A stretch of 64,000 nucleotides of DNA, taken from assembly GCA_029866325.1 (NCBI GenBank), contig JARWZO010000024.1:1-64000 (forward strand), in the 5' to 3' direction. Both the position numbers and the translations under genes were made by a program. The notes under the pieces were generated by a model that was not told where the DNA came from, did not search any database, and saw only the letters and a program-made list of their open reading frames with translations. How positions within the stretch are numbered: position 1 is the first letter of the stretch; each line of letters starts with the position of its first letter. This document shows positions 1 to 64,000 of this stretch, piece after piece. This DNA comes from Fluviicola sp. (GTDB taxonomy: Bacteria > Bacteroidota > Bacteroidia > Flavobacteriales_D > Crocinitomicaceae).

Positions 1-1
1 A

Positions 2-1045
2 GCGAACTTGATAGGATTAGGTGGCTTGTCCAAGAAAGTAATGAAGATCTTCAAGAAGATTCGCAAGCGGGTTGATAAGGCGGTGAATAAGCTATTGGCG
101 AAAGCGAAGAAAGCAGCGAGGAAGATCATGCGGAAGTTGGGGATAGGTAGTAAAGAAAAGCCGAAGAACAAGGAGCAGCATGATGAGCAAGTGAAGGCAG
201 GTCTGACTTATCTGAAGCAACAATCAACTAAAGTTGATGACGACAACGATAAAGCACTTACCCAAATTGAAGCCCAAAAAGCTGCAAATAAAACGATGTC
301 CAAGTTCAAAGTCTTTAAGAGTATTACACCTATTGAAAAGAGTGGTAAATGGTCATTCCATTGGAAAGCAAGTGATGGTGTTCTAGATACAAATTTGGCT
401 TTAGAAGGTAACGAAGGTGCGACTAATAAAATCAGAATTAAACGTAAAACTATAAATTTTGACAAAGTAACAATTGACGGTACGGTGTTGGAGTCAAAAA
501 CATCTGAATTGAGGCGACAATTAGGAAATCAGGAAAAAGCAATAAACGAAATGCAGGTTGAGACTTGGATAGAACGAAGAAACACTTTTATTTCAAATCA
601 AACTGAGAATGATAACAACTCTACAATTCGAAAACGAATAAAACGAGATTTAAGAATAGCTTGGTTAAATTTATATGAACAAAGATTGTTATCAAAAGGA
701 TTTACACAAAATAAAATAGAGCAATTAGCAGTTAAATTTTCGAATAGCTTAACTGACGCTGAATATTTTAGGATATTACATAATCCTGATAGAGTCGCTG
801 GTGGAAAAGCTAAGCTGGAGTATCAAGCCGGTACTATTGTAGTTAGCCAAAATGACAAAGTTATATTATCAGATGTACTGAGACAGCTTAAAGTTATTGG
901 TGACAATAAAGTCAATGGACATATAGGTGGTCAATGGAAAACCAGAGTACCTTTGCTTCATAATCATGTGCTTCCGATCTACAATTCGGCAAGTTCAGAA
1001 AATAAACCAAAGTTACAAATGAGTGTTACACTCAAGATTAAATGA
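2..1045 (+). CDS. C-terminal end of eCIS-type scaffold/polymorphic toxin with Ntox15 (Tde-like) nuclease domain (5' partial)
   Basis: The frame is open to the left window edge, so only the C-terminal part is visible. The first ~50 residues are a Lys/Arg-rich amphipathic stretch (IGLGGLSKKV, then repeated K/R-A motifs ending in RKLGIGSKEK). I recognise this from the large DUF4157-type proteins linked to extracellular contractile injection systems. The last ~170 residues fit the Ntox15 polymorphic toxin domain: an HNPD motif (HxxD, nt 779-790) followed by AGG, and later a GGQWKTRV motif near the end. Ntox15 is the domain of the Agrobacterium T6SS DNases Tde1/Tde2, where HxxD is required for DNase activity. 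The inferred product is a nuclease effector delivered by a contractile system. A putative immunity gene follows after 6 bases. The toxin family call is from memory of the motif; the scaffold assignment is less certain because the N-terminus is missing. Confidence 0.75.
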   Translation, partial: ANLIGLGGLSKKVMKIFKKIRKRVDKAVNKLLAKAKKAARKIMRKLGIGSKEKPKNKEQHDEQVKAGLTYLKQQSTKVDDDNDKALTQIEAQKAANKTMSKFKVFKSITPIEKSGKWSFHWKASDGVLDTNLALEGNEGATNKIRIKRKTINFDKVTIDGTVLESKTSELRRQLGNQEKAINEMQVETWIERRNTFISNQTENDNNSTIRKRIKRDLRIAWLNLYEQRLLSKGFTQNKIEQLAVKFSNSLTDAEYFRILHNPDRVAGGKAKLEYQAGTIVVSQNDKVILSDVLRQLKVIGDNKVNGHIGGQWKTRVPLLHNHVLPIYNSASSENKPKLQMSVTLKIK

Positions 1046-1051
1046 TATAAA

Positions 1052-1648
1052 ATGGAAAATGTCTTGTCAAGATTTATTGAGAGAAATGTAGTAGACATTA
1101 ACTCAACTCTGATAAAACCATTTAATATGGAAGCTTATAAGGTCAAACTTTCAAAAAATTCATTGGAGGATTATCGAGTTGTTGAATTTATTTGGAATCA
1201 ATATGGACTTTGTTCGTTTAAAAAAGGGTTGTTTTGGACTATTAACCCGGAAGACTATCAAAAATTGGTTCTAGGTTTTAATAATGTTACGAATGATGCA
1301 TTACCAATAATTCGTACAGTAACAGGATCATTTATTATCTGGGATCAATATGATGATGAATGGGTATTGATGTATCTAGATATTCATAATAACAGTTATG
1401 AATTTTACGGAGATAAGATTTCTGATCTATTCAATTATGATTTGGTTTCAGATCCTGTTTGGATGGATGATCTAAATGGGGAGAGAGAGTTTATGGCATT
1501 AAAATGTTTTCCGGACTATAGATCTGATGAGTGCATTGTTCCAATACCAGCATTAGTTGCAGGAGGTTTATTTATACCCGAGAAACTTCATAAGGTCAAG
1601 TATTTTGAACATCTAATATTATTAGCTGAACTTCATGATAAGATTTGA
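1052..1648 (+). CDS. Tdi-like immunity protein (GAD-like + DUF1851 architecture)
   Basis: This 198-residue cytosolic protein has no signal peptide or membrane segment. The N-terminal half carries YGLCSFKKGLFWTINPEDY (residues ~51-69), which resembles the GAD-like domain (tyrosine, glycine, aromatic-Trp-x-x-Asn-Pro). The C-terminal half is acidic and aromatic and fits the DUF1851/Tdi1 C-terminal domain. GAD-like plus DUF1851 proteins are the known immunity partners of Ntox15 (Tde) DNases, so the position 6 bases after the toxin stop supports the same role. It would bind and block the toxin domain in the producing cell. Start ATG at 1052; no strong Shine-Dalgarno is visible. AT content is higher than in the housekeeping genes, which suits a mobile toxin cassette. 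Confidence 0.7.
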   Translation: MENVLSRFIERNVVDINSTLIKPFNMEAYKVKLSKNSLEDYRVVEFIWNQYGLCSFKKGLFWTINPEDYQKLVLGFNNVTNDALPIIRTVTGSFIIWDQYDDEWVLMYLDIHNNSYEFYGDKISDLFNYDLVSDPVWMDDLNGEREFMALKCFPDYRSDECIVPIPALVAGGLFIPEKLHKVKYFEHLILLAELHDKI

Positions 1649-1872
1649 TACTTCGATTACAAGTCTAACATCTCTTAGTATTTAAATAACCTATATGGAT
1701 AAAATTGCCTTGTTTTTTTGAAATTAGAATGAAAACTTACTGTTTGAGTAGTATTTTTCCAAACAAAATATCCTGGCATCCTTCTAGTATTATTAATTGT
1801 AGAATTTAATTACAAATCTTATTTGATTTCGCAATAGAAGTTTATGGTTCCCTGTCAAGAGTTGTAAAAAGA

Positions 1873-2275
1873 ATGATTAGGTTCTGGAACCAAAATTCCC
1901 TAGAAATGATTGGAATTAACTGGGATATGCTCCGCATGAAATCGGTGAAAATCATGGGTGAACCTGCTGTAAACGCACTTGAAACCGGAGCCGATGCAGG
2001 TTTCACGGTCTTCCAAAAGATCAAAACCGGAGGTATTATGGGCATCTGGGAGTTCATCAAGGAAAAGTTTGGTGATCTCAAGGACGTGTGCGCCTCAGGA
2101 GCAGATGGTGATTGATGCCATTAAGGATATGCTCATCACGCAAGTTATTGAGGCAGGTATAAAATGGCTATTATCACTACTGATCCCTGGAGCTGGTTTC
2201 ATCAAAGCCATCATGGCGATTAAAGATGTGATTGTATTCTTTGTGGAATCTCCCCGCCCGCGAGAAGGGCGGTAG
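1873..2275 (+). pseudogene. Decayed fragment of a second eCIS-type scaffold protein
   Basis: Two overlapping reading frames together rebuild one protein segment. Frame 1 gives GINWDMLRMKSVKIMGEP ... GIWEFIKEKFGDLKD and stops at about 2115. Frame 2 continues from about 2099 with MVIDAIKDMLITQVIEAG ... LLSLLIPGAGFIKAIMAIKD ... VFFVES and then stops at 2275. I recognise this hydrophobic helical region as the part of eCIS-associated scaffold proteins lying just before the basic LGGLSKK segment that opens the gene at position 2. The frameshift near 2090-2100 and the missing ends show it is not functional. It looks like a leftover of cassette duplication or recombination downstream of the active toxin/immunity pair. 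The 5' limit is uncertain. Confidence 0.6.
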
Positions 2276-2287
2276 CTTTTGATTGAG

Positions 2288-2360
2288 CAAGCCTTTGAAT
2301 GGTGCATTGCGGTGCGAGTAGCGTAGCTCACCAGCAGCGGAATAAGCACCATAAGGCTTG
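2288..2360. other. Long bulged hairpin in intergenic DNA
   Basis: The 8-base arm 2288-2295 (caagcctt) pairs with 2353-2360, and after a 3-base bulge the 7-base arm 2299-2305 (atggtgc) pairs with 2346-2352. This gives 15 paired bases interrupted only on the left side. Inside, ggtg at 2311-2314 pairs with cacc at 2329-2332. The segment is richer in G+C than its surroundings. It could be a structured RNA, a terminator without a T-run, or a recombination site. It lacks the GTTRRRY core expected of an integron attC site. Confidence 0.4.
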
Positions 2361-2385
2361 ACAAGCGAAACTAAAGCCCGAATAG

Positions 2386-2577
2386 CGAATAGGCGCTAAA
2401 GCTTACGACCTTTTTGCTGGACTTCCTGACGAAGTAAACGTCTTCTTCACCGATGCTAGCGAGAAGTTTGGGAAATCCTTGGACGAGTTCATTGCCAAAA
2501 CTACACTAGTTACCGCTCTTTTTAGATTCGAAAAAAGGTTTATCTTTGGTTCGCTACTAACGAATAGAAGAATTAGA
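2386..2577 (+). other. Open coding-like stretch in frame with the downstream lipoprotein, possible gene remnant
   Basis: From 2386 a frame is open into the lipoprotein gene at 2578 and has plausible protein character (DLFAGLPDEVNVFFTDASEK, then FGKSLDEFIAK). The real gene downstream begins with its own lipoprotein signal, so this stretch is probably not its N-terminus. It may be a remnant of another toxin or scaffold tail in the cassette region. I do not recognise it. Confidence 0.25.
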
Positions 2578-4134
2578 ATGAAGGTTTGGGTATTCGCACT
2601 TTGCGGGTTAGCTCTTTTTTCCAGCTGTAAAAAAGAAACAACATGGGTCGGTGATTGGACCTTTCCATTGATAGATGACACACTCACACTCAATTCGTTG
2701 GTCGAAGATTCTATTGCCTACGATAACAACGGAACAACACATCTGCTTTTCGAAGAATCTTTGTACAAATCTGCTGTTTCAGAATTGATCGTCATTCCCG
2801 ATACAACCGTAAGTGCTAAAATATCATTGGATGTTGATAGCTATACGGTGCAACCCGGTTCATCGCTTTTTCATCAATTCGATATGGTGTTGGATGTGCA
2901 TCCGGTGCAGTTGACTTCTTTTAAAGTGAAATCGGGAATCTTGAAATACAAAGCACGCAATGTGATTCCGACCAATACCACCTTTAAAGCGGAATTTCCT
3001 TACTCTGACAAAAATGGCGCTACGTTAATCACTTCACCTATCGCTTCACCTGGAACATCGGCCAATCCGTCGTTTATAACCGGACAAGTTGATATTTCAG
3101 GATACGCCTTTGAAACAATGGGCGAAATGCAAGATTCTCTCAATTCCGTTTTTTCGAAATTGAAAATCACCACTGATCCAACGGGACCTCCCGTGACAAT
3201 CACCCGTTATGACACCTTGTATTTTGAGGTGAGTTTGGAAGATGTGGTGCTGGAAGAAGCAACCGGTTTTTTTGGAAATGAAATCATTCAGCAATCGGTT
3301 TCAACGGATGTTGACTTTTTTAAAAACATTCCATCCGGTTCATTTGACCTAAGCGCCATTTCATTATCACTTTCAGTGAAAAATGGGGTAGATGCTCCGG
3401 CACGATTCAAGCTGACTTCCTTGAAGGCTATTGATGAAAACGGGGCTGTTGTGCCACTTCAAACTTCCTTGCTCAATCAGTGGATGTCGCTAGATCCCGC
3501 GCAAATAAACGGTCTAACGATCGATCCGGGAATAGCTACATTTACCTTAAACGAACAAAATTCATCCATCATTGATTTGATTGAAGCCAAAGCGGTAACA
3601 GTTGAAGCCGATTATGCCGTGCAGTTTAATCCTGTTGCCTATACCTTGCAAAATGCATTTGTTCAAACCAGTTTTATCGAGTTGTCACTTGAAGGCGATG
3701 TACCGGTAAATATGCAGCTTTCGGCATTGGTGATAGACGACACCTTAGCCTTGAATGTATCGACACTCGATTTTTCGACCATTGAAGAAGCGTCATTGGA
3801 TGTAGTGGTAAACAATGAGTTTGAAATCGATGTTACAGGTACTTTTGTTTGGTTGGATAAATACTACCAGCCTTTGGCCATTCAACCGAAAACGATGACC
3901 ATTAAAAGCGCTGATTATGGCACACTGGTGAATGGTGTATTGTCTTGCAAAACGGTCAATTCGTTGTTTTTTACCCAAGAAGAATTGCAACTCATGCCAA
4001 GTGCTGCATACCTGAAACTTACCTGTACCATGAATACAGGAACCGTAGAAACGCCAACATTGATCAATGTGCCAATTGATGCTAAAATAGGAGTGAAGGC
4101 ACAAGTAAAAGTGAAAAAACGACATCATGTGTAG
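2578..4134 (+). CDS. Hypothetical lipoprotein, mostly beta-structure
   Basis: The 518-residue product begins with a lipoprotein signal, MKVWVFALCGLALFSSC, with lipobox FSSC and Cys17. That decides the start at 2578; a TTG-initiated extension to 2479 would put the signal inside the protein. After the Cys comes KKE and then a long region rich in Thr, Val, Ser and Asp, with alternating hydrophobic residues typical of beta-sandwich outer-membrane lipoproteins. I see no catalytic motif. It lies between the toxin remnants and the eCIS-type ATPase, but nothing in it shows a role in that system. It could be an unrelated surface lipoprotein. Confidence 0.8.
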   Translation: MKVWVFALCGLALFSSCKKETTWVGDWTFPLIDDTLTLNSLVEDSIAYDNNGTTHLLFEESLYKSAVSELIVIPDTTVSAKISLDVDSYTVQPGSSLFHQFDMVLDVHPVQLTSFKVKSGILKYKARNVIPTNTTFKAEFPYSDKNGATLITSPIASPGTSANPSFITGQVDISGYAFETMGEMQDSLNSVFSKLKITTDPTGPPVTITRYDTLYFEVSLEDVVLEEATGFFGNEIIQQSVSTDVDFFKNIPSGSFDLSAISLSLSVKNGVDAPARFKLTSLKAIDENGAVVPLQTSLLNQWMSLDPAQINGLTIDPGIATFTLNEQNSSIIDLIEAKAVTVEADYAVQFNPVAYTLQNAFVQTSFIELSLEGDVPVNMQLSALVIDDTLALNVSTLDFSTIEEASLDVVVNNEFEIDVTGTFVWLDKYYQPLAIQPKTMTIKSADYGTLVNGVLSCKTVNSLFFTQEELQLMPSAAYLKLTCTMNTGTVETPTLINVPIDAKIGVKAQVKVKKRHHV

Positions 4135-4636
4135 CAAGGCAAATAAATTCGATAGAATTAACTATCAATAGTGAATGAAGTTTTTTCGGATACAGATTGC
4201 CCTTAATCATACCACTAACCTACTTTAGTAGAATAAAAATTTCGTATCGCATAACGTGCTTATTACCGTAAGTTAAGTTTGCGGAGAGCGCCAATTCAAG
4301 GAAGCGAAGTAAGAAAAATGGCTGTTTCGTTGTGTTTTGTCAAAAGCGCTAAAACGTGCAGCGTTTGCCAAAACAGCTGTGCGTTGCGTTTCAGATCCCG
4401 ATCTGCCACTTTTGACCTTAAAACACAGAAAGAGCCATTTTTTACGAGCGGCTATGAATGGCGCAAAAGGATGTTTTGCTTACTTTTTCAGCCTTGGCAA
4501 AAAGTAAGAGAATTAAATAAGCTATTTGAGGATGGTTCCGATGGTATTGTTAAGCGCCGCCAGCGTTCTCTATTTCAATTTCTTTCCGTATATTGTTCAC
4601 GTTTGAATCATTATTCACTTAAATGACACTATTCAC
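4135..4636. other. Intergenic region without a convincing gene
   Basis: About 500 bases. A 115-codon frame at 4279-4626 (+) exists, but its translation is rich in Cys, Arg, Ser and Phe with no domain-like pattern, and I do not accept it. I see no strong terminator after the lipoprotein. A short imperfect inverted repeat (gatag ... ctatc) lies near 4152-4167. Confidence 0.5.
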
Positions 4637-5971
4637 ATGTCGAAATTAACGCCGATGCCAACCCAAGTTTTGACACAACTCATTGATTTTGTCACAAATA
4701 TGCTCCGATTTCGGTTGATCACCGAAGTCAGAAAAGAAACTGCTTCACCACCCGTTTTGGAATTATCAATGGATCAAAGTGCATTGGCCAACTTTATCTT
4801 AGAGCACCAACTATCGGAAGTAGATTTGATGGCGCTTGCATTAACACTCTTTCCACATATTAATCCCGGATTATTGAATACGGAATTGGGTGCGTTTTTC
4901 CCAAAAGGAGGTGATTTCCCTGATTTCGGAGGTGTGAAAGGAAAGAATCATCAGGGCGTTTTACCAACTGGTGAAAGTTTATTATTCATCACAACCGGTA
5001 GTCATCTTGAAGCGAGGTTGCAGGTGACTGATTATTTGCTTTCACACTCGGTTTTGTTTAGCATGGGGATCATTGATTTGGAATCGGTACCGCAAGGAGA
5101 ACCATTGATGAGTGGTCGTTTGATCATGGATGAAGAGTACACCGCGCTTTTTACAACCGGAGCAATTCTCAAGCCGCGCATGAGCGCCAATTTCCCGGCG
5201 GATATTATCCAAACAAACCTCGAATGGGCAGATTTGATCTTGCAAGATAAAGTCATGGATGAAATTCAGGAAATTCATACCTGGCTGAAATACAATGACG
5301 TGTTGATGGAAGAATGGGGTTTGAAAGGCAAAGTAAAACCCGGATACCGCGTGATGTTTTATGGTCCTCCAGGAACGGGAAAAACACTTACAGCTAGCTT
5401 GCTGGGGAAATATACCGGTCGAGATGTATACCGAATCGATCTTTCTATGGTCGTTTCTAAATACATCGGGGAAACCGAAAAAAATCTTTCAAAATTGTTT
5501 GACAAAGCCAAAAACAAAGATTGGATTCTCTTTTTCGATGAAGCCGATTCCGTATTCGGTAAAAGAACCAGTGTTAGGGATGCACATGATAAATACGCCA
5601 ATCAGGAAGTTTCGTACTTATTACAGCGCATTGAAACGCATCCCGGTTTGGTGATTTTGGCTTCGAACCTCAAAAACAATATGGACATGGCTTTTACACG
5701 CCGTTTTCAAACAATCATCGAGTTTCAGAGCCCGGGAGTGGAAGAACGAATCCTGCTTTGGAAAAATAATTTACCGAAAGAGTTACCACTCGAAGAAGAT
5801 GTTTCACTGCGTGAGTTGTCACGAACATACGACCTCACCGGAGCAAATATTGTCAACGTAGTACAATATGCCTGCCTAAAAACAGCTGAAGCCGGAAAAA
5901 AGAAGATGTCTGCTCAATTCTTGGTAGATGGTATCAAAAAAGAATACATCAAAGAAGGGAAGATGATGTAA
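4637..5971 (+). CDS. AAA+ ATPase, eCIS-associated type
   Basis: 444 residues. The C-terminal half is an AAA+ domain with Walker A GPPGTGKT (residues ~244-251), Walker B ILFFDEAD, a TRRF arginine-finger region, and a C-terminal helical lid. The N-terminal ~190 residues are family-specific, without signal peptide or membrane segments. AAA+ ATPases of this layout are standard members of extracellular contractile injection loci (Afp15/PVC15 role), where they are thought to help assemble or recycle the particle in the cytosol. The scaffold/toxin remains 2.4 kb upstream support this reading. No sheath, tube or baseplate gene is visible, so they would lie left of the window. A stand-alone AAA+ chaperone of another system remains possible. 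Confidence 0.75.
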   Translation: MSKLTPMPTQVLTQLIDFVTNMLRFRLITEVRKETASPPVLELSMDQSALANFILEHQLSEVDLMALALTLFPHINPGLLNTELGAFFPKGGDFPDFGGVKGKNHQGVLPTGESLLFITTGSHLEARLQVTDYLLSHSVLFSMGIIDLESVPQGEPLMSGRLIMDEEYTALFTTGAILKPRMSANFPADIIQTNLEWADLILQDKVMDEIQEIHTWLKYNDVLMEEWGLKGKVKPGYRVMFYGPPGTGKTLTASLLGKYTGRDVYRIDLSMVVSKYIGETEKNLSKLFDKAKNKDWILFFDEADSVFGKRTSVRDAHDKYANQEVSYLLQRIETHPGLVILASNLKNNMDMAFTRRFQTIIEFQSPGVEERILLWKNNLPKELPLEEDVSLRELSRTYDLTGANIVNVVQYACLKTAEAGKKKMSAQFLVDGIKKEYIKEGKMM

Positions 5972-5995
5972 ATACCGAAAGCTCGATGATAGGAG

Positions 5996-6003
5996 TATCT
6001 TTG
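5996..6003 (+). promoter_or_regulatory. Putative -7 box (TATCTTTG) for rlmF
   Basis: It matches the Bacteroidota -7 consensus TAnnTTTG and lies 39 bases before the chosen rlmF ATG. I do not see a good TTG/TTTG -33 box at the expected distance. Confidence 0.35.
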
Positions 6004-6042
6004 TAGTTCGTTTCACGCCAACAATAATCGTTTTTGAGTGGA

Positions 6043-7044
6043 ATGCAATCATTAGTAAATCCGGTCATGCAAGCAAAAAAGAAAGTTCATCCAACAGAGA
6101 AAGTAAAATTACACATTCGCAATCAGCACCGCGAAAAGTATGATTTTGAACTACTCACCGAATCGTCGCCTGAGCTTAAAAAGTTCGTTAAGGAAAACGA
6201 TTTTGGGAATTTTACTATTGACTTCTTTGATCCCGAAGCCGTTAAAAGTCTCAACAAAGCGTTGCTCCAACATTACTACGGAATGACTGATTGGAGCATC
6301 CCGACAGATTATTTATGTCCACCGATTCCCGGTCGTGCCGATTACATTCACCACATCGCCGATTTATTGGCCGATTCTAGAACCGGGAAATCGGAAGGAG
6401 AAGTGCCAATGGGCAAGAAAATCAAATGTCTGGATATTGGAATTGGCGCAAACGCTGTGTATCCCATCATTGGCCGTTCAGAATACCAATGGTCGTTTAT
6501 CGGTTCGGATGTTGATCCTATTGCCATTGAATCAGCCAATCGTTTGGTGAAAGCGAATGCCGTTCTGAAAGGAAATGTGGATGTGCGCTTACAGACAAAT
6601 ACTGCGCATGTTTTCGAAGGAATCATTCAGCCTGAAGATTTGATCGATCTAACGATTTGCAATCCGCCGTTTCATGCGTCACAAGAAGCCGCTGCGGCAG
6701 GAACCATGCGGAAACTTTCGAACCTCAAACAAGAAAAAGCCACCAGTGCTGTGCTCAATTTTGGCGGACAACCCAACGAGTTGTGGTGCGAAGGTGGTGA
6801 AGCCGGATTTGTAGAACGAATGATCCGCGAAAGCAAGCAGTTTGCTTCCAATTGTTTTTGGTTTTCGACCCTGATTTCCAAAGAGTCAAATCTTAAAAAT
6901 GCAGGTAGAGTACTCCGTTCTGTTGATGTGTTGGAAGTGAAAATTCTTCCGATGGCACAAGGAAATAAAACAAGCAGAATCTTGGCTTGGACTTTTCTGA
7001 CCAAAGAAGAGCAAGCCAAGTGGATGAAGCAGCGCTGGAAATAG
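6043..7044 (+). CDS. rlmF: 23S rRNA (adenine(1618)-N6)-methyltransferase
   Basis: The product is a class I SAM-dependent methyltransferase that modifies A1618 of 23S rRNA. The sequence shows KVKLHIRNQHREKYDFELL at the start, an SAM-binding LDIGIGANAVYPIIG segment, the catalytic NPPF motif in ICNPPFHAS (N6-adenine methyltransferase type), and a C-terminal GGEAGFVERMIRES segment typical of RlmF/YbiN. The ATG at 6043 is preferred over a TTG at 6034, giving 333 residues, close to the usual family length. The gene is monocistronic by position, with its own -7 box upstream. Confidence 0.93.
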   Translation: MQSLVNPVMQAKKKVHPTEKVKLHIRNQHREKYDFELLTESSPELKKFVKENDFGNFTIDFFDPEAVKSLNKALLQHYYGMTDWSIPTDYLCPPIPGRADYIHHIADLLADSRTGKSEGEVPMGKKIKCLDIGIGANAVYPIIGRSEYQWSFIGSDVDPIAIESANRLVKANAVLKGNVDVRLQTNTAHVFEGIIQPEDLIDLTICNPPFHASQEAAAAGTMRKLSNLKQEKATSAVLNFGGQPNELWCEGGEAGFVERMIRESKQFASNCFWFSTLISKESNLKNAGRVLRSVDVLEVKILPMAQGNKTSRILAWTFLTKEEQAKWMKQRWK

Positions 7045-7114
7045 TTTGGTGCTTTCGTTTCGTAATTGAAGATTGTTCGGCCTGTAATAGCTAATTTTAG
7101 AACAACTTTGGCTC

Positions 7115-8818
7115 ATGAAAACACACTTCTTTTTACCGTTACTCTTATTGATTTCCACGGCTGTGGATGCACAATGGTCGGGCAATACCACACCAACGTA
7201 TCCTGAACTGATCGCTTATTACCAGAAGCTTGACCGCGAACACGCTGAAATAGAATTGTATGCGATGGGGAAATCAGACACCGATTGGCCTATTTACGTA
7301 TGTATCATCAACGGAGCAAAAGATTCAATCAAAACATTCGAAAAAGCGCAAAATAGCACCACGATTTTGATCAACAATGCCATTCATCCCGGCGAACCAG
7401 ATGGTGTAAATGCGTGCTTGATTTGGATTGATAATTGGATCAAAAACGGAAAGAAAACCGCCGATTTACCAGTGATTGCTATTATTCCGGCTTACAATGT
7501 AGGTGGGATGTTCAATCGATCGTCTAATAGCCGCGCCAATCAAGACGGACCGGAAGAATACGGATTTCGTGGCAACAGCCAAAACCTCGACCTCAACCGC
7601 GATTTCATTAAAATGGATTCTCCGAATGCGTTCACTTTCGTGACACTCTATCAGGCATTGGATCCTGATGTGTTTGTTGACAATCACGTGAGCAATGGCG
7701 CCGATTATCAGTACACGTTGACATACATCGCTTCTATGAAAGAACGCATGGCGCCTTCTATGCGTGCACTCACTTACGATAAGTGTATTCCTTCTTTGAC
7801 TTCGCGTTTGAAAAAACGTAAAAGAGACCTTTTTCCGTATGTAGAATTGCAGGAAGATATTCCGGATAAAGGAATCATTGCGTTTAACGACTTACCGCGC
7901 TATGCTACAGGATATTCATCGTTGTTTCATGCACTCAGTTTCACGGTTGAAACCCACATGCTAAAACCGTTTCCCGAAAGAGTAGAGGCAACCCGGCAAT
8001 TTTTGGATGAACTCATTCTCTGGAGCAAGGAATGTGCTTCGGATATTGAATTGGCGCGTAAAAAGGCCATCGATTGGAGTTTGGAACAGCAAACGTTTCA
8101 TTACAATTACAAACGAACAGAAAAAGCCGATTCCATTTTATTCAAAGGTTATAAAGCAATCTACAAAACCAGCCCTGTTACCGGTTTAGAGCGCTTGTTC
8201 TACGATAGAAAACAGCCATTCACAAAATATGTCCCTCATTTTCAAACGCACCGTTCTAGCGATTCGGTGGCCATTCCGAAAGCGTACTTTGTGGGAGGAG
8301 CAAACACGGAAGTGATCTCTCGCTTAAAGGCCAATGGCATTGAGTTTTCAACCGTTTTACACGATTCTCTCATTTCGGTTATCACCAACAAAGTCCTGAA
8401 ATACGATTCGCCCAAACAACCTTATGAAGGTCATTTTTTGCATGGGGGAACGATGATCGAAAAAGAAGAAAACAACATGGTTATTCCGGCTGGAACCGTT
8501 ATGATTTCTACCCGACAACCGAAAATGAATTTTGTAGTTTCTGTGCTCGAACCTGCTGCTGAGGATAGTTATTTTTCCTGGAATTTCTTTGATAGCTATC
8601 TGCAACAAAAAGAATACTTTTCAGCCTATGTTTTTGAAGAAAAAGCATTAGAAATTCTGGAAAAGGACCCGCAATTGGCGCAGGATTTTTATTCGAAAAA
8701 ACGCACCGATTCCGAGTTTGCCAACAATGCATGGGATCAGCTTTACTTTATCTACAAACGAAGCATTTATTACGAAAAAACAACTGCGAATCGTTTGCCG
8801 ATTTACCAAATATATTGA
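7115..8818 (+). CDS. Secreted M14-family zinc carboxypeptidase
   Basis: 567 residues with a signal peptide (MKTHFFLPLLLLISTAVDAQ, cleavage after Ala-Gln likely). The M14 zinc site is visible as HPGEPDG (His and Glu ligands, residues ~93-99) with the third histidine in VDNHVSNGADY. The likely catalytic Glu lies in FTVETHM. An Asn-Arg pair for substrate carboxylate binding appears in DLNRDF. The C-terminal ~200 residues extend beyond the catalytic domain and are unassigned. It probably digests peptides in the periplasm or outside the cell. It is followed by a strong terminator, so it is likely transcribed alone. Confidence 0.88.
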   Translation: MKTHFFLPLLLLISTAVDAQWSGNTTPTYPELIAYYQKLDREHAEIELYAMGKSDTDWPIYVCIINGAKDSIKTFEKAQNSTTILINNAIHPGEPDGVNACLIWIDNWIKNGKKTADLPVIAIIPAYNVGGMFNRSSNSRANQDGPEEYGFRGNSQNLDLNRDFIKMDSPNAFTFVTLYQALDPDVFVDNHVSNGADYQYTLTYIASMKERMAPSMRALTYDKCIPSLTSRLKKRKRDLFPYVELQEDIPDKGIIAFNDLPRYATGYSSLFHALSFTVETHMLKPFPERVEATRQFLDELILWSKECASDIELARKKAIDWSLEQQTFHYNYKRTEKADSILFKGYKAIYKTSPVTGLERLFYDRKQPFTKYVPHFQTHRSSDSVAIPKAYFVGGANTEVISRLKANGIEFSTVLHDSLISVITNKVLKYDSPKQPYEGHFLHGGTMIEKEENNMVIPAGTVMISTRQPKMNFVVSVLEPAAEDSYFSWNFFDSYLQQKEYFSAYVFEEKALEILEKDPQLAQDFYSKKRTDSEFANNAWDQLYFIYKRSIYYEKTTANRLPIYQIY

Positions 8819-8823
8819 ATACA

Positions 8824-8848
8824 AAAAGGAGGACAGGATCCTCCTTTT
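8824..8848. terminator. Rho-independent terminator after the M14 peptidase gene
   Basis: A perfect 10-base stem (8824-8833 with 8839-8848) with a 5-base loop. The right arm ends in TTTT and the left arm begins with an A-run, so it can work on both strands. It separates the converging peptidase and lipoprotein genes. Confidence 0.85.
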
Positions 8849-8876
8849 ATAGTTGAGATTGTAGGTGTAGGGATAT

Positions 8877-9476
8877 TTACTTTTGTTGATACGTGTAAGA
8901 GCCATCAACTAATGAAGAAGAATTATCATCTGAAGAAGAAGTTCTTCGCTTCCAAATCATTTCCTTGTTTTTTAATTGGTCAATGGTGTAAATAACACCG
9001 TCTAATCCTTCATAGGTGGTAGTTCCGGTTGCATCTGTGAAAGAGGTTTCGGTCAATAAAACGGCTTCTTTGCCTTTTAATTCATTTTCCTTGCTTTTCC
9101 CAAGAAAAACCCAAGTTCCTTTGGTTGTTTCAGTAACGCCATTCTCTTTTCGGATTTGTTCAAACGTGCCGTCCTTTTCAATGGTTAACACCATCGTATA
9201 AGTTGCCGTTGTAATTGCATTGGTAGAAACACCGGAAATGGTAGTTGTGATATTTTTGGTTTCTGTTTGGCCATCGTAACTGATCACCGTGCTTTGGGTG
9301 GTATTCCCAACAATTGACTGCCCACCATATTCCAACGTTGTCAACGTCCATTCGCCTGCCAAGCGTGCTTTGCGACTTCTAAGCGAAAACAAAGGATCAT
9401 TTTCTCCTTTTTTGCAGGCGCTAAAAATTGTGGTTACCAAAAGCATAGTGGCGCTTATAAAAATGAATTTATTCAT
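8877..9476 (-). CDS. Lipocalin-like lipoprotein, function unknown
   Basis: 199 residues beginning with a lipoprotein signal (MNKFIFISATMLLVTTIFSAC, lipobox FSAC). Next comes a basic stretch (RSRKARLAGEWTL) and then a Thr-rich beta pattern with the GEWTLTTLEYGG, KDGTFEQ and GTWVFLG motifs. These fit the lipocalin-like barrels of Bacteroidota lipoproteins. The C-terminus is a Ser/Asp-rich tail. It converges on the M14 peptidase gene. It is probably an outer-membrane anchored protein; no ligand can be inferred. Confidence 0.75.
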   Translation of the reverse strand: MNKFIFISATMLLVTTIFSACKKGENDPLFSLRSRKARLAGEWTLTTLEYGGQSIVGNTTQSTVISYDGQTETKNITTTISGVSTNAITTATYTMVLTIEKDGTFEQIRKENGVTETTKGTWVFLGKSKENELKGKEAVLLTETSFTDATGTTTYEGLDGVIYTIDQLKNKEMIWKRRTSSSDDNSSSLVDGSYTYQQK

Positions 9477-9673
9477 GTTTGTATATTTTTTAGTTGATTG
9501 AAAAACGATGAAAACAGGTGTTTATTCAGCCGAAATTTGTCATAAGGTTATTCGGTTAGAATTTACCAATGAAAAACAGTTTGTAGCAAACGAATGCTAA
9601 AAGAGTGTAGATTCGATCCCAAGAATGACTAAATTTTTAGCAAAAAAGAACATGTTTCACAACCGAAGTGTCG

Positions 9674-9681
9674 TATATTTG
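9674..9681 (+). promoter_or_regulatory. Putative -7 box (TATATTTG) for the PNGase F-like gene
   Basis: It matches TAnnTTTG and is 22 bases before the ATG at 9704, giving a short leader. It lies in the 227-base divergent region between the lipoprotein gene and this gene. No clear -33 box. Confidence 0.4.
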
Positions 9682-9703
9682 AGCAAGCTAAAACGTTTTT
9701 CTA

Positions 9704-12700
9704 ATGAAGTTATTTTTACTGACACTTGTGTCGTTTATGACACTCCAACTAGCCACAGCCCAAGATACTACTTGGGTGCAGACATTCACATTCGATTCAA
9801 TTACTAGCAGACGTGCCGATTTTCAGTTTCCGGCTTCGTTGGATACCAAACGTTTTGAAAAAGTATTGATGTATTATAAATTGAAATGTAGTCCTCTAAC
9901 TACATGGGATCAATACGATTGCGGTGAGTGGGATTATTTAACGTATACCCGGATTTTTGACCACACGGGAATCATGGATTCTGTCCGTGTTAACGGAATG
10001 CGTTACAAAATCAATACCCTTTCTCCGGCTACAAGCTCATACAATCTTACACCTACTTACGATCAGGTATGGAAAAACGTTCAACAACGTTTACCAAACT
10101 CCATTACCAGTCATTCCATAGCAGGAACAGCTTCTACGCCCATGGCAATTGTAAATTCCGGCTCCAACGGACATACGATGCAGTGGCTGGTTTCAGCAGC
10201 CGATTTATTGGCTTCAGGAGCAACTACCGGCGATTTGCAAGCCATGGAGTTTTCGTTCCTGAACGCGATATCCAATCTTCAAAATGTTACCATTCGTTTA
10301 AAATCAACAGCTAACGTTGCATTGACTGCATGGGAAACAACGGGTTTCACATCGGTGTTTAACGATCAATTATCAGGAATTTCTGCAGGAAACTACCAAG
10401 TAAATTTCGGAGCGCCGTTTACATGGGATGGAACTTCGAATGTAATTGTTGAATTGAGTTATACCGATGCCAATACTGCCGGTGCTATGATTCAATTCGG
10501 CGCACAAACTAGCGGAATAGCAGCTTCAACCTTAGATTATGATGGTCGCAATGGTGTGTTTAGAACCACAACCTCTAACCATGCCGAAGTAAACCTGAGC
10601 AACGTTGATTTGGGTGGAGATGTAACCATTGCTTTTTGGGCAAAAGGAAACGGAAGCTTCGGAACAAATACATCCGTTCTTGAAGCTGTTGATTCACTGA
10701 ACAATCGAATTTTAAATATTCACTTTCCGTGGTCCGACAACTCGATTTATTTCGATGCAGGTTCCGGTAACGGTTATGATCGCATCAACAAAGTTGCAAC
10801 AGCAGCAGATATTGATAACATCTGGCATCATTGGACGTTTGTCAAAAAGACAAGTACGGGTCAAATGTTCATTTATAAAGATGGCGTTTTATGGCATTCG
10901 GGAACCGGTTTAACCCGTCCTATTGGTAAAGTGGCCAAGTTTGTTTTGGGTTCAAACTGGGATCAGGGCTATCAATACAGCGGTGATTTGGATGAATTTG
11001 CGATTTGGACTACTGCCTTGGATGCCGCTACAATTGCTAGTTGGAAAGACAAGAAAATTGATGCTTCTCATCCGGATTACAGCGCATTGGAAGTGTATTA
11101 TGATTTTGACAATACATTGGCAATGGTCGATAAATCAGGAAACAATCGCTTGGGAATGCCTTCTGAAACTACAATGATACAATGGGATGCGTACCCAGTT
11201 GCGGGCAAAGTATCGGGTGGCGATAGACCTGCAGTTTCGTTTATTCAAGGAACGTATCTTGCTGCAACTACTAATTTAGTGTTAGAAACGCGATTCCCGC
11301 AGCCTAAAACATTGTATGAATATACGCCACTGGATAACAGCTTTCTCATTCTAAACAACACACTGATCTACGACAAAACAACTACAGATACAATTGCTAC
11401 AAATGGTTCTCTCGTTTCATCTTCGGTAAATAACTTAGCAACCACTATCACAAATGATACGATCAACTATTACAATGCACCGTTTGAATTGGTACACGAT
11501 GTTGAGATAGGTCGTTACATTACACCTTATGGTATCGGATTCAGCCTTGGTCCACAAGGGTTTACTTGGATTTACGATGTAACGGATTATCAGCAATACC
11601 TAAAAGGAATGGTTGATTTGGCTGCTCATAACACACAAGAATTGATTGATCTGCGTTTTGCGTTCATTGAAGGAACACCACCAAGAGATGTGCACAATGT
11701 TGAACCGATTTGGGAGAACTTCAGAAGTTACAACTATGAGCAAATGGCGTTGGATAATGTATTGAGCGCCACACCAACGGTACTTTCTGATACGTCTGAA
11801 ATGTTCAAAATCAAGACGCGTTTTTCCGGTCACGGGCAAGTAGGAAACGCTGCTTGTTGCGAGTGGGCACCGAAAGATCACCAAATTATCATCGATGGTG
11901 TTCCGCGTTTTACATGGAATATCTGGAGAGGAACAGAATGTGGTTCAAATCCAAATACCGGTCAAGGTGGAACATGGCCGTATGCACGTGAAGGATGGTG
12001 TCCGGGTGATATGGTGGTTGAATACGACCATGAATTGACCTCGTTTGTAACGCCTGGAGACACCATTGCGATTGATTATGATATCAATGATGTTCCCGCA
12101 AATGATCCGGGACAAGCGGGAGGTAACTATATTGCTGCGTTGGATTTGGTTTCGTATTCTGCACCGAATTTCCAGCACGATGCGGCAATCATCGATGTTT
12201 TGAATCCGAATAAATGGGAGTATTACAGCAAGTGGAACCCGACGTGTTCGAACCCGCGTGTGATTATCCAGAATACAGGTGAACAACCGCTTACGAAATG
12301 CAAAATTCGTTGCTGGGTGTCTTACGGAAACTGGTTGGAGTATGAATGGACGGGGAATTTGGCCTTTTTGGAAAAAGAAGTGGTTGAAATTCCGGTAACA
12401 GATCAAAACTGGTGGTTTGGCGCTAATACATCCGACGGTTTTGTTGCACAAGTATACGATATTGAAGATACACCCAACTTGGATGAATATGCGCAAAACA
12501 ATTTATTCAAAACAGCTTACCAAGCTCCTGAAATGATCAACGGACCGTTCTATGTTTATTTTAAAACAAACAATAAAGCCGCTGAAAATCAATGGAAATT
12601 GATAGATGGAAACGGAACAACAATCTTTGAGCGGACTGCTTTATCGAACACTACAGAGTACCGCGATACATTTGATTTAGCTCCGGGTTGTTATTCTGTG

Positions 12701-13147
12701 ATTTTGGAAGACTCCGACCATGATGGAATCGGTTTTTGGTATTCATCACAGGTAGAAGGCGAAACAAGCGGTCAGTTCCGTTTGCGTTATGTTGGTGCAG
12801 GTGTAATCGAATCATTTAATACTGACTTTGGTAAATACCACCGTTATGATTTCTCGGTTGGTTTTGCCCTGAACACCCAAGACAAAGGAATGCTGGATGA
12901 AGCGTTGCAATTGTATCCGAACCCGGCAACGGATGAAGTACATGTTGAATACAACGGTAAATTGGGGAAAGAAATCACAATTACCCTTCGCGATGCCAAT
13001 GGACGTGTTCTGAAAGAAACAATCGCCTATTCCGAAGGAAACTACTTTGGAGTAGATTTACCAATCTCTGAATTGAGTAAAGGCTTGTATTATGTGACTG
13101 TTTCCGGAAGTGAAGGAACGAAGGTAAGTCCGTTTGTGAAGCAATAA
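9704..13147 (+). CDS. Secreted PNGase F-like protein with LamG insert and T9SS sorting domain
   Basis: 1147 residues. Signal peptide MKLFLLTLVSFMTLQLATAQ. Residues ~20-120 resemble the N-terminal domain of peptide-N-glycosidase F (TTWDQYDCGEWDYLTY). A LamG/concanavalin-like domain lies at ~290-480 (VTIAFWAKG ... WHHWTFVK). The PNGase F C-terminal domain lies at ~690-810, seen as FSGHGQVGNAACCEWAPK, then TWNIWRGTECGSNP and GREGWCPGD-like segments. PNGase F removes N-glycans from glycoproteins. The last ~75 residues (LYPNPATDEV ... SKGLYYVTV) are a type A T9SS sorting domain, so the protein is exported to the cell surface or medium. Whether it cleaves N-glycans or another amide is not shown. 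A terminator follows directly. Confidence 0.85.
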   Translation: MKLFLLTLVSFMTLQLATAQDTTWVQTFTFDSITSRRADFQFPASLDTKRFEKVLMYYKLKCSPLTTWDQYDCGEWDYLTYTRIFDHTGIMDSVRVNGMRYKINTLSPATSSYNLTPTYDQVWKNVQQRLPNSITSHSIAGTASTPMAIVNSGSNGHTMQWLVSAADLLASGATTGDLQAMEFSFLNAISNLQNVTIRLKSTANVALTAWETTGFTSVFNDQLSGISAGNYQVNFGAPFTWDGTSNVIVELSYTDANTAGAMIQFGAQTSGIAASTLDYDGRNGVFRTTTSNHAEVNLSNVDLGGDVTIAFWAKGNGSFGTNTSVLEAVDSLNNRILNIHFPWSDNSIYFDAGSGNGYDRINKVATAADIDNIWHHWTFVKKTSTGQMFIYKDGVLWHSGTGLTRPIGKVAKFVLGSNWDQGYQYSGDLDEFAIWTTALDAATIASWKDKKIDASHPDYSALEVYYDFDNTLAMVDKSGNNRLGMPSETTMIQWDAYPVAGKVSGGDRPAVSFIQGTYLAATTNLVLETRFPQPKTLYEYTPLDNSFLILNNTLIYDKTTTDTIATNGSLVSSSVNNLATTITNDTINYYNAPFELVHDVEIGRYITPYGIGFSLGPQGFTWIYDVTDYQQYLKGMVDLAAHNTQELIDLRFAFIEGTPPRDVHNVEPIWENFRSYNYEQMALDNVLSATPTVLSDTSEMFKIKTRFSGHGQVGNAACCEWAPKDHQIIIDGVPRFTWNIWRGTECGSNPNTGQGGTWPYAREGWCPGDMVVEYDHELTSFVTPGDTIAIDYDINDVPANDPGQAGGNYIAALDLVSYSAPNFQHDAAIIDVLNPNKWEYYSKWNPTCSNPRVIIQNTGEQPLTKCKIRCWVSYGNWLEYEWTGNLAFLEKEVVEIPVTDQNWWFGANTSDGFVAQVYDIEDTPNLDEYAQNNLFKTAYQAPEMINGPFYVYFKTNNKAAENQWKLIDGNGTTIFERTALSNTTEYRDTFDLAPGCYSVILEDSDHDGIGFWYSSQVEGETSGQFRLRYVGAGVIESFNTDFGKYHRYDFSVGFALNTQDKGMLDEALQLYPNPATDEVHVEYNGKLGKEITITLRDANGRVLKETIAYSEGNYFGVDLPISELSKGLYYVTVSGSEGTKVSPFVKQ

Positions 13148-13163
13148 AAACACTATAAAGTAG

Positions 13164-13195
13164 AATGCCTGTTCGATTCGTTGGACAGGCATTTT
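13164..13195 (+). terminator. Rho-independent terminator after the PNGase F-like gene
   Basis: A 9-base perfect stem, 13164-13172 (aatgcctgt) with 13185-13193, and a 12-base loop, followed by TTTT-rich sequence. Confidence 0.75.
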
Positions 13196-13227
13196 GCATT
13201 TATTCTAGTTTGAAAAACATAATGTCA

Positions 13228-13382
13228 GTCCCATAGGGACGTAATGTAGTAGAACCGAAATCCCCACGATTTTTTGCCCTGTAGGGGCAAGATATTTAAT
13301 GTCTTATTTTATTGTCCTACTCCTGCGGGGTAGATTTTGGTGCGGGATGTATTTTGCTGCCATACTTCGTCCCGACGGGACG
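13228..13382. repeat. Dispersed intergenic repeat with four small palindromes, copy 1
   Basis: Starts with gtcccatagggac, continues with a gccctgtaggggcaagatat block and a cctactcctgcggggtag block, and ends with cgtcccgacgggacg. The same order of palindromes occurs at 51767-51918 and 58485-58634. It lies between two converging genes. Confidence 0.75.
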
Positions 13383-13427
13383 TGTATCAGTAGAAATACA
13401 TGTTGGTTAGTAGAACTGATTTTTGTT

Positions 13428-13988
13428 TCACCAATTAGCAATCATCTTATACACCACATGTGTTGGCAATCCCATTACATTCGTGTATGAACCTATGAGC
13501 TTTTCAACAGCCACATAACCCAACCATTCCTGTACACCATAAGAACCTGCTTTATCAAACGGTTGATGGCGATCAACATAATTGGCTATTTCATCTTCCG
13601 TCAATGAAGTAAACGTTACCATCGTAGAATCTGATTGCAGTAGTTGTTTTTGGGAATTTCCAACAAAAACCCCTGTAACTACTTCATGTGTTTGACCCGA
13701 AAGGCGTTTCAACATGGAAATAGCATCAGCTCTATCTACCGGTTTTCCGATGATTTCACCATCGAGGATGACCACTGTATCGGCACAAATAACGATTTCA
13801 TTTTCTGCCAAATCGGGTATAAGCGCCTTTGCCTTCAATTCAGCTAAAAACAACGGAACGTCTTGCGGAGTGAGGTTTTCAGGATAGATCTCTTCGGTAT
13901 CTTTAGTACGAATGGTAAACTCAAGGCCAATGCCTGCCAGTAGTTCTTTTCTGCGGGGCGATCCCGATCCTAAAATCCATTTTGTCAT
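13428..13988 (-). CDS. maf: Maf-family nucleoside triphosphate pyrophosphatase
   Basis: 186 residues from the ATG at 13988. Maf proteins hydrolyse non-canonical or excess NTPs (dTTP/UTP type) to monophosphates in the cytosol. The sequence shows the N-terminal GSGSPRRKELL signature, a catalytic ADTVV motif, KPVDRADAISMLKRLSG, and SYGVQEW near the end. This start overlaps the upstream ubiA-like gene by ATGA, which supports translational coupling; a longer version would only add a segment inside that gene. It is last in the apparent operon queE - OmpA lipoprotein - ubiA-like - maf. Confidence 0.92.
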   Translation of the reverse strand: MTKWILGSGSPRRKELLAGIGLEFTIRTKDTEEIYPENLTPQDVPLFLAELKAKALIPDLAENEIVICADTVVILDGEIIGKPVDRADAISMLKRLSGQTHEVVTGVFVGNSQKQLLQSDSTMVTFTSLTEDEIANYVDRHQPFDKAGSYGVQEWLGYVAVEKLIGSYTNVMGLPTHVVYKMIANW

Positions 13989-14956
13989 AAGAAATACCAG
14001 TAAAAAGGCATGCAGCAACCAATGAACATCACTAGCTTCAATACCAAATCTGCGCGTTTAAGCTGTTGTTTCTCGGTTGCTTTCCACAATTGAAGAATGA
14101 CAATCAACAAACCCAAGATCACCAACAGGGCAGGAGCCATTGCCATCACAAATGCATTTCCGTAAATGGTGTAAGCTTCCCAAATAAATGGCGTTGGCAA
14201 TACGAGCATTACCAAAATTAAGGCAATAGCAATCCATTTGGTTTTTTGTTGACCCAATACAATAGGAAGGGTTTTGGCTTTCAGCACCAAATCGCCCGGA
14301 ACGTCTTCCATGTCTTTCACAATTTCGCGCACCAGATTCAACGAAGCGGCAAAAATGGAAAAGAACAGCACGAAGAAAATTTTGAGATTCAGGTCGGTGA
14401 TCCAACTTCCATCATAGGAACTCCAAGAAGAAGGCAAGTAATCGCGATTAAAAGGAGAAGTAATGTCTAAAAAGTAAATACCACACAAAATTGGAACCAA
14501 GCCCGTAAGCACAGAAATAATCACATTCCCGATCAAAAAGCGTCGTTTAAAGTACATGGAATAGAACCACAAGCCGTTGATACTAAGCAAATGGATGAAC
14601 ATGTACCAAAATGTTTGGTGACGCCAACTAAGGTAACAGGCAATTCCGAAAGCTACGAAATTGAAAATCCAATGTGTGAGAATAGCCCAACGCGGCTTGA
14701 TGTATTTGGTAATGATTAGCTTTTCGGGTTTGTTGATCCTGTCGGCCTTTACGTCGAAATAATCGTTGATAATGTTTCCCCCTGCGGCAATGATAACAGT
14801 GGAAAATACGAGCAAGAAAAAGTCGAATGGTTCCGAATTCCAGCCTTGACACGAACACGGCTCATGCATATACGGCAAAAAGAAGACGCGCACCGCATAC
14901 ATCGTGAGCGCAATCACCAACAGGTTTACCGGACGTATGAGTCGTAGAAAGTGCAT
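13985..14956 (-). CDS. UbiA-family prenyltransferase
   Basis: 323 residues with about eight or nine membrane helices. The first Asp-rich motif NDYFDVKADRINKPEK and the second motif REIVKDMEDVPGD bind the Mg-diphosphate of the prenyl donor. These identify an integral membrane aromatic or glycerol-phosphate prenyltransferase. In Bacteroidota, members with this look are often annotated as geranylgeranylglycerol-phosphate geranylgeranyltransferase. The acceptor here cannot be read from sequence. It starts 1 base after the OmpA-lipoprotein stop codon and overlaps maf by 4 bases. Confidence 0.85.
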   Translation of the reverse strand: MHFLRLIRPVNLLVIALTMYAVRVFFLPYMHEPCSCQGWNSEPFDFFLLVFSTVIIAAGGNIINDYFDVKADRINKPEKLIITKYIKPRWAILTHWIFNFVAFGIACYLSWRHQTFWYMFIHLLSINGLWFYSMYFKRRFLIGNVIISVLTGLVPILCGIYFLDITSPFNRDYLPSSWSSYDGSWITDLNLKIFFVLFFSIFAASLNLVREIVKDMEDVPGDLVLKAKTLPIVLGQQKTKWIAIALILVMLVLPTPFIWEAYTIYGNAFVMAMAPALLVILGLLIVILQLWKATEKQQLKRADLVLKLVMFIGCCMPFYWYFL

Positions 14957-14957
14957 A

Positions 14958-16976
14958 TTATTGTATGATTCTATATTCGGTACGTCTGTTTTCCTGATGC
15001 GCTTTTTCTTTTTCTTTCTCGGTCGTCATTTTAGCAATTTGCTCATCCGAAACGATGGTTTTTGTTTCGCCGTAACCTTTATAAGTCATGCGTTTGGCAT
15101 CAATTCCTTGTTTTACGAGGTAATCGAATACTGCTTTTGCACGATTTTGAGAAAGTGTTTGATTTTCAGCTGCATCACCACGTGTATCGGTGTGTCCGCC
15201 CAACTCGATTTTCAATGTCGGATTGGCTTTCAGAAAGTCACGGAATTTGTTCAATTCAACCGAAGATTCAGGACGTAAATTTGCACTAGCCAAATCGAAG
15301 AATACATTGCGCAGCGAAACAGGTTCTGTGCTTGTAAGCGGCACCATCGGCACATCCATGTGAACGACTTCTTGTTCGTCTGGAATAGTCATGTTGAAGT
15401 GGGCTGAAAAATCATTGTATCCAGGATAACTCACACTCAAAGCATATTCATGATCAACGGGCAATGTAACGGTAAATGCTCCGGTAATTCCGTCTGCTTC
15501 AGAGCGAATAACTTCCTTACCTGTTTTCAGGTCGATCAACGAGAATTTACCCGGAACAGGTCGTTTGTTGTCAATGTTGAATACCAACCCGTCGAAATAC
15601 AAGGTTTTGGTCGGACGAAGATTTTCAGGCATTTCAAAGTAATAGATGTCCAAATCACCGTAACCGCCTTCACGATCAGAAGCAAAAAAGGCAATTTCAC
15701 CATCTGAACTTACCATCAAGGAGTTTTCGTCGTAACGGGTATTGATCGGATAACCTAAATTTTCGGCTTTGCCCCAAACTCCGGCAGCATCCATACGCGA
15801 AACGTAAATATCCAAACCACCCATTCCTTGGTGACCACGAGACGAGAAGTACAATGTTTTTCCATCCGGGTGAATCAATACCGATTCTTCCATCATAGGA
15901 GTGTTGATGTTGTTGGAAAGACGAACAGGTAACCCCCACGTTCCGTCATCCTGCAAAGTCGACATAAAGATATCGGCATCTTGCGTCATTCCGCGAGCAC
16001 TAACACGTTTTACGAAGTACAATGTTTTTCCATCGGCTGAAAGCGACGGTTGCGATTCCCAGCTTCCGCTGTTGATTTTCCCCGGAAGATTTTCCGGATT
16101 ACTCCATTTGCTTCCCAATCGTTTGGTGATGAATAAGTCACAGCTGCCGCGCCCCGTTCTATCATCGCCATAATCCAATACATCTCCATTTGAGCAAGCT
16201 ACAAAAATTAGACTTCTTCCATCAGCTGAAATGGTTGGCGCGCCTTCATTACGAACAGTATTGATGTTATTGGGCATTGCCACCGCCGTTTGCCAAGCAT
16301 TGTTGCTACTAAGATTGGAAACGTAAAAATCTTCTTGTTTTTGAAACGGACCATCCACGCGCGTATCGCTGATCAACCGCGTAAATAGTATCGTTTTTCC
16401 ATCCACAGTAATAGTAGGGAAGTATTCCGGATCAGCAGTATTCACTCCAGGTCCAAGATTGATTGGTTCAAACTTAGTAGGGTTTTTCAAAGCTTCTTTG
16501 GCAAATTCTGCAGAAGCGATGAGTTCCTGCGCGTCTGCTACCATTTCCGGATTGGCACGTGGGTTTCTGTTATACAATTCCAAGGTTTTGATACACTCAT
16601 CGTATTTACCAACAGCGTAATACAAACTTCCCAAATAATAATAAGTTCCACCCGATGGACTGTGTTCCGGATTGATGGCAATTGCTTTGAGGTAATGATC
16701 AATAGCGACATCAGCCATATTGGCATATTCTGCAAACTCGGCAGCTAACAAATGCGCTTCCCAGAAATTCGGATCTTTTTCCAACGCTTTATCCATGAGT
16801 CGGATACCTTCTTTGTAATTAGGGCGACCTGTTAGCGGATCACGGGTTACCTCCGGCGCTTTTTTGCCTTCTTCAAACAGCACAATGGCTTTTTTGTTAG
16901 TAGTAGAGTATCCTTTCTGCGCACTGGAGCACGAAACGAAGGTGAAGATAAAAAGCAGAATACCGATAATTCTCAT
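14958..16976 (-). CDS. OmpA-family lipoprotein with TPR and PD40 propeller
   Basis: 672 residues. Lipoprotein signal MRIIGILLFIFTFVSC with lipobox FVSC. Residues ~40-180 are TPR-like helices. About 190-450 is a beta-propeller of WD40-like/PD40 repeats (recurring DGKTLYF-type motifs). A carboxypeptidase-regulatory-like beta domain follows at ~460-540. The C-terminal ~120 residues are an OmpA peptidoglycan-binding domain (FFDLASANLRPES ... GGHTDTRG ... QNRAKAVFDYL). Proteins of this architecture link the outer membrane to peptidoglycan in Bacteroidota, and some relatives (PorE) belong to the T9SS. It starts 4 bases after the queE stop and is in the same operon. Confidence 0.9.
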   Translation of the reverse strand: MRIIGILLFIFTFVSCSSAQKGYSTTNKKAIVLFEEGKKAPEVTRDPLTGRPNYKEGIRLMDKALEKDPNFWEAHLLAAEFAEYANMADVAIDHYLKAIAINPEHSPSGGTYYYLGSLYYAVGKYDECIKTLELYNRNPRANPEMVADAQELIASAEFAKEALKNPTKFEPINLGPGVNTADPEYFPTITVDGKTILFTRLISDTRVDGPFQKQEDFYVSNLSSNNAWQTAVAMPNNINTVRNEGAPTISADGRSLIFVACSNGDVLDYGDDRTGRGSCDLFITKRLGSKWSNPENLPGKINSGSWESQPSLSADGKTLYFVKRVSARGMTQDADIFMSTLQDDGTWGLPVRLSNNINTPMMEESVLIHPDGKTLYFSSRGHQGMGGLDIYVSRMDAAGVWGKAENLGYPINTRYDENSLMVSSDGEIAFFASDREGGYGDLDIYYFEMPENLRPTKTLYFDGLVFNIDNKRPVPGKFSLIDLKTGKEVIRSEADGITGAFTVTLPVDHEYALSVSYPGYNDFSAHFNMTIPDEQEVVHMDVPMVPLTSTEPVSLRNVFFDLASANLRPESSVELNKFRDFLKANPTLKIELGGHTDTRGDAAENQTLSQNRAKAVFDYLVKQGIDAKRMTYKGYGETKTIVSDEQIAKMTTEKEKEKAHQENRRTEYRIIQ

Positions 16977-16980
16977 GCGT

Positions 16981-17601
16981 TTAAGGTATTTGTAAGTATT
17001 TATGCGTTTGCAGCGAAACTGTCCATTTCGGGTGCTGTTTTACGTATTCGATCAATTCAGGCAATAATCGTTCCTGTTTTGACCATTCGGGTTGTAGGTA
17101 CAAACGGCAGTCTTCGGAAACGTTACGTGCGTGTTCTTCAGCCCAAGCAAAATCGGAGGAATGAAAAATCACCACTTTCAATTCGGTTGCTTTGGAATAC
17201 GCTTCGTCAACAGGTGCTTTGAATTTCTTGGGAGAAAAGGTATACCAGTCAACATCGCCTGTGAGCGGGTGCGCTCCTGAAGTTTCAATGGCAACATACT
17301 TTCCTGCGGCTTTGAGTTCTTCTACCAAAGCGGTCAAATCATACATGGCAGGTTCTCCACCGGTAATGACAACTAGGTTTCCGGGGTGATGAGAAACTTC
17401 GTTTATCAAAGATTCCACACTCATTTTCGGATGTGCATCGGCATCCCACGATTCTTTTACGTCGCACCAAACACATCCTACATCACAACCACCCAAGCGA
17501 ATAAAATAGGCTGCGGTACCCGAATACCTTCCTTCACCTTGAAGGGTGTAAAAATGTTCCATTACAGGATATGAGACCGCTAGTCGAAGTTGTTGTGACA
17601 T
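16981..17601 (-). CDS. queE: 7-carboxy-7-deazaguanine synthase (radical SAM)
   Basis: 206 residues. QueE converts 6-carboxytetrahydropterin to 7-carboxy-7-deazaguanine in queuosine synthesis. The radical-SAM cluster motif is CDVGCVWC (CxxxCxxC, residues ~34-41). The substrate loop FYTLQGEGRYSG precedes it, and VVITGGEPAMYDL is the SAM-binding GGEP motif. Length is typical. It is the first gene of the leftward operon. No preQ1-type riboswitch is visible upstream. Confidence 0.93.
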   Translation of the reverse strand: MSQQLRLAVSYPVMEHFYTLQGEGRYSGTAAYFIRLGGCDVGCVWCDVKESWDADAHPKMSVESLINEVSHHPGNLVVITGGEPAMYDLTALVEELKAAGKYVAIETSGAHPLTGDVDWYTFSPKKFKAPVDEAYSKATELKVVIFHSSDFAWAEEHARNVSEDCRLYLQPEWSKQERLLPELIEYVKQHPKWTVSLQTHKYLQIP

Positions 17602-17662
17602 GGTTCAAAAATAACCAATAAAGTGATGTGAATTGCCTGAAAAACGCAGTGATTGCAAAAAA

Positions 17663-18577
17663 TCACAGTGCTTCCAGTTCGCTTAATTCATGGATATTGA
17701 GAATGATCTTTCCACTCTCGTTTGCGTGAAAGTTGCGTTTGAATTTCACGTTTTCAACCCATTGATGATCAGCATACGAGTGTTTTTGAAGTACCATCTG
17801 CGAATAGGTTTCATCGAAGGCTTCAATGAGAATGAGTAATTCAGATGTTCGACTCTGGAGTTGCTCGATGTTCAGTTCATAAAGTGGCGATTGTTCATCA
17901 ATCTCGTGTACCAATGTCCAGGTGAGTGGAAAATAGCGCACAAAATCGGTTTCCAGCGGAATATTGTAGTATTGGCGAGCCATGTGTCCGTCCCGACGAT
18001 CTTGATGTGCAATTGACATAGTGATATTTACTTTGCAGTTAAGCAAAATACTGTTGCGTTTGTTCACGATTTTAAACATCATTGCCTTACCATCTTTATA
18101 TGGGGTAATGATGACATTGTGCGAAAAAGCGATTTTGGTAGAAGGTCTGGAAAAACGTCCGTAAATAAGACCTGTTGCCATGGAAAAGCTGATCAATCCG
18201 AAGAAGGCTTCAAACGAGGCTAGGAGCGATGCTCCATTTCCTTTCGGCGCAATGGCACCATAACCAACAGTAGTAAAGGTTTGTGTACTGAAATAAAATG
18301 CACTAACAAGGTCATACTGCTTTTTGGAAATGCCACTGAGTTGATCGATACCGATTGCCAGATAACCCAAAGCAAACAAGAGGTTCATTCCAACAAAAAA
18401 GAGGAAAATGAAACCGACAAACTTAAAGGTAGGAAGATCGATAAGGTATTTGTAGAAATCCCGAAAAGTGCTCACTGTTCCGATACGATGGATATTGAAA
18501 CTACCGTCTTCATTCAACATTCGTTTTACCGATTTGTCATAAGTAGTTCCTAAGCCCGGATCTTTGGTTTGTTTCAT
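17663..18577 (-). CDS. KirBac-like inward rectifier potassium channel
   Basis: 304 residues. Two membrane helices (~52-75 and ~115-138) flank a pore helix and the selectivity filter TTVGYG (residues ~102-107), the potassium-channel signature. The C-terminal ~150 residues form the cytoplasmic immunoglobulin-like domain of Kir channels. That domain is recognisable from the KIVNKRNS, NCKVNITMS and FPLTWTLVHEIDEQSPL segments. It conducts K+ passively across the inner membrane. It is transcribed away from a CPA2 antiporter gene (18952), and a shared role in K+ balance is an inference. Confidence 0.92.
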   Translation of the reverse strand: MKQTKDPGLGTTYDKSVKRMLNEDGSFNIHRIGTVSTFRDFYKYLIDLPTFKFVGFIFLFFVGMNLLFALGYLAIGIDQLSGISKKQYDLVSAFYFSTQTFTTVGYGAIAPKGNGASLLASFEAFFGLISFSMATGLIYGRFSRPSTKIAFSHNVIITPYKDGKAMMFKIVNKRNSILLNCKVNITMSIAHQDRRDGHMARQYYNIPLETDFVRYFPLTWTLVHEIDEQSPLYELNIEQLQSRTSELLILIEAFDETYSQMVLQKHSYADHQWVENVKFKRNFHANESGKIILNIHELSELEAL

Positions 18578-18744
18578 AAGGTGAAAATAACTAAAAAGTG
18601 CTTTCTAACGTAAAGAATAATGAGAGAATCACATTGCCATTTTGAGTTAAATAATGTTGTGTTCTGAAAGATGGATTTGGGATTGATTAATCAGTGTTTT
18701 AGTATTTTAAATTTTACTGATTTAAAGTTAGTTTAAATGGAGTA

Positions 18745-18839
18745 GTTCGTAATGTCCCGAACTTACGAACGCGTTCGTGATATCCCGAACTTCGGTTCGT
18801 GTGCGTAATCATCCCAAGGCTGACACGTATCCCAAACTT
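18745..18839. repeat. Intergenic block of degenerate repeats around tcccgaactt
   Basis: The decamer tcccgaactt occurs at 18755-18764 and 18783-18792, with a variant (tcccaaactt) at 18830-18839. The first copy is framed by an 8-base inverted repeat gttcgtaa (18745-18752) / ttacgaac (18763-18770). The block sits in the 374-base divergent region between the potassium channel and the antiporter genes. It could be an operator cluster or a repeat remnant. Confidence 0.45.
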
Positions 18840-18951
18840 GCTCAAAGTTTTGAAACATTCATTTTCATTAGGTCATAAAAACGAGGCTTCCGATCATAAA
18901 AACAGTATTTTTAGGTTCGAAAATGTTCAGATGACATAAGTAAGCCATAAC

Positions 18952-21174
18952 ATGCAACATTTATCTCCTCTTATATACGATCTTGCGCTTGTTTTAGTAG
19001 TAGCAGCAGTTATTTCACTCATTTTTAAATGGTTGAAACAACCTGTGGTGCTTGGTTATATTATAGCCGGTTTTTTTGTGGGACCAAATTTCAACGTTTT
19101 TCCATCGGTCGTAGAAATTGAGAGTGTAAAGATTTGGGCTGAAATAGGGGTGTTGTTTTTGTTATTTGGACTAGGGCTTGAATTCAGTTTTAAAAAATTG
19201 CTCAAAGTTGGTGGTGTAGCCGTTATCACTGCGTTTACCGGTGTTGGAATGACGATGTTGGTTGGTTTTTTGATCGCTAAATTATTTCTGGGATGGAACA
19301 ACATGGATTGTTTGTTTCTCGGCGGAATTTTGGCAATCGCTTCTACCACCATCATTATCAAAGCGTTTGACGAATTGGGAGTAAAAAGCCAAAAATTCTC
19401 AGGAATCGTCATGGGGGTTTTGGTGGTGGAAGACATTGTGGCTGTTGTGCTAATGGTTATTTTGTCTACAGTAGCTATCAGTCGGTCTTTTCAGGGAATG
19501 GAAATGATCATTTCCGTGTTGAAATTGCTCTTCTTTCTGATCTTATGGTTTCTTTCCGGCATTTATATTTTGCCTTCACTCTTAAAACGACTGCGGCGTT
19601 TGCTGAACGAGGAAACCTTGCTGATTGTGTCGCTGGCGCTTTGTTTTTTGATGGTGGTATTGGCTACAATGGCCGGTTTTTCACCTGCATTGGGTGCTTT
19701 TATTATGGGATCTATTCTGGCCGAAACCACCAAAGCCGAGAAAATTGAGTATGTGCTGAAACCCTTGCAAAGCTTGTTTGGAGCTATTTTCTTTGTTTCA
19801 GTTGGAATGTTGATTGATCCGAAGATGTTGGTTGTACACGCCCTGCCGATTCTATTAGCTACGCTCGTTTTGCTGTTTGGGAAACCGTTTTTTGTGACAC
19901 TCGGAGCGCTTGTTTCTGGGCAACCACTAAAGATAGCAGTGCAATCCGGAATGAGCCTTTCACAAATTGGAGAGTTTTCGTTTATCATCGCTACGCTTGG
20001 GCTTACACTTGGCGTAACAAGCGATTTTCTGTACCCGATAGCTGTGGCGGTTTCCGTGATTACCACTTTCACCACTCCGTTTATGATTCGTCTCTCGGGA
20101 CCGTTTTACAAACTTCTTGAAAAGAAACTTCCGGCAAAATGGATGGAGAAACTCAACAACTACAGTTTGGGAGCGTTGAAAGTAAATGAAGCCAGCGATT
20201 GGAAAAAAATACTGCGATTTTACTTTTCGAATACCGTGATTTTTTCGGTGCTGATCATCACCATTATTATAGTTACGACCAAATACCTGTATCCGATTAT
20301 GCCTGATAACGAGTGGAGAGGCATTATTACAACGGTATTGACGCTCATCTTTCTGGCTCCTTTTCTTTGGGCGCTAGCTTTCAGAACCAAAAACAGGGAA
20401 GAGTTTGCAAAGTTGTGGCAAAAACCTTCGCAAAGAGGCCCGCTTATGGCACTGATGATTTCGCGTTTGGTGCTGGCGTTGTTTTACCTAGGCTTTTTGT
20501 TTCAAACCATGTATTCGGCTGGGGTAGCGCTTGTAGGTGTGTTGATTACGACCTTGTTTCTGTTGTTGTTTCGCAACCGGATTCAGAAATTTTACAGCAG
20601 AATCGAGTTGCGGTTTTTATCGAATCTGAATCAACGCGATACCCAATTGAACCTTGCAAAGACCATTGAAACCCCGTGGGATTCGCATATGGCTATCATA
20701 GAACTGCACGCCGGATTGCCCTTTATCGGAATGCCACTGATGGAATCGAAGTTGCGGGAAGCATTTGGAATTAACATTGCTGTGATTCGGCGCGACGGAC
20801 TCATCATCAATGTACCTAACAGAAATGAGCGCTTGTATCCGAATGATGTGTTGTCGGTGATCGGAACGGATGAACAACTTCGGAAGTTTGAAGAGCACAT
20901 TGCATCATCGCTCATAAAAGCGGTAGAACCCAGGTTTCAAACAGAGATTTCACTGCATCATTTTACCATTGGTCGGCAATCGATTTTTATTGGAAAAAGC
21001 ATTCGGGAAACGTCTATTCGCGAAATAACTCATGGATTGGTAGTAGGCGTAGAGCGCGGTGGCGAACGCATTCTGAATCCGGAATCGGATCTGGTTTTTG
21101 AACTCTTTGATATGGTATGGTTGGTAGGTGATGAACGGCGAATTCAGGTCATTATCAACAAGCAGTCGGAGTGA
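18952..21174 (+). CDS. CPA2-type monovalent cation:proton antiporter with TrkA-C domain (Kef-like)
   Basis: 740 residues. The first ~390 residues are a Na+/H+ exchanger fold with about 12-13 membrane helices (QPVVLGYIIAGFFVGP, GLEFSFKKLLKVGG, VVEDIVAVVLMV, ASTTIIIKAFDELG). About 420-560 holds four further helices. The C-terminal ~150 residues (LHAGLPFIGMPLMES ... VIRRDG ... YPNDVLSVIGTDEQL) contain a TrkA-C-like regulatory domain that may bind a nucleotide. Such proteins exchange K+ or Na+ for protons at the inner membrane. There is no N-terminal TrkA-N (RCK) Rossmann domain as in KefB/KefC. It faces the KirBac gene divergently. Confidence 0.88.
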   Translation: MQHLSPLIYDLALVLVVAAVISLIFKWLKQPVVLGYIIAGFFVGPNFNVFPSVVEIESVKIWAEIGVLFLLFGLGLEFSFKKLLKVGGVAVITAFTGVGMTMLVGFLIAKLFLGWNNMDCLFLGGILAIASTTIIIKAFDELGVKSQKFSGIVMGVLVVEDIVAVVLMVILSTVAISRSFQGMEMIISVLKLLFFLILWFLSGIYILPSLLKRLRRLLNEETLLIVSLALCFLMVVLATMAGFSPALGAFIMGSILAETTKAEKIEYVLKPLQSLFGAIFFVSVGMLIDPKMLVVHALPILLATLVLLFGKPFFVTLGALVSGQPLKIAVQSGMSLSQIGEFSFIIATLGLTLGVTSDFLYPIAVAVSVITTFTTPFMIRLSGPFYKLLEKKLPAKWMEKLNNYSLGALKVNEASDWKKILRFYFSNTVIFSVLIITIIIVTTKYLYPIMPDNEWRGIITTVLTLIFLAPFLWALAFRTKNREEFAKLWQKPSQRGPLMALMISRLVLALFYLGFLFQTMYSAGVALVGVLITTLFLLLFRNRIQKFYSRIELRFLSNLNQRDTQLNLAKTIETPWDSHMAIIELHAGLPFIGMPLMESKLREAFGINIAVIRRDGLIINVPNRNERLYPNDVLSVIGTDEQLRKFEEHIASSLIKAVEPRFQTEISLHHFTIGRQSIFIGKSIRETSIREITHGLVVGVERGGERILNPESDLVFELFDMVWLVGDERRIQVIINKQSE

Positions 21175-21185
21175 TTGAAACAAAA

Positions 21186-21217
21186 ATCCCGACTCTACAT
21201 GAAGTAGAAATCGGGAT
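21186..21217. terminator. Bidirectional terminator between antiporter and sucD
   Basis: A 7-base outer stem, atcccga (21186-21192) with tcgggat (21211-21217), plus an inner ctac/gtag pair. A-rich sequence precedes it on the left. It separates the two converging genes. Confidence 0.65.
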
Positions 21218-21241
21218 AGTTGAATTATGTAGTAGCTTTAA

Positions 21242-22120
21242 TTAAGCTGTAACTCCAATTACTTCGGCCATTTTAGCACCGATTTGTGCAGGTGAATCAA
21301 CTACGTGAATTCCGCATTCACGCATGATACGTTTTTTCGCTTCAGCCGTATCATCATCACCGCCAACAATTGCACCGGCGTGACCCATTGTACGACCTTT
21401 CGGAGCAGTTTCTCCGGCGATGAATCCAACAACCGGTTTCGTACCATGTTCTTTGATCCAACGAGCAGCGATAGCTTCTAAGTTTCCGCCGATTTCACCG
21501 ATCATTACGATTCCTTCTGTTTCAGGATCGTTCATCAACAACTCAACCGCTTCGCGTGTAGTAGTTCCGATGATCGGGTCACCACCAATTCCGATGGCTG
21601 TAGTGATTCCCAAACCTGCTTTCGCAACCTGGTCGGCAGCTTCGTAAGTCAATGTTCCTGATTTGGAAACAATACCGATTTTTCCTTTTTTGAAAACGAA
21701 TCCCGGCATAATTCCAACTTTCGCTTCACCTGCTGTAATAACACCCGGACAGTTAGGACCGATCAAACGTGTATCAAACGCTTTGATGTATTCTTTGGCT
21801 TTCACCATATCGTTTACCGGAATACCTTCTGTGATACAAACAATCACTTTAATTCCTGCGTTGGCAGCTTCCATAATCGCATCTGCAGCAAATGCCGGCG
21901 GAACGAAAATAATGGAAACATCAGCTCCGGTTTTAGCAACGGCATCAGCCACTGTGTTAAAAACTGGGCGATCCAAATGAGAAGAACCTCCTTTTCCGGG
22001 AGTTACACCACCAACAACGTTGGTACCGTATTCAATCATTTGTCCCGCGTGGAACGTACCTTCACTTCCTGTGAATCCTTGTACAATTACTTTAGAGTCT
22101 TTATTTACCAGAACACTCAT
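21242..22120 (-). CDS. sucD: Succinyl-CoA synthetase alpha subunit
   Basis: 292 residues, typical SucD length. The TCA-cycle enzyme makes ATP or GTP from succinyl-CoA. Seen: an N-terminal CoA-binding Rossmann fold ([28 protein letters not shown]), the [11 protein letters not shown] motif, and [13 protein letters not shown] with the phosphorylated active-site His. The beta subunit gene sucC is not in the window, so the two genes are separated here, which is common in Bacteroidota. Confidence 0.96.
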
Positions 22121-22156
22121 GTTTGAGAGAAATTAGATTCATTTTTAAATCGAACC

Positions 22157-22187
22157 CAAAAGTAGCGGTTTGATTTGGTTTTGACAA
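22157..22187 (-). promoter_or_regulatory. Promoter of sucD
   Basis: On the minus strand, TTG (22187-22185), a 20-base spacer, then TACTTTTG (22164-22157), matching the Bacteroidota TTG-N19/20-TAnnTTTG pattern. It is 37 bases from the sucD start. Confidence 0.6.
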
Positions 22188-22267
22188 TGGTTTGGGTGAA
22201 TTTCATCCGAACTTAATACACTACTTTGTGATACTAACGTTTGTGTAACCAAAAACGAAACTTCTCT

Positions 22268-22360
22268 TCCCACAGATACACAGATTTTAACTCGCCTAAT
22301 GCTTACGCTGAAGCTTCAGCAAAGGCGCAACGGACTCGCAGTCTGCGTTAATCAATACTA
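22268..22360. repeat. Partial copy of the cccacagat/cacagatttt intergenic repeat
   Basis: It begins with cccacagatacacagatttt, the same left end as the element at 48873-48965 with one change. Its right half differs and has its own short palindromes (for example gctgaagcttcagc). It fills most of the 294-base gap between sucD and the next gene. Confidence 0.45.
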
Positions 22361-22414
22361 AAAAAGGAATCTTTGCGTTGATGTAACACGATTCAAATTC
22401 ATTCAATAAACAAT

Positions 22415-23311
22415 ATGTCATATTCCATTCATTTAAAGTTAATTGCAACGGCATTTACGCTTGTAGCAATTTGTTTTAACGGGCAAGCACAAGAAACGAA
22501 GCCTGAAAACCGAAGTGTAGAAATTGCATTGACCACAGGATTTGGCGACAGTTATTGGGCGAGTTTAAGTGATGCGACTTGGAATAAATACACACCTGAT
22601 TTTGTTATTCCGACCGATTCTTCAGGATACCTGCAAGGTTTTTCAACCGGTTATCCTTATGGCAATCCGTATACGGTAAGTTCTTACTTGCTTGGATCTG
22701 TGCATGTTTCATATAAAAATGCGTTTTTAGATGCCAAGAAAATCCGTTCATCTGTAGGACTCGTTTTCGGAAGTGGGATTGGTTATCGATCAGATCAAAG
22801 CTGGACTAAATCGGAATCGTTTACCATTGATACCTTGACTTCAAGTCAAACCGGAGAACAGTATATCGTTGATTCTACCCACAATCATGGGATAGGTCGG
22901 TCGTATGAAGCAAACGATTTTATGATTGGGGTTTCACACTTCTTCCAAACCAACCCGTTGCGACGTTTTTCCCTCCATCTTGGCATTACCGCTTCTTATG
23001 GATTTTCCGTCAATGCGCGTATGAGTACCTACCAATACGATTGGTCGGCTGTAACTCCAAGTCTTGGAGTGAATGATAACTATGAAAGCACGTATTACCG
23101 AACTGAAATGACAGATGCTCCGAAATCAAATTCCTTGACACTACAATTACCGGTGGAACTGAGTTTCAGACCGTGGAAAAACGGAAAGATGTTGCAAGGA
23201 TTGTCGCTTGCATTGGCATATAGACCAACACTCAAACATTTTGTTATTGCCGACCAAAAAGCAACGAATATTGCCAATTGGTATGGGGTGACGATGAGGT
23301 TGGTGATTTAA
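22415..23311 (+). CDS. Secreted or outer-membrane protein, predicted beta-barrel
   Basis: 298 residues with a signal peptide (MSYSIHLKLIATAFTLVAICFNGQAQ). The rest is a run of alternating aromatic/hydrophobic beta-strand patterns with an Arg-rich barrel-like C-terminus (SLALAYRPTLKHF ... WYGVTMRLVI) ending on a hydrophobic residue. This fits an outer-membrane beta-barrel of about 10-12 strands. I do not recognise the family. It converges on the FKBP gene and overlaps it by 4 bases. Confidence 0.7.
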   Translation: MSYSIHLKLIATAFTLVAICFNGQAQETKPENRSVEIALTTGFGDSYWASLSDATWNKYTPDFVIPTDSSGYLQGFSTGYPYGNPYTVSSYLLGSVHVSYKNAFLDAKKIRSSVGLVFGSGIGYRSDQSWTKSESFTIDTLTSSQTGEQYIVDSTHNHGIGRSYEANDFMIGVSHFFQTNPLRRFSLHLGITASYGFSVNARMSTYQYDWSAVTPSLGVNDNYESTYYRTEMTDAPKSNSLTLQLPVELSFRPWKNGKMLQGLSLALAYRPTLKHFVIADQKATNIANWYGVTMRLVI

Positions 23312-23793
23312 TAAACCTCCAACAACTCTATCTCAAACACCAACACCGAATTAGCCGGAATTTTCTCCAATTCATTATCGGCATAGCCCAAGTGTGGTGG
23401 TACAATCAAACGTAATTTAGCACCGGCTTTTTGCCCCAATAATCCTTCCTGAAATGCTGCGATCAATCCTTTGAGCTTGCTTTTGAGCGGACCTTTGACT
23501 GGTTTTTGATCAAACACTTTTCCGTTTAGGAGTTGTCCTTTGTACGCAATGGTCACTTCACTGCCAAAAATGACCGGTTCTTCGCCCGTTCCTTCTTCGA
23601 TTACTTCGTAATACAGGCCGGAAGTAGATTTGGTTAATTTCCAATCTTTCTTTTTGGCAATGTAGCGCTCAATGGTTTTGTCAAACGTGGCTTTGTCGTC
23701 TTCGGAATACGTTTTACACGCACCGATTGACAGCGCGATTAAAACAAGTAAGGAGAATCTAGTAAGCAATGGGCGTAACGGTGTAACCTGCAT
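23308..23793 (-). CDS. FKBP-type peptidyl-prolyl isomerase lipoprotein
   Basis: 161 residues from the ATG at 23793. This start gives a clean lipoprotein signal (LRPLLTRFSLLVLIALSIGAC, lipobox IGAC). A longer start at 23823 lies further inside the upstream gene. The FKBP fold covers residues ~55-160: GTGEEPVIFGSEVTIAYKG, GKVFDQ, AFQEGLLGQKAGAKLRLIVPP, LGYAD, IPANSVLVFEIELLEV. It should catalyse proline isomerisation in periplasmic or outer-membrane proteins. It overlaps the TraB-like gene by 35 bases, so the two are probably cotranscribed. Confidence 0.88.
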   Translation of the reverse strand: MQVTPLRPLLTRFSLLVLIALSIGACKTYSEDDKATFDKTIERYIAKKKDWKLTKSTSGLYYEVIEEGTGEEPVIFGSEVTIAYKGQLLNGKVFDQKPVKGPLKSKLKGLIAAFQEGLLGQKAGAKLRLIVPPHLGYADNELEKIPANSVLVFEIELLEVY

Positions 23794-24616
23794 CTTTGAG
23801 TAATTGAATAACGCCTTGGTCACCGCCTAAATGGCCCGCACCAACGGCAAAAAAACACGATTGAGTTTTCATGAAATCGGTCATGATCGGAATCCAGTTG
23901 CGGTTGCGACGAAACAATAATTCTTCGGCACTGCCACCTATGTCTTCCGATTCGGTAATGAGTTTTGCCAAACCTTCCACATCTTTAGCAATATACAATG
24001 CCACCAGTTCCTGCTGACTTTCGGCTGCTTTTTCCGGATGACGAATGCCTTCCATAATCATGTCGGTTAACACGTCGGGTTTCATTTCCTCGAAAATGGC
24101 AAACTGCGATTCCATGGTTTCCAAGCCTTTGATCGGTTGTTTGTTGGCATTGGCTTTCGACATCAATTCCATTTCATACGATTTGGAATGTGCGTTCATC
24201 ATTGCTTGCACACCGAGTTGCATCAGTACGAACGGTTTCATGCCACTGAAATTCTTTTCAAACACTTCGGGTTTCATACCCAGAAGCGAAGAACCCCACT
24301 GAATAATGCTATCGGCTTGTTCTTTGGTAAACTGATCAAATACATTTCCCGAGTCTAGCATCAACATTTTTTGTGCTTTCGTGCGATCACTTATTCCGTT
24401 TTCGTCAATTTCCAATACCAACTGATCTGCTTTACTCAGCGTTTTTTCCAGTTTTGTAGGGAAATAATAAGCCGTATCAGCGATCATGTGAACCGTACCG
24501 AACAGGTAAGAAGGTTTGGTGTCTTTTCCTTTGATGCTGAACAACAAGGTTTTTTCCTGCCCGAAACCGAACCAGGTAATCACGATAGAAAAGATGAATG
24601 TCAGAAATGCTTTCAT
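23759..24616 (-). CDS. TraB/GumN family protein
   Basis: 285 residues with a signal peptide (MKAFLTFIFSIVITWFGFGQ). The family motifs are GTVHM near the start (YLFGTVHMIAD), LVLEID, and the C-terminal AVGAGHLGGDQGVIQLL. These define the TraB/PrgY/GumN fold, which has a Tiki-like metal-dependent protease architecture with conserved His and Glu. Catalysis by bacterial members is mostly untested. It lies between a methyltransferase and an FKBP gene with no gaps. Confidence 0.88.
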   Translation of the reverse strand: MKAFLTFIFSIVITWFGFGQEKTLLFSIKGKDTKPSYLFGTVHMIADTAYYFPTKLEKTLSKADQLVLEIDENGISDRTKAQKMLMLDSGNVFDQFTKEQADSIIQWGSSLLGMKPEVFEKNFSGMKPFVLMQLGVQAMMNAHSKSYEMELMSKANANKQPIKGLETMESQFAIFEEMKPDVLTDMIMEGIRHPEKAAESQQELVALYIAKDVEGLAKLITESEDIGGSAEELLFRRNRNWIPIMTDFMKTQSCFFAVGAGHLGGDQGVIQLLKDAGYTVTPIAY

Positions 24617-25333
24617 TTAACTCAAGGTAATTTCCGCTAAAAAGTGGTCTTCAATTTCCACTACACGTTGTGCTTTTAACCCCACATTTTTGGCGGCTTG
24701 GAAAAGCGTGTCGAAATCAACATACAACCAATCAAACCAAGGGCCTTTTTCTTTTTTGTATTTCATCTGGAATCGGAAATTGCCATAATACTCCGTATTA
24801 AGATCAATCCAAAGCGAACCGTCTTCGTCTTCGTACAAATAACGAATATCGGATGAATCGCAAAGGATTTTTCCTCCCGGTTTCAATAAACTTTTCGCAT
24901 GCGTCAATGTCGTTTCCAAATTGGAAAGCTTTCCTGCAATTCCTATGCCGTTCATGAGCATGAGAATGGTATCAAACTGCTGATCTTTGAACGAGAAGAA
25001 GTTAACACGTTGCGCTTTCAATCCGTTTGCATTGAGGTAATCGACAGCTCCCTGAGAAATTTCGATACAAGTTACATCCATTCCCTGATCCTGCAGGTAC
25101 ACAGCATGAATTCCGGCTCCGGCTCCTACGTCCAATACTTTCCCCGAAGCACGATCCAGCGCTGTTTGCTCAATTTCTGGCATTTCGTCGTAGTTGCGAA
25201 ACAATACTTCCAACGGAATAATGTCATCATCACAGATATCCGAAGAAACGATAATATCGTCTGGTTTGCGTGTTTTCGCGTATTCCTGAATGGCAACGCC
25301 AATTGGGTCACCGAATTTTTTTTCTTGATCCAT
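24617..25333 (-). CDS. Class I SAM-dependent methyltransferase
   Basis: 238 residues from the ATG at 25333 (MDQEKKFGDP). The longer frame to 25405 would run through an AT-rich inverted repeat and is rejected. The SAM-binding motif I is KVLDVGAGAGIHAVYL, followed by VTCIEIS and an FDTILMLMNGIGIAG motif IV region. The substrate is unknown; small molecules are as likely as proteins. Its stop codon directly abuts the start of the TraB-like gene, so an operon of methyltransferase, TraB and FKBP is likely. Confidence 0.85.
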   Translation of the reverse strand: MDQEKKFGDPIGVAIQEYAKTRKPDDIIVSSDICDDDIIPLEVLFRNYDEMPEIEQTALDRASGKVLDVGAGAGIHAVYLQDQGMDVTCIEISQGAVDYLNANGLKAQRVNFFSFKDQQFDTILMLMNGIGIAGKLSNLETTLTHAKSLLKPGGKILCDSSDIRYLYEDEDGSLWIDLNTEYYGNFRFQMKYKKEKGPWFDWLYVDFDTLFQAAKNVGLKAQRVVEIEDHFLAEITLS

Positions 25334-25342
25334 CTTTATATG

Positions 25343-25423
25343 AATTGAAAATTGAGAATGTAAAATTGAAAAGGGACGATTAGATCCACTCTTTTCAATT
25401 TTCAATTTTACATTTTCAATTTT
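25343..25423. repeat. AT-rich imperfect inverted repeat
   Basis: The left arm (about 25343-25373, aattgaaaattgagaatg...) is complementary to the right arm (about 25391-25423, with cttttcaatttt and ttacattttcaattt). The right arm has a short internal duplication of ttcaatttt. It separates two leftward genes and could act as a terminator or attenuator. Similar aattgaaaattg repeats are common between genes in this phylum. Confidence 0.55.
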
Positions 25424-25969
25424 TTAATAGTTGTGTTCGTCGAAGTTCGAGTAATCTTCTTCATCGTAACCGTCGTCGAAATCGTCATCTTCACCGAATA
25501 ATTCGTCATCTTCGCCTTCGTCCATAAAATCGCTGTCTTCCGGAATTAGTTTCGAATCTTCTGGCGGTGCCACGCCAATAGAAAGCAGCACTTCGGGTTT
25601 TTCGACCGTTTGATCGTTGTGTTCAAGCAATTCGAGGAGGAAAATCCACATGCGCAGGAAATCATAAACCAGAATGATTTTCTGATCTGGAACTTCCATA
25701 AAGTCTTTTAGCACAGCTTCTTTCATTACACTTGGAAGACTTTCATCTTCGTCGGAATAACGCATGTCCATCAATCCGATTTCATGGCCTTTATCCCAAT
25801 CGTCGTTTGACATGTAAAAGGAGCCAATTTCCTGTCCTTCAAAACGGAAGGAATTTAAAATGGCACGGTAGAGCGTTTCAAAGTTGTCGGTGTCGTTAAT
25901 AAGTATATCGCGAAATGTTTCCTGATCTTTTTCAGAATCCAATAAAACGCGAAATTTAAAAGCTCCCAT
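25424..25969 (-). CDS. pRiA4b ORF-3/IS1096 TnpR-like family protein with acidic tail
   Basis: 181 residues. The N-terminal ~140 residues (FKFRVLLDSEKDQETFRDI, FETLYRAILNSFRFEGQEIGSFYM, YDFLRMWIFLLELLEH) match the pRiA4b ORF-3-like fold. This family was named after a transposon passenger gene but is widespread on chromosomes. The last ~40 residues are almost all Asp/Glu with scattered Phe and Tyr. No catalytic site is visible, and there is no transposase nearby, so this is not evidence of a mobile element. Confidence 0.75.
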   Translation of the reverse strand: MGAFKFRVLLDSEKDQETFRDILINDTDNFETLYRAILNSFRFEGQEIGSFYMSNDDWDKGHEIGLMDMRYSDEDESLPSVMKEAVLKDFMEVPDQKIILVYDFLRMWIFLLELLEHNDQTVEKPEVLLSIGVAPPEDSKLIPEDSDFMDEGEDDELFGEDDDFDDGYDEEDYSNFDEHNY

Positions 25970-26002
25970 GTAAGGTAAAATTTGTTCAAAAATAGTAAGA
26001 TT

Positions 26003-27436
26003 CTACTGTAATAAGTTGTTCTGTTTTTCTAATCCCAATTCTAGGGCAACTGCAAACATGTATTCTACTGCAGCTTCGTGTTCATTGGCGATTTCTCCTT
26101 CGAGGATCGCTTCTTTGATGCGGCTTTTAATTGTTCCGATTTCAGCACACGGAGTTAAATTAAACGTGGTCATGATCAATTCACCCGAAACAGGTGGTTG
26201 GAAATTGCGCACGCGGTCTTTTTCCTCCACATCTTTCAGCTTTTGCGAAACGAGTTCAAAATTTTGACGGTATTTCTTGACCTTAAATTCGTTTTTGGAA
26301 GTAATATCGGCATTGCAAAGCGTCATCAAATCTTCGATATCGTCACCGGCTTCAAACAACAAACGTCTGATAGCCGAATCGGTTACCGAACCTTTTACCA
26401 ATGCAATCGGTCGTAAGTGTAGGCGCACCAATTTCTGCACGTATTTCATCTTTTGATCGAGCGGCAATCGCAGGCGTTTGAAGATTTTTGGTACCATTCT
26501 GGCGCCCAATTCTTCGTGTCCGTGAAAGGTCCAGCCGACCTCGGTATCGAATCGTTTTGTAGGAGGTTTAGCAATATCATGAAGGATAGCTGACCAGCGC
26601 AACCACAAGTCATCGGAGTTCAAACAGACATTGTCCAATACTTCCAAGGTGTGAAAAAAGTTGTCTTTATGACTTTTTCCATTGATGGTTTCTATGCCGT
26701 AAAGTGCAACCATTTCGGGGAAAAACTGATGCAATAGTTGCGTAGAGAACAACAATTCAAATCCGCGCGAAGGTTTTGGCGTTTTGATGATTTTGTTCAA
26801 TTCGTCCATAATCCGTTCTTCGGAAATGATTTCCAAGCGTTCTGCATGCGCACGAATAGCTTCCAGACTTTTGCGTTCAATCTGAAAGTCGAGTTGAGTT
26901 GCAAAACGTATGGCGCGCATCATTCGCAGTGGATCATCCGAATAGGTTTGCTCCGGTTCAAGCGGTGTTCGCAGAATTCCTTTTTCCAGATCTTCCAATC
27001 CTCCAAATGGATCAACAATGTTTCCAAAGGTTTCTGCTCGTAAATCGAGCGCCAATGCATTTATGGTGAAATCACGACGTTTCTGGTCATCGCTCAGCGT
27101 CCCGTCTTCCACAATCGGTTTGCGCGAATCGCGTTGGTACGATTCCTTGCGCGCGCCAACAAATTCCACTTCAAGGTCTTTGTAGACAAACTGCGCGGTT
27201 CCGAAATTCTTGAAGTAGGAAACTTTCTTTACGCGCAAAGTTTCTGCAGCTGCTTTGGCCAGTTCCATGCCGTTTCCAACCACCACAATGTCGATGTCTT
27301 TCGACGGACGTTCCAACAACAAATCGCGCACAAAACCACCGATGACATAAGCTTCTAAACCTTGTTCCGTGATGATGCTTGAAATGACTTTAAACACAGG
27401 ATGTTTCAGTCGGTCTGCGTAATTCTGTTGTTGCAT
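26003..27436 (-). CDS. cca: tRNA nucleotidyltransferase (CCA-adding) with HD domain
   Basis: 477 residues from the ATG at 27436 (MQQQNYADRLKHP). The 22-residue longer version has no family-like sequence. The nucleotidyltransferase head shows YVIGGFVRDLLLERPSKDIDIVV with the catalytic DxD. The family motifs RRDFTINALALDL and EDLEKGILRTPLEPEQTYSDDPLRMMRAIRFA follow in shorter segments. An HD hydrolase domain lies in the C-terminal half (WSAILHDIAKPPTKRF). It builds or repairs the CCA end of tRNA. It may instead be an A-adding or poly(A) polymerase relative, which are hard to separate by eye. Confidence 0.92.
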   Translation of the reverse strand: MQQQNYADRLKHPVFKVISSIITEQGLEAYVIGGFVRDLLLERPSKDIDIVVVGNGMELAKAAAETLRVKKVSYFKNFGTAQFVYKDLEVEFVGARKESYQRDSRKPIVEDGTLSDDQKRRDFTINALALDLRAETFGNIVDPFGGLEDLEKGILRTPLEPEQTYSDDPLRMMRAIRFATQLDFQIERKSLEAIRAHAERLEIISEERIMDELNKIIKTPKPSRGFELLFSTQLLHQFFPEMVALYGIETINGKSHKDNFFHTLEVLDNVCLNSDDLWLRWSAILHDIAKPPTKRFDTEVGWTFHGHEELGARMVPKIFKRLRLPLDQKMKYVQKLVRLHLRPIALVKGSVTDSAIRRLLFEAGDDIEDLMTLCNADITSKNEFKVKKYRQNFELVSQKLKDVEEKDRVRNFQPPVSGELIMTTFNLTPCAEIGTIKSRIKEAILEGEIANEHEAAVEYMFAVALELGLEKQNNLLQ

Positions 27437-27601
27437 TATGTAATCGTCCTTCGTTTGACGGGTGCAAATATACGAAGAGTAAGTCAGTTTTCTGTTTTGC
27501 AATTACTGAGTCTTTCCCGAAAGTTGACCGCACTGGTAAAGAGGTGTGATACATGTAATTTTTCTGTATTGATGTGCAACAATTCCACTCTGAAAGCCGT
27601 G

Positions 27602-27609
27602 TAATTTTG
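27602..27609 (+). promoter_or_regulatory. Putative -7 box (TAATTTTG)
   Basis: It matches TAnnTTTG, 24 bases before the ATG at 27634. The region 27437-27633 is a divergent intergenic space between cca and the membrane protein gene. Confidence 0.4.
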
Positions 27610-27633
27610 CTTTATACACTCATCAAAAAACGC

Positions 27634-28119
27634 ATGAAAGAGACGCATATCCATTTATTGATCAACCACATGCCTGTATTCGGAACCATTTTCGGCGCTA
27701 TAGTATTGGCTATTGGAATTTGGTCGAAAAGCACGACTACTAAACTTTCGGCTTATGTGGTTTTTTTGCTTTCGGCTATTGGTGGAACTGTGGCTTACTT
27801 AACCGGAGAAGCTGCAGAAGAAACAGTTGAGCACATTCCCGGAGTTGCAGCATCCATGATTGAGCAACACGAAACTGCCGCGGGATATGCCTTGGTAGCA
27901 ATGATTGTTTTAGGAGTGTTGGCGGTATTTGCCTCTGTCATGACTGTATTTAAGCCAACAACCACGAATCTTTTTGCCTGGATTACATTGTTGGTTTCTT
28001 TAGCCGGGTTTGGTTTAGTAGCAAGAACGGGTTATTTGGGTGGACAAATACGACACACTGAGGTGAGCGGTTATACTGTTCCGGAGGTTGATGAAGAAAA
28101 TCAGAATGAATACTATTAG
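27634..28119 (+). CDS. DUF2231-like four-helix membrane protein, paralog 1
   Basis: 161 residues from the ATG at 27634. The N-terminus has HIHLLINHMPVFG, a histidine/Asn-His motif at the start of the first helix. Four membrane helices follow, with EHIPG and a conserved HE (MIEQHETAAGYA) between helices 2 and 3. The pattern resembles DUF2231-type membrane proteins, whose histidines may bind heme or metal. A paralog with the same start (HQHLVINHFPI) is at 60871-61401. Function unknown. Possibly cotranscribed with the cupin gene 63 bases downstream. Confidence 0.75.
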   Translation: MKETHIHLLINHMPVFGTIFGAIVLAIGIWSKSTTTKLSAYVVFLLSAIGGTVAYLTGEAAEETVEHIPGVAASMIEQHETAAGYALVAMIVLGVLAVFASVMTVFKPTTTNLFAWITLLVSLAGFGLVARTGYLGGQIRHTEVSGYTVPEVDEENQNEYY

Positions 28120-28182
28120 GTTTTATTCCAGTGAAGAAATACACATGAGTACAAACAATTTATATCAAAATAATTAAGCAAC

Positions 28183-28605
28183 ATGAACGGATTATCAGCA
28201 ACCAAAAAGAATGGATATCATGCGTCTATCGAAGAACTTACACAAACAAACACGAACTTCCGTGAGGTGCTTTATACCGGCAAACACCTGCAACTTGTAT
28301 TAATGAGTTTGAAACCCGGAGAAGAGATTGGCGAGGAAGTTCATACGAATGGCGATCAGTTTTTTCGATTTGAGAGTGGTGCAGGAACGTGCGTTTTGAA
28401 TGGTATATCAAGTCCGATAAAAGCCGGAGATGCTATTATTGTTCCTCATGGTGCGTTGCACAATATCATTAACTCAGACCCGATTTTGTCATTGAAGTTG
28501 TACACCATTTATTCTCCGCCGCAACACAAAGACAAAGTTATTCGGTTGACCAAGCATGATGCTGAAACACAGAAAGAATCTTACGATAATAGAACAACAG
28601 AATAA
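28183..28605 (+). CDS. Cupin-domain protein
   Basis: 140 residues, cytosolic. The cupin motif 1 is seen as GEEIGEEVHTNGDQFFRFESGAG, with a His and Glu-like metal ligands. Motif 2 is GDAIIVPHGALHNIIN. Such small cupins are metal-dependent isomerases, dioxygenases or sensors; the substrate cannot be told. It follows the DUF2231-like gene and converges on the threonylcarbamoyl-AMP synthase gene with 7 bases between. Confidence 0.85.
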   Translation: MNGLSATKKNGYHASIEELTQTNTNFREVLYTGKHLQLVLMSLKPGEEIGEEVHTNGDQFFRFESGAGTCVLNGISSPIKAGDAIIVPHGALHNIINSDPILSLKLYTIYSPPQHKDKVIRLTKHDAETQKESYDNRTTE

Positions 28606-28612
28606 GAAAGGG

Positions 28613-29176
28613 TTATTTCCGAATGATTTTAATCGAGCTATCCAACCCGATTTTGATGATTTGTGAAGGAGTCGTACATTTTTCTTCCAGTCGTTCCATC
28701 ACAATGGCATCAACACCATCTTTGATGGTTTGATTGATTTCTGCAAAGCGGGTAGGGTGCGGTTCGCCGGAAAGATTGGCTGAGGTTGCAACAATCGGTT
28801 TGCGAATAGCTCGAATCAATTTCAGGCAAATCGGGTCTTTGGTCAAACGAATGCCAACTGAACCATCAGCTGCCAAAACAGTAGGAGCCAATCCCTGCGC
28901 ATTCGGATAAATAATTGTCAATGGTTTTTCGGCCAGATCAGCCAGATCGTAACAGACCTCAGGAAATTCGGGAACGTATTTTTCGATCATTTGGAAACTA
29001 TCAGCCAGTAATACAAAACTTTTTTCTGTAGGACGTTGTTTTAAATCCATAATTCGCTGACAAGCTGCTTCGTTTGTAGCATCGCAACCCAATCCCCAAA
29101 TGGTATCGGTGGGGAAGAGGATAATTTTACCTTCTTTGAGGCGTTCAATGGAATCATTTAAATTTGACTCAGTCAT
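28613..29176 (-). CDS. L-threonylcarbamoyladenylate synthase (Sua5/YciO/YrdC family)
   Basis: 187 residues. It makes threonylcarbamoyl-AMP for the t6A modification at A37 of ANN-decoding tRNAs. Seen: ILFPTDTIWGLGCDATN, the KQRPTEKSFVLL nucleotide/carbonate-binding segment (KxR...K), and PIVATSANLSGEP. The protein has only the YrdC domain, as in TsaC, without the extra Sua5 C-terminal domain. It may be cotranscribed with the helix-turn-helix gene at 29201-29539. Confidence 0.93.
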   Translation of the reverse strand: MTESNLNDSIERLKEGKIILFPTDTIWGLGCDATNEAACQRIMDLKQRPTEKSFVLLADSFQMIEKYVPEFPEVCYDLADLAEKPLTIIYPNAQGLAPTVLAADGSVGIRLTKDPICLKLIRAIRKPIVATSANLSGEPHPTRFAEINQTIKDGVDAIVMERLEEKCTTPSQIIKIGLDSSIKIIRK

Positions 29177-29200
29177 TTTGTTTTATTCTGTTGGGTAAAA

Positions 29201-29539
29201 TTAATGTTTTATCGATACGTAAAATTGACTGGCAGGATTACCAGCGAAGAATTGTTGAAAAGATTGGAACCGTTCATGACTCTCTTCATCAATGGATAAT
29301 TTGTAGCAATGTGGGGAATACTCAACGTAAATGTATCCTGCGTCTTTAAGTTTTTCAACATGATCTCGAATTGCGGGCTTTGACATTTGGAAGAATTTAG
29401 CTAAGTCAACACATGTAATGCCTTTGTTTTCTCTTATTAAACTCATCATTTTCACCCTACATGGATGATTTAGCGCTCGTGCTCCAAGAGCTACAGAAAG
29501 TTCAAAATCTGAATAATTGAAAGGTTTAATGGCTCCCAT
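29201..29539 (-). CDS. ArsR-like winged helix transcriptional regulator
   Basis: 112 residues. The predicted winged helix-turn-helix covers ~15-85: ALNHPCRVKMMSLIRENKG, ITCVDLAKFFQMSKPAIRDHVEKLKDAGYI, then the wing YVEYSPHCYKLS. This fits the ArsR/HTH_20 class. No obvious Cys metal-sensing pair is present. It lies 24 bases before the threonylcarbamoyl-AMP synthase gene. A pair of 36-base direct repeats 100-200 bases upstream could be its own operators (inference). Confidence 0.8.
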   Translation of the reverse strand: MGAIKPFNYSDFELSVALGARALNHPCRVKMMSLIRENKGITCVDLAKFFQMSKPAIRDHVEKLKDAGYIYVEYSPHCYKLSIDEESHERFQSFQQFFAGNPASQFYVSIKH

Positions 29540-29641
29540 GGGATAGATTTTAATTGGTTTCCATTCAAGTTAGTGAAAAAGTAGATTTGTAGCAATAGCG
29601 ATTTAGAAAATTTTCAGAAAATAGCAATATTATTTACCGTG

Positions 29642-29745
29642 AAACAAGTTAGGTATATTATTTCCGATGTGGACACTAAAACAGCAAAACAGTAATATTC
29701 CTTTCAAGTAAACAAGTTAGGTATATTATTTCCGATGTGGACACT
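29642..29745. repeat. Two identical 36-base direct repeats separated by 32 bases
   Basis: 29642-29677 and 29710-29745 are identical over 36 bases, beginning aaacaagttaggtatatt and ending gatgtggacact. The 32-base spacer (29678-29709) is A-rich. The region lies between the regulator gene and trmD. The geometry recalls a minimal CRISPR unit, but only two repeats exist and no cas gene is near. A tandem operator or a recent duplication is more likely. Confidence 0.85.
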
Positions 29746-29790
29746 GAAATTTAGAAAAATTCAACAAATTGATTATGCAATCCGGGATAT

Positions 29791-30486
29791 TCAAGGAGTT
29801 TCTTGATTAAACTTTTTATACAAATCCGGCCTTCTAACTTTCGTTCGTTCAATAGCCTGCTCTTCTCGCCAAACATCAATCTTAGCAAAATCTCCACTTA
29901 GCAAAATTTCAGGCACCTTCCAGCCATTAAACTCGGGTGGTCGTGTATAAACCGGCGGAGAAAGCAGGTTGTCTTGAAAACTATCCGTAAGTGCCGAAGT
30001 TTCATCGTTCATAACTCCCGGAATCAATCGCGCAATGCTGTCCACCAAAACAGCAGCTGCCAATTCACCACCAGTGAGTACATAAGACCCGATGGAAAGT
30101 TCTTGAGTAATGTAATGCTCGCGAATGCGTTCATCGACACCTTTGTAGTGCCCACAAAGAATCATTATATTCTCTTTTAAACTCCAGTTATTGCTGTGTT
30201 TTTGTTCCAACACTTCACCATCGGGAGTCATGTAAATGATTTCATCGTAATTGCGTTCGGACTTCAGTTTTTCAATCAGAATGGCAATTGGTTCGATGGT
30301 CATTACCATTCCTGCTCCACCACCGTATTGGTAATCGTCAACATTTTTGTGTTTGTTGGTCGAATAATCGCGAATGTTGTGGATATGAACTTCCAGCAAA
30401 TCACGATCCTGAGCACGTTTCATCATGGACGCGGAGAAAGGTCCTTCCAGCAATTCCGGCAAAATGGTAAGTATATCAAAACGCAT
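29791..30486 (-). CDS. trmD: tRNA (guanine-37-N1)-methyltransferase
   Basis: 231 residues from the ATG at 30486 ([16 protein letters not shown]), a standard TrmD beginning; an upstream start at 30516 adds ten non-family residues. The SPOUT trefoil-knot region is visible: [37 protein letters not shown], and [19 protein letters not shown]. It methylates G37 of tRNAs to prevent frameshifting. It is separated by 121 bases from the operon starting with the acetyltransferase. Confidence 0.96.
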
Positions 30487-30607
30487 GGGGCAAAGGTAAC
30501 GATCTAATTGAATCACATTGCTAATTCAAGGAAGCATAATAAAGGCAATTTTGAAGTCGCAATTTGCGATATCAAGTTTAAACAACGGAAGATGACCACT
30601 ACGTATT

Positions 30608-31111
30608 TCAAGACAACAAAGCCTTCTCGTACAAATTATTCAAAGAATGCGGCATTTGTTTTTGTCCTACTTGTTTGAATCCCTGCGATTCGTAGTAGTT
30701 ACATAGACCGGGATTCGTTGCAATACAATCTAATCGGATGAATGGGATAGAAGCCGCGATTGCTTGCTGAATAACTAATTCGATGACTTGCTTGCCCAGT
30801 CCAAGACCGGAAAAACGTTCTTCAATCACCAAGGAATGAATGTATCGGGCATCCGATGTTTGTTTTCCCCAATAGATTTCGTCGGTTTCTGAAAGGCGAA
30901 CAATTCCAATAGGAGATTCCTCCATTAAAATCAAGTAATACTCACCTTCTTGAATTCCTTTTTCAACCCAATCGATGTTGATTTGTTGTGGATTTAACCA
31001 AACTGCCCATTGCTCAACGCCTTTTTGTTGAAGTGTTGTTGCAGCTGAACGCAAGTAATTCAAGACTACATGTAATTCGTTGGGTTTGATCTTTTCAAAA
31101 GACAGGCTCAT
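30608..31111 (-). CDS. GNAT-family N-acetyltransferase
   Basis: 167 residues. The acetyl-CoA site is in VIEERFSGLGLGKQVIELVIQQA (the QxxGxG/A-like motif), after the IGIVRLSE beta-strand. The C-terminal LCNYYESQGFKQVGQKQM fits the final strands of the GNAT fold. The substrate is unknown. It overlaps murQ by 4 bases, suggesting a role in the same operon, possibly on a sugar or peptide substrate, but that is only inference. Confidence 0.85.
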   Translation of the reverse strand: MSLSFEKIKPNELHVVLNYLRSAATTLQQKGVEQWAVWLNPQQINIDWVEKGIQEGEYYLILMEESPIGIVRLSETDEIYWGKQTSDARYIHSLVIEERFSGLGLGKQVIELVIQQAIAASIPFIRLDCIATNPGLCNYYESQGFKQVGQKQMPHSLNNLYEKALLS

Positions 31112-31926
31112 TTTGAAGCGTTGAAATGATCAACTGCAGCTCTTACTGAACCTAATTGTTTAAGTAATTGAGAACTGGTAGTTTCATCGGCACCTGTTGC
31201 ATCCATGATCATTCGGATTCCGCGATCAACCAGTTTGTCATTGGTCAGCTGCATATCTACCATTCTGTTTCCGCGAACTCGTCCCAAACGAATCATGATT
31301 GCGGTAGAGAGCATATTCAATACCAATTTTTGAGCAGTTCCGCTTTTCATTCGCGTACTTCCGGTTACAAATTCAGGGCCGACAATAGGAGTGATGGCAA
31401 TATCTGCTTGTTGACTTAAAGGCGATCCCGGATTACAAGAAATTCCACCTGTAAGAATGCCATGTTTTTTAGCTGTTTCCAAAGCTCCCAAAACATAAGG
31501 AGTGGTTCCCGAAGCGGCAATTCCAACTACGATGTCTTTGTCGCAAATCGCATATTCCTGCAGGTCTTTCCAGCCTTGTTCACGATCATCTTCGGCAAAT
31601 TCTACGGCTTTACGAATGGCAGAATCACCTCCAGCGATCAATCCGATGACCATTCCTTGCGGAACACCAAATGTAGGTGGACATTCACTGGCGTCTACAA
31701 TTCCCAAACGACCACTAGTACCGGCACCAATATAAAACAAACGTCCGCCTGATTGCATGCGTTCAACACAAGCATCTACGAGTTGTTCGATATGCGGAAT
31801 TTCGGCTTCAACAGCCAAGGGAACACTTTTATCTTCTTTGTTAATGCCTTCCAACAGCGAACCGGTGGATTGCTGTTCAAGATTGTCATAATGACTGGCG
31901 GATTCGGTGATGCGCTGAATACTCAT
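31108..31926 (-). CDS. murQ: N-acetylmuramic acid 6-phosphate etherase
   Basis: 272 residues. It cleaves MurNAc-6-phosphate to GlcNAc-6-phosphate and lactate in peptidoglycan recycling. Seen: the SIS domain with GRLFYIGAGTSGRLGIVDASECPPTFG, MVIGLIAGGDSAIRKAVE, and the MKSGTAQKLVLNMLSTA motif of the MurQ family. It is somewhat shorter than the ~298-residue E. coli protein, lacking part of the C-terminal helices. It overlaps its neighbours by 4 bases on each side, so acetyltransferase, murQ and the phosphoribosyltransferase form an operon. Confidence 0.93.
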   Translation of the reverse strand: MSIQRITESASHYDNLEQQSTGSLLEGINKEDKSVPLAVEAEIPHIEQLVDACVERMQSGGRLFYIGAGTSGRLGIVDASECPPTFGVPQGMVIGLIAGGDSAIRKAVEFAEDDREQGWKDLQEYAICDKDIVVGIAASGTTPYVLGALETAKKHGILTGGISCNPGSPLSQQADIAITPIVGPEFVTGSTRMKSGTAQKLVLNMLSTAIMIRLGRVRGNRMVDMQLTNDKLVDRGIRMIMDATGADETTSSQLLKQLGSVRAAVDHFNASK

Positions 31927-32417
31927 ACCAAAAAAGCTTCCAGTGAACCGTTCGATGGCATGACTTCAACGCGGTCTTTCAAGGTAGTGGTGAGCGTCAT
32001 TCCAACAAAATCACACTTAATTGGGTAGCGACGGTGCAAACGGTCAACCAACGCAACGGTCTTCACACTGCGAACAGGCTGTTCCAATATTTTCATTAAG
32101 CCATATTGCATAGTAGTTCCCGAGTTGATAACGTCATCTACCAAAATCACCGTTTTTCCTGCTAAAGTAGCCGGATCGATAGAACACGAAATTGGGTGCT
32201 CGAGCGGAAAATCTTTGTGCAGATCAACGGTGAAAACCGTCAATTCCAAAGTGGTGTGTTGTTCAATGATGCGTGCAATCTGGTTGGCGAAAATTTCACC
32301 GTTTCCAACTATTCCGCCAATAAACAGAGAAGTTTCACCGTACGTATTTTCGATGATTTCATGCGATAAACGCGTGATTTTCTGTTCTATTTGCTGTTGA
32401 TTGAGTACCAGTTGCAT
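31923..32417 (-). CDS. Phosphoribosyltransferase, PyrR-like
   Basis: 164 residues from the ATG at 32417 (MQLVLNQQQIEQKI). The PRPP-binding motif is VILVDDVINSGTTMQYG, preceded by SLFIGGIVGNGEIFA. The layout resembles PyrR, which combines uracil phosphoribosyltransferase activity with pyr regulation in some phyla, or a hypoxanthine type enzyme. Regulation by RNA binding is not shown here. It begins the murQ operon and is preceded by a strong hairpin that ends the dlt operon. Confidence 0.85.
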   Translation of the reverse strand: MQLVLNQQQIEQKITRLSHEIIENTYGETSLFIGGIVGNGEIFANQIARIIEQHTTLELTVFTVDLHKDFPLEHPISCSIDPATLAGKTVILVDDVINSGTTMQYGLMKILEQPVRSVKTVALVDRLHRRYPIKCDFVGMTLTTTLKDRVEVMPSNGSLEAFLV

Positions 32418-32495
32418 GATGCGTTTTTTGTGGAACAAATATACCGATTAATCTCTCGCGATGACTTATTGGGTAATGTAAATTGAACTGATTAG

Positions 32496-32564
32496 GTCAA
32501 AAAAGTGTTCGTAATATTGCAAATTTACGTGTCATTTACTCACCCGTAAATTTGCAATATTACG
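32496..32564 (-). terminator. Perfect 20-base inverted repeat, probable terminator of the dlt operon
   Basis: 32510-32529 and 32545-32564 are perfectly complementary with a 15-base loop. Read in the dlt direction (minus strand), the hairpin is followed by a six-base T-run at about 32500. It lies 18 bases past the dltA stop codon. The arms are AT-rich and unusually long for a terminator, so a repeat-element origin is possible. Confidence 0.75.
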
Positions 32565-32582
32565 TGCCTTGTAAAAACCACT

Positions 32583-34094
32583 TTAAGCATTGATAAACTG
32601 CCGTTTCAGATACTTTTCCGTTAACTGATTCTTATCGATTTTATGATTGCTGTTATAAGGGAAATCTGCTATCAAAGCAACATCGCCTGGAACCATATAA
32701 TAAGGAAGTTGTTCAGCCAGAAAAGCAGAAAGTTCTTCACGAGTCGGATGATTCGTTTCACTGGAGGGAATCACAAAACTGATGATTTTTTTGACCTCGT
32801 TTCCACGTTTCAATGCAATGCTCACCGCATCTGAAACACCTTTATGTTTGCACAAAATAGTGCTTATTTCATTCAGCTCAATCCGATAACCATGTAATTT
32901 TACCTGATCGTCATTTCTGCCAAGGCAAAATAGCAAATCACCTTCAAAATAAGCCAAATCGCCTGTTCTGAAAGCGCGCTTTCCGTTGTGTAGGAAGAAC
33001 TTTTCGGCATTCAGCTCCGGACGTTTGTAATAACCGATGGAAACATGATTGCCTACAATAATCAATTCGCCTTCTTTTGCCTCATGATCAGATTTGTCAA
33101 TCAACAACGTACTTCCAGGCATAGCGTAACCAATCGGTAACAGCGGATAGTCGCGAATAATTTCCTCCGTAATTTCAATCAATGTGGTGACAATTGTGGC
33201 TTCCGTCGGACCGTAAGCGTTCAATATTCGGGCTTCAGGAAAAAGTTGCTTCAACAATCCACACGTGCGATTGGGCAATTCTTCTCCCATAAACAAGAAG
33301 GTGTTGATTGCCGGAAGGTTTCCTGCGTGAAAGTTTTCGTGGCGAAGAAACAGGTATAAAAACGATGGTGTAGAAGTCCAGACACTACAACCGGTTTCTG
33401 CTAATCGGTTCAAAAATCCATTTTGGTCTTTTACTTGTTCGCCAGAACTCAGCACCAATGTAGCTCCGCGAACAAAGGCATTGAGCACGTCGCACAATGA
33501 TACATCAAACGAAAACGGTGCCTGATTCATCAGAACATCATTGCCCGAGAAACCAAAATCAACCGATGCCCAATTTACAAAGGTTTGGATAGAGCTTTTG
33601 GTGATTTGAACACCTTTTGGTTCACCTGTAGACCCGGAAGTAAAAATGATGTATTGCAGTATATCTTCCGCATGATCGGTTTCAACTTCAGGAAACACAG
33701 GTGTATGGTGAATTGTCGGATTAAAATGGCGATCAATGACTACCGAAAAATCAACGTCAGGTTGCAACTCACTTGTGCAAATCAATACCTGCGAACCGGT
33801 AGTTTCGGCAATCTTACGAATGCGCTCTATCGGATAAACAATATCGATCGGAATGTAGGTGATATCAGCATGATAACAAGCTAGCATCGCAACCGGAAAA
33901 GCACTTTCCTTATGACCGTAAATCATCACCGGATGCCCTTTCGGGATGGCTAATTCACCGAATAATTGTGTCAATTGATCAACTTGGCGGGCCAATTCTT
34001 TCCAACTAACAGCAGAATCGCTTCCGATAACAGCCGCTTTTTCAGCCTCGTGTTGAGATTCTAGAAAACACTGTCGGTTAAAATCGTATTTCAT
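32583..34094 (-). CDS. dltA: D-alanine-carrier protein ligase-like adenylation enzyme (DltA-like)
   Basis: 503 residues, ANL superfamily adenylation enzyme. Motifs: P-loop YIIFTSGSTGEPKGVQIT (~153-170), LNAYGPTEATIVTTL, TGDLAYFEGDLLFCLGRNDDQVKLHGYRIEL in consecutive segments, and the C-terminal catalytic Lys in NHKIDKNQLTEKYL. In Gram-positive bacteria DltA activates D-Ala and loads it on DltC. Length and order are DltA-like, and all other dlt genes are adjacent, with dltB 11 bases upstream. The amino acid used is not proven, and a different acyl group is possible. Confidence 0.88.
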   Translation of the reverse strand: MKYDFNRQCFLESQHEAEKAAVIGSDSAVSWKELARQVDQLTQLFGELAIPKGHPVMIYGHKESAFPVAMLACYHADITYIPIDIVYPIERIRKIAETTGSQVLICTSELQPDVDFSVVIDRHFNPTIHHTPVFPEVETDHAEDILQYIIFTSGSTGEPKGVQITKSSIQTFVNWASVDFGFSGNDVLMNQAPFSFDVSLCDVLNAFVRGATLVLSSGEQVKDQNGFLNRLAETGCSVWTSTPSFLYLFLRHENFHAGNLPAINTFLFMGEELPNRTCGLLKQLFPEARILNAYGPTEATIVTTLIEITEEIIRDYPLLPIGYAMPGSTLLIDKSDHEAKEGELIIVGNHVSIGYYKRPELNAEKFFLHNGKRAFRTGDLAYFEGDLLFCLGRNDDQVKLHGYRIELNEISTILCKHKGVSDAVSIALKRGNEVKKIISFVIPSSETNHPTREELSAFLAEQLPYYMVPGDVALIADFPYNSNHKIDKNQLTEKYLKRQFINA

Positions 34095-34105
34095 ATTCCG
34101 GTAAG

Positions 34106-35260
34106 TTAAAATCGACCGCTAAAAACATACAACGCAAAGGCAGTCAGGTGAAAGGTCACAATAATGCTAATCCAACGTACGGCTTTCGGATTCATAGTGC
34201 CAAATACAACGTCTTTGTTTTTCTTTTTGCACTGAATCACATACGTGTTATGAATCAATGAATAGGTTCCGAAAAGCAAGCCGCTCAACACGAAATTGGA
34301 CGTAAATCCATTCCAGCAACCCATTAAGGTGAAAGTGAGAAGCAATGCTGTGTTTTGACGTGTAATCGGATATTTTTTCAGACTTTTTTTACGAGTCAAG
34401 AACATGTAGAGTGGGGTGAAAAAATAGTCTTTCAACCAGTCGCCCAAACTAATGTGAAATCGCCGCCAAAAGTCCTGTGGATTCACTGCCACAAAAGGAT
34501 TCGTGAAATTCACCGGAACTTTCATTCCCATCATGTAACCGATTCCTAACGCCATAAATGAATAACCCGCGAAGTCGAAAAACAGGTAGAAGTAATACGC
34601 GTAATAGTCATTCAGACTTGAAAGGCTTGAGTAAGTCGTTCCTTCCAATCCACCCAACCAATAACGATCAACGACTTCTGCACAGATGTATTTAAATACC
34701 AATCCTTTCAGTAAAGCATTCCAGCCTGTGATGAAGTGTTCGCTTGTGAGTGTCGAAAATCCGGTAGCTTCAGCTGCTTGAAAACGGCCATAACGCTCTA
34801 TCGGACCAATCAATAAAGTAGGAGTGAAGGACAAGAAATTGAAATACGTAAACGGATTGGCCATTTTTTCTGTTGGTGCTTTGTCCATGTAATAACCAAC
34901 GATTCTAAAACTGGCATACGACAATCCGGCAAACGATAGCAGGTTGTTGATTTTAAACGGATAAGATGCAATTTGAATATCAAACTTCACCAATAACATC
35001 GGTAGCAGAAGAATGATGATTCCCCAAATCTTGAGCTTTGGTTTTAAGACTGTTGAAAAGAGGTAAACAAAGAAGTACGAATAAATGATCAGCACGAAAA
35101 AATGCAAGGGTTGTGGAAAGAAGACGGACAAAAACAACAAATTCAATCCGGCAAGGACATATTTATACGCATTGTCTTTTAACCACAGTTTACACACAAG
35201 CAACATTCCAATGAATGCTCCCATAACAAGGAAAAACTCGTATGTACTGAATGGCAACAT
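34106..35260 (-). CDS. dltB: MBOAT acyltransferase (DltB-like)
   Basis: 384 residues with about 10-11 membrane helices. MBOAT/DltB motifs: YASFRIVGYYMDKA, FTPTLLIGPIERYGRFQ, FFDFAGYSFMALGIGYMMG, DFWRRFHISLGDWLKDYFFTPL. The His in VTFHLTAFALYVFSG (His371) aligns with the invariant DltB active-site His (His336 of the S. thermophilus enzyme, from memory). At the second conserved position the usual WHG is WNG here (Asn317), a substitution allowed in some other MBOATs. It would accept the acyl group from DltC and pass it across the inner membrane through DltX/DltD. It starts 1 base after the dltX stop. Confidence 0.9.
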   Translation of the reverse strand: MLPFSTYEFFLVMGAFIGMLLVCKLWLKDNAYKYVLAGLNLLFLSVFFPQPLHFFVLIIYSYFFVYLFSTVLKPKLKIWGIIILLLPMLLVKFDIQIASYPFKINNLLSFAGLSYASFRIVGYYMDKAPTEKMANPFTYFNFLSFTPTLLIGPIERYGRFQAAEATGFSTLTSEHFITGWNALLKGLVFKYICAEVVDRYWLGGLEGTTYSSLSSLNDYYAYYFYLFFDFAGYSFMALGIGYMMGMKVPVNFTNPFVAVNPQDFWRRFHISLGDWLKDYFFTPLYMFLTRKKSLKKYPITRQNTALLLTFTLMGCWNGFTSNFVLSGLLFGTYSLIHNTYVIQCKKKNKDVVFGTMNPKAVRWISIIVTFHLTAFALYVFSGRF

Positions 35261-35261
35261 A

Positions 35262-35411
35262 TTAGAATTGTTGGTAAACGAATTGAGTCGATGATCCGGT
35301 TTTGTTTTTCGGATGACTGTTCAACGGTGAATACAAAAGGTACAACACTATCACGATTGCGCTATAAAGCAATACGTTGATGAAAAACCGTAATGGAGCG
35401 TTTAATTTCAT
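35262..35411 (-). CDS. dltX: DltX-like small membrane protein with C-terminal FxYxxF motif
   Basis: A 49-residue frame not found by length-limited gene calling. It reads: ATG at 35411, N-terminus MKLNAPLRFFINVLLYSA, one hydrophobic helix (~8-28), a short polar linker, and the C-terminus FVYQQF, with Tyr46 three residues before the last residue. DltX of Gram-positive bacteria is a ~50-residue single-helix protein with a C-terminal FIYNEF-like motif whose Tyr carries D-Ala during transfer. The ATG overlaps the dltD stop codon (ATGA), and the TAA is one base before the dltB ATG. Size, topology, motif and position all agree. Confidence 0.88.
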   Translation of the reverse strand: MKLNAPLRFFINVLLYSAIVIVLYLLYSPLNSHPKNKTGSSTQFVYQQF

Positions 35412-36589
35412 TTAGCGAGGTGATAAGTGTTCACAATAAATTGATTGACGCGGTACCAGCCATAATCGCTGTAATGCATCACATCCGACAAAATGCCGTT
35501 GTCAAATGTCTTCGGATTACTATCCCAGGTATTTAAAAAAGGAAAGTGATTGGCTTTTAATTCTTTTTCAAGATGACGCATTACAGGTGTCAGTTCAGCA
35601 CAGTTTTCGTAATAACTCGGGTTGAGTGGCATGATTACAAACGAAACATTCGCTTTACGGGCTTTCAACAATTTTACGAGCATCCTGAAATCTTCCAGTT
35701 CGGTATTGTTGGCATCCGAAACGGGAAACAGACGACCGTTATCGCCATTTGTTTCAGCAAAGAATGCATCTTCGATCCACCAATCATTGCTCGTGGAACG
35801 TTTTCGTTGTTCTTCTTTACTCGCAATAAATAGGCTGTCCCAATCGATGCGAATAGCTTCCGAAACAATTGCTTTTCGACGATAAACAGGTTTTTCGGGT
35901 TTTCCAATCATCTCATATTTCTTTCGGTTCAACCATTCATCAACCGCAATCAAGGGGTAATAACAACCTTTGTGAAGGAAGCTTTTGGAGGATTGGTGTT
36001 CGTAATTCAGTAATTTCAAGCTCAAATCAGGATTTACAATCTCGGTATAAAAATCGGCAATGCGTTTAGCTTCGTAAGCCCTGAATTCATCATCTGGAGC
36101 ATTCGCTAATACCTGATTCAGAAAGGTCGGTGTGTTGTATTCCAGAAAAGAAGAAGAAGCTGTTCCTGCCGAAAAGCCGGTGTGAAACCATCCTGGAGAA
36201 AGTAAAATAACAATCGGAGCGCACTCCAGTTTGTCCTGATTAGCCAGCAATTGTGAATAAATAGAAAAACATTGATTTCCGGCATGTCCGATAGCCACCA
36301 CTTTTGTTTGGAAATGATCCGGAATAAAATTGTAAGGAGCCGCAGATGAGGTATGCGTCAACTCCGACGAACCCATCAGGTAAATGGTTTCAGAAGAATC
36401 GTTTGCTGCGAGAAACGTATGTTCAAATTGCCTGTTATTACTGAAATTATCCAAGTAACGCATATTTTGGTCGGCAGTAGGTAATACGGGAAGCGTAAAA
36501 CAATACTGATTGATGGTTGCGACGGAAAAGTACAATACCACAACCGCAATGGTAGCAGGAAGCAGATATTGTAACCCAACGCGTTTCAT
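35408..36589 (-). CDS. dltD: DltD-like lipid/teichoic-acid-type D-alanyl transferase
   Basis: 393 residues from the ATG at 36589. This start is preferred over 36622, which would overlap dltC. A single N-terminal membrane anchor (~5-25) places the rest in the periplasm. The SGNH-like catalytic motifs of DltD are visible: GSSEL (residues ~73-77, nucleophile Ser) and DVMHYSDYGWY near the C-terminus (Asp and His of the triad). DltD makes the final transfer of D-Ala to teichoic acid in Gram-positive bacteria. The acceptor here is unknown. It lies between dltC (5-base gap) and dltX (4-base overlap). Confidence 0.88.
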   Translation of the reverse strand: MKRVGLQYLLPATIAVVVLYFSVATINQYCFTLPVLPTADQNMRYLDNFSNNRQFEHTFLAANDSSETIYLMGSSELTHTSSAAPYNFIPDHFQTKVVAIGHAGNQCFSIYSQLLANQDKLECAPIVILLSPGWFHTGFSAGTASSSFLEYNTPTFLNQVLANAPDDEFRAYEAKRIADFYTEIVNPDLSLKLLNYEHQSSKSFLHKGCYYPLIAVDEWLNRKKYEMIGKPEKPVYRRKAIVSEAIRIDWDSLFIASKEEQRKRSTSNDWWIEDAFFAETNGDNGRLFPVSDANNTELEDFRMLVKLLKARKANVSFVIMPLNPSYYENCAELTPVMRHLEKELKANHFPFLNTWDSNPKTFDNGILSDVMHYSDYGWYRVNQFIVNTYHLAK

Positions 36590-36594
36590 CCTAG

Positions 36595-36825
36595 TTAATC
36601 GATTTGTTGCACCGTTTCGCAAATGCGGTTGATCGTATCGAAATTGTCTTCATTGATCAAGTGCTGAGGGATTTTCTTCCCGATGTGCTCTTCGATACTT
36701 ACTAACAAATCGACCACAGTAATCGAGTCCAGTAGTTTTGATTTCACGATCGAATCATCTTCACCGACCTGTACGAAGGCCAGATTCATAATTTCATCTT
36801 GAATAAACTGCTTAAGGTCTTCCAT
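36595..36825 (-). CDS. dltC: Acyl carrier protein (DltC-like)
   Basis: 76 residues, an acidic helical carrier. The phosphopantetheine attachment Ser is Ser34 in KLLDSITVVDLLVSIEE, the LDS motif of DltC-type carriers. It would be loaded with the amino acid by DltA. It is the first gene of the dlt operon, and its promoter lies in the 247-base divergent space shared with carB. Order dltC-dltD-dltX-dltB-dltA differs from the usual Gram-positive dltX-A-B-C-D order. Confidence 0.88.
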   Translation of the reverse strand: MEDLKQFIQDEIMNLAFVQVGEDDSIVKSKLLDSITVVDLLVSIEEHIGKKIPQHLINEDNFDTINRICETVQQID

Positions 36826-36877
36826 AGAAAGTGTTTAGCGAGTTGTTTCACCCTGTTTCGGGGACTCGGTAAGGCTG

Positions 36878-36885
36878 CAAAAGTA
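36878..36885 (-). promoter_or_regulatory. Putative -7 box (TACTTTTG) of the dlt operon
   Basis: It matches TAnnTTTG on the minus strand, 52 bases before the dltC start. A TTTG lies at 36918-36915, but the spacing is too long for a standard -33 box. Confidence 0.4.
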
Positions 36886-37010
36886 TAAAAAAACCGCTAG
36901 ATGCAATGGAAATACAAACGTAGATAGAGTGATTTAAGCGAATCGATTTAGCTGTCTCAAAACTGTTGAAAAAAATGATCCGTTTTTCAGACTCCCCCAA
37001 TTATTCTGAC

Positions 37011-37018
37011 TAAATTTG
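37011..37018 (+). promoter_or_regulatory. Putative -7 box (TAAATTTG) of carB
   Basis: It matches TAnnTTTG and lies 54 bases before the carB ATG at 37073. No clear -33 box is visible. Confidence 0.4.
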
Positions 37019-37072
37019 CGCTCAATTTGTAGTTAGATTAAGTCAAATTGTATCCTAAAAAAAGCGCATAAA

Positions 37073-39889
37073 ATGCCGAAAAACAACTCGATAAAATCCG
37101 TTTTAATTATTGGTTCAGGTCCCATTGTCATTGGTCAGGCTTGTGAGTTCGATTACTCAGGTTCTCAAGCCGCAAGATCATTGCGCGAAGAAGGAATTGA
37201 GGTAACATTGATCAATTCCAACCCTGCAACCATTATGACCGATAAGGTAGTGGCCGACAATGTTTATTTAAAGCCGCTTGAACCTGAAAGCATTATCGAG
37301 ATACTGAAAGAACATAAGATTGATGCCATTCTTCCTACCATGGGTGGACAAACCGGTTTGAACCTCTGTATCCAATGTCAGGAAATGGGCATTTGGGAAG
37401 AATATGGTGTAGATATTATAGGTGTAGACATCGCCGCGATTGAAATTACCGAAAACCGCGAATCGTTCCGTAACCTGATGAGTGAAATCGGGATCGGAAT
37501 GGCACCACAACAAACAGCAAAATCTTACCTCGAAGGAAAAGAAATTGCGCAAGCCTTTGGTTTCCCGCTTTGTATTCGTTCTTCGTTTACACTTGGTGGA
37601 GCCGGAGCATCCATCGTTCATGACCCGAAAGAATTTGATACCTTACTGGAACGTGGTTTGCAATTGTCGCCGATCCACGAGGTAATGATCGATAAAGCCT
37701 TGTTGGGCTGGAAAGAATACGAATTGGAATTGCTCCGCGATGCCAATGATAATGTGGTGATCATTTGTTCCATCGAGAATTTTGACCCGATGGGAATTCA
37801 CACAGGAGACTCCATTACGGTTGCTCCGGCAATGACACTTTCCGACACCACTTTTCAACGAATGCGCGATATGGCCATCCACATGATGCGCTCGATCGGT
37901 AATTTCGCAGGAGGTTGTAATGTACAGTTTGCGGTATCTCCCGATGAAAAAGAAGACATCATTGCCATTGAAATCAACCCGCGTGTTTCCCGATCTTCGG
38001 CACTAGCGTCAAAAGCTACCGGTTATCCGATTGCGAAGATTGCCGCCAAACTGGCTATCGGTTATCATTTGGATGAGTTGAATAACCAAATCACGAAAAC
38101 CACTTCGGCCTTGTTTGAACCGACATTGGATTATGTTATCGTGAAAATACCACGTTGGAATTTCAATAAATTCCCGGGAACTGATCGTCGTCTTGGTTTA
38201 CAAATGAAGTCCGTAGGTGAAGTGATGGGAATTGGACGTTCATTCCAGGAAGCATTGCAGAAAGCTTGTCAATCATTGGAAATCAATCGAAACGGTTTAG
38301 GTGCCGATGGAAAAGAATTGACCGATCAAAGTGCCATTCTATACAGTTTGGAAAACGCAAGTTGGAACCGTTTGTTCCATGTATACGACGCTATCAAACT
38401 GGGCATTCCGTTTAAAACAATCGTTGAAAAAACGAAAATCGATATTTGGTTCCTGAAGCAAATTGAGGACTTGATCAAGTTGGAACGTCGCATTGAGAAG
38501 TTCCATTTAGAAAGCATTCCGAAAGACTTGTTGTTCGAAGCCAAACAAAAAGGTTATGCCGACCGTCAAATCGCGCACTTGTTGCGTTGTCTGGAATCGG
38601 AAGTACACGTGAAACGTACTGAAATGGGGATTAATCGTGTCTTCAAATTGGTGGATACTTGTGCAGCTGAGTTTGAAGCACAAACGCCGTACTACTATTC
38701 TACGTTCGAGCTCGAAAACGAAAGTGTTCGCTCAGATAAGAAAAAAGTAGTGGTTCTTGGTTCGGGTCCAAACCGTATCGGACAAGGAATTGAATTTGAT
38801 TATTCGTGTGTTCACGGAGTCTTGGCCGCTAAAGAATGTGGTTATGAAACCATCATGATCAACTGTAACCCTGAGACCGTTTCTACGGACTTTGATACAG
38901 CTGATAAATTGTACTTCGAACCGGTTTTCTGGGAGCACATCTACGATATCATCACACACGAAAAACCGGAAGGTGTTATTGTGCAACTCGGTGGTCAAAC
39001 AGCTTTGAAATTGGCAGAAAAACTCGAACGATACGGTATTAAAATCTTGGGAACCAGTTTTGAAGCCCTTGATTTAGCCGAAGACCGCGGACGTTTTTCG
39101 AAAGTGCTTGAACAGCACAATATTCCCTTCCCGCAATACGGCGTGGTTGAAAGTGCCGAGCAGGCAATCGAATTGTCAGATACCTTAGGGTTTCCTTTGT
39201 TGGTGCGCCCTTCTTATGTATTGGGTGGACAAAAAATGAAAATTGTCATCAATAAAGAAGAATTGGAACACCACGTGGTGGATATCATCAACGAAATGGG
39301 GAACAACCAAATCTTGCTGGATCATTTCCTGGGTGGAGCCATCGAAGCGGAAGCAGATGCTATTTGCGACGGAAAAGACGTTTATATCATTGGTGTAATG
39401 CAGCACATCGAACCTGCAGGAATTCACTCCGGAGATTCATTCGCGGTATTGCCTCCTTACAATCTAGGTGATTTCGTAATGCAGCAAATTGAAGACATCA
39501 CCAAAAAAATCGCGGTTGAACTGCGTACTGTCGGACTCATCAACATTCAGTTTGCCATCAAGGACGATAAGGTGTATGTGATCGAAGCCAACCCGCGTGC
39601 TTCGCGTACCGTTCCGTTTATCGCCAAGGCGTATGACGAACCGTATGTGAATTACGCAACGAAAGTAATGTTGGGTGAAAAGAAGGTGAAAGATTTCAAC
39701 TTCCAGCCGCGCAAAGAAGGATATGCGATTAAAATTCCGGTATTCTCGTATGAGAAATTCCCTGATGTGAAAAAAGAATTGGGACCTGAAATGAAATCGA
39801 CCGGTGAAGCGATTCGTTTTATCAAAAACCTAAAAGATCCGTTCTTTACCAAGATTTATTCCGAACGAAATATGCACTTGTCGAAGTAA
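37073..39889 (+). CDS. carB: Carbamoyl-phosphate synthase large subunit, lacking the C-terminal regulatory domain
   Basis: 938 residues, against ~1070 for the E. coli protein. It builds carbamoyl phosphate from glutamine-derived ammonia, bicarbonate and two ATP for arginine and pyrimidine synthesis. Both ATP-grasp halves are present: LIIGSGPIVIGQACEFDYSG near residue 10 and VVLGSGPNRIGQGIEFDYS near residue 560. The EINPRVSRSSALASKATGYP and EANPRASRTVPFIAKAYDEP segments are also seen. The chain stops after the second synthetase lobe (KDPFFTKIYSERNM), so the MGS-like allosteric domain that binds UMP and ornithine is absent. Such shortened forms are known in Bacteroidota. The small subunit carA is not in the window. 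Confidence 0.95.
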   Translation: MPKNNSIKSVLIIGSGPIVIGQACEFDYSGSQAARSLREEGIEVTLINSNPATIMTDKVVADNVYLKPLEPESIIEILKEHKIDAILPTMGGQTGLNLCIQCQEMGIWEEYGVDIIGVDIAAIEITENRESFRNLMSEIGIGMAPQQTAKSYLEGKEIAQAFGFPLCIRSSFTLGGAGASIVHDPKEFDTLLERGLQLSPIHEVMIDKALLGWKEYELELLRDANDNVVIICSIENFDPMGIHTGDSITVAPAMTLSDTTFQRMRDMAIHMMRSIGNFAGGCNVQFAVSPDEKEDIIAIEINPRVSRSSALASKATGYPIAKIAAKLAIGYHLDELNNQITKTTSALFEPTLDYVIVKIPRWNFNKFPGTDRRLGLQMKSVGEVMGIGRSFQEALQKACQSLEINRNGLGADGKELTDQSAILYSLENASWNRLFHVYDAIKLGIPFKTIVEKTKIDIWFLKQIEDLIKLERRIEKFHLESIPKDLLFEAKQKGYADRQIAHLLRCLESEVHVKRTEMGINRVFKLVDTCAAEFEAQTPYYYSTFELENESVRSDKKKVVVLGSGPNRIGQGIEFDYSCVHGVLAAKECGYETIMINCNPETVSTDFDTADKLYFEPVFWEHIYDIITHEKPEGVIVQLGGQTALKLAEKLERYGIKILGTSFEALDLAEDRGRFSKVLEQHNIPFPQYGVVESAEQAIELSDTLGFPLLVRPSYVLGGQKMKIVINKEELEHHVVDIINEMGNNQILLDHFLGGAIEAEADAICDGKDVYIIGVMQHIEPAGIHSGDSFAVLPPYNLGDFVMQQIEDITKKIAVELRTVGLINIQFAIKDDKVYVIEANPRASRTVPFIAKAYDEPYVNYATKVMLGEKKVKDFNFQPRKEGYAIKIPVFSYEKFPDVKKELGPEMKSTGEAIRFIKNLKDPFFTKIYSERNMHLSK

Positions 39890-39895
39890 CTATTC

Positions 39896-40156
39896 ATGGT
39901 TGAAGCCAGTTTTACAGGATTAGTCAAAACAATTTTGCTGATAATCGGAGCCATGGTTGCGCTCCGGTTTATCGGCAGACTCATGATTGCCAAGCGAAAC
40001 ATAGAAGAAGAACGCGAATTGCTCAACCGCGAACGCTCATTTCAGCGTGAACGCAGCGAAAAACTGCGCAATTTCGGAAAGATCAACGTGGTAAAAGGCA
40101 AGCAACAAACAACTGCAAATACAGCTACGGAAGATGTTGATTTTGAAGAAGTGTAA
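39896..40156 (+). CDS. DUF4834-family small membrane protein
   Basis: 86 residues: one N-terminal helix (LVKTILLIIGAMVALRFIGR), then a charged coiled-coil-like stretch rich in Glu and Arg, and an acidic end. It matches the DUF4834 family found in Flavobacteria, where it often sits next to YfhO-type genes, as here. It begins 6 bases after carB, so it may be in its transcript. Function unknown. Confidence 0.75.
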   Translation: MVEASFTGLVKTILLIIGAMVALRFIGRLMIAKRNIEEERELLNRERSFQRERSEKLRNFGKINVVKGKQQTTANTATEDVDFEEV

Positions 40157-40278
40157 TGCACTTTTCGTTCAAAATTTTCAACAATCCTTACAAACTTCAA
40201 TCAACTTCTTCGGTCGAAAGCGCGGAATCCTTATATTCACCACGTTTTTATTATTGATATCTAACAAACTCGAATAAA

Positions 40279-43200
40279 ATGGCTATTACCTCATTTTTCA
40301 AACGCAATTGGATTCATTTTGCTGCAATCGGTATTTTTCTATTGATCAGTATTGTCTACTTCGGTAAACAATTGCAGGGATATGCGTTGAAACAACACGA
40401 TATTGCCGAACACAAAGGCATTTCGCGCGAAATAGCCGTTTTCCGTGAGCACAACAATGGTCAGGAGCCGCTTTGGAGTAACGGTATGTTTGGAGGGATG
40501 CCTTCCATGCAAACCTCAACGATCTATCATGGAAACTGGTTTTCGGAAATAATTACAGGTTTTATGAAAACCTTCCCATCTCCTCTGGGAATAGTTCTCT
40601 TATACATGGTTTGCTTTTATGCAGCTATGTCAATGATGAAAGTCAACCGTTGGGTGGCGATTCTAGGTGCTATCGCGTTTGCATTTGTGAGTTATGATAT
40701 TGTGATTTTATCTGCGGGGCACAATTCCAAAGGAGTTGCCATTGCCTTCATGGCTCCGGTTATAGGTGCTTTTTTCTTTGCCTATCGCCGAAGTTGGATT
40801 TGGGGAGCAATTCTAAGTGCCGTTTTCATGGGCTTCGAAATGGCCGCCAATCACCTCCAAGTAACCTATTACCTCGGTTTTCTCTTACTGGGAATGGGAT
40901 TGGTAGAGGTAGTTCGCGCGATTAAAAACAAAACGTACATGCCATTTATTAAGGCATCTGCAGGAATTGGTGTGGGTTATGTGCTGGCATTGATTGTGAA
41001 TTACGGAAATATCAAACTCACGGCCGATTACGCCAAATACACCATTCGAGGTGCAAACGATCTTACAATCAATGCCGACGGAAGTTCCAATGCAGCCAAT
41101 TCTACTTCCGGATTGAAACGTGATTATGTAGTTGAATATAGTTACGGTTTAGACGAGTCATTTACCTTATTATCTCCCTACGTAAAAGGTGGTGGATCAA
41201 TGCGTATGCAGGATTCTCCGTTTGCCGAGGCGATAGAAGCGAATCCTGATTTGTCGGGGGAACAATTGAATACGGTAATGCAAAGCAATTTCTATTGGGG
41301 AAATCAGTCCAATTCTGGTCCGGTTTACATCGGTGTAATTTTGGTTTTCTTGGCATTGCTTGGAATGGTATACATCAAAGACCCTATCAAATATGCTTTA
41401 TTGGCTGTTACGATATTGACTCTGATGCTCTCTTGGGGTAAAAACTACATGGGAATGACCAATTGGTTCCTGGATAATGTACCGGGTTATGATAAATTCC
41501 GTGCAGTAACGATCATTCTGGTCATAATTGAATTATGCGTGCCGGTATTGGCCATTCTGTTCTTGGATAAATTAATCAAGGAGCGTGAGCAAATTAAAGG
41601 TAACATCAAACCGTTTTACATTACTACCGGGGCTTTCCTTGTGTTGTTGATCGGATTGCGATTCGGAGGCCTAGACACTACTTATTTGTCGGAAGCCGAA
41701 TCTCAAATACCAACACGTCAGGAACAGGAAAAAGCTGTTATGAAACAGATTCAGGCGGCAGACCCTGCTCAATTGCTTCAAAATGGCATCGATGTTACTA
41801 ATCCGCAACAAGTACAGCAGGTTGTTAAACAAGAAGTTGATCGATACGAAGAAGAAAGTGCAACCAGAAATGCAGGGTTGAAAATCGCTCGAAAATCGAT
41901 CTATAACTCTTCCTTGAACAGATCAATCGGATTTGCATTTTTGGCGGCTATTTGTTTGTTTTTACTCTTCAAAACAGCTATTCCTACTGCAGCAAGCGTT
42001 GCCGGATTGGGATTGTTGATCATCATCGATTTAATGGGAGTAAGCCGCAATTACCTAAACAATGCTGATGAAGGAAGCGGTTACAAATACTGGGACACCT
42101 ACTTAAACACCATTTATCCGAACATAGCCGAAGAAGGCGATTTGGATATTATGAAAGAGGAACTAAGGCTCAATCCAGGCTTGAAAAATGCTGTGAATGC
42201 AGGAAAAAAAGAAGGTGAACGATTGGCGCTTGAATTGGATGCAACAAGCAGTGAAAAACGTCGTATTGAAGATGCTTATGCTTTCTCAGCACTCAATGAA
42301 AAAACAAATTATCGAGTGTTTGATTTTTCCAATCCGTTCAATAGTGCACGAACATCGTATTTCCACAAATCCCTTGGTGGTTACCATGGAGCAAAATTGC
42401 GCTCTATTCAAAACCTGATCGAATTCCATTTGTCCTTTACTAACAACAAGGTATTGGACATGATGAACGTGCGTTACTTCCTGCAGCCAAAAGATCAGCA
42501 GGATCCTACCTCACCGTTAATTATGCGTCCGAACCCTACTGCTATGGGGAATGGCTGGTTTGTGAAAAATGTAAAAGTCATTTCAAACCCGAACGATGAA
42601 ATCAGAGCTTTGGGATCTAAATACATACTTACAAATGAAGGAACCGGTAAATTGTTGGTCAACCGCCAAACTACAAAAAGCGCCAACGTTTACGGATCAG
42701 AAAAGCTGCAGTACCTAATGCCGGGTATTGTTGATACTATTCCGTTTGGACTTTCAAACGGCGTTCCGAAAGGATTGGAAGTGTTTATTGTAATGGATAA
42801 AAAAGGTGCAGTATCAACGGTTCCGCAACAAACCCTAGATGCCGATACTGCGCAATCGTTTGTGAAATTGCTTTCTTACAAAGTAGTGAGTGAGTTTAAC
42901 GTGACGCAAGAAGCAATTGTGAGTAAAGAGGTCGCTAAAAACCTGTCACAACGAACTTACAAAGGTGAAGGCAAAGTAACCTTGGTTTCGTATGCGCCGA
43001 ATAAATTAGTCTACAACGTTGATGCAACCGATAAAGGATTGGCTGTTTTCTCAGAAATCTATTATGCAGACGGTTGGTCAGCTACCGTTGATAAAAAACC
43101 AGTTGATATACATCGTGTAAACTATTTGCTCCGCGGGTTAGAAATTGGAAAAGGTAACCACAAAGTGGTGTTCACTTACGATTTGCCAAGATTCCATAAG

Positions 43201-43308
43201 TATAATACATACTCGATGATTGCAAGTTTGTTGATTTTGCTAGGAATTATTGGTTATGGATTGATTAAGTTTCGTAAAAAGAAAGTTGCAGCAGTAACAG
43301 AAGATTGA
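40279..43308 (+). CDS. YfhO-family polytopic membrane protein
   Basis: 1009 residues. The first ~450 residues have about 10-12 membrane helices, with aromatic-rich periplasmic loops (GMFGGMPSMQTS) and a DKFRAVTIILVII segment. A long periplasmic loop follows, another group of helices, and a C-terminal beta-domain (FSEIYYADGWSATVD) before a last helix and a Lys-rich tail. This is the YfhO family, related to the GT-C glycosyltransferases that use lipid-linked sugars. In Gram-positive bacteria YfhO glycosylates lipoteichoic acid. The nearby dlt operon and polysaccharide genes make a surface glycan role attractive, but this is inference. Confidence 0.85.
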   Translation: MAITSFFKRNWIHFAAIGIFLLISIVYFGKQLQGYALKQHDIAEHKGISREIAVFREHNNGQEPLWSNGMFGGMPSMQTSTIYHGNWFSEIITGFMKTFPSPLGIVLLYMVCFYAAMSMMKVNRWVAILGAIAFAFVSYDIVILSAGHNSKGVAIAFMAPVIGAFFFAYRRSWIWGAILSAVFMGFEMAANHLQVTYYLGFLLLGMGLVEVVRAIKNKTYMPFIKASAGIGVGYVLALIVNYGNIKLTADYAKYTIRGANDLTINADGSSNAANSTSGLKRDYVVEYSYGLDESFTLLSPYVKGGGSMRMQDSPFAEAIEANPDLSGEQLNTVMQSNFYWGNQSNSGPVYIGVILVFLALLGMVYIKDPIKYALLAVTILTLMLSWGKNYMGMTNWFLDNVPGYDKFRAVTIILVIIELCVPVLAILFLDKLIKEREQIKGNIKPFYITTGAFLVLLIGLRFGGLDTTYLSEAESQIPTRQEQEKAVMKQIQAADPAQLLQNGIDVTNPQQVQQVVKQEVDRYEEESATRNAGLKIARKSIYNSSLNRSIGFAFLAAICLFLLFKTAIPTAASVAGLGLLIIIDLMGVSRNYLNNADEGSGYKYWDTYLNTIYPNIAEEGDLDIMKEELRLNPGLKNAVNAGKKEGERLALELDATSSEKRRIEDAYAFSALNEKTNYRVFDFSNPFNSARTSYFHKSLGGYHGAKLRSIQNLIEFHLSFTNNKVLDMMNVRYFLQPKDQQDPTSPLIMRPNPTAMGNGWFVKNVKVISNPNDEIRALGSKYILTNEGTGKLLVNRQTTKSANVYGSEKLQYLMPGIVDTIPFGLSNGVPKGLEVFIVMDKKGAVSTVPQQTLDADTAQSFVKLLSYKVVSEFNVTQEAIVSKEVAKNLSQRTYKGEGKVTLVSYAPNKLVYNVDATDKGLAVFSEIYYADGWSATVDKKPVDIHRVNYLLRGLEIGKGNHKVVFTYDLPRFHKYNTYSMIASLLILLGIIGYGLIKFRKKKVAAVTED

Positions 43309-43330
43309 TTTAAAAAGATTAAAATATGGA

Positions 43331-43364
43331 AACATCAGATTGTTAAACGATCTGATGTTTTTTG
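43331..43364 (+). terminator. Rho-independent terminator after the YfhO-like gene
   Basis: A perfect 10-base stem (43331-43340 with 43350-43359), 9-base loop, followed by TTTTG. Confidence 0.8.
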
Positions 43365-43497
43365 TCTTAGTAGTTTGAATCGTATTGGCTGATGTTTAGA
43401 AGGAGATGTTTGATCTTCAGTAAATTAAATTTATTTTATTAGATCAATGAATTGATTTTTTTTTAGCTTTCAGAAATCAATCTTAAAACAGCTAGTC

Positions 43498-44478
43498 ATG
43501 CTTAGAAAATTATTCTTTTTGTTTATACCGTTTGCCGTAACCGTTTCTTATGGTCAAATCACAAATGGGCTTATAGTACATTACACCTGTGATGGTGACG
43601 CGGTAGATAATACATCTAATAATTTAGATGGAACTACTGTAAATACATCACCTACAATAGATCGATTTGGGGCAACAAATTCAGCGTTATTTTTCAATGG
43701 AACAAATGCCTTTATTGAATTACAGAATAACAGTTTGTTAAAAGATCCATTGCCATTAACGATTGCATTTTGGGTGAAAATCACAGAACAGGCTTATCAA
43801 ATTATCGTTCAATCCGATCTGGATATGAATCAATACTATGGATATTACTTAGTTATTCAACAAGATTTAACCATTCATGCAGGCTTAGGAGCTGGTGGTC
43901 CACTTAATTCTTCAGGTAGACGAGGGAAAGTTTCAGCCGATGCACTTACACTTGGTAATTGGCATCATATTACCGCGGTTATTAACAATGGAAGCGATAT
44001 CGATATTTATATTGATTGTCAAGACGCTGGTGGCAGCTATACGGGGACTGGTCCTGATCAAATTGGCTATAGCAACGGAGCAACGTATCTGTTTTTTAAT
44101 GAAACGGATAATGGCAATGCCTATTCAAATGGTTCGTTTGATGATTTTGCAATCTGGGATAGAGCATTAACATTGTCGGAAATTCAATCATTGTGTTCTG
44201 GTCCATTGAGCATTGATGAATTAGAACAAATCGGTTCGGTGAATGTGTTTCCGAATCCGTCAACTGGTTATTTCTCCATAAATAGTACGGTCAATGAGCC
44301 AATTATTGAGGTTGCTATCATAGACGCTCAAGGTAAAATCGTACAACAAGATAAGCACCATGAAGGTATAAATTGTGAAGATTGGACCTCTAAAGAACAA
44401 AGCAATGGACTTTATATGGTGAGATTTGCTTTTGAAAGTGGGAGAATTGAAAACAAACAAATTGTAATCAACCACTAA
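43498..44478 (+). CDS. Secreted LamG-domain protein with T9SS sorting domain
   Basis: 326 residues. Signal peptide MLRKLFFLFIPFAVTVSYGQ. A LamG/concanavalin-like domain fills ~25-235 (GLIVHYTCDGDAVDNTSN, PLTIAFWVKI, NWHHITAVINNG, DDFAIWDRALTLSEIQSL), a common carbohydrate- or protein-binding module. The C-terminal ~80 residues (VNVFPNPSTGYFSIN ... SNGLYMVRF) are a type A T9SS sorting domain, so it is exported to the surface. No catalytic domain is visible. It lies after a strong terminator and probably has its own promoter. Confidence 0.88.
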   Translation: MLRKLFFLFIPFAVTVSYGQITNGLIVHYTCDGDAVDNTSNNLDGTTVNTSPTIDRFGATNSALFFNGTNAFIELQNNSLLKDPLPLTIAFWVKITEQAYQIIVQSDLDMNQYYGYYLVIQQDLTIHAGLGAGGPLNSSGRRGKVSADALTLGNWHHITAVINNGSDIDIYIDCQDAGGSYTGTGPDQIGYSNGATYLFFNETDNGNAYSNGSFDDFAIWDRALTLSEIQSLCSGPLSIDELEQIGSVNVFPNPSTGYFSINSTVNEPIIEVAIIDAQGKIVQQDKHHEGINCEDWTSKEQSNGLYMVRFAFESGRIENKQIVINH

Positions 44479-44959
44479 AATTCATAGAAGAAATTGATCA
44501 TTCGACTTTCGCGAGTCTTCAGCGTTCCTCGTTGAAAATGGAGAGAGTATCGAATGTTTATGGTAAACTTTTCCGAATTAGATTGATTAAATAATTTTTC
44601 TGATATTTGCTTCGAATGTTATTTGTGAAGTGCTTTATCTTAAAATAGAGCCGCAATGGACACATTATTACAAAGACTTGCCAATTATAAAATTCCCCAG
44701 TTTTAGGAGTGCAAACAAAAAACTGATAGAAGTGTCTTCGTACCGCCCATCAACGAATGTAATTTATGTTGATACAACTTTTTTTTCATTCTGGATCAAA
44801 AGATTTAATTGATACAATAGAAAACCTAAAAAAGTAATGCTATTTAGAATGCACAACAGGGAATCTGTTGAAGGAATTGAATTACGATGGAAACTGTTAA
44901 GTTTGTAAATATAAGAAGCATTTGAATTTCATTAGATGTTAGATATCAGTTAGATTATA
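44479..44959. other. Intergenic region of about 480 bases
   Basis: No intact gene is seen. The middle (44656-44837) holds a decayed coding remnant described separately. The rest is AT-rich, with no clear terminator or promoter. The flippase gene that follows starts with GTG at 44960. Confidence 0.5.
44656..44837 (+). pseudogene. Frameshifted remnant of a short gene
   Basis: Three frames must be joined: ATG 44656 gives MDTLLQRLANYKIPQF, then a stop; a second frame gives SANKKLIEVSSYRPSTN then VIYVDTTFF; a third gives HSGSKDLIDTIENLKK and a stop at 44837. The last switch falls at a run of eight Ts, typical of an indel. The rebuilt peptide looks protein-like, but I do not recognise it. It may be a lost surface-polysaccharide gene next to the flippase. 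Confidence 0.35.
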
Positions 44960-46459
44960 GTGGGGGTAATTCAAAAAGACGCATTAAGAACGACAATCAT
45001 CTCATATTTGGGATTGATACTCGGTTATATTAACAAAGGCGTGCTTTTTGTTATTTACCTTACAGATGCACAAATCGGATTACTAAGTCTGATTTTAACG
45101 GTTGGGCTTTTGTTTGCACAGTTTTCAAATTTAGGCGTAGCCTATTCTGTTTGGCGATTTTTCCCTTTTTTCCGAAGTAAAGAAAATAGAAATTTCGGCT
45201 TTTTTCAACTATCCATGCTGATTACCCTATTGGGAATAGTCGTTTTTTTGATTCTTTCAATTGTTTTCAAAGAGGTTATTTGCGGTTGGTATGTCGAAAA
45301 ATCCAAAGAGTTTACAGATTACTATTATTGGTTATTACCAATAGGTATTTCCTATTCTTTGTTCCAGACAATGGACAATTTTTTGCGGAGTTTGTACAAA
45401 AATGTAGTGTCAGTAATTGCTACGGATCTGCTCATGAGGCTTGTGGTGACGGGAGCAATTATTCTGTACGCTTTTGGGACGATTGATTTTTTCACTCTTT
45501 TGGTACTGCATAGTATGTCTTTTGTTCTCCCAACATTAGTAATAACATTACAGATGTTCCGAAACAAAGAATTGCATTTGAAAATATCAGATATATCGAT
45601 ACCACGACGTTTTAAGAAAATACTGCTCACTTACAGCTTGTTTAGTTATTTCAATTTTATAGGCATTTTATTGGTACTCTCATTAGATGTTATAATGGTC
45701 GCCAGTATGGTGGGATTGGCTGAAACCGGTGTTTTTTCAACAATTGTATACATTGTGAGCGGATTACTGGTGCCTTATAAATCCTTATTGCGAATAAGTG
45801 CACCATTTGTTGCTAAATACTGGAAAGAACGGAACATGGTTGAAATGAAAGATTTATACACACGTATAAGCTCCATCAGTCTTGTGATTGGTTTTTTTGT
45901 TTTTCTGGTATTTTGGGAAAATAGAACAGAGTTGTTTCATTTTTTAAGAGAATCGTTTCACGAAGGGATTCCCGTTTTTCTCATTCTTATGATTGGCCGC
46001 TTGGTTGATATGTATTGTGGGATCAACGGTGCGATTTTTATCACTTCCAAAAAGTACAAATACGACCTGATATTTACAGCGATATTACTGGTCTCGGTGG
46101 TTGGGCTCAATTTTATTTTTATTCCACTATACGGTATGTATGGGGCTGCGCTGTCAACAACAATCGCTTATGTTTTGTACAATTTAGCCCGTTTGATCTT
46201 TGTTTTTTCTGTTTACAATTTACACCCGTTCAAAAAAGGACATCTATACGTGATGGCGGTTTTCTTCCTATCGCTACTCATGATGGAGCAGTTGCCTGTG
46301 TTCTTCGGAAATGAGTTAATTTCTATAGTGTTAAAAGGAATATTGGTTCTAGTAACTTTTATTCTGCCAATTTACTTATTGAAACTGGATGCCGATGTGG
46401 TTGGATATCTTGACAAGATCAGAAATAAGTTCCTGCCGTCTGCGATCAGAAATTCTTAA
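44960..46459 (+). CDS. Polysaccharide flippase (Wzx/MATE-like)
   Basis: 499 residues with about 12-14 membrane helices and no signal peptide. The pattern of long hydrophobic helices with short loops, SYLGLILGYINKG near the start, the KYWKERNM segment and GLNFIFIPLYGMYGAALSTTIAY near the end, fits the polysaccharide biosynthesis/O-antigen flippase family. It would move lipid-linked glycans across the inner membrane. The start is GTG at 44960 because an in-frame TAG at 44951 blocks anything longer. It overlaps the converging glycosyltransferase gene by 4 bases. Such neighbours suggest a surface glycan locus. Confidence 0.85.
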   Translation: MGVIQKDALRTTIISYLGLILGYINKGVLFVIYLTDAQIGLLSLILTVGLLFAQFSNLGVAYSVWRFFPFFRSKENRNFGFFQLSMLITLLGIVVFLILSIVFKEVICGWYVEKSKEFTDYYYWLLPIGISYSLFQTMDNFLRSLYKNVVSVIATDLLMRLVVTGAIILYAFGTIDFFTLLVLHSMSFVLPTLVITLQMFRNKELHLKISDISIPRRFKKILLTYSLFSYFNFIGILLVLSLDVIMVASMVGLAETGVFSTIVYIVSGLLVPYKSLLRISAPFVAKYWKERNMVEMKDLYTRISSISLVIGFFVFLVFWENRTELFHFLRESFHEGIPVFLILMIGRLVDMYCGINGAIFITSKKYKYDLIFTAILLVSVVGLNFIFIPLYGMYGAALSTTIAYVLYNLARLIFVFSVYNLHPFKKGHLYVMAVFFLSLLMMEQLPVFFGNELISIVLKGILVLVTFILPIYLLKLDADVVGYLDKIRNKFLPSAIRNS

Positions 46460-47523
46460 ACCTCCTTTTCTGCCAACTGATTAATCGATGCTTTTAGGGT
46501 TTCATTTCTCTTTTGTAGCGTAAATCGGTCCGAGATTGTTTTATGAACATTTTGTGAAGACTGCTCCAAATCACCACTTCTTAATTGACTTATTCTATTT
46601 AGAATACCTGAGAGTTCCACAACCGATTTGTGGTTCAATACATATCCGTCATTCCCTACAATGAAAGGCATGGCGCCAACGTTGGAAACTATCGGAATAC
46701 AGCCACTTAGCATCGCTTCACATAAAGCATTCGGAAAGCCTTCCGACATAGAAAGTTGAAGGTAAAACTGCTTGGTTTGTAAAAAAGAATTCAACTCATT
46801 GTTGGGAATTTTGTCCAGCAAGTATAGGTTTTTAGGTAAATCATCAAGTTGTAATCCGATTCCGCCCACGATATAAAAAGCACATTCAGGTTTGAGTTTT
46901 GCTATGTCGACGATTAAATCGATTCCCTTTAAAGAAATGCCAAACCGGCTTCCAAGACCGGCGCCAATGGTTACAAATGAAAGCGGTTCACGTTCCTGTT
47001 GTCCAATTGTCCAAGTGCTTGAATCATAGCCGTTGTAAACAACTTCGAAAGGCGTTTTAATCCTTGGTCGGTGTGCCAGATAACCTTGCTGTGGATAATC
47101 ATTTGGTTGGTAAGTATAATCGTATTTCACCAATGAATCATGTACAGGAAGCAACAGACTCGCTCTTTTTAAACTGAATGAAGTAGCCATTCCCAGGAAT
47201 AACCGGTTAAAATTGCCGTAATTAATAGAGGGAAACGAAACGCAATCGGTTCCTCCTAAAACAATAACACTACGACGACTACCAATCCATGTGAAAAAGG
47301 AGGGAAGTACCGTGTGAAAGCCCCCGAATTGACTGACAATAATTGTTGATTTACGTGATTTCAACAGAAAGAAAAATTGTCTGATCAGTTCAAAAGGTGT
47401 TTTCCATTTGTCGCGAACATTAAAACAATAGATCGTTACTGCATAATGTTCTTCCAAAATTTGAATATCCTTTTCAACAAAAGAAGACAATCCGGTATGA
47501 AAATAAAGGATATTCTTTTTCAT
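46456..47523 (-). CDS. Glycosyltransferase, GT4 family
   Basis: 355 residues from the ATG at 47523 (MKKNILYFHTGLSSF). The GT-B fold is seen in the first half (TIIVSQFGGFHT, VIVLGGTDCVSF). The second half has the donor-site motif SEGFPNALCEAMLSGCIPIVSN (split as usual by the EX7E-type glutamates), which is typical of family 4 retaining glycosyltransferases. The sugar is unknown. The gene follows a methyltransferase by 13 bases and faces a flippase, so it probably builds a surface glycan. Confidence 0.9.
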   Translation of the reverse strand: MKKNILYFHTGLSSFVEKDIQILEEHYAVTIYCFNVRDKWKTPFELIRQFFFLLKSRKSTIIVSQFGGFHTVLPSFFTWIGSRRSVIVLGGTDCVSFPSINYGNFNRLFLGMATSFSLKRASLLLPVHDSLVKYDYTYQPNDYPQQGYLAHRPRIKTPFEVVYNGYDSSTWTIGQQEREPLSFVTIGAGLGSRFGISLKGIDLIVDIAKLKPECAFYIVGGIGLQLDDLPKNLYLLDKIPNNELNSFLQTKQFYLQLSMSEGFPNALCEAMLSGCIPIVSNVGAMPFIVGNDGYVLNHKSVVELSGILNRISQLRSGDLEQSSQNVHKTISDRFTLQKRNETLKASINQLAEKEV

Positions 47524-47536
47524 ACGGATGTTGTCC

Positions 47537-48232
47537 TTAAAAGTATTTAGCGCAGAAATTCTGCCATGCAGTAGCAAACTTGTTACGAATCGCTATCGAT
47601 GTTACCTTCGGGTTATTAGTGAAGACAATCGTAAGATAATTCGGCACGGTGGTATGAATAGAATAAGGTTTAATGGTTACCAACTCAAATCCATGCGGGT
47701 AAACATTGTTCAATAACTCCTGCATTGAAAGCGACTGATCAATGATTTGCAACAAATGAGGATTGTGCTCACGGTGATAATTCAAGGCATTCGGCTCGGG
47801 TAAATTAATAAACCAAACGGCATTTTTCGAACAGACTTTTGCTACGTTTTCAAATAATTTATAATGCTGTTCAACCGGAATATGCTCTAAGACGTCAGGA
47901 AAAACAACAAGGTCAAATTTAGTTTGATGATCAAAGTCAGACATGTCCGTACAGATAAACTCCGCGCGTTTTTCAGGATTGAACACACGTGCATATTCAA
48001 TACTCTTGGGAGAAATATCGCAGCCTACAAATGAACCTTCGGGAACCATTCTAATCAGTAATTTACTCACTGTTCCAATTCCACAGCCAATCTCAAGAAT
48101 AGAAGCGTTTTTAGGAATACCTAATTTTTTGACCTTTTTTGCAATGATGCGATGGCGTACAGAAATCCCTATTTTTCGTTGGTGATTAATATAATCATCA
48201 TAGTATTCTTCTACCTCTTCTTTTTGAGCCAT
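47537..48232 (-). CDS. SAM-dependent methyltransferase
   Basis: 231 residues. SAM motif I is ASILEIGCGIGTVSKLLIR, with SFVGCDISPKSIEYA and FDLVVFPDVLEHI as motifs II and IV of the class I family. Next to a glycosyltransferase and a flippase it may methylate a sugar or lipid acceptor, or act in quinone-type chemistry; sequence does not decide. It begins 49 bases left of the DUF1573 gene's stop on the same strand. Confidence 0.85.
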   Translation of the reverse strand: MAQKEEVEEYYDDYINHQRKIGISVRHRIIAKKVKKLGIPKNASILEIGCGIGTVSKLLIRMVPEGSFVGCDISPKSIEYARVFNPEKRAEFICTDMSDFDHQTKFDLVVFPDVLEHIPVEQHYKLFENVAKVCSKNAVWFINLPEPNALNYHREHNPHLLQIIDQSLSMQELLNNVYPHGFELVTIKPYSIHTTVPNYLTIVFTNNPKVTSIAIRNKFATAWQNFCAKYF

Positions 48233-48281
48233 GAACGTTGTTTATGTTGCGGCAAAAGTAATCAACTCGGGTGAATGTTTA

Positions 48282-48779
48282 TTACTTCACCATTGCTTTA
48301 ATTTTCACAGTCGAAACACGTGGCTCTGTATTAGCTTGAATAGTTACTGTTTTCTCAGAAGGACCCGGACCGTTTGGTTTAAATCCGACTTCAATCACAT
48401 CACTTTTTCCCGGAAGAATCGGTTTCTCCGGTTTTTTTGGAGTTGTACAACCACAGCTGGCACCTACATCAACAATTTTCAACGGAAACTTTCCTGTATT
48501 GGTTACTTTGAACACACATTTGTTCTCTGAACCGGTTTTAATTTCACCGAAATCGTGGACTTCTTTGTCAAACTTAAGGGTTGTAACGGTTTTGGCCAAT
48601 TCACGCTCGTTTGCCTCTTCTTCCTTAATTCGGTTGGCATTTTCTCTTATCAGCGCTTGGTCTTCCTCGCTACCTGAAGCAACAGCAGAAACAACTTCGC
48701 CGTCCTTTTTGGTTTGAGATTCAGAACAAGCCGTTAAGAAGATGATTCCTCCAGCAAAAACTATTAGACTTTTTTTCAT
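48282..48779 (-). CDS. DUF1573-domain lipoprotein
   Basis: 165 residues from the ATG at 48779, giving a lipoprotein signal (MKKSLIVFAGGIIFLTAC, lipobox LTAC). A charged linker with Glu/Lys follows. The DUF1573 Ig-like domain occupies ~70-165: FDKEVHDFGEIKTGSENKCVF, VDVGASCGCTTPKKPEKPI, SEKTVTIQANT. DUF1573 proteins are typical of Bacteroidota and may bind surface or matrix partners; the two Cys of CGC are conserved in the family. GGAA lies about 10 bases upstream and supports the start. Confidence 0.85.
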   Translation of the reverse strand: MKKSLIVFAGGIIFLTACSESQTKKDGEVVSAVASGSEEDQALIRENANRIKEEEANERELAKTVTTLKFDKEVHDFGEIKTGSENKCVFKVTNTGKFPLKIVDVGASCGCTTPKKPEKPILPGKSDVIEVGFKPNGPGPSEKTVTIQANTEPRVSTVKIKAMVK

Positions 48780-48844
48780 ATTCATTTCCAATATAAACCA
48801 GCCCAAAATTAAGGTTTTGTACTATAATTTTAATGGTAATTCTG

Positions 48845-48965
48845 TATCGGCTAGCCGATAAACTTTTTATCTCCCACAGATGCACAGATTTTACTAGGCT
48901 AACGCACTCGCTATTATGACTTTAAGCGTGTCCGTTAGGCACGCAAAAATCTGTGCTTCTGTGGG
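48845..48965. repeat. Palindrome TATCGGCTAGCCGATA plus inverted-repeat element, copy 1
   Basis: The 16-base perfect palindrome (48845-48860) is followed after 12 bases by an element whose left end (48873-48892, cccacagatgcacagatttt) is nearly complementary to its right end (48945-48965). The centre includes gcgtgtccgttaggcacgc. The same palindrome starts a similar structure at 60626-60784. It lies between the DUF1573 and S41 protease genes. Confidence 0.7.
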
Positions 48966-49006
48966 TAGTTATTAACACAACATTTATATGTTTGGCAATC
49001 CTGAAA

Positions 49007-50620
49007 TCAATTGGTTTTTGCCAAATTCATTGAATCGTACTTACTATTTTGAATCAACGCAATGGCTTGCTGAAGAATTTCGTTTTTTACGTTGTAAATT
49101 TCGTAAAATGCCTCAGAGCCAAATAAATCTTGAGCAATGTTCGCTTTTAAACGTAAGGTCATGATATCCTTGCTGATAGCGTATTCTTTTTCGTCGAATT
49201 TAAACTCAGGATCTTCTTTTTTCACGTGGGCGAAGAATTTGTCCATCAAGGCTTTGTCAACCGTAAAGCCTTTAATGAACTGATCTAGATTTTCGTATTT
49301 CTTGTTCAATTCGTCGCGGTTGTCTTCAACGTAGGTCAACGCAAACGTGTTGAAACCTCCTGTACTTGCTGCGTCGCGGTAAACATCCGTAATTTCTACG
49401 GTGTCGATTGGAACGAAAACATCCGGCATAATACCACCACCACCGTACACCGGTCGTTTCATTAGTTTTGTTTCAAATTTCAATGAATCCGGAAGTTTGA
49501 TGCTGTCTGAGTAAGACATCTCACCATTCAAAAAGCGTGTCATGTAATCATTTCGATAGGCTTCCAAATCTTCATACGATTTCTGGATGAAACGCCCGCT
49601 TGGAGTAAAATAACGCGCAATGGTCAAACGCATTTGTGATCCGTCTGTCAAATCAATTGGACGTTGCACCAAACCTTTTCCGTAGCTGCGACGGCCAACG
49701 ATCAAACCTCTGTCCCAATCCTGAATAGATCCGGCCAAAATTTCACTTGCCGAAGCAGAGTTTTCGTCGGTCAACACGATCAATCTTCCTTTTTCCCAGG
49801 TTCCCACAGATTTTGGGTTGGCTTTTAGATCTTGACGCGGGTAGGCGCGACCTTCAGAGTAAACAATGAGTTTGTCTTCCGATAAGAATTCATCGCCCAA
49901 TAATTGTGCTTGATTCAATAATCCACCACCATTTCCTTGCAAATCGAGGATCAGACTTTCCATTCCTTCCGATTTCAATTGCTTGATGCTTTTGGTGATT
50001 TCATCGTGCGATGAGCGCGAAAATGCGTTGAGTTTGATGTAACCGATTCCAGGAGCCACAATATAAGAGCAATCTACCGAGTTTACAGGAATTCGATCAC
50101 GCGTGATCACATAGTTCTGGGCTTTTTTGGTTCCCTTACGCAATACGTCTACACGAACTTTGGTACCAATATCACCCAATAGTTTTTCGCGTACTTGTGT
50201 ATTTTTCAAACCGACACCGGCTACGCTTTGTCCTTCAATCGAAACGATTTTATCTCCGGCGCGAATGCCCAATTTTTCGGAAGGTCCGCCGGCAATGGTT
50301 TCTACCACAATCAAGGTGTCTTTCAAAATCTGAAAACGAATCCCGATTCCAACGAAACTACCTTCAATACGTTGATTGGCATCATCCACTTCTTCTTTCG
50401 AAATATAGGTCGAGTGCGGATCCAATTTTTCCAGCATGGCTACAATCGCTGCATCCATCAGTTCTTTGTCTTGTACTTCATCAACGTACAACTTATCGAT
50501 ATAGGTTAAAATCTCTTCGATACGTTGCCCATTGGTGTAAGCAGGTGATTTGGTGACCGGTTGCGCGTATGAAACTGCCCAAGCAGCTACTGTCACAACG
50601 GTAAGAATGAATTGTTTCAT
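49007..50620 (-). CDS. S41-family C-terminal processing protease
   Basis: 537 residues with a signal peptide (MKQFILTVVTVAAWAVSYAQ). A PDZ domain lies at ~85-170 (GIGIRFQILKDTLIVVETIAGG, AGDKIVSIEGQSV). The S41 catalytic dyad is Ser290 in ENSASASEILAG and Lys315 in RRSYGKGLVQ, spaced 25 residues as in E. coli Prc (430 and 455). It cleaves periplasmic proteins near their C-termini. The C-terminal ~170 residues extend past the usual catalytic domain. Function in envelope quality control is inferred from the family. Confidence 0.92.
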   Translation of the reverse strand: MKQFILTVVTVAAWAVSYAQPVTKSPAYTNGQRIEEILTYIDKLYVDEVQDKELMDAAIVAMLEKLDPHSTYISKEEVDDANQRIEGSFVGIGIRFQILKDTLIVVETIAGGPSEKLGIRAGDKIVSIEGQSVAGVGLKNTQVREKLLGDIGTKVRVDVLRKGTKKAQNYVITRDRIPVNSVDCSYIVAPGIGYIKLNAFSRSSHDEITKSIKQLKSEGMESLILDLQGNGGGLLNQAQLLGDEFLSEDKLIVYSEGRAYPRQDLKANPKSVGTWEKGRLIVLTDENSASASEILAGSIQDWDRGLIVGRRSYGKGLVQRPIDLTDGSQMRLTIARYFTPSGRFIQKSYEDLEAYRNDYMTRFLNGEMSYSDSIKLPDSLKFETKLMKRPVYGGGGIMPDVFVPIDTVEITDVYRDAASTGGFNTFALTYVEDNRDELNKKYENLDQFIKGFTVDKALMDKFFAHVKKEDPEFKFDEKEYAISKDIMTLRLKANIAQDLFGSEAFYEIYNVKNEILQQAIALIQNSKYDSMNLAKTN

Positions 50621-50822
50621 CTGTTAAGGTATATCTAATAAAACTAAAGTAACGAATTAACGCAAATATTACGAAATGGTACGGTCTAAATTGTCGAATA
50701 AATGTTAAAGGGCGGAAAAAAGACAATTTTCGACAACAAAACCGTTAACAATGGATTGTTGACTTTTTTACCGAAACAATTGCCGTCAAATTCCTTATTT
50801 TCGAAGTTGAAATCGTTTGGAT

Positions 50823-51731
50823 ATGCAGGTTTACTTTCGCCTATTGACAGTTTTTCTGTTGTTGTTTGTCAGCACAGAAATCAATGCACAGGTTCGGGCT
50901 TTCGATAAGCTTGAGATACTTTATGATCAGGGACATCATAAAATGGTTTATCGTAGTGCCAATAGGTTATTGGATAAACCCGATTATGATTATTCGTTGC
51001 AACCCGAATTCTATAAGAGTTTGGCCATGTTTCATTTAAGTCAACTCGATTTTTGGTCGCAAATTCATCCGAATTCTTTACAAGATGCCCGTAAACTGTT
51101 TTTGGAAGTGAAAGCTTCTGCAGATGGCATGAAGGTGTTTAATGCGCATATAGACCATGTGACGGAATTGAAAAAATTCCTCTCTGAATGGGCCAACGAT
51201 CTCAAGCGAACCGATCAAGATAAATACGATGAGCTGCAACAAATTCTCTTCGGATTGTTTGACAACGTTCCCGATTTGGATAATCCGGATTATGAACCTG
51301 CAGTAGTTCCCGATAATGCAGTTGTAGCTGAAGAAAGTTCTGCACTGAAGAAACGCCGCGATGAAATGGTTGATTACGCCAAAAAACAGCTTGGTGTGCC
51401 TTATGTATGGGCAGGAACCGACCCGAGTGGTTTTGATTGCAGCGGTTTTACGTCTTACGTCATGAAAAATTTCAAAAAGGAGGTACCTCGCAGAGCGGAA
51501 GATCAGTACAAATCGTCTAAAAAAATCAAGCAAAGCAATGCTCAAAAAGGTGATTTGGTGTTCTTTAATAACGGTTCGGGGGTTTCCCATGTGGGAATGA
51601 TTATCTCTGAGCGAGGTCAGCCATTGGTAATGATTCATGCCAGTTCTTCGAAAGGAATTATGATTACCGATATTGAATCGTCGGAATACTGGCTGAAACG
51701 TTTGTATGGTTTCGGAACGTATGTGGAATAA
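50823..51731 (+). CDS. Secreted NlpC/P60 peptidoglycan hydrolase
   Basis: 302 residues from the ATG at 50823, which gives a signal peptide (MQVYFRLLTVFLLLFVSTEI, NAQ at the cleavage site). A helical region (~25-170) precedes the NlpC/P60 domain: LGVPYVWAGTDPSGFDCSGF (catalytic Cys), KKGDLVFFNNGSGVSHVGMI (catalytic His in the HVGM motif), then RLYGFGTYVE. It cuts peptide bonds in the cell wall. It diverges from the S41 protease gene (202 bases between). Confidence 0.9.
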   Translation: MQVYFRLLTVFLLLFVSTEINAQVRAFDKLEILYDQGHHKMVYRSANRLLDKPDYDYSLQPEFYKSLAMFHLSQLDFWSQIHPNSLQDARKLFLEVKASADGMKVFNAHIDHVTELKKFLSEWANDLKRTDQDKYDELQQILFGLFDNVPDLDNPDYEPAVVPDNAVVAEESSALKKRRDEMVDYAKKQLGVPYVWAGTDPSGFDCSGFTSYVMKNFKKEVPRRAEDQYKSSKKIKQSNAQKGDLVFFNNGSGVSHVGMIISERGQPLVMIHASSSKGIMITDIESSEYWLKRLYGFGTYVE

Positions 51732-51766
51732 TTGTCCCGCTTTTTAGTTCTCTGTTCGCATTTCTT

Positions 51767-51918
51767 CGTCCCATAGTGACGAAATATCTTAGTATGAAAT
51801 AATAGTATGAATCGTTACCCCATAGGGGTAAGATATTTATGTTGTTTGGTTGTCCTACCCCTAAGGGGTAGATGTTGATTGCGGGGTAGCTTCTTACAAT
51901 ATTCCGTCCCTACGGTAC
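51767..51918. repeat. Dispersed intergenic repeat with four small palindromes, copy 2
   Basis: Starts cgtcccatagtgacg, has taccccataggggtaagatat and cctacccctaaggggtag blocks, and ends with cgtccctacggtac. Same order as the copies at 13228 and 58485. It lies between two converging genes. Confidence 0.75.
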
Positions 51919-51973
51919 ACAGATATCTGATGTTTATCTATCTGTGAACATGTTTAAGAGGAAGATACTTTTA

Positions 51974-52480
51974 TCAAGTAATTTGCTTTTTTCTGAACCC
52001 GAAAAGCAAACTCACAATTGCCAATAACAAAGCAATAAAAAGACTCCACCAGGCAATTGTTAACGACGTTCCCAAAAGATTAGAAAACCCAACGGAACAG
52101 GCACTGGCAATAAAGGGTACGGCAAGTATCGCAGCCAATTTCCCTTTGATTAATTGCGAAGAACGCGCCAATAAATAAAGGTAAAGTTGAATTCCGATTA
52201 AACCTGTTTGGGCCAATAATTCCCATATTGAACGAATGTCTGAAACATTGGTCAGCAGCAGGAGTGAAAGAACAACTGAAAGCACAAAAAAAGATCCGGT
52301 AATGCTGCGTGTAATTCCTTTAGGCGAAACAGCAAGAGGAATACTAGAGACAAACATCACATTAAGCCCGATAAAATAGGGTAGAAGTGTTGTGAAATGC
52401 CAATCTAGAAATATCCAACCTGCCGTGAGTAATATCAACAGAGCGAACAGTGCAACAGGAATGAGTTTCAGGAAGCGCAT
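51974..52480 (-). CDS. Hypothetical membrane protein with about five helices
   Basis: 168 residues from the ATG at 52480 (MRFLKLIPVALFALLILLTAG). About five hydrophobic helices with short loops and a basic C-terminus (FGFRKKQIT). It starts 1 base after the stop codon of the giant sensor phosphatase gene, so it is cotranscribed and possibly works with it. No domain is recognised. The longer start at 52504 overlaps that gene and is less likely. Confidence 0.7.
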   Translation of the reverse strand: MRFLKLIPVALFALLILLTAGWIFLDWHFTTLLPYFIGLNVMFVSSIPLAVSPKGITRSITGSFFVLSVVLSLLLLTNVSDIRSIWELLAQTGLIGIQLYLYLLARSSQLIKGKLAAILAVPFIASACSVGFSNLLGTSLTIAWWSLFIALLLAIVSLLFGFRKKQIT

Positions 52481-52481
52481 A

Positions 52482-55400
52482 TTATTTCTTTTTGTAACGA
52501 ACACCGAATACGCATACGTCGTCTACTTGATCCAAATCGCCTTTCCAACCGTCAAACGCAGTTTTAATTGCTTCGAATTGCTGTATCATCGGAAGAGCGG
52601 ATAATTCAAGCAACATGCTTTTAAACGGTCGTGATTTGAATTTTTTAGCTTTTTCACCACCGAATTGATCTACGTAACCATCGGTGTAGAGGTAAATACA
52701 ATCGTCGTCTTGTAACTGGAATTCTTTCTGACTAAACGGTTTTGCATCAACAAACTGACCGATCGGTTGTTTATCCGGTTTCAATTCAATCAATTCTCCG
52801 TTTCGGATAATCACACATTCGTTGTTGGCTCCTGCATATTTCAGCACTCCCGCTTCAAAATCGATGGTACACAAGGCAATGTCCATACCGTCTTTCACAT
52901 CCGATTGTCCTTCCGAACGGAAAGCACCAACTACGATTTCACGCAATTTATCCAATACTTCACTCGGCTCAGTGAGTTTGAATTCGTTGACCGCTCTCAG
53001 TAAACCGTTATTCCCGACAATACTTACCAATGATCCCGGTACACCGTGTCCGGTACAATCTACTGCAGCAAAAACGGTAACGCCTTGTAATTCGCGCGCC
53101 CAGTAAAAATCGCCGGAAACAATGTCTTTCGGACGGTAAAACACAAAATGTTCGTGAAACAATTCATTCAAGCGTGAAGCAGCCGGAAGAATAGTCGTTT
53201 GAATGCGTTTGGCGTACTGAATACTGTCAAGAATGTCCGTCGTTTTCTGGATAATCTCTGTTTTTTGCTGCTCCAATTGCTTGTTTTGCTCAGCAATCTC
53301 GCTGGTTCGTTCCTGCACAGTTGCTTCCAATCGTTGGTTTTGTCGTTTTACACGTTGTGTGGAAAGTTGCACGATTACAAAAACGAGTACAATCAATGCG
53401 ATCAGGTAAAGAATATAAGCCCAAATGGTTCTGTACCAAGGCGGAAGAATGGTGATTTCATATTCCAATACTTCACTTTCGATACCAAATCCGTTGCGGG
53501 CTTGTAATTTTAAGACATAAGTTCCTTCACCGATTTTTTGAAAATCTTTGTAATACTGATCCGACCAATCAGACCACTCATCGTTGAAGCCTTCCAACTT
53601 ATAGCGGTACTCCATGTGGTCTTTTCCGCTGTAGGAATTGGCATGAAATGTAACGCTGAACGAGTTTTGTCCATAAGTCAGCGGCTCCATTTTTTTCGCT
53701 CTGAAGACGTTGAAACGCACTGTTTTTCCGCCTGCTTCAAAACGATCAATGGAAACCGTGAGACGATGTCTGTATTTGCGGATGGTTTCAAAATTCACGA
53801 CGTAAATTCCGTTACTTGCCCCAAGCCAGATTTCGTTATCAGGACCTTGTACAATTGATGAAACGATTCCTGCTTTGCGCATTCCTGTTAACGGCCATTT
53901 GATCCATTTCCAATTGTCTTTACCATGTTTTTCGAGCCAACCGGTTATGATTTCAAATTTTCCGTCGGTCAAATCTCGATAAACAACCACCCACAATTGT
54001 TCATCATTGATATTGATAATGCGGTGAAGGTCATTTTTGGTGGTTCCGAAAAATTCCTTGTTCTGTGGAATGGCTTTCATCGAGCGTCCGTCAGGAGAAA
54101 GGATCGCAATGCCTCGTGTTGTTTCAATGGCAATTTCACCCTGAAATTTCTCAACGTAGTACGAACACGATTCGCCTTTTTTCGGATTCGTTTCCTTTAC
54201 GAAGCGCGTTTTTTTCGTTTTTACATCGTAAATTCCTAATCCTACATCGGTGATACCGAAATAGATTTTCCCGTTGTTAACGGTAAGGCTGAATGTTTCT
54301 CCATTCTTGGAGGTGTAAAGGTCTTTGTATTCCCACGAACCGTTTGGAAGCAGCTTCAACTGCGCAATTCCCGCTTCCAAGGTCAGGTAAACAATGTCTT
54401 GATTATTTGGATCCTGACACAACGAGTAAGCATAACTCGGCGATATGGGCTTGTTGGTATTGCTAGCCGGGAAGTATTCGTAGATACCGTTGTAGGCAAT
54501 CACGAGTGAGCGTTTTCCTTTTGAAGTTGTGAATGTTTCCAAATCATACACGTCCTGAAGCATGATATCTTTACTTACGAAAGAGCGGTGAGTATTTGAA
54601 ACCTGGATGGAAGAAATATCAGGATGAAGCCCCACCAACATTTCCCGCCCGTCAAATACAATGGCTTCGGCAAGTGAGCTGATACCTTCCGATTTTTTGA
54701 AGTAGGTGATAGGGCTTGATGTTTCAATGAGTTGAATCCCGTTGTCGAGACACAGCCATAGGTTTCCTTCCGCATCATGAAACAACTTGAATACTCCAAG
54801 GTTTTCCAGCCCATCATAAAAATCGATGCGACGAATGATGTGACCTTCCAGATCGGAAATAACAACACCTTCCGTTTCGGTTCCCATAAAGAGAAAGTTT
54901 CCGTCTCGACGAATGTAGTTAGGCGAAATATCCAGCATTTCAGGGAATAGCAATTCTTTTTCCGTATTCCAGATAAATGTGCCGTTGGAAGCTTTTGCCG
55001 AGAAAAATTTTCCCGAAATATCAAGAACGTACCACGTACCGTTTATTTCAAAACTTCCGCGAATGTTTCGTAATTTGATATGTTCAGGTAATTTTAACTC
55101 TTTCATCTTACCTGATAAGGCATCGATGTACAAGTATTTTGAAATGCGTCGGTCTGAATCTGTTCCTTTTTGATAAATGAGTAACAACCCTTTCCCGAAT
55201 CGGCTGGATGTTCGGCAGGTAAATCCGTTGAATTGCGACGGGATATTGAGCTTGGTTGTTTTCTTTTGATGAACGGTGTAGAGTTGGTTTTCACCTACAA
55301 ACAATATTTTCTGACCACTCAGCTCATAGATGTTCCAAAAATTACCCGGTTCGTTGGTGCCTTTTTGTGCCAGAAGCGGATAATAATTGGGAGCTCCCGA

Positions 55401-55772
55401 ATCGTTGTATGCAATGTAACCGAAGTTATTTTCGCGACCAACATACAACACATCGTTTGAAGCTCTGAAAATTTCCCGGATTTTGGTTTCGCGAACTATT
55501 TCAGCGTATTGTTTGCCTTTGCCTGTGGAAGCGGTTTTGATTTTGTTCCATTCAATACCGTTGTACATCAGGATATCCTGACGATTTCCAAAGTAGACGT
55601 TGCCATCTGAACCTTGCGCTCCGGCCCAAATCTGACCTGAACTCCCGAAATCATCGACCGAGAAATAATGCGTATTGAATTTACCGTTCACCGACATATT
55701 CTGCGCTGCTGCTTGCTTGAAGAACAAGAGCAGAAACGTCCAGATTACATATTTCACTGAAGATCGAATCAT
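52482..55772 (-). CDS. Membrane sensor with beta-propeller, Y_Y_Y domain and SpoIIE-type PP2C phosphatase
   Basis: 1096 residues from the ATG at 55772 (signal or anchor MIRSSVKYVIWTFLLLFFKQ). Residues ~25-700 form a two-component-regulator-type propeller, and ~700-780 a Y_Y_Y Ig-like domain (MEYRYKLEGFNDEWSDW). A helix at ~790-815 crosses the inner membrane. A coiled coil (QVKRQNQRLEATVQERTSEI) leads to a C-terminal SpoIIE/PP2C phosphatase of ~230 residues, with metal-site motifs SGDFYWARE, AAVDCTGHGVPGS, and LYTDGYVDQFGG. It would sense a periplasmic signal and dephosphorylate a protein (for example an anti-anti-sigma factor). The partner is not visible nearby. Confidence 0.9.
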   Translation of the reverse strand: MIRSSVKYVIWTFLLLFFKQAAAQNMSVNGKFNTHYFSVDDFGSSGQIWAGAQGSDGNVYFGNRQDILMYNGIEWNKIKTASTGKGKQYAEIVRETKIREIFRASNDVLYVGRENNFGYIAYNDSGAPNYYPLLAQKGTNEPGNFWNIYELSGQKILFVGENQLYTVHQKKTTKLNIPSQFNGFTCRTSSRFGKGLLLIYQKGTDSDRRISKYLYIDALSGKMKELKLPEHIKLRNIRGSFEINGTWYVLDISGKFFSAKASNGTFIWNTEKELLFPEMLDISPNYIRRDGNFLFMGTETEGVVISDLEGHIIRRIDFYDGLENLGVFKLFHDAEGNLWLCLDNGIQLIETSSPITYFKKSEGISSLAEAIVFDGREMLVGLHPDISSIQVSNTHRSFVSKDIMLQDVYDLETFTTSKGKRSLVIAYNGIYEYFPASNTNKPISPSYAYSLCQDPNNQDIVYLTLEAGIAQLKLLPNGSWEYKDLYTSKNGETFSLTVNNGKIYFGITDVGLGIYDVKTKKTRFVKETNPKKGESCSYYVEKFQGEIAIETTRGIAILSPDGRSMKAIPQNKEFFGTTKNDLHRIININDEQLWVVVYRDLTDGKFEIITGWLEKHGKDNWKWIKWPLTGMRKAGIVSSIVQGPDNEIWLGASNGIYVVNFETIRKYRHRLTVSIDRFEAGGKTVRFNVFRAKKMEPLTYGQNSFSVTFHANSYSGKDHMEYRYKLEGFNDEWSDWSDQYYKDFQKIGEGTYVLKLQARNGFGIESEVLEYEITILPPWYRTIWAYILYLIALIVLVFVIVQLSTQRVKRQNQRLEATVQERTSEIAEQNKQLEQQKTEIIQKTTDILDSIQYAKRIQTTILPAASRLNELFHEHFVFYRPKDIVSGDFYWARELQGVTVFAAVDCTGHGVPGSLVSIVGNNGLLRAVNEFKLTEPSEVLDKLREIVVGAFRSEGQSDVKDGMDIALCTIDFEAGVLKYAGANNECVIIRNGELIELKPDKQPIGQFVDAKPFSQKEFQLQDDDCIYLYTDGYVDQFGGEKAKKFKSRPFKSMLLELSALPMIQQFEAIKTAFDGWKGDLDQVDDVCVFGVRYKKK

Positions 55773-55968
55773 TAGTTTACTTCGGTTGACGAATATAGTA
55801 ATAAGAATCTGTTTAAATTCCATCTTTTGATTTGATTATGTGCCTTTTTGACTACAAATTCGTTTCGTTTTTTCGCCAGAATCATTCCATTATGACTGCA
55901 AAACGCGCCTCCTTTCGTCTAAAAATGCACGATAATCAAATTTTCACCATCTGAAATTTAAACAGATT

Positions 55969-56009
55969 CAAAAAAAGAAACCCGAACCGCTGATAATGAA
56001 CGATTCGGG
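55969..56009 (-). terminator. Terminator of the polyamine operon
   Basis: On the minus strand a 9-base stem (56009-56001 with 55989-55981, one G-U pair) is followed by a T-rich run (forward A-run 55969-55980). It lies 19 bases past the agmatinase-type gene's stop. Confidence 0.75.
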
Positions 56010-56027
56010 CTTGTATAAATAAAAATT

Positions 56028-57080
56028 CTAGTAATTGATTCTTCTGCTTTTTTCAGTGGCACAAACAAGATTCCACAATGCGCGTGCTCCCACGTTTGCG
56101 TCCCAGTCATCTGAAGTTCCGGGTGCAACTTCGTTTAAATCAAAACCGATGATTTGTTTACCGGTTTCCACCAATTGAAAAAACAGGTAGTTGATCTGAT
56201 CCAGTTCAAATCCACCTACAACCGGTGTTCCTGTATTCGGACACAAAGAAGGATGCAACCCATCGATGTCAAACGAAATGTAAACCCGTTCCGGAAGTGA
56301 TTTAATAATGCCATCTACAATGGATTTCCAAGTCTCGCCTTCAAATTGGCGACGTTTGATTTCCCAATCGAAATGCGTTTCAATAACGTTTGATTCGTTG
56401 ATCAATTGAACCTCCGAATGCGCCACATCGCGAATACCGACTTGTACCAGTTTTTCCAGATTTTTACAGTTGTTCACCACATTGTACATGATACTTGCAT
56501 GCGATTGTGTGAAATCTTCATACGCAACGCGCAAATCGGCATGTGCATCTATTTGTAATATTCCAAACGGTTTGCCGAGATCATCCAATGCTTCAATCAA
56601 TCCAAGAGGCGTGCTGTGTTCGCCACCCAAAACAGCAATTGTTTTACCTTCTTTCAACAAGGTCGAGCAACGTTCTTTCAGGTTTTCCTTCAAGGCTAAT
56701 TGTGTCGCATTGATATCGTTTACAACTGCCTGATAAGGACTGTCAGCGGTTAATTTTCCTCCTTGTTCCAAAAACTGAATGTACTCAATGGCTTGAACAC
56801 ACAAGTCAGCATTGATTTGCTTCCATTCAGCCGAAATAGGCGTCATGAACACTCGTGTTTTCCACGCTTCCGGTAATTGCGGGTGGTAAAAATCCAACTG
56901 CGTGGAAGCATCTAAAATTGCCTGTGGACCGTCACTTGTGCCTTTTCCATAAGATGCCGTAGCATCCCAAGGAACGGGAATGATCACCAAATCGGCAGTA
57001 GCTTCTTCAACCGGGAAACCGAAAATATTTCCATTGGCAATACCTACACCATTCGGATCAAACGCATCTGAATTAGCCAT
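56028..57080 (-). CDS. speB: Arginase/agmatinase family ureohydrolase
   Basis: 350 residues, slightly longer than typical agmatinases (~305). The binuclear manganese ligands are visible: [22 protein letters not shown] (DxHxD), and [13 protein letters not shown] (DxD). The 8-base overlap with the speH-speE fusion gene on its 5' side supports agmatinase (agmatine to putrescine plus urea), feeding putrescine to spermidine synthase. A formimidoylglutamase or other ureohydrolase cannot be excluded from sequence. The N-terminus [11 protein letters not shown] differs from classic SpeB. Confidence 0.85.
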
Positions 57081-58356
57081 TGATGAGTTGTTTCACAAAG
57101 TTAGGTAAGGCAAAACTTGCTTGCTGTAAATCGCTGTTGTAATAACGTAGACCTTTTTCGGTGACAAATGCATCAATTTCTGCTGTATTGGAAACCGACT
57201 TCGGTTGAGCCGCGCCTTTCAATCCGTATTGGAAGCTCCACATACCGGTAGGGTAGGTAGGAACGTAGAATAAGGAAACAGGAGCATTTTCTTTTCCGAA
57301 AATATGCTGTAAAGTGATGTTTAATTCGGTGAACGCTTGTTCGTTGAATTTAGGTGATTCGCCTTGAGCCACTAAAATTCCACCCGGTTTCAATGCACGA
57401 TAACAGTTGCGGTAAAACTCAACAGAGAACAATCCTTCTGCCGGACCAACAGGATCAGAACCGTCAACAATGATGATGTCATACGTTGCATCAGCGGCTT
57501 CTTTTGCGTAAGCAATTCCGTCACCTACGATCAAATCGAGTTTCGGATCATCAAACGAAGCGGCAATTTGCGGTAAAAATTCTTTACACGCTTTGATTAC
57601 TTCACCATCTATTTCGACCATCGTTACTTTTTCAACGCCATTGTGACGTAGAATTTCACGTGCCGTTCCACCATCACCTCCACCGATGATCAAAATGTTT
57701 TTGGCGTTTCCATGGGTAAACATGGCTGGGTGAGAAATCATTTCATGGTAATGAAACTCGTCGGCTTCAGTGGTCATGAACATATCGTCCAAGGCCAATA
57801 ACTTACCGTATTTAGGAGATTCTAAAATGCGTACGCGTTGGTAAGGAGATTGCACATCGAAAAACACTTCACCTGTATAACGCAATGAAATGGCTTGATC
57901 AGCATCTTTATCCGTAAACCATACGTTGCGGGTATACATTTCAGGATTGGTCCATTCGGCCGCTTTCTGACGCATGGAAGTAATATCGAAATCGTTGCGG
58001 GTTAACAATTGCACCGCACCACGCTTCATTTCCAACGCCGAATAGTTTTTCGCACCGAAACATTCTTTCAAATAATCGAATGAAATCCATGCATCCATTT
58101 CACCACAAGTAAACAAGTCAACCGCAGCATAACCGTATTCGGGCCATGTATGGATTGCCAAGTGACTTTCTTGGATAACAACTACACCCGAAACACCATA
58201 AGGCGAAAAATGGTGAAATGTAGAATTAATGACGGTTGCACCGGCTTTTTGAGCTGCACCGACCATGTCGCGCTCAATAGATGATACATCATTCATAATG
58301 TGCGGATCGCACCCCATAAACTCCACAAGAATATGGTTCCCCAAAGCTGTACTCAT
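57073..58356 (-). CDS. speE: Fused S-adenosylmethionine decarboxylase and spermidine synthase
   Basis: 427 residues. The N-terminal ~120 residues are a SpeH-type AdoMet decarboxylase: the self-cleavage site is Glu63-Ser64 in [19 protein letters not shown], with His69 and Cys84 (LFTCGEMD) as the usual catalytic residues. The C-terminal ~300 residues are spermidine synthase: [19 protein letters not shown] (SAM-like site), [15 protein letters not shown], and [21 protein letters not shown]. One chain thus makes decarboxylated AdoMet and uses it to aminopropylate putrescine. Fusions of this kind are known in some bacteria. The gene overlaps the ureohydrolase gene by 8 bases. Confidence 0.93.
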
Positions 58357-58484
58357 TCGACTTTTCTATATTAAAATTGAGCGGCAAATGTACTGTATTT
58401 GATTGGCTTGACGTGTATTTTTGAAAGAATAATTTTTTCTTAACACGGATGTAAAACGGGAGGGATGAAACAGATGGTTTTCAT

Positions 58485-58634
58485 CGTCCCGTAGGGACGT
58501 AATATGTTAACACGAAATCATTACCAAAGAGATTTACCCCAGAGGGGTAAGACATATAGATGTGGCGTCCCATACCTACGGCATGGATTAAAAAAGTTGT
58601 GCCGGTTGGTTACTATATTACGTCCCTACAGGAC
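58485..58634. repeat. Dispersed intergenic repeat with four small palindromes, copy 3
   Basis: Starts cgtcccgtagggacg, has a taccccagaggggtaagacat block and a gcgtcccatacctacggcat block, and ends cgtccctacaggac. The third block diverges from copies 1 and 2. It lies between the polyamine operon and a hydrolase gene. Confidence 0.7.
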
Positions 58635-58652
58635 TGCATATATCAGGCTTTA

Positions 58653-59420
58653 CTATTTGAGAAAACCAGCTACTAATTCAATGACCTCACTTTGTTTTTC
58701 CAAATGTGGATGATGTGCGCAATCAGCTAAAACAGCAATTTGAGTAGTTGGAATGGCTTCGCGAATAGATTCGAGCTGCAAAACGGTTCCATATTGATCA
58801 TTTTGCCCTTGAATGGCTAAGACGGAACAATGTAAACCGGAAATTTCCTGCCTGATATCCCAACTGTAAAATTCATCAGACAGCCAGGTGTTTGCCCAAG
58901 AATAAAAGAGTGCATCGGTTTTCTCACCATGAATGTGTTTTAAACCGTCGAGTTTGCCGTGTTCATAAGCAGTTACAGTTGGTGGAATGCCGTTTACGGT
59001 TTCTGGTTCAACAAAGGTGTGTGCCGCAATGGTAATTGTTTTCTGTAGGTTTTCAGGAAAAAGACTTCCATATAAAAGAGCAATGGTGCCGCCGTCGCTG
59101 TGCCCAATAAGAATGATTTTCTTTTTCAAAGGGAGCAGTTCGCGCAGGGCTTCATGTAGTTCATAAGTGTATTCGTGTAGGTAGTTTTTTGTTCGCGGAT
59201 GTTGCAATGGATCTGATTTTCCGTGACCGCTTCGTTCAATAACGATTCCTGGAAGTTGTGTTTTCTGGCATAGTTGAACAGGAAATAGTTTCCATTGAAT
59301 GATAGAGCCTAAAGCTTCATGCAGAAAAATCAATACGGGTTTTGAGCTTTCATCACTGAATTCCGTCCCGATAAACTGCACATTGAGGCTGTATTTACTG
59401 AGTTGAATGCGTTTTTCCAT
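58653..59420 (-). CDS. Alpha/beta hydrolase
   Basis: 255 residues. Motifs: FLHEALGSIIQWK (oxyanion-hole loop), IVIERSGHGKSDPL, and the nucleophile elbow LIGHSDGGTIALLYG with Ser in GHSDG. The C-terminus has CAHHPHLEKQSEVIELVAGFL, with the catalytic His. It is a cytosolic esterase/lipase-like enzyme; the substrate is unknown. It lies downstream of efp behind a terminator 3 bases upstream of its ATG. Confidence 0.85.
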   Translation of the reverse strand: MEKRIQLSKYSLNVQFIGTEFSDESSKPVLIFLHEALGSIIQWKLFPVQLCQKTQLPGIVIERSGHGKSDPLQHPRTKNYLHEYTYELHEALRELLPLKKKIILIGHSDGGTIALLYGSLFPENLQKTITIAAHTFVEPETVNGIPPTVTAYEHGKLDGLKHIHGEKTDALFYSWANTWLSDEFYSWDIRQEISGLHCSVLAIQGQNDQYGTVLQLESIREAIPTTQIAVLADCAHHPHLEKQSEVIELVAGFLK

Positions 59421-59422
59421 GA

Positions 59423-59448
59423 CAAAAAAAGGGAAACTTGCGTCTCCC
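59423..59448 (-). terminator. Terminator of efp
   Basis: On the minus strand an 8-base stem (59448-59441 with 59436-59429, one G-U pair) with a GCAA tetraloop, then a T-run (forward A-run at 59423-59429). It lies right before the hydrolase start at 59420, so it may also act as an attenuator. Confidence 0.75.
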
Positions 59449-59474
59449 TAATAGTATGCGAATTTGTTTATGTT

Positions 59475-60041
59475 TTAGTTTTTTACGCGTTCAACGTAAA
59501 CACCTGTGCGTGTGTCGATTTTGATTATTTCTCCCATATCGATGAACAACGGAACACGAACTTCTGCTCCGGTAGCAATAGTTGCTGGTTTCATGGAGTT
59601 GGTAGCCGTATCACCTTTTACTCCCGGTTCCGTGTAAGTAACTTCGGAAATGATGTGCATCGGTAATTCCAAAACAAGAGGTGTTTCTTCGTCGGCATGG
59701 TACAAGATGTTACACACCATTCCTTCTAATAAGAAACCCGGTTTGTCGATCATTTTAGCGGGAATATTTACTTGCTCATACGTTTCATTGTTCATGAATA
59801 CATATTCAGAGCCTTCCTGGTACAAGTATTGGTATTCGCGGTTTTCAATGCGTACAACTTCGATTTTATGACCGGCAGAGAACGTGTTGTCAATTACCTT
59901 TCCTGTTTCGATCATACGTAATTTCGTGCGAACGAAAGCTGGACCTTTGCCCGGTTTTACGTGTTGAAATTCGATGACCTGACATAACTTGTCATTGTGC
60001 TTCATGCACAGTCCGTTGCGTATATCTGCTGTGGTTGCCAT
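59475..60041 (-). CDS. efp: Translation elongation factor P
   Basis: 188 residues, standard length. EF-P helps the ribosome pass polyproline stretches. Seen: MATTADIRNGLCMKHNDKLCQVIEFQHVKPGKGPAF in short segments, where the Lys of KPGKGPA is the usual site of modification. Also seen are VDNTFSAG-type and VIDNTFSAGHKIEVVRIE segments, and the C-terminal EVRVPLFIDMGEIIKIDTRTG motif. The start is preceded by a TATATTTG promoter box. Confidence 0.95.
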   Translation of the reverse strand: MATTADIRNGLCMKHNDKLCQVIEFQHVKPGKGPAFVRTKLRMIETGKVIDNTFSAGHKIEVVRIENREYQYLYQEGSEYVFMNNETYEQVNIPAKMIDKPGFLLEGMVCNILYHADEETPLVLELPMHIISEVTYTEPGVKGDTATNSMKPATIATGAEVRVPLFIDMGEIIKIDTRTGVYVERVKN

Positions 60042-60063
60042 TTGCTAATTTTATTTTTCGAGG

Positions 60064-60071
60064 CAAATATA
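60064..60071 (-). promoter_or_regulatory. Putative -7 box (TATATTTG) of efp
   Basis: It matches TAnnTTTG on the minus strand, 22 bases before the efp ATG. Confidence 0.45.
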
Positions 60072-60151
60072 ACCAAAATTCAACCAATTGTTCTTGTAAC
60101 TTTTTAACGCTTTTATTCGGGCAAATGATCGGATTTGACCAGAATAAGCTT

Positions 60152-60159
60152 TACTTTTG
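60152..60159 (+). promoter_or_regulatory. Putative -7 box (TACTTTTG) of tatA
   Basis: It matches TAnnTTTG but ends only 8 bases before the ATG at 60168. If used, the transcript would start almost at the ATG and be leaderless or nearly so. The match could be chance. Confidence 0.3.
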
Positions 60160-60167
60160 TAATCGTT

Positions 60168-60596
60168 ATGGTGAGTTTATCGTTGATTTTTGGTGATATT
60201 GCAGGTTCCGAAATCTTATTGATTTTGGTATTTGTGCTGGTATTCTTCGGTTCGAAGAGTATTCCGGGTATTGCGCAGTCGTTGGGTAAAACCATTCGTC
60301 AGATCAAAGATGCGTCGAATGATGTGCAGAATGAGATCAAGAAATCGACCGGAGATATGAAAGGCGATTTTAATCTTCAGCGCATGATTGATGATACCAA
60401 AAGCGACATCGAACAACCGTTTCGTCAACATGCTCAAACATTAGATCAAGCCATTAATTTTGATCCACCCAAAGGATTTGTAAGACCGGTTGAAAAGCCT
60501 ACGGAGAATCCTGTGGTTTCTGATCAGGATGGTGCAGAAGAGCCTGCTAACGAAGCTATCCAAACAACTACAGAAACTCCGCAATCGGAGAAATAG
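60168..60596 (+). CDS. tatA: Twin-arginine translocase TatA/TatB-type subunit
   Basis: 142 residues from the ATG at 60168. The N-terminal helix ILLILVFVLVFFGSKSIPGIA, the hinge FFGSKSIPGIAQSLGKTIRQ with the FG/LP-like motif and the amphipathic helix after it, define the TatA/TatB family. The acidic C-terminal tail (~75-142) is long and rich in Asp, Glu, Thr and Pro. It forms the pore or receptor unit of the Tat export system; no tatC is in the window. The longer frame to 60135 adds a second hydrophobic stretch and is less likely. Confidence 0.88.
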   Translation: MVSLSLIFGDIAGSEILLILVFVLVFFGSKSIPGIAQSLGKTIRQIKDASNDVQNEIKKSTGDMKGDFNLQRMIDDTKSDIEQPFRQHAQTLDQAINFDPPKGFVRPVEKPTENPVVSDQDGAEEPANEAIQTTTETPQSEK

Positions 60597-60625
60597 CCCA
60601 CAAAGTATTTTGAATTAATTGTTTG

Positions 60626-60784
60626 TATCGGCTAGCCGATACATTTTTGTTCCCCACGAATTTACCAATTTTTGCGTGCCTAACGGACGCGCTAATTGAC
60701 GTGTAAAAACAATATGTTATGATAATGATATGTAAGAGCAAGTCTCCGCCTTAGGCGGAAGCTGTAATTCGTGAATTCGCGGGA
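60626..60784. repeat. Palindrome TATCGGCTAGCCGATA plus inverted-repeat element, copy 2
   Basis: The 16-base palindrome (60626-60641) is extended to 18 bases by flanking g and c. After it comes cccacgaatttaccaat, a gcgtgcctaacggacgcgc centre, a small hairpin tccgcct/aggcgga (60745-60759), and a right end ttcgtgaattcgcggg that is roughly complementary to the left end. It follows tatA. Confidence 0.65.
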
Positions 60785-60821
60785 ATTATTTTTGCTCTCA
60801 ATTATAACGTTGGTGGTAAAC

Positions 60822-60849
60822 AAAAAAGACCCGTCATTCAACGAGTCTT
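60822..60849 (-). terminator. Terminator of the DUF2231-like gene
   Basis: On the minus strand aagac (60849-60845) pairs with gtctt (60830-60826), plus an inner cgt/acg pair, then a T-run (forward A-run at 60822-60827). It lies 21 bases past the stop codon at 60871. Confidence 0.65.
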
Positions 60850-60870
60850 CTTAATTATGAGTTTGTTTGA

Positions 60871-61401
60871 TTAATCATGATCATCATGATGCTCCACTTT
60901 GTATCCTTCACGAATTTCAGGATGCGAAATTTCACCACCGCTAGTACCAACTTGACGTGCAAAATAAGTGGCAATCATTCCGACCAACAAAACGGTTATT
61001 GAAGCAATCAACGCCATTGATTTTTTCTTCCATTCCAAAAACAAAGCGATCAGCGAAAGAGCAATAATTCCCCACATAAACGGCATCATGGCTTCCGCCT
61101 TTTCTTCGTGTTCATGAATCAAGTGATGCGTTTGTTCTTCCATTTTCTTCATCATTTCTGGCGAGCATTTACCTCCTTCACAACAATTGGCCGGTGCTGA
61201 GTGTTCGATAATCTCTTCGGCACCTTCTCCGGTTGACATGGCTACCATAGAGGTGGTTCCAGCGATAAGGAATAAGAGTAAACCGACTCTGCGGGTAACA
61301 GATGATTTTGAAAGAATACCGATCAATAAAACCAATACACCGAGAATCAATGCTATGATCGGGAAATGGTTAATAACGAGGTGCTGATGTGCTGCGTTCA
61401 T
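60871..61401 (-). CDS. DUF2231-like membrane protein with Cys/His-rich insert, paralog 2
   Basis: 176 residues, paralog of the protein at 27634: both start with a His-His/NH motif (HQHLVINHFPI here) and have EEIIEH between helices. Here the loop after helix 2 carries NCCEGGKCSPEMMKKMEEQTHH and further His residues, and the C-terminus ends HHDDHD. These Cys, Met and His residues look like a metal-binding site (copper or another transition metal, inference). Four membrane helices in total. Terminator and promoter regions suggest it is transcribed alone. Confidence 0.75.
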   Translation of the reverse strand: MNAAHQHLVINHFPIIALILGVLVLLIGILSKSSVTRRVGLLLFLIAGTTSMVAMSTGEGAEEIIEHSAPANCCEGGKCSPEMMKKMEEQTHHLIHEHEEKAEAMMPFMWGIIALSLIALFLEWKKKSMALIASITVLLVGMIATYFARQVGTSGGEISHPEIREGYKVEHHDDHD

Positions 61402-61484
61402 AAGAGATTAATTTGGGGATGAAAGTACAAACTTTTAGTGCTGAAAATAATCCAGCGGTTAAATTGAACTTAATCCAAGGTTAA

Positions 61485-61518
61485 TAACTTCCGTAATATT
61501 GCGGGATTACTGAAGTTA
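61485..61518. other. Hairpin between the DUF2231-like gene and the oxidoreductase gene
   Basis: 13-base arms 61485-61497 and 61506-61518 match at 12 positions, with an 8-base loop. It lies upstream of the DUF2231-like gene and past the end of the FAD oxidoreductase gene, both transcribed leftwards. It could be a terminator or an operator. Confidence 0.5.
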
Positions 61519-61555
61519 ATTTAATGAAAATGAGATCTTTAAAATTTATTTTAGG

Positions 61556-62695
61556 TCATTTCAATAATTCCGCCAATTCTTCCCCAACCAAACTCCCGAT
61601 CGCAACGCCCATACCACCCATTCGAACTCCTATACCCACATTGGGGTGAATGAATTCAATTAACGGTTTTTTCTCTGTGCCAACACCCATTATTCCTGAC
61701 CATTTATAGTCGATTGTTACGTCTTTACCCGGAAGAATAACGTTGTGCATAAGTGCTTCCAGGGTGTTGATGATCAGTGAAGTGTTTTCAAATTCAGTCG
61801 TTGTTTCGCCGCTAAAATCGAGGTTTCTGCCGCCACCAAGTAGTAATCTATTATCGATAGACCTGAAGTAATAATAACCTTGTTGGTAATGAAACGTTCC
61901 CGGTAGTTCAAATCCCGGCATTTTGGAGCTGACAATTACCTGAGCTCTGGCGGGTTGTATGCGTTGGTCGTTTAATAATTTTTGCGCAAATCCATTTACG
62001 GTTACGGCCAATTTTCCGCTTTTTAATTCTCCGTAATTGGTTTCGATCAACACTTCATTTTCACCCGGTTGAATGGTTTTTACTTCTACACCAAATAGGC
62101 AAATAATACCTGCTTTTGCTAGTAGTAGATTACTTGCAGCCAGTAATTTTCCGGTATGAATTTCGCCTTCCAGTTTGTTGTGAAACCCTCCGTTGATTCC
62201 ATTAAAACCTGCTTTTTCGGCAATAGTTGTATCGTAAGAAAAACAGGAAGAAAAACCGGTTATTCGCTCAATTTCCGCGTTGAAATACTGCATTTGGTCA
62301 CTCAATTCAGGAACCGTTTTCGTTTCATCCGAGGCGATCAGATCCCAGGAACCTTTTAATTGTAGGTCGATTACACTATCTGGAAAACGTTCATGTAATC
62401 GCTGTAAACCCCTCCAACGCATTTCTACAGTGTTCCAAACGGAGGTTTCATCCATCTTTTTCAAATCGTCGGCCAACTCGGTAACACTTCCGAAACAGGC
62501 AAAACCCGCATTTTTGGTACTTGCTCCGGTGGAAACGTAACCGCGCTCAAGGATAACAATCTTGGCATTCGGATAGATTTCTCTTAAATGAAGTGCTGTG
62601 GCAATGCCAACAATTCCGCCACCTACTATTGCGTAGTCAATTCCTTCGGTAAGCGCTGTTTTTTCCCAATAACTCAGTTCGTCAAATTGTAGCAT
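61556..62695 (-). CDS. FAD-dependent oxidoreductase (DAO family)
   Basis: 379 residues. The FAD-binding GxGxxG motif is DYAIVGGGIVGIATALHLRE (residues ~21-40), followed by KIVILERGYVSTGASTKNAG. The C-terminal substrate/FAD region has GVRMGGMGVAIGSLVGEELAELL. This is the D-amino-acid/glycine oxidase-like DAO fold, with possible substrates glycerol-3-phosphate, an amino acid or a hydroxyacid. No signal peptide, so cytosolic. The following gene is divergent. Confidence 0.88.
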   Translation of the reverse strand: MLQFDELSYWEKTALTEGIDYAIVGGGIVGIATALHLREIYPNAKIVILERGYVSTGASTKNAGFACFGSVTELADDLKKMDETSVWNTVEMRWRGLQRLHERFPDSVIDLQLKGSWDLIASDETKTVPELSDQMQYFNAEIERITGFSSCFSYDTTIAEKAGFNGINGGFHNKLEGEIHTGKLLAASNLLLAKAGIICLFGVEVKTIQPGENEVLIETNYGELKSGKLAVTVNGFAQKLLNDQRIQPARAQVIVSSKMPGFELPGTFHYQQGYYYFRSIDNRLLLGGGRNLDFSGETTTEFENTSLIINTLEALMHNVILPGKDVTIDYKWSGIMGVGTEKKPLIEFIHPNVGIGVRMGGMGVAIGSLVGEELAELLK

Positions 62696-62799
62696 AAACG
62701 GGCTATAAGTGATTTTTTTTCGTGATATTTGTATATTATTTTGTTAAAATTAAACCAAATCGGTAACCGGTTGTACAGAAGTTCGTTTAAAATAGTATT

Positions 62800-64000
62800 A
62801 TGAGATTTTTACTTATTTCCACATTCGTTTTTCTCTTTATGAATACTGGAGTTTTTGCTCAGGCAAAAGTACCATATACCATTTTTGTGAAAAATAAAAT
62901 TACCGGAAAAAAAGAATCGGGCGTAACGGTTACGGTTTATGAAGGTAGTAGCACGGTATCGACAAATGTTTCTGATGGCTCGGGAACGGTTAAGCTGACG
63001 CTTGATGGCGGTAAAAAATACAAGATTGAGTTCACGAAAGCGGGTAAAGTAACACGCTTTGTGTCTGTTGACTTGAAAAATGTAACCGATGAATTGCTGC
63101 AGGGAAGTTCTGTTCCTCGTGGAGAGTTGGAGATGTCGCTGTTTGACCAAGCTCCGAATATTGATTATAGCTATGTAACTTCGAACCCGGCAACGGAATA
63201 TTATTATGATCCGAATGAAAATGCGGATTTGGTGTATGACAAGGTTTTGGGTGAAAAAATGATCAAAAAGGTTAATAAGTTGCTCGAAGATGCCGAGGCA
63301 GCCAAAGGTCAAAACGATGCCGAATACAACAACCTGATCAAACAAGCTGATGGACAGTTCACCGGAAAGAAATACGAGGAAGCACTTGCTTCGTATGAAC
63401 AAGCATTGACGCTCAAACCGACTGAAAAATATCCTTCTGATAAAATCAACGAGATTGATGGTATTTTGAAAGCAGCGAAAGCCAGCGCACAACAAAATCA
63501 GCAGGCAGAACAGGAATACCAAAGTTTGATCACAGCGGCCGACAACTTGTTCAATCAAAAGAAATTTGACGAAGCCAAAGCCCGTTATCAGGAAGCTTTA
63601 ACCAAAAAACAGGAACAACACCCGAAAGACCAGATCATTAAATGTGATTCGGAAATTGCCCGTTTGAAAAAAGAAGCTGAAAACACGCAGAAATATACCG
63701 ATGCGATCAAAGCCGGTGATAGTTTCTTCACTCAAAAAAGTTTCCAGGCTGCAAAAGACAAATACAAAGAGGCACTTAAATGGAAGGCTGAAGATCCTTA
63801 TGCCACCGGTAAATTGGCCGAGATCGACGGAAAGTTGAACGCACAGAAAGCTGAGCAGGAAACCAAGAAAAAATACGATGATGCCAATGCTGCCGGAGAT
63901 GCATTGTTTGCTCAGGAGAAGTGGTCAGAAGCAAAAGTTAAGTACAATGAGGCGTTAGCGATCATTCCTTCTTCAACCTATACGCAAAGCAAAATCAAAG
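62800..64000 (+). CDS. Secreted protein with carboxypeptidase-regulatory-like domain and ~60-residue repeats (3' partial)
   Basis: The frame from the ATG at 62800 is open to the right window edge (400 codons). Signal peptide MRFLLISTFVFLFMNTGVFAQ. Residues ~25-110 look like a beta-sandwich (KITGKKESGVTVTVYEGS, DGGKKYKIEFTKAG). From residue ~175 at least three and a half helical repeats of about 60 residues occur, each of the form YxxxIxxADxxF-QKKF-EAKxxYxEAL, which resembles TPR-like or LysM-free coiled repeats. Bacteroidota have such secreted repeat proteins near OmpA-type genes. The function is unknown and the C-terminus is outside the window. Confidence 0.85.
   Translation, partial: MRFLLISTFVFLFMNTGVFAQAKVPYTIFVKNKITGKKESGVTVTVYEGSSTVSTNVSDGSGTVKLTLDGGKKYKIEFTKAGKVTRFVSVDLKNVTDELLQGSSVPRGELEMSLFDQAPNIDYSYVTSNPATEYYYDPNENADLVYDKVLGEKMIKKVNKLLEDAEAAKGQNDAEYNNLIKQADGQFTGKKYEEALASYEQALTLKPTEKYPSDKINEIDGILKAAKASAQQNQQAEQEYQSLITAADNLFNQKKFDEAKARYQEALTKKQEQHPKDQIIKCDSEIARLKKEAENTQKYTDAIKAGDSFFTQKSFQAAKDKYKEALKWKAEDPYATGKLAEIDGKLNAQKAEQETKKKYDDANAAGDALFAQEKWSEAKVKYNEALAIIPSSTYTQSKIK

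Follow-up and report, generated by a model that had tools for sequence, protein, structure and literature searches.

The dlt operon of the window

The window (the whole 64,000-nucleotide stretch of DNA that was analysed, from the genome of an aquatic bacterium of the Bacteroidota) carries on its minus strand what, judged by its sequence, is a dlt operon of five genes in the order C-D-X-B-A. The gene dltC (36595..36825, minus strand, as are all features given below) encodes a carrier protein of 76 amino acids with LLDSITVV around the phosphopantetheine Ser, which scored 22.3 bits with the Pfam PP-binding model (cut-off 20.8) and 31.4 bits with NCBIfam DltC (cut-off 68). It is followed by dltD (35408..36622), encoding an SGNH-type transferase of 404 amino acids from a TTG start, a later ATG being possible. 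Both the GSSE and the DVMH motifs (Ser and Asp-His) are there, the Pfam DltD model gave 151.5 bits, and a profile comparison matched the solved DltD structure 7dxm at 6.7e-24. The MBOAT protein encoded by dltB (34106..35260) has 384 amino acids and ends in VFSGRF; it scored 48.6 bits with Pfam MBOAT and 236.9 bits with NCBIfam LTA_dltB (cut-off 375), and its profile aligned over almost the whole chain with the solved DltB structures 6bug and 8jem at about 2e-63. The last gene, dltA (32583..34094), encodes an amino-acid adenylation enzyme of 503 amino acids with Asp197 kept and Phe249 at the column of DltA Cys269 (Pfam AMP-binding, 205.2 bits; NCBIfam DltA, 426.2 bits, cut-off 476). The NCBIfam Dlt models were the best or among the best matches for these four neighbours of the small frame, all of them under cut-off; by our own reading those cut-offs were set on Gram-positive proteins. 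No recurrent neighbour family that might name the acceptor was found in more than five of 51 loci (frames of more than 100 amino acids within 9.5 kb, many of the loci being short), so the dlt operon stands alone.

Between dltD and dltB lies the small frame dltX (35262..35411), which translates into the 49 amino acids MKLNAPLRFFINVLLYSAIVIVLYLLYSPLNSHPKNKTGSSTQFVYQQF, with a single hydrophobic helix and the C-terminal sequence FVYQQF. This acyl-shuttle motif is encoded by 35265..35282, and the codon of the putative acceptor within it, Tyr46, is located at 35274-35276. The ATG of dltX shares four bases with the stop codon of dltD (ATGA), and the stop codon of dltX is separated from the ATG of dltB by one base. 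The helix, the FVYQQF end, the overlap of four bases and the gap of one base had all been claimed in an earlier note on this DNA, and they are borne out by the sequence and its translation. Comparison with the nearest relative, locus L003, gave 14 synonymous and 2 non-synonymous codon changes in dltX (dN 0.022, dS 0.76, dN/dS about 0.03), a stronger constraint than that found for dltB or dltD in the same pair, and dltX is therefore under purifying selection. Because it is the sole frame ending in F.Y..F among the 547 small frames (30-100 amino acids) of the window, because of the 14:2 codon changes and because the frame recurs before dltB in other loci, 35262-35411 is a real gene, more than chance.

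Conservation of the small frame across dlt loci

A scan of named genomes, based on alignment of DltB, kept 80 loci, 50 of them with a Bacteroidota-type DltB (L018-L067) and 30 with other MBOATs. The frame was present before dltB in 46 of the 50 scanned Bacteroidota loci; in the other four (L036, L055, L065 and L066) the contig breaks off there. Counting also the window and L003, it was found in all 48 Bacteroidota loci that have readable sequence before dltB; the pattern used to search for the frame required the Tyr, yet every locus with readable sequence gave a match. The tails of the 48 frames were FVYQQF (33), FIYQQF (11), FVYQKF (2), FVYQNF (1) and FIYAQF (1). Conservation in the 48 rows was 100% for Phe44, Tyr46 and Phe49, 98% for Gln47 and 94% for Gln48, and most helix positions vary. 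In the scanned Bacteroidota loci dltX sits directly after dltD, except in L040 where dltC lies between the two. Given this occurrence in 48 of 48 loci and the dN/dS of about 0.03, a chance open frame without a product, which the length of 49 amino acids and a weak model score might have suggested, is ruled out by the selection and conservation tests and has practically no probability left.

A search with DltD only, in which DltB was not used, gave 12 related Bacteroidota loci, 9 of which appear to share genomes with loci of the DltB scan; all 12 have a frame of 49-60 amino acids ending in F[VI]YQ[QN]F between dltD and dltB. The DltD search also gave matches over cut-off in 5 of 398 genomes, which are the five Pseudomonadota loci considered here, and all five carry a frame of 39-40 amino acids between dltD and dltB that ends in FEYQKF (3) or FEYQQF (2). 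In the four Firmicutes loci the frame was found before dltA in each case, with the tails FIYNDF, YIYNAF, FVYSQF and FIYNGF. The earlier note had proposed to look at the last six residues in relatives, and to give up its reading if the frame was not conserved or its Tyr varied freely. The frame was present, and its Tyr unvarying, in all 48 readable Bacteroidota loci and all five of Pseudomonadota.

In ten loci (L021, L030-L033, L037, L038, L043, L044 and L047) dltX and dltB lie in one reading frame, separated by one stop codon and one or two further codons.

Occurrence of dlt operons

A search for DltD was positive for 12 of 119 related genomes and for 6 of 14 of the same genus, and the dlt operon is therefore patchy. 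A sample of 395 genomes from the phylum gave four DltD matches, near full length only in the window's own genome. In a tree of DltB, the window and L003 were placed in one clade of Bacteroidota sequences and three relatives from the same genus in a second, both with full support. Two dlt lineages thus occur within the genus, which transfer between lineages or differential loss would account for. The MAG contigs L039 (Chlorobiota) and L056 (Kuenenia), assigned to other groups, have a DltB that stands among Bacteroidota in the tree, and may be misbinned.

Relationship of the frame to DltX

The likeness to DltX that had been claimed for the frame was confirmed as far as its position, topology, tail and partners are concerned, all of which agree: it has 49 amino acids with one hydrophobic stretch, an FxYxxF end with an invariant Tyr, and dltA, dltB, dltC and dltD as neighbours. 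The Pfam DltX model (PF12459) gave it 14 bits against a cut-off of 25, for the helix part alone and with a query without the first Met, and membership therefore rests on position, topology, tail and partners, by which the frame is a DltX. Other Gram-negative frames scored 19.4 (L018), 16.5 (L019) and 10.7 bits (L025) with the same model; the match of L018, the best of the Bacteroidota frames scanned, covers nearly the whole model. Zero matches were obtained for the Gram-negative frames L049, L063, L130 and L194, and zero also for L128, a Firmicutes frame in the dltX position, so the model misses true members.

A profile made from the 48 Bacteroidota frames was searched against 5,638 small frames, and the first seven places were taken by DltX frames, those of three of the four Firmicutes and four of the five Pseudomonadota loci. 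The scores across phyla were weak, with a best E of 0.0048, L128 in 14th place and L133 unlisted. A profile made only from the Pseudomonadota frames matched itself and none of the others in the same 5,638. Owing to the weak cross-phylum scores and this blank result, common descent beyond the tail is unproven, and the frame is a DltX by descent probably, but not provenly. A search of the PDB with the DltX profile gave repeat-protein noise alone, and a literature search gave no paper on DltX in Bacteroidota.

Fused and separate motifs in other MBOAT systems

According to PMC12148441, MBOATs outside Dlt bear the motif at their own C-terminus. This was also the case for 27 of 27 complete non-Dlt MBOATs among L069-L097 and for the other four MBOATs of the window's genome, and DltB of the window lacks the motif, ending in VFSGRF. 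The match between the DltX tail and that of motif-fused MBOATs (all 27 complete ones of this set and 33 of 35 in another) speaks against the view that the frame is a conserved small membrane subunit which merely stabilises a DltB-DltD complex and has its FxYxxF tail by coincidence. Its helix is as expected for such a subunit, but the tail is the most conserved part (Phe44, Tyr46 and Phe49 in every one of the 48 rows) and the helix is mostly variable, so that a purely structural role is very improbable.

MBOATs without the motif have a separate adjoining frame, namely DltB in the Dlt loci and the MBOATs of L068, L072, L196, L202, L206 and L210. As these six loci lie outside Dlt proper, it does not hold without qualification that a microprotein of this kind is absent from other MBOAT-SGNH systems. 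Locus L068 (7543-11962, Sphingopyxis bauzanensis) resembles a dlt cluster, with DltA replaced by an amino acid--[carrier protein] ligase that is seryl-tRNA-synthetase-like and scored 166 bits with NCBIfam NF005479 (cut-off 357). After the ligase come genes for a carrier protein (8763-9005), a GNAT protein and an MBOAT of 391 amino acids, then a frame of 36 amino acids ending in FVYGGF and a protein with SGNH-like motifs. The role of amino acid--[carrier protein] ligases is called unknown in PMC9437257, and the arrangement in L068 suggests that such a ligase supplies an aminoacyl relay of the envelope. In the family of L068, 55 of 199 genomes gave matches to its MBOAT; among the matches listed, 29 of 29 loci (L141-L169, including 28 other than L068) were motif-fused, and the L068 system was not found again among them. 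In L072 (192-4490, Deltaproteobacteria bacterium RIFOXYA12) an adenylation enzyme, a carrier protein, a 384-aa MBOAT with the His, a small frame ending in FVYRGF and a protein with SGNH-like motifs stand in a row, and this is a Dlt-like system with a different gene order. In the Myxococcota-type loci L202, L206 and L210 a motif-less MBOAT has a downstream 59-aa frame ending in FIYIDF, with a probable SGNH gene after it; no Pfam family scored over cut-off with the 59-aa frames. L196 has a motif-less MBOAT with a separate downstream frame ending in FVYVNF.

A rule that a separate microprotein accompanies MBOATs fed by a carrier protein was considered and rejected. L081, L095 (9608-14672) and L096, of Lachnospiraceae and Eubacterium type, pair a DltA-like adenylation gene with a nearby motif-fused MBOAT, a DltX-less arrangement to which L095 adds a DltC-like gene. 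L202, L206 and L210 have the separate frame and no carrier gene in the short stretch available.

The active site of DltB

Three residues of the window's DltB fall in columns that are of functional interest in the DltB of S. thermophilus: His269 (34454..34456) in that of His289, where the residue is kept, Asn317 (34310..34312) in that of His336, and Ser326 (34283..34285) in that of Tyr345. The S. thermophilus numbering was counted from the alignment to 6bug, which is gap-free between the three columns. His336 of S. thermophilus DltB is described as invariant and active in PMC11035591, where an inhibitor lies between His289 and His336 and bonds Tyr345; the MBOAT His is called universally conserved, and required in PatA and DltB, in PMC12148441.

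In 55 Gram-negative DltB sequences the columns of His289, His336 and Tyr345 held His (55), Asn (55) and Ser (55). In 25 Firmicutes DltB they held His in 24 and Asn in one, His in all 25, and Tyr in all 25; in 34 motif-fused MBOATs they held His (34), His (34), and Trp in 30, Phe in 2 and Tyr in 2. Left out of these counts were L036, L065 and L066 (short), L075 (open), L129 (no cover), L192 (motif not found) and the duplicates L114 (a copy of L127) and L118 (a copy of L126). When short rows were included, all 52 Bacteroidota and all five Pseudomonadota sequences had Asn at the His336 column. The DltB scan had used the pattern MG[FC]WNGF, which includes this Asn, beside a second pattern without it. 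The 17 loci found through DltD alone (12 Bacteroidota, 5 Pseudomonadota) all have the Asn as well, and the His-to-Asn change is therefore not an effect of the scan pattern. No substitute His was found in DltB: in the sole candidate column, that of His337 in the window, 7 of the 52 rows from Bacteroidota have Tyr or Phe instead. In MBOATs from the phylum of L072 the His was kept in 20 of 20.

The acceptor Tyr has thus been kept while the loading site of DltB has been rebuilt, with an Asn and a Ser that are as fixed as the residues they replace. Since DltB is without His336, the loading step may work differently from the Gram-positive one. One explanation would be that the Tyr relay is present and DltB is not its chemical catalyst but a transport scaffold, the acyl transfer being done by DltD or by the tail itself. 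The replacement by Asn, in 55 of 55 Gram-negative DltB, of a residue called required in DltB and PatA (PMC12148441) would fit a scaffold. However, the remaining MBOAT core is kept, including His289 (55 of 55) and the FFDFAGYS region, and the Asn and Ser do not vary either, as would be expected of a working site and not of decay. A scaffold role for DltB is accordingly considered unlikely. The other explanation, to which we give about an even chance, is that DltB might load the DltX Tyr without the supposedly universal MBOAT His, by means of the His269-Asn317 pair and the adjacent invariant Ser326. This would make Gram-negative Dlt a mechanistically distinct class of transmembrane acyl relay, moving an amino acid that is not necessarily D-alanine onto a non-teichoic polymer. 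For such a site we infer that His269 could be the base, with Asn317 and Ser326 shaping the site in place of the missing His336; Ser326 might even hold the acyl group en route.

DltA, the amino acid and the acceptor

In Bacillus cereus DltA, Cys269 favours D- over L-alanine (PMC4176424, PMC8972799). The window has Phe in this column; among 47 Bacteroidota DltA it is occupied by Tyr in 29, Phe in 16, His in 1 and Leu in 1. Cys was found in none of these 47 and in none of the 5 Pseudomonadota sequences, and in all four from Firmicutes. Rows in which a gap of two residues directly follows the Cys269 column are aligned with less certainty. DltA retains its catalytic Lys and the Asp that binds the amine.

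The polymer could thus receive something other than D-alanine from this operon, for instance glycine, L-alanine or a larger amino acid. The replacement of the Cys in the window and the 47 Bacteroidota sequences points that way, as does the score of the window DltA, which is under the cut-off with the NCBIfam DltA models. On the other hand, the Asp and Lys are kept and the DltA models are still the top NCBIfam matches, and the Cys is also missing in all five Pseudomonadota DltA, so that its loss need not mean another substrate. A different amino acid is therefore tenable, though less likely than not.

As to the polymer, the genome of the window gave no match to PF04464 (TagF/TagB type), the control being positive in 3 of 14 genomes. 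In soft-rot enterobacteria, dlt is connected with resistance to antimicrobial peptides, probably via lipopolysaccharide (PMC5541007, citing Pandin 2016). For the present operon we infer an acceptor that would be a non-teichoic glycan such as lipopolysaccharide or capsule. Because the DltB site is changed, the DltA Cys is absent and a TagF-family match is lacking, the loading chemistry, the amino acid and the acceptor may all differ from those of the Gram-positive Dlt system. The suggestion of the earlier note that the Gram-positive tyrosine relay is kept here thus stands for the acceptor Tyr; it does not extend to DltB with its changes of His336 to Asn and Tyr345 to Ser, to the Cys of DltA, or to a TagF-family gene, none being found.

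Proposed acyl relay and its implications

The reading that we favour with considerable confidence is that the frame is the dltX of a self-contained Gram-negative C-D-X-B-A operon, in which an acyl group would pass from DltA to DltC, DltB, Tyr46 of DltX and DltD, and finally to an envelope glycan. DltA would activate the amino acid (D-alanine or another small one) and charge DltC, whose arm would enter DltB from the cytoplasm. DltB would move the acyl group across the inner membrane to Tyr46 in the FVYQQF tail at the periplasmic face. The charged tail would then swing to DltD, the Ser of DltD would take the group, and DltD would esterify the envelope glycan in the periplasm. Like its Gram-positive relative, the 49-residue DltX very probably carries the aminoacyl group on Tyr46. 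PatA has been shown, and DltX is reported, to carry an acyl-Tyr in the hexapeptide motif (PMC12148441), and the acyl-Tyr intermediate and its hand-over to DltD are proposed here by analogy with Gram-positive Dlt and PatAB. An AlphaFold model was made of L021 with dltX and dltB read through the intervening stop codon. DltB had a mean pLDDT of 87.6 and DltX formed a helix at residues 2-25; the DltX tail (residues 37-51), the end of which is tied to DltB in this construct, had a pLDDT below 50, and the model is therefore uninformative on docking.

If this relay operates as proposed, tyrosine relays through DltX are not peculiar to Gram-positives but are fixed in dlt operons of Bacteroidota and Pseudomonadota, which, to our knowledge, are not known for teichoic acids. 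Because of its changed DltB, the system would go beyond plain DltX membership and represent a variant with testable loading chemistry. It would also provide a natural test of MBOAT chemistry, as a clade with an intact relay has Asn at the 'universal' His in every member seen. Either another residue can stand in for the His when the acyl group moves to tyrosine, or the role of base does not fall to DltB, and both possibilities can be tested in vitro.

Comparison with known systems

Gram-positive DltX (Pfam PF12459, DUF3687), as described in PMC5541007 and PMC12148441, resembles the DltX of the window in its length of about 50 amino acids, its one helix, its C-terminal F-x-Y-x-x-F with an invariant Tyr and its location in a dlt operon. 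The Gram-positive dltX precedes dltA, whereas that of the window lies between dltD and dltB, and the residue after the Tyr is Gln in 52 of 53 Gram-negative frames and Asn or Ser in the four Firmicutes.

Dlt operons are possessed by Dickeya and Pectobacterium (PMC5541007, PMC10142376), and our guess is that the five Pseudomonadota loci are of this kind. As in the window, the DltX frame of these loci and of the plasmid locus L194 lies between D and B, and their DltB has the Asn and the Ser. Loci of the enterobacterial type differ from it in the order D-X-B-A-C, in a DltX of 39-40 amino acids and in the tail FEYQ[KQ]F. In L194 and L195 (2736-6788), on plasmids of Klebsiella electrica and Enterobacter cloacae, a whole dlt operon of the order D-X-B-A-C lies between insertion-sequence genes. 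The earlier note had expected that so small a frame would be skipped by routine gene calling; this does not hold for the 40-residue enterobacterial version, which on these two plasmids is called in RefSeq as 'hypothetical protein' and is thus unnamed, not uncalled.

The PatAB and AlgI-type MBOAT-SGNH pairs described in PMC12148441 have in common with the window's Dlt system the Tyr-bearing hexapeptide and the logic of an MBOAT with an SGNH partner. They differ in carrying the motif on the C-terminus of the MBOAT and in keeping His336 (34 of 34). Compared with the S. thermophilus DltB (6bug, 8jem), the DltB of the window shares His289, and in the Gram-negatives His336 is replaced by Asn and Tyr345 by Ser. 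The order of the pair in the window's DltB, His269-Asn317, is the reverse of the Asn-His order that is given for ACAT1, DGAT1 and PORCN in PMC11035591.
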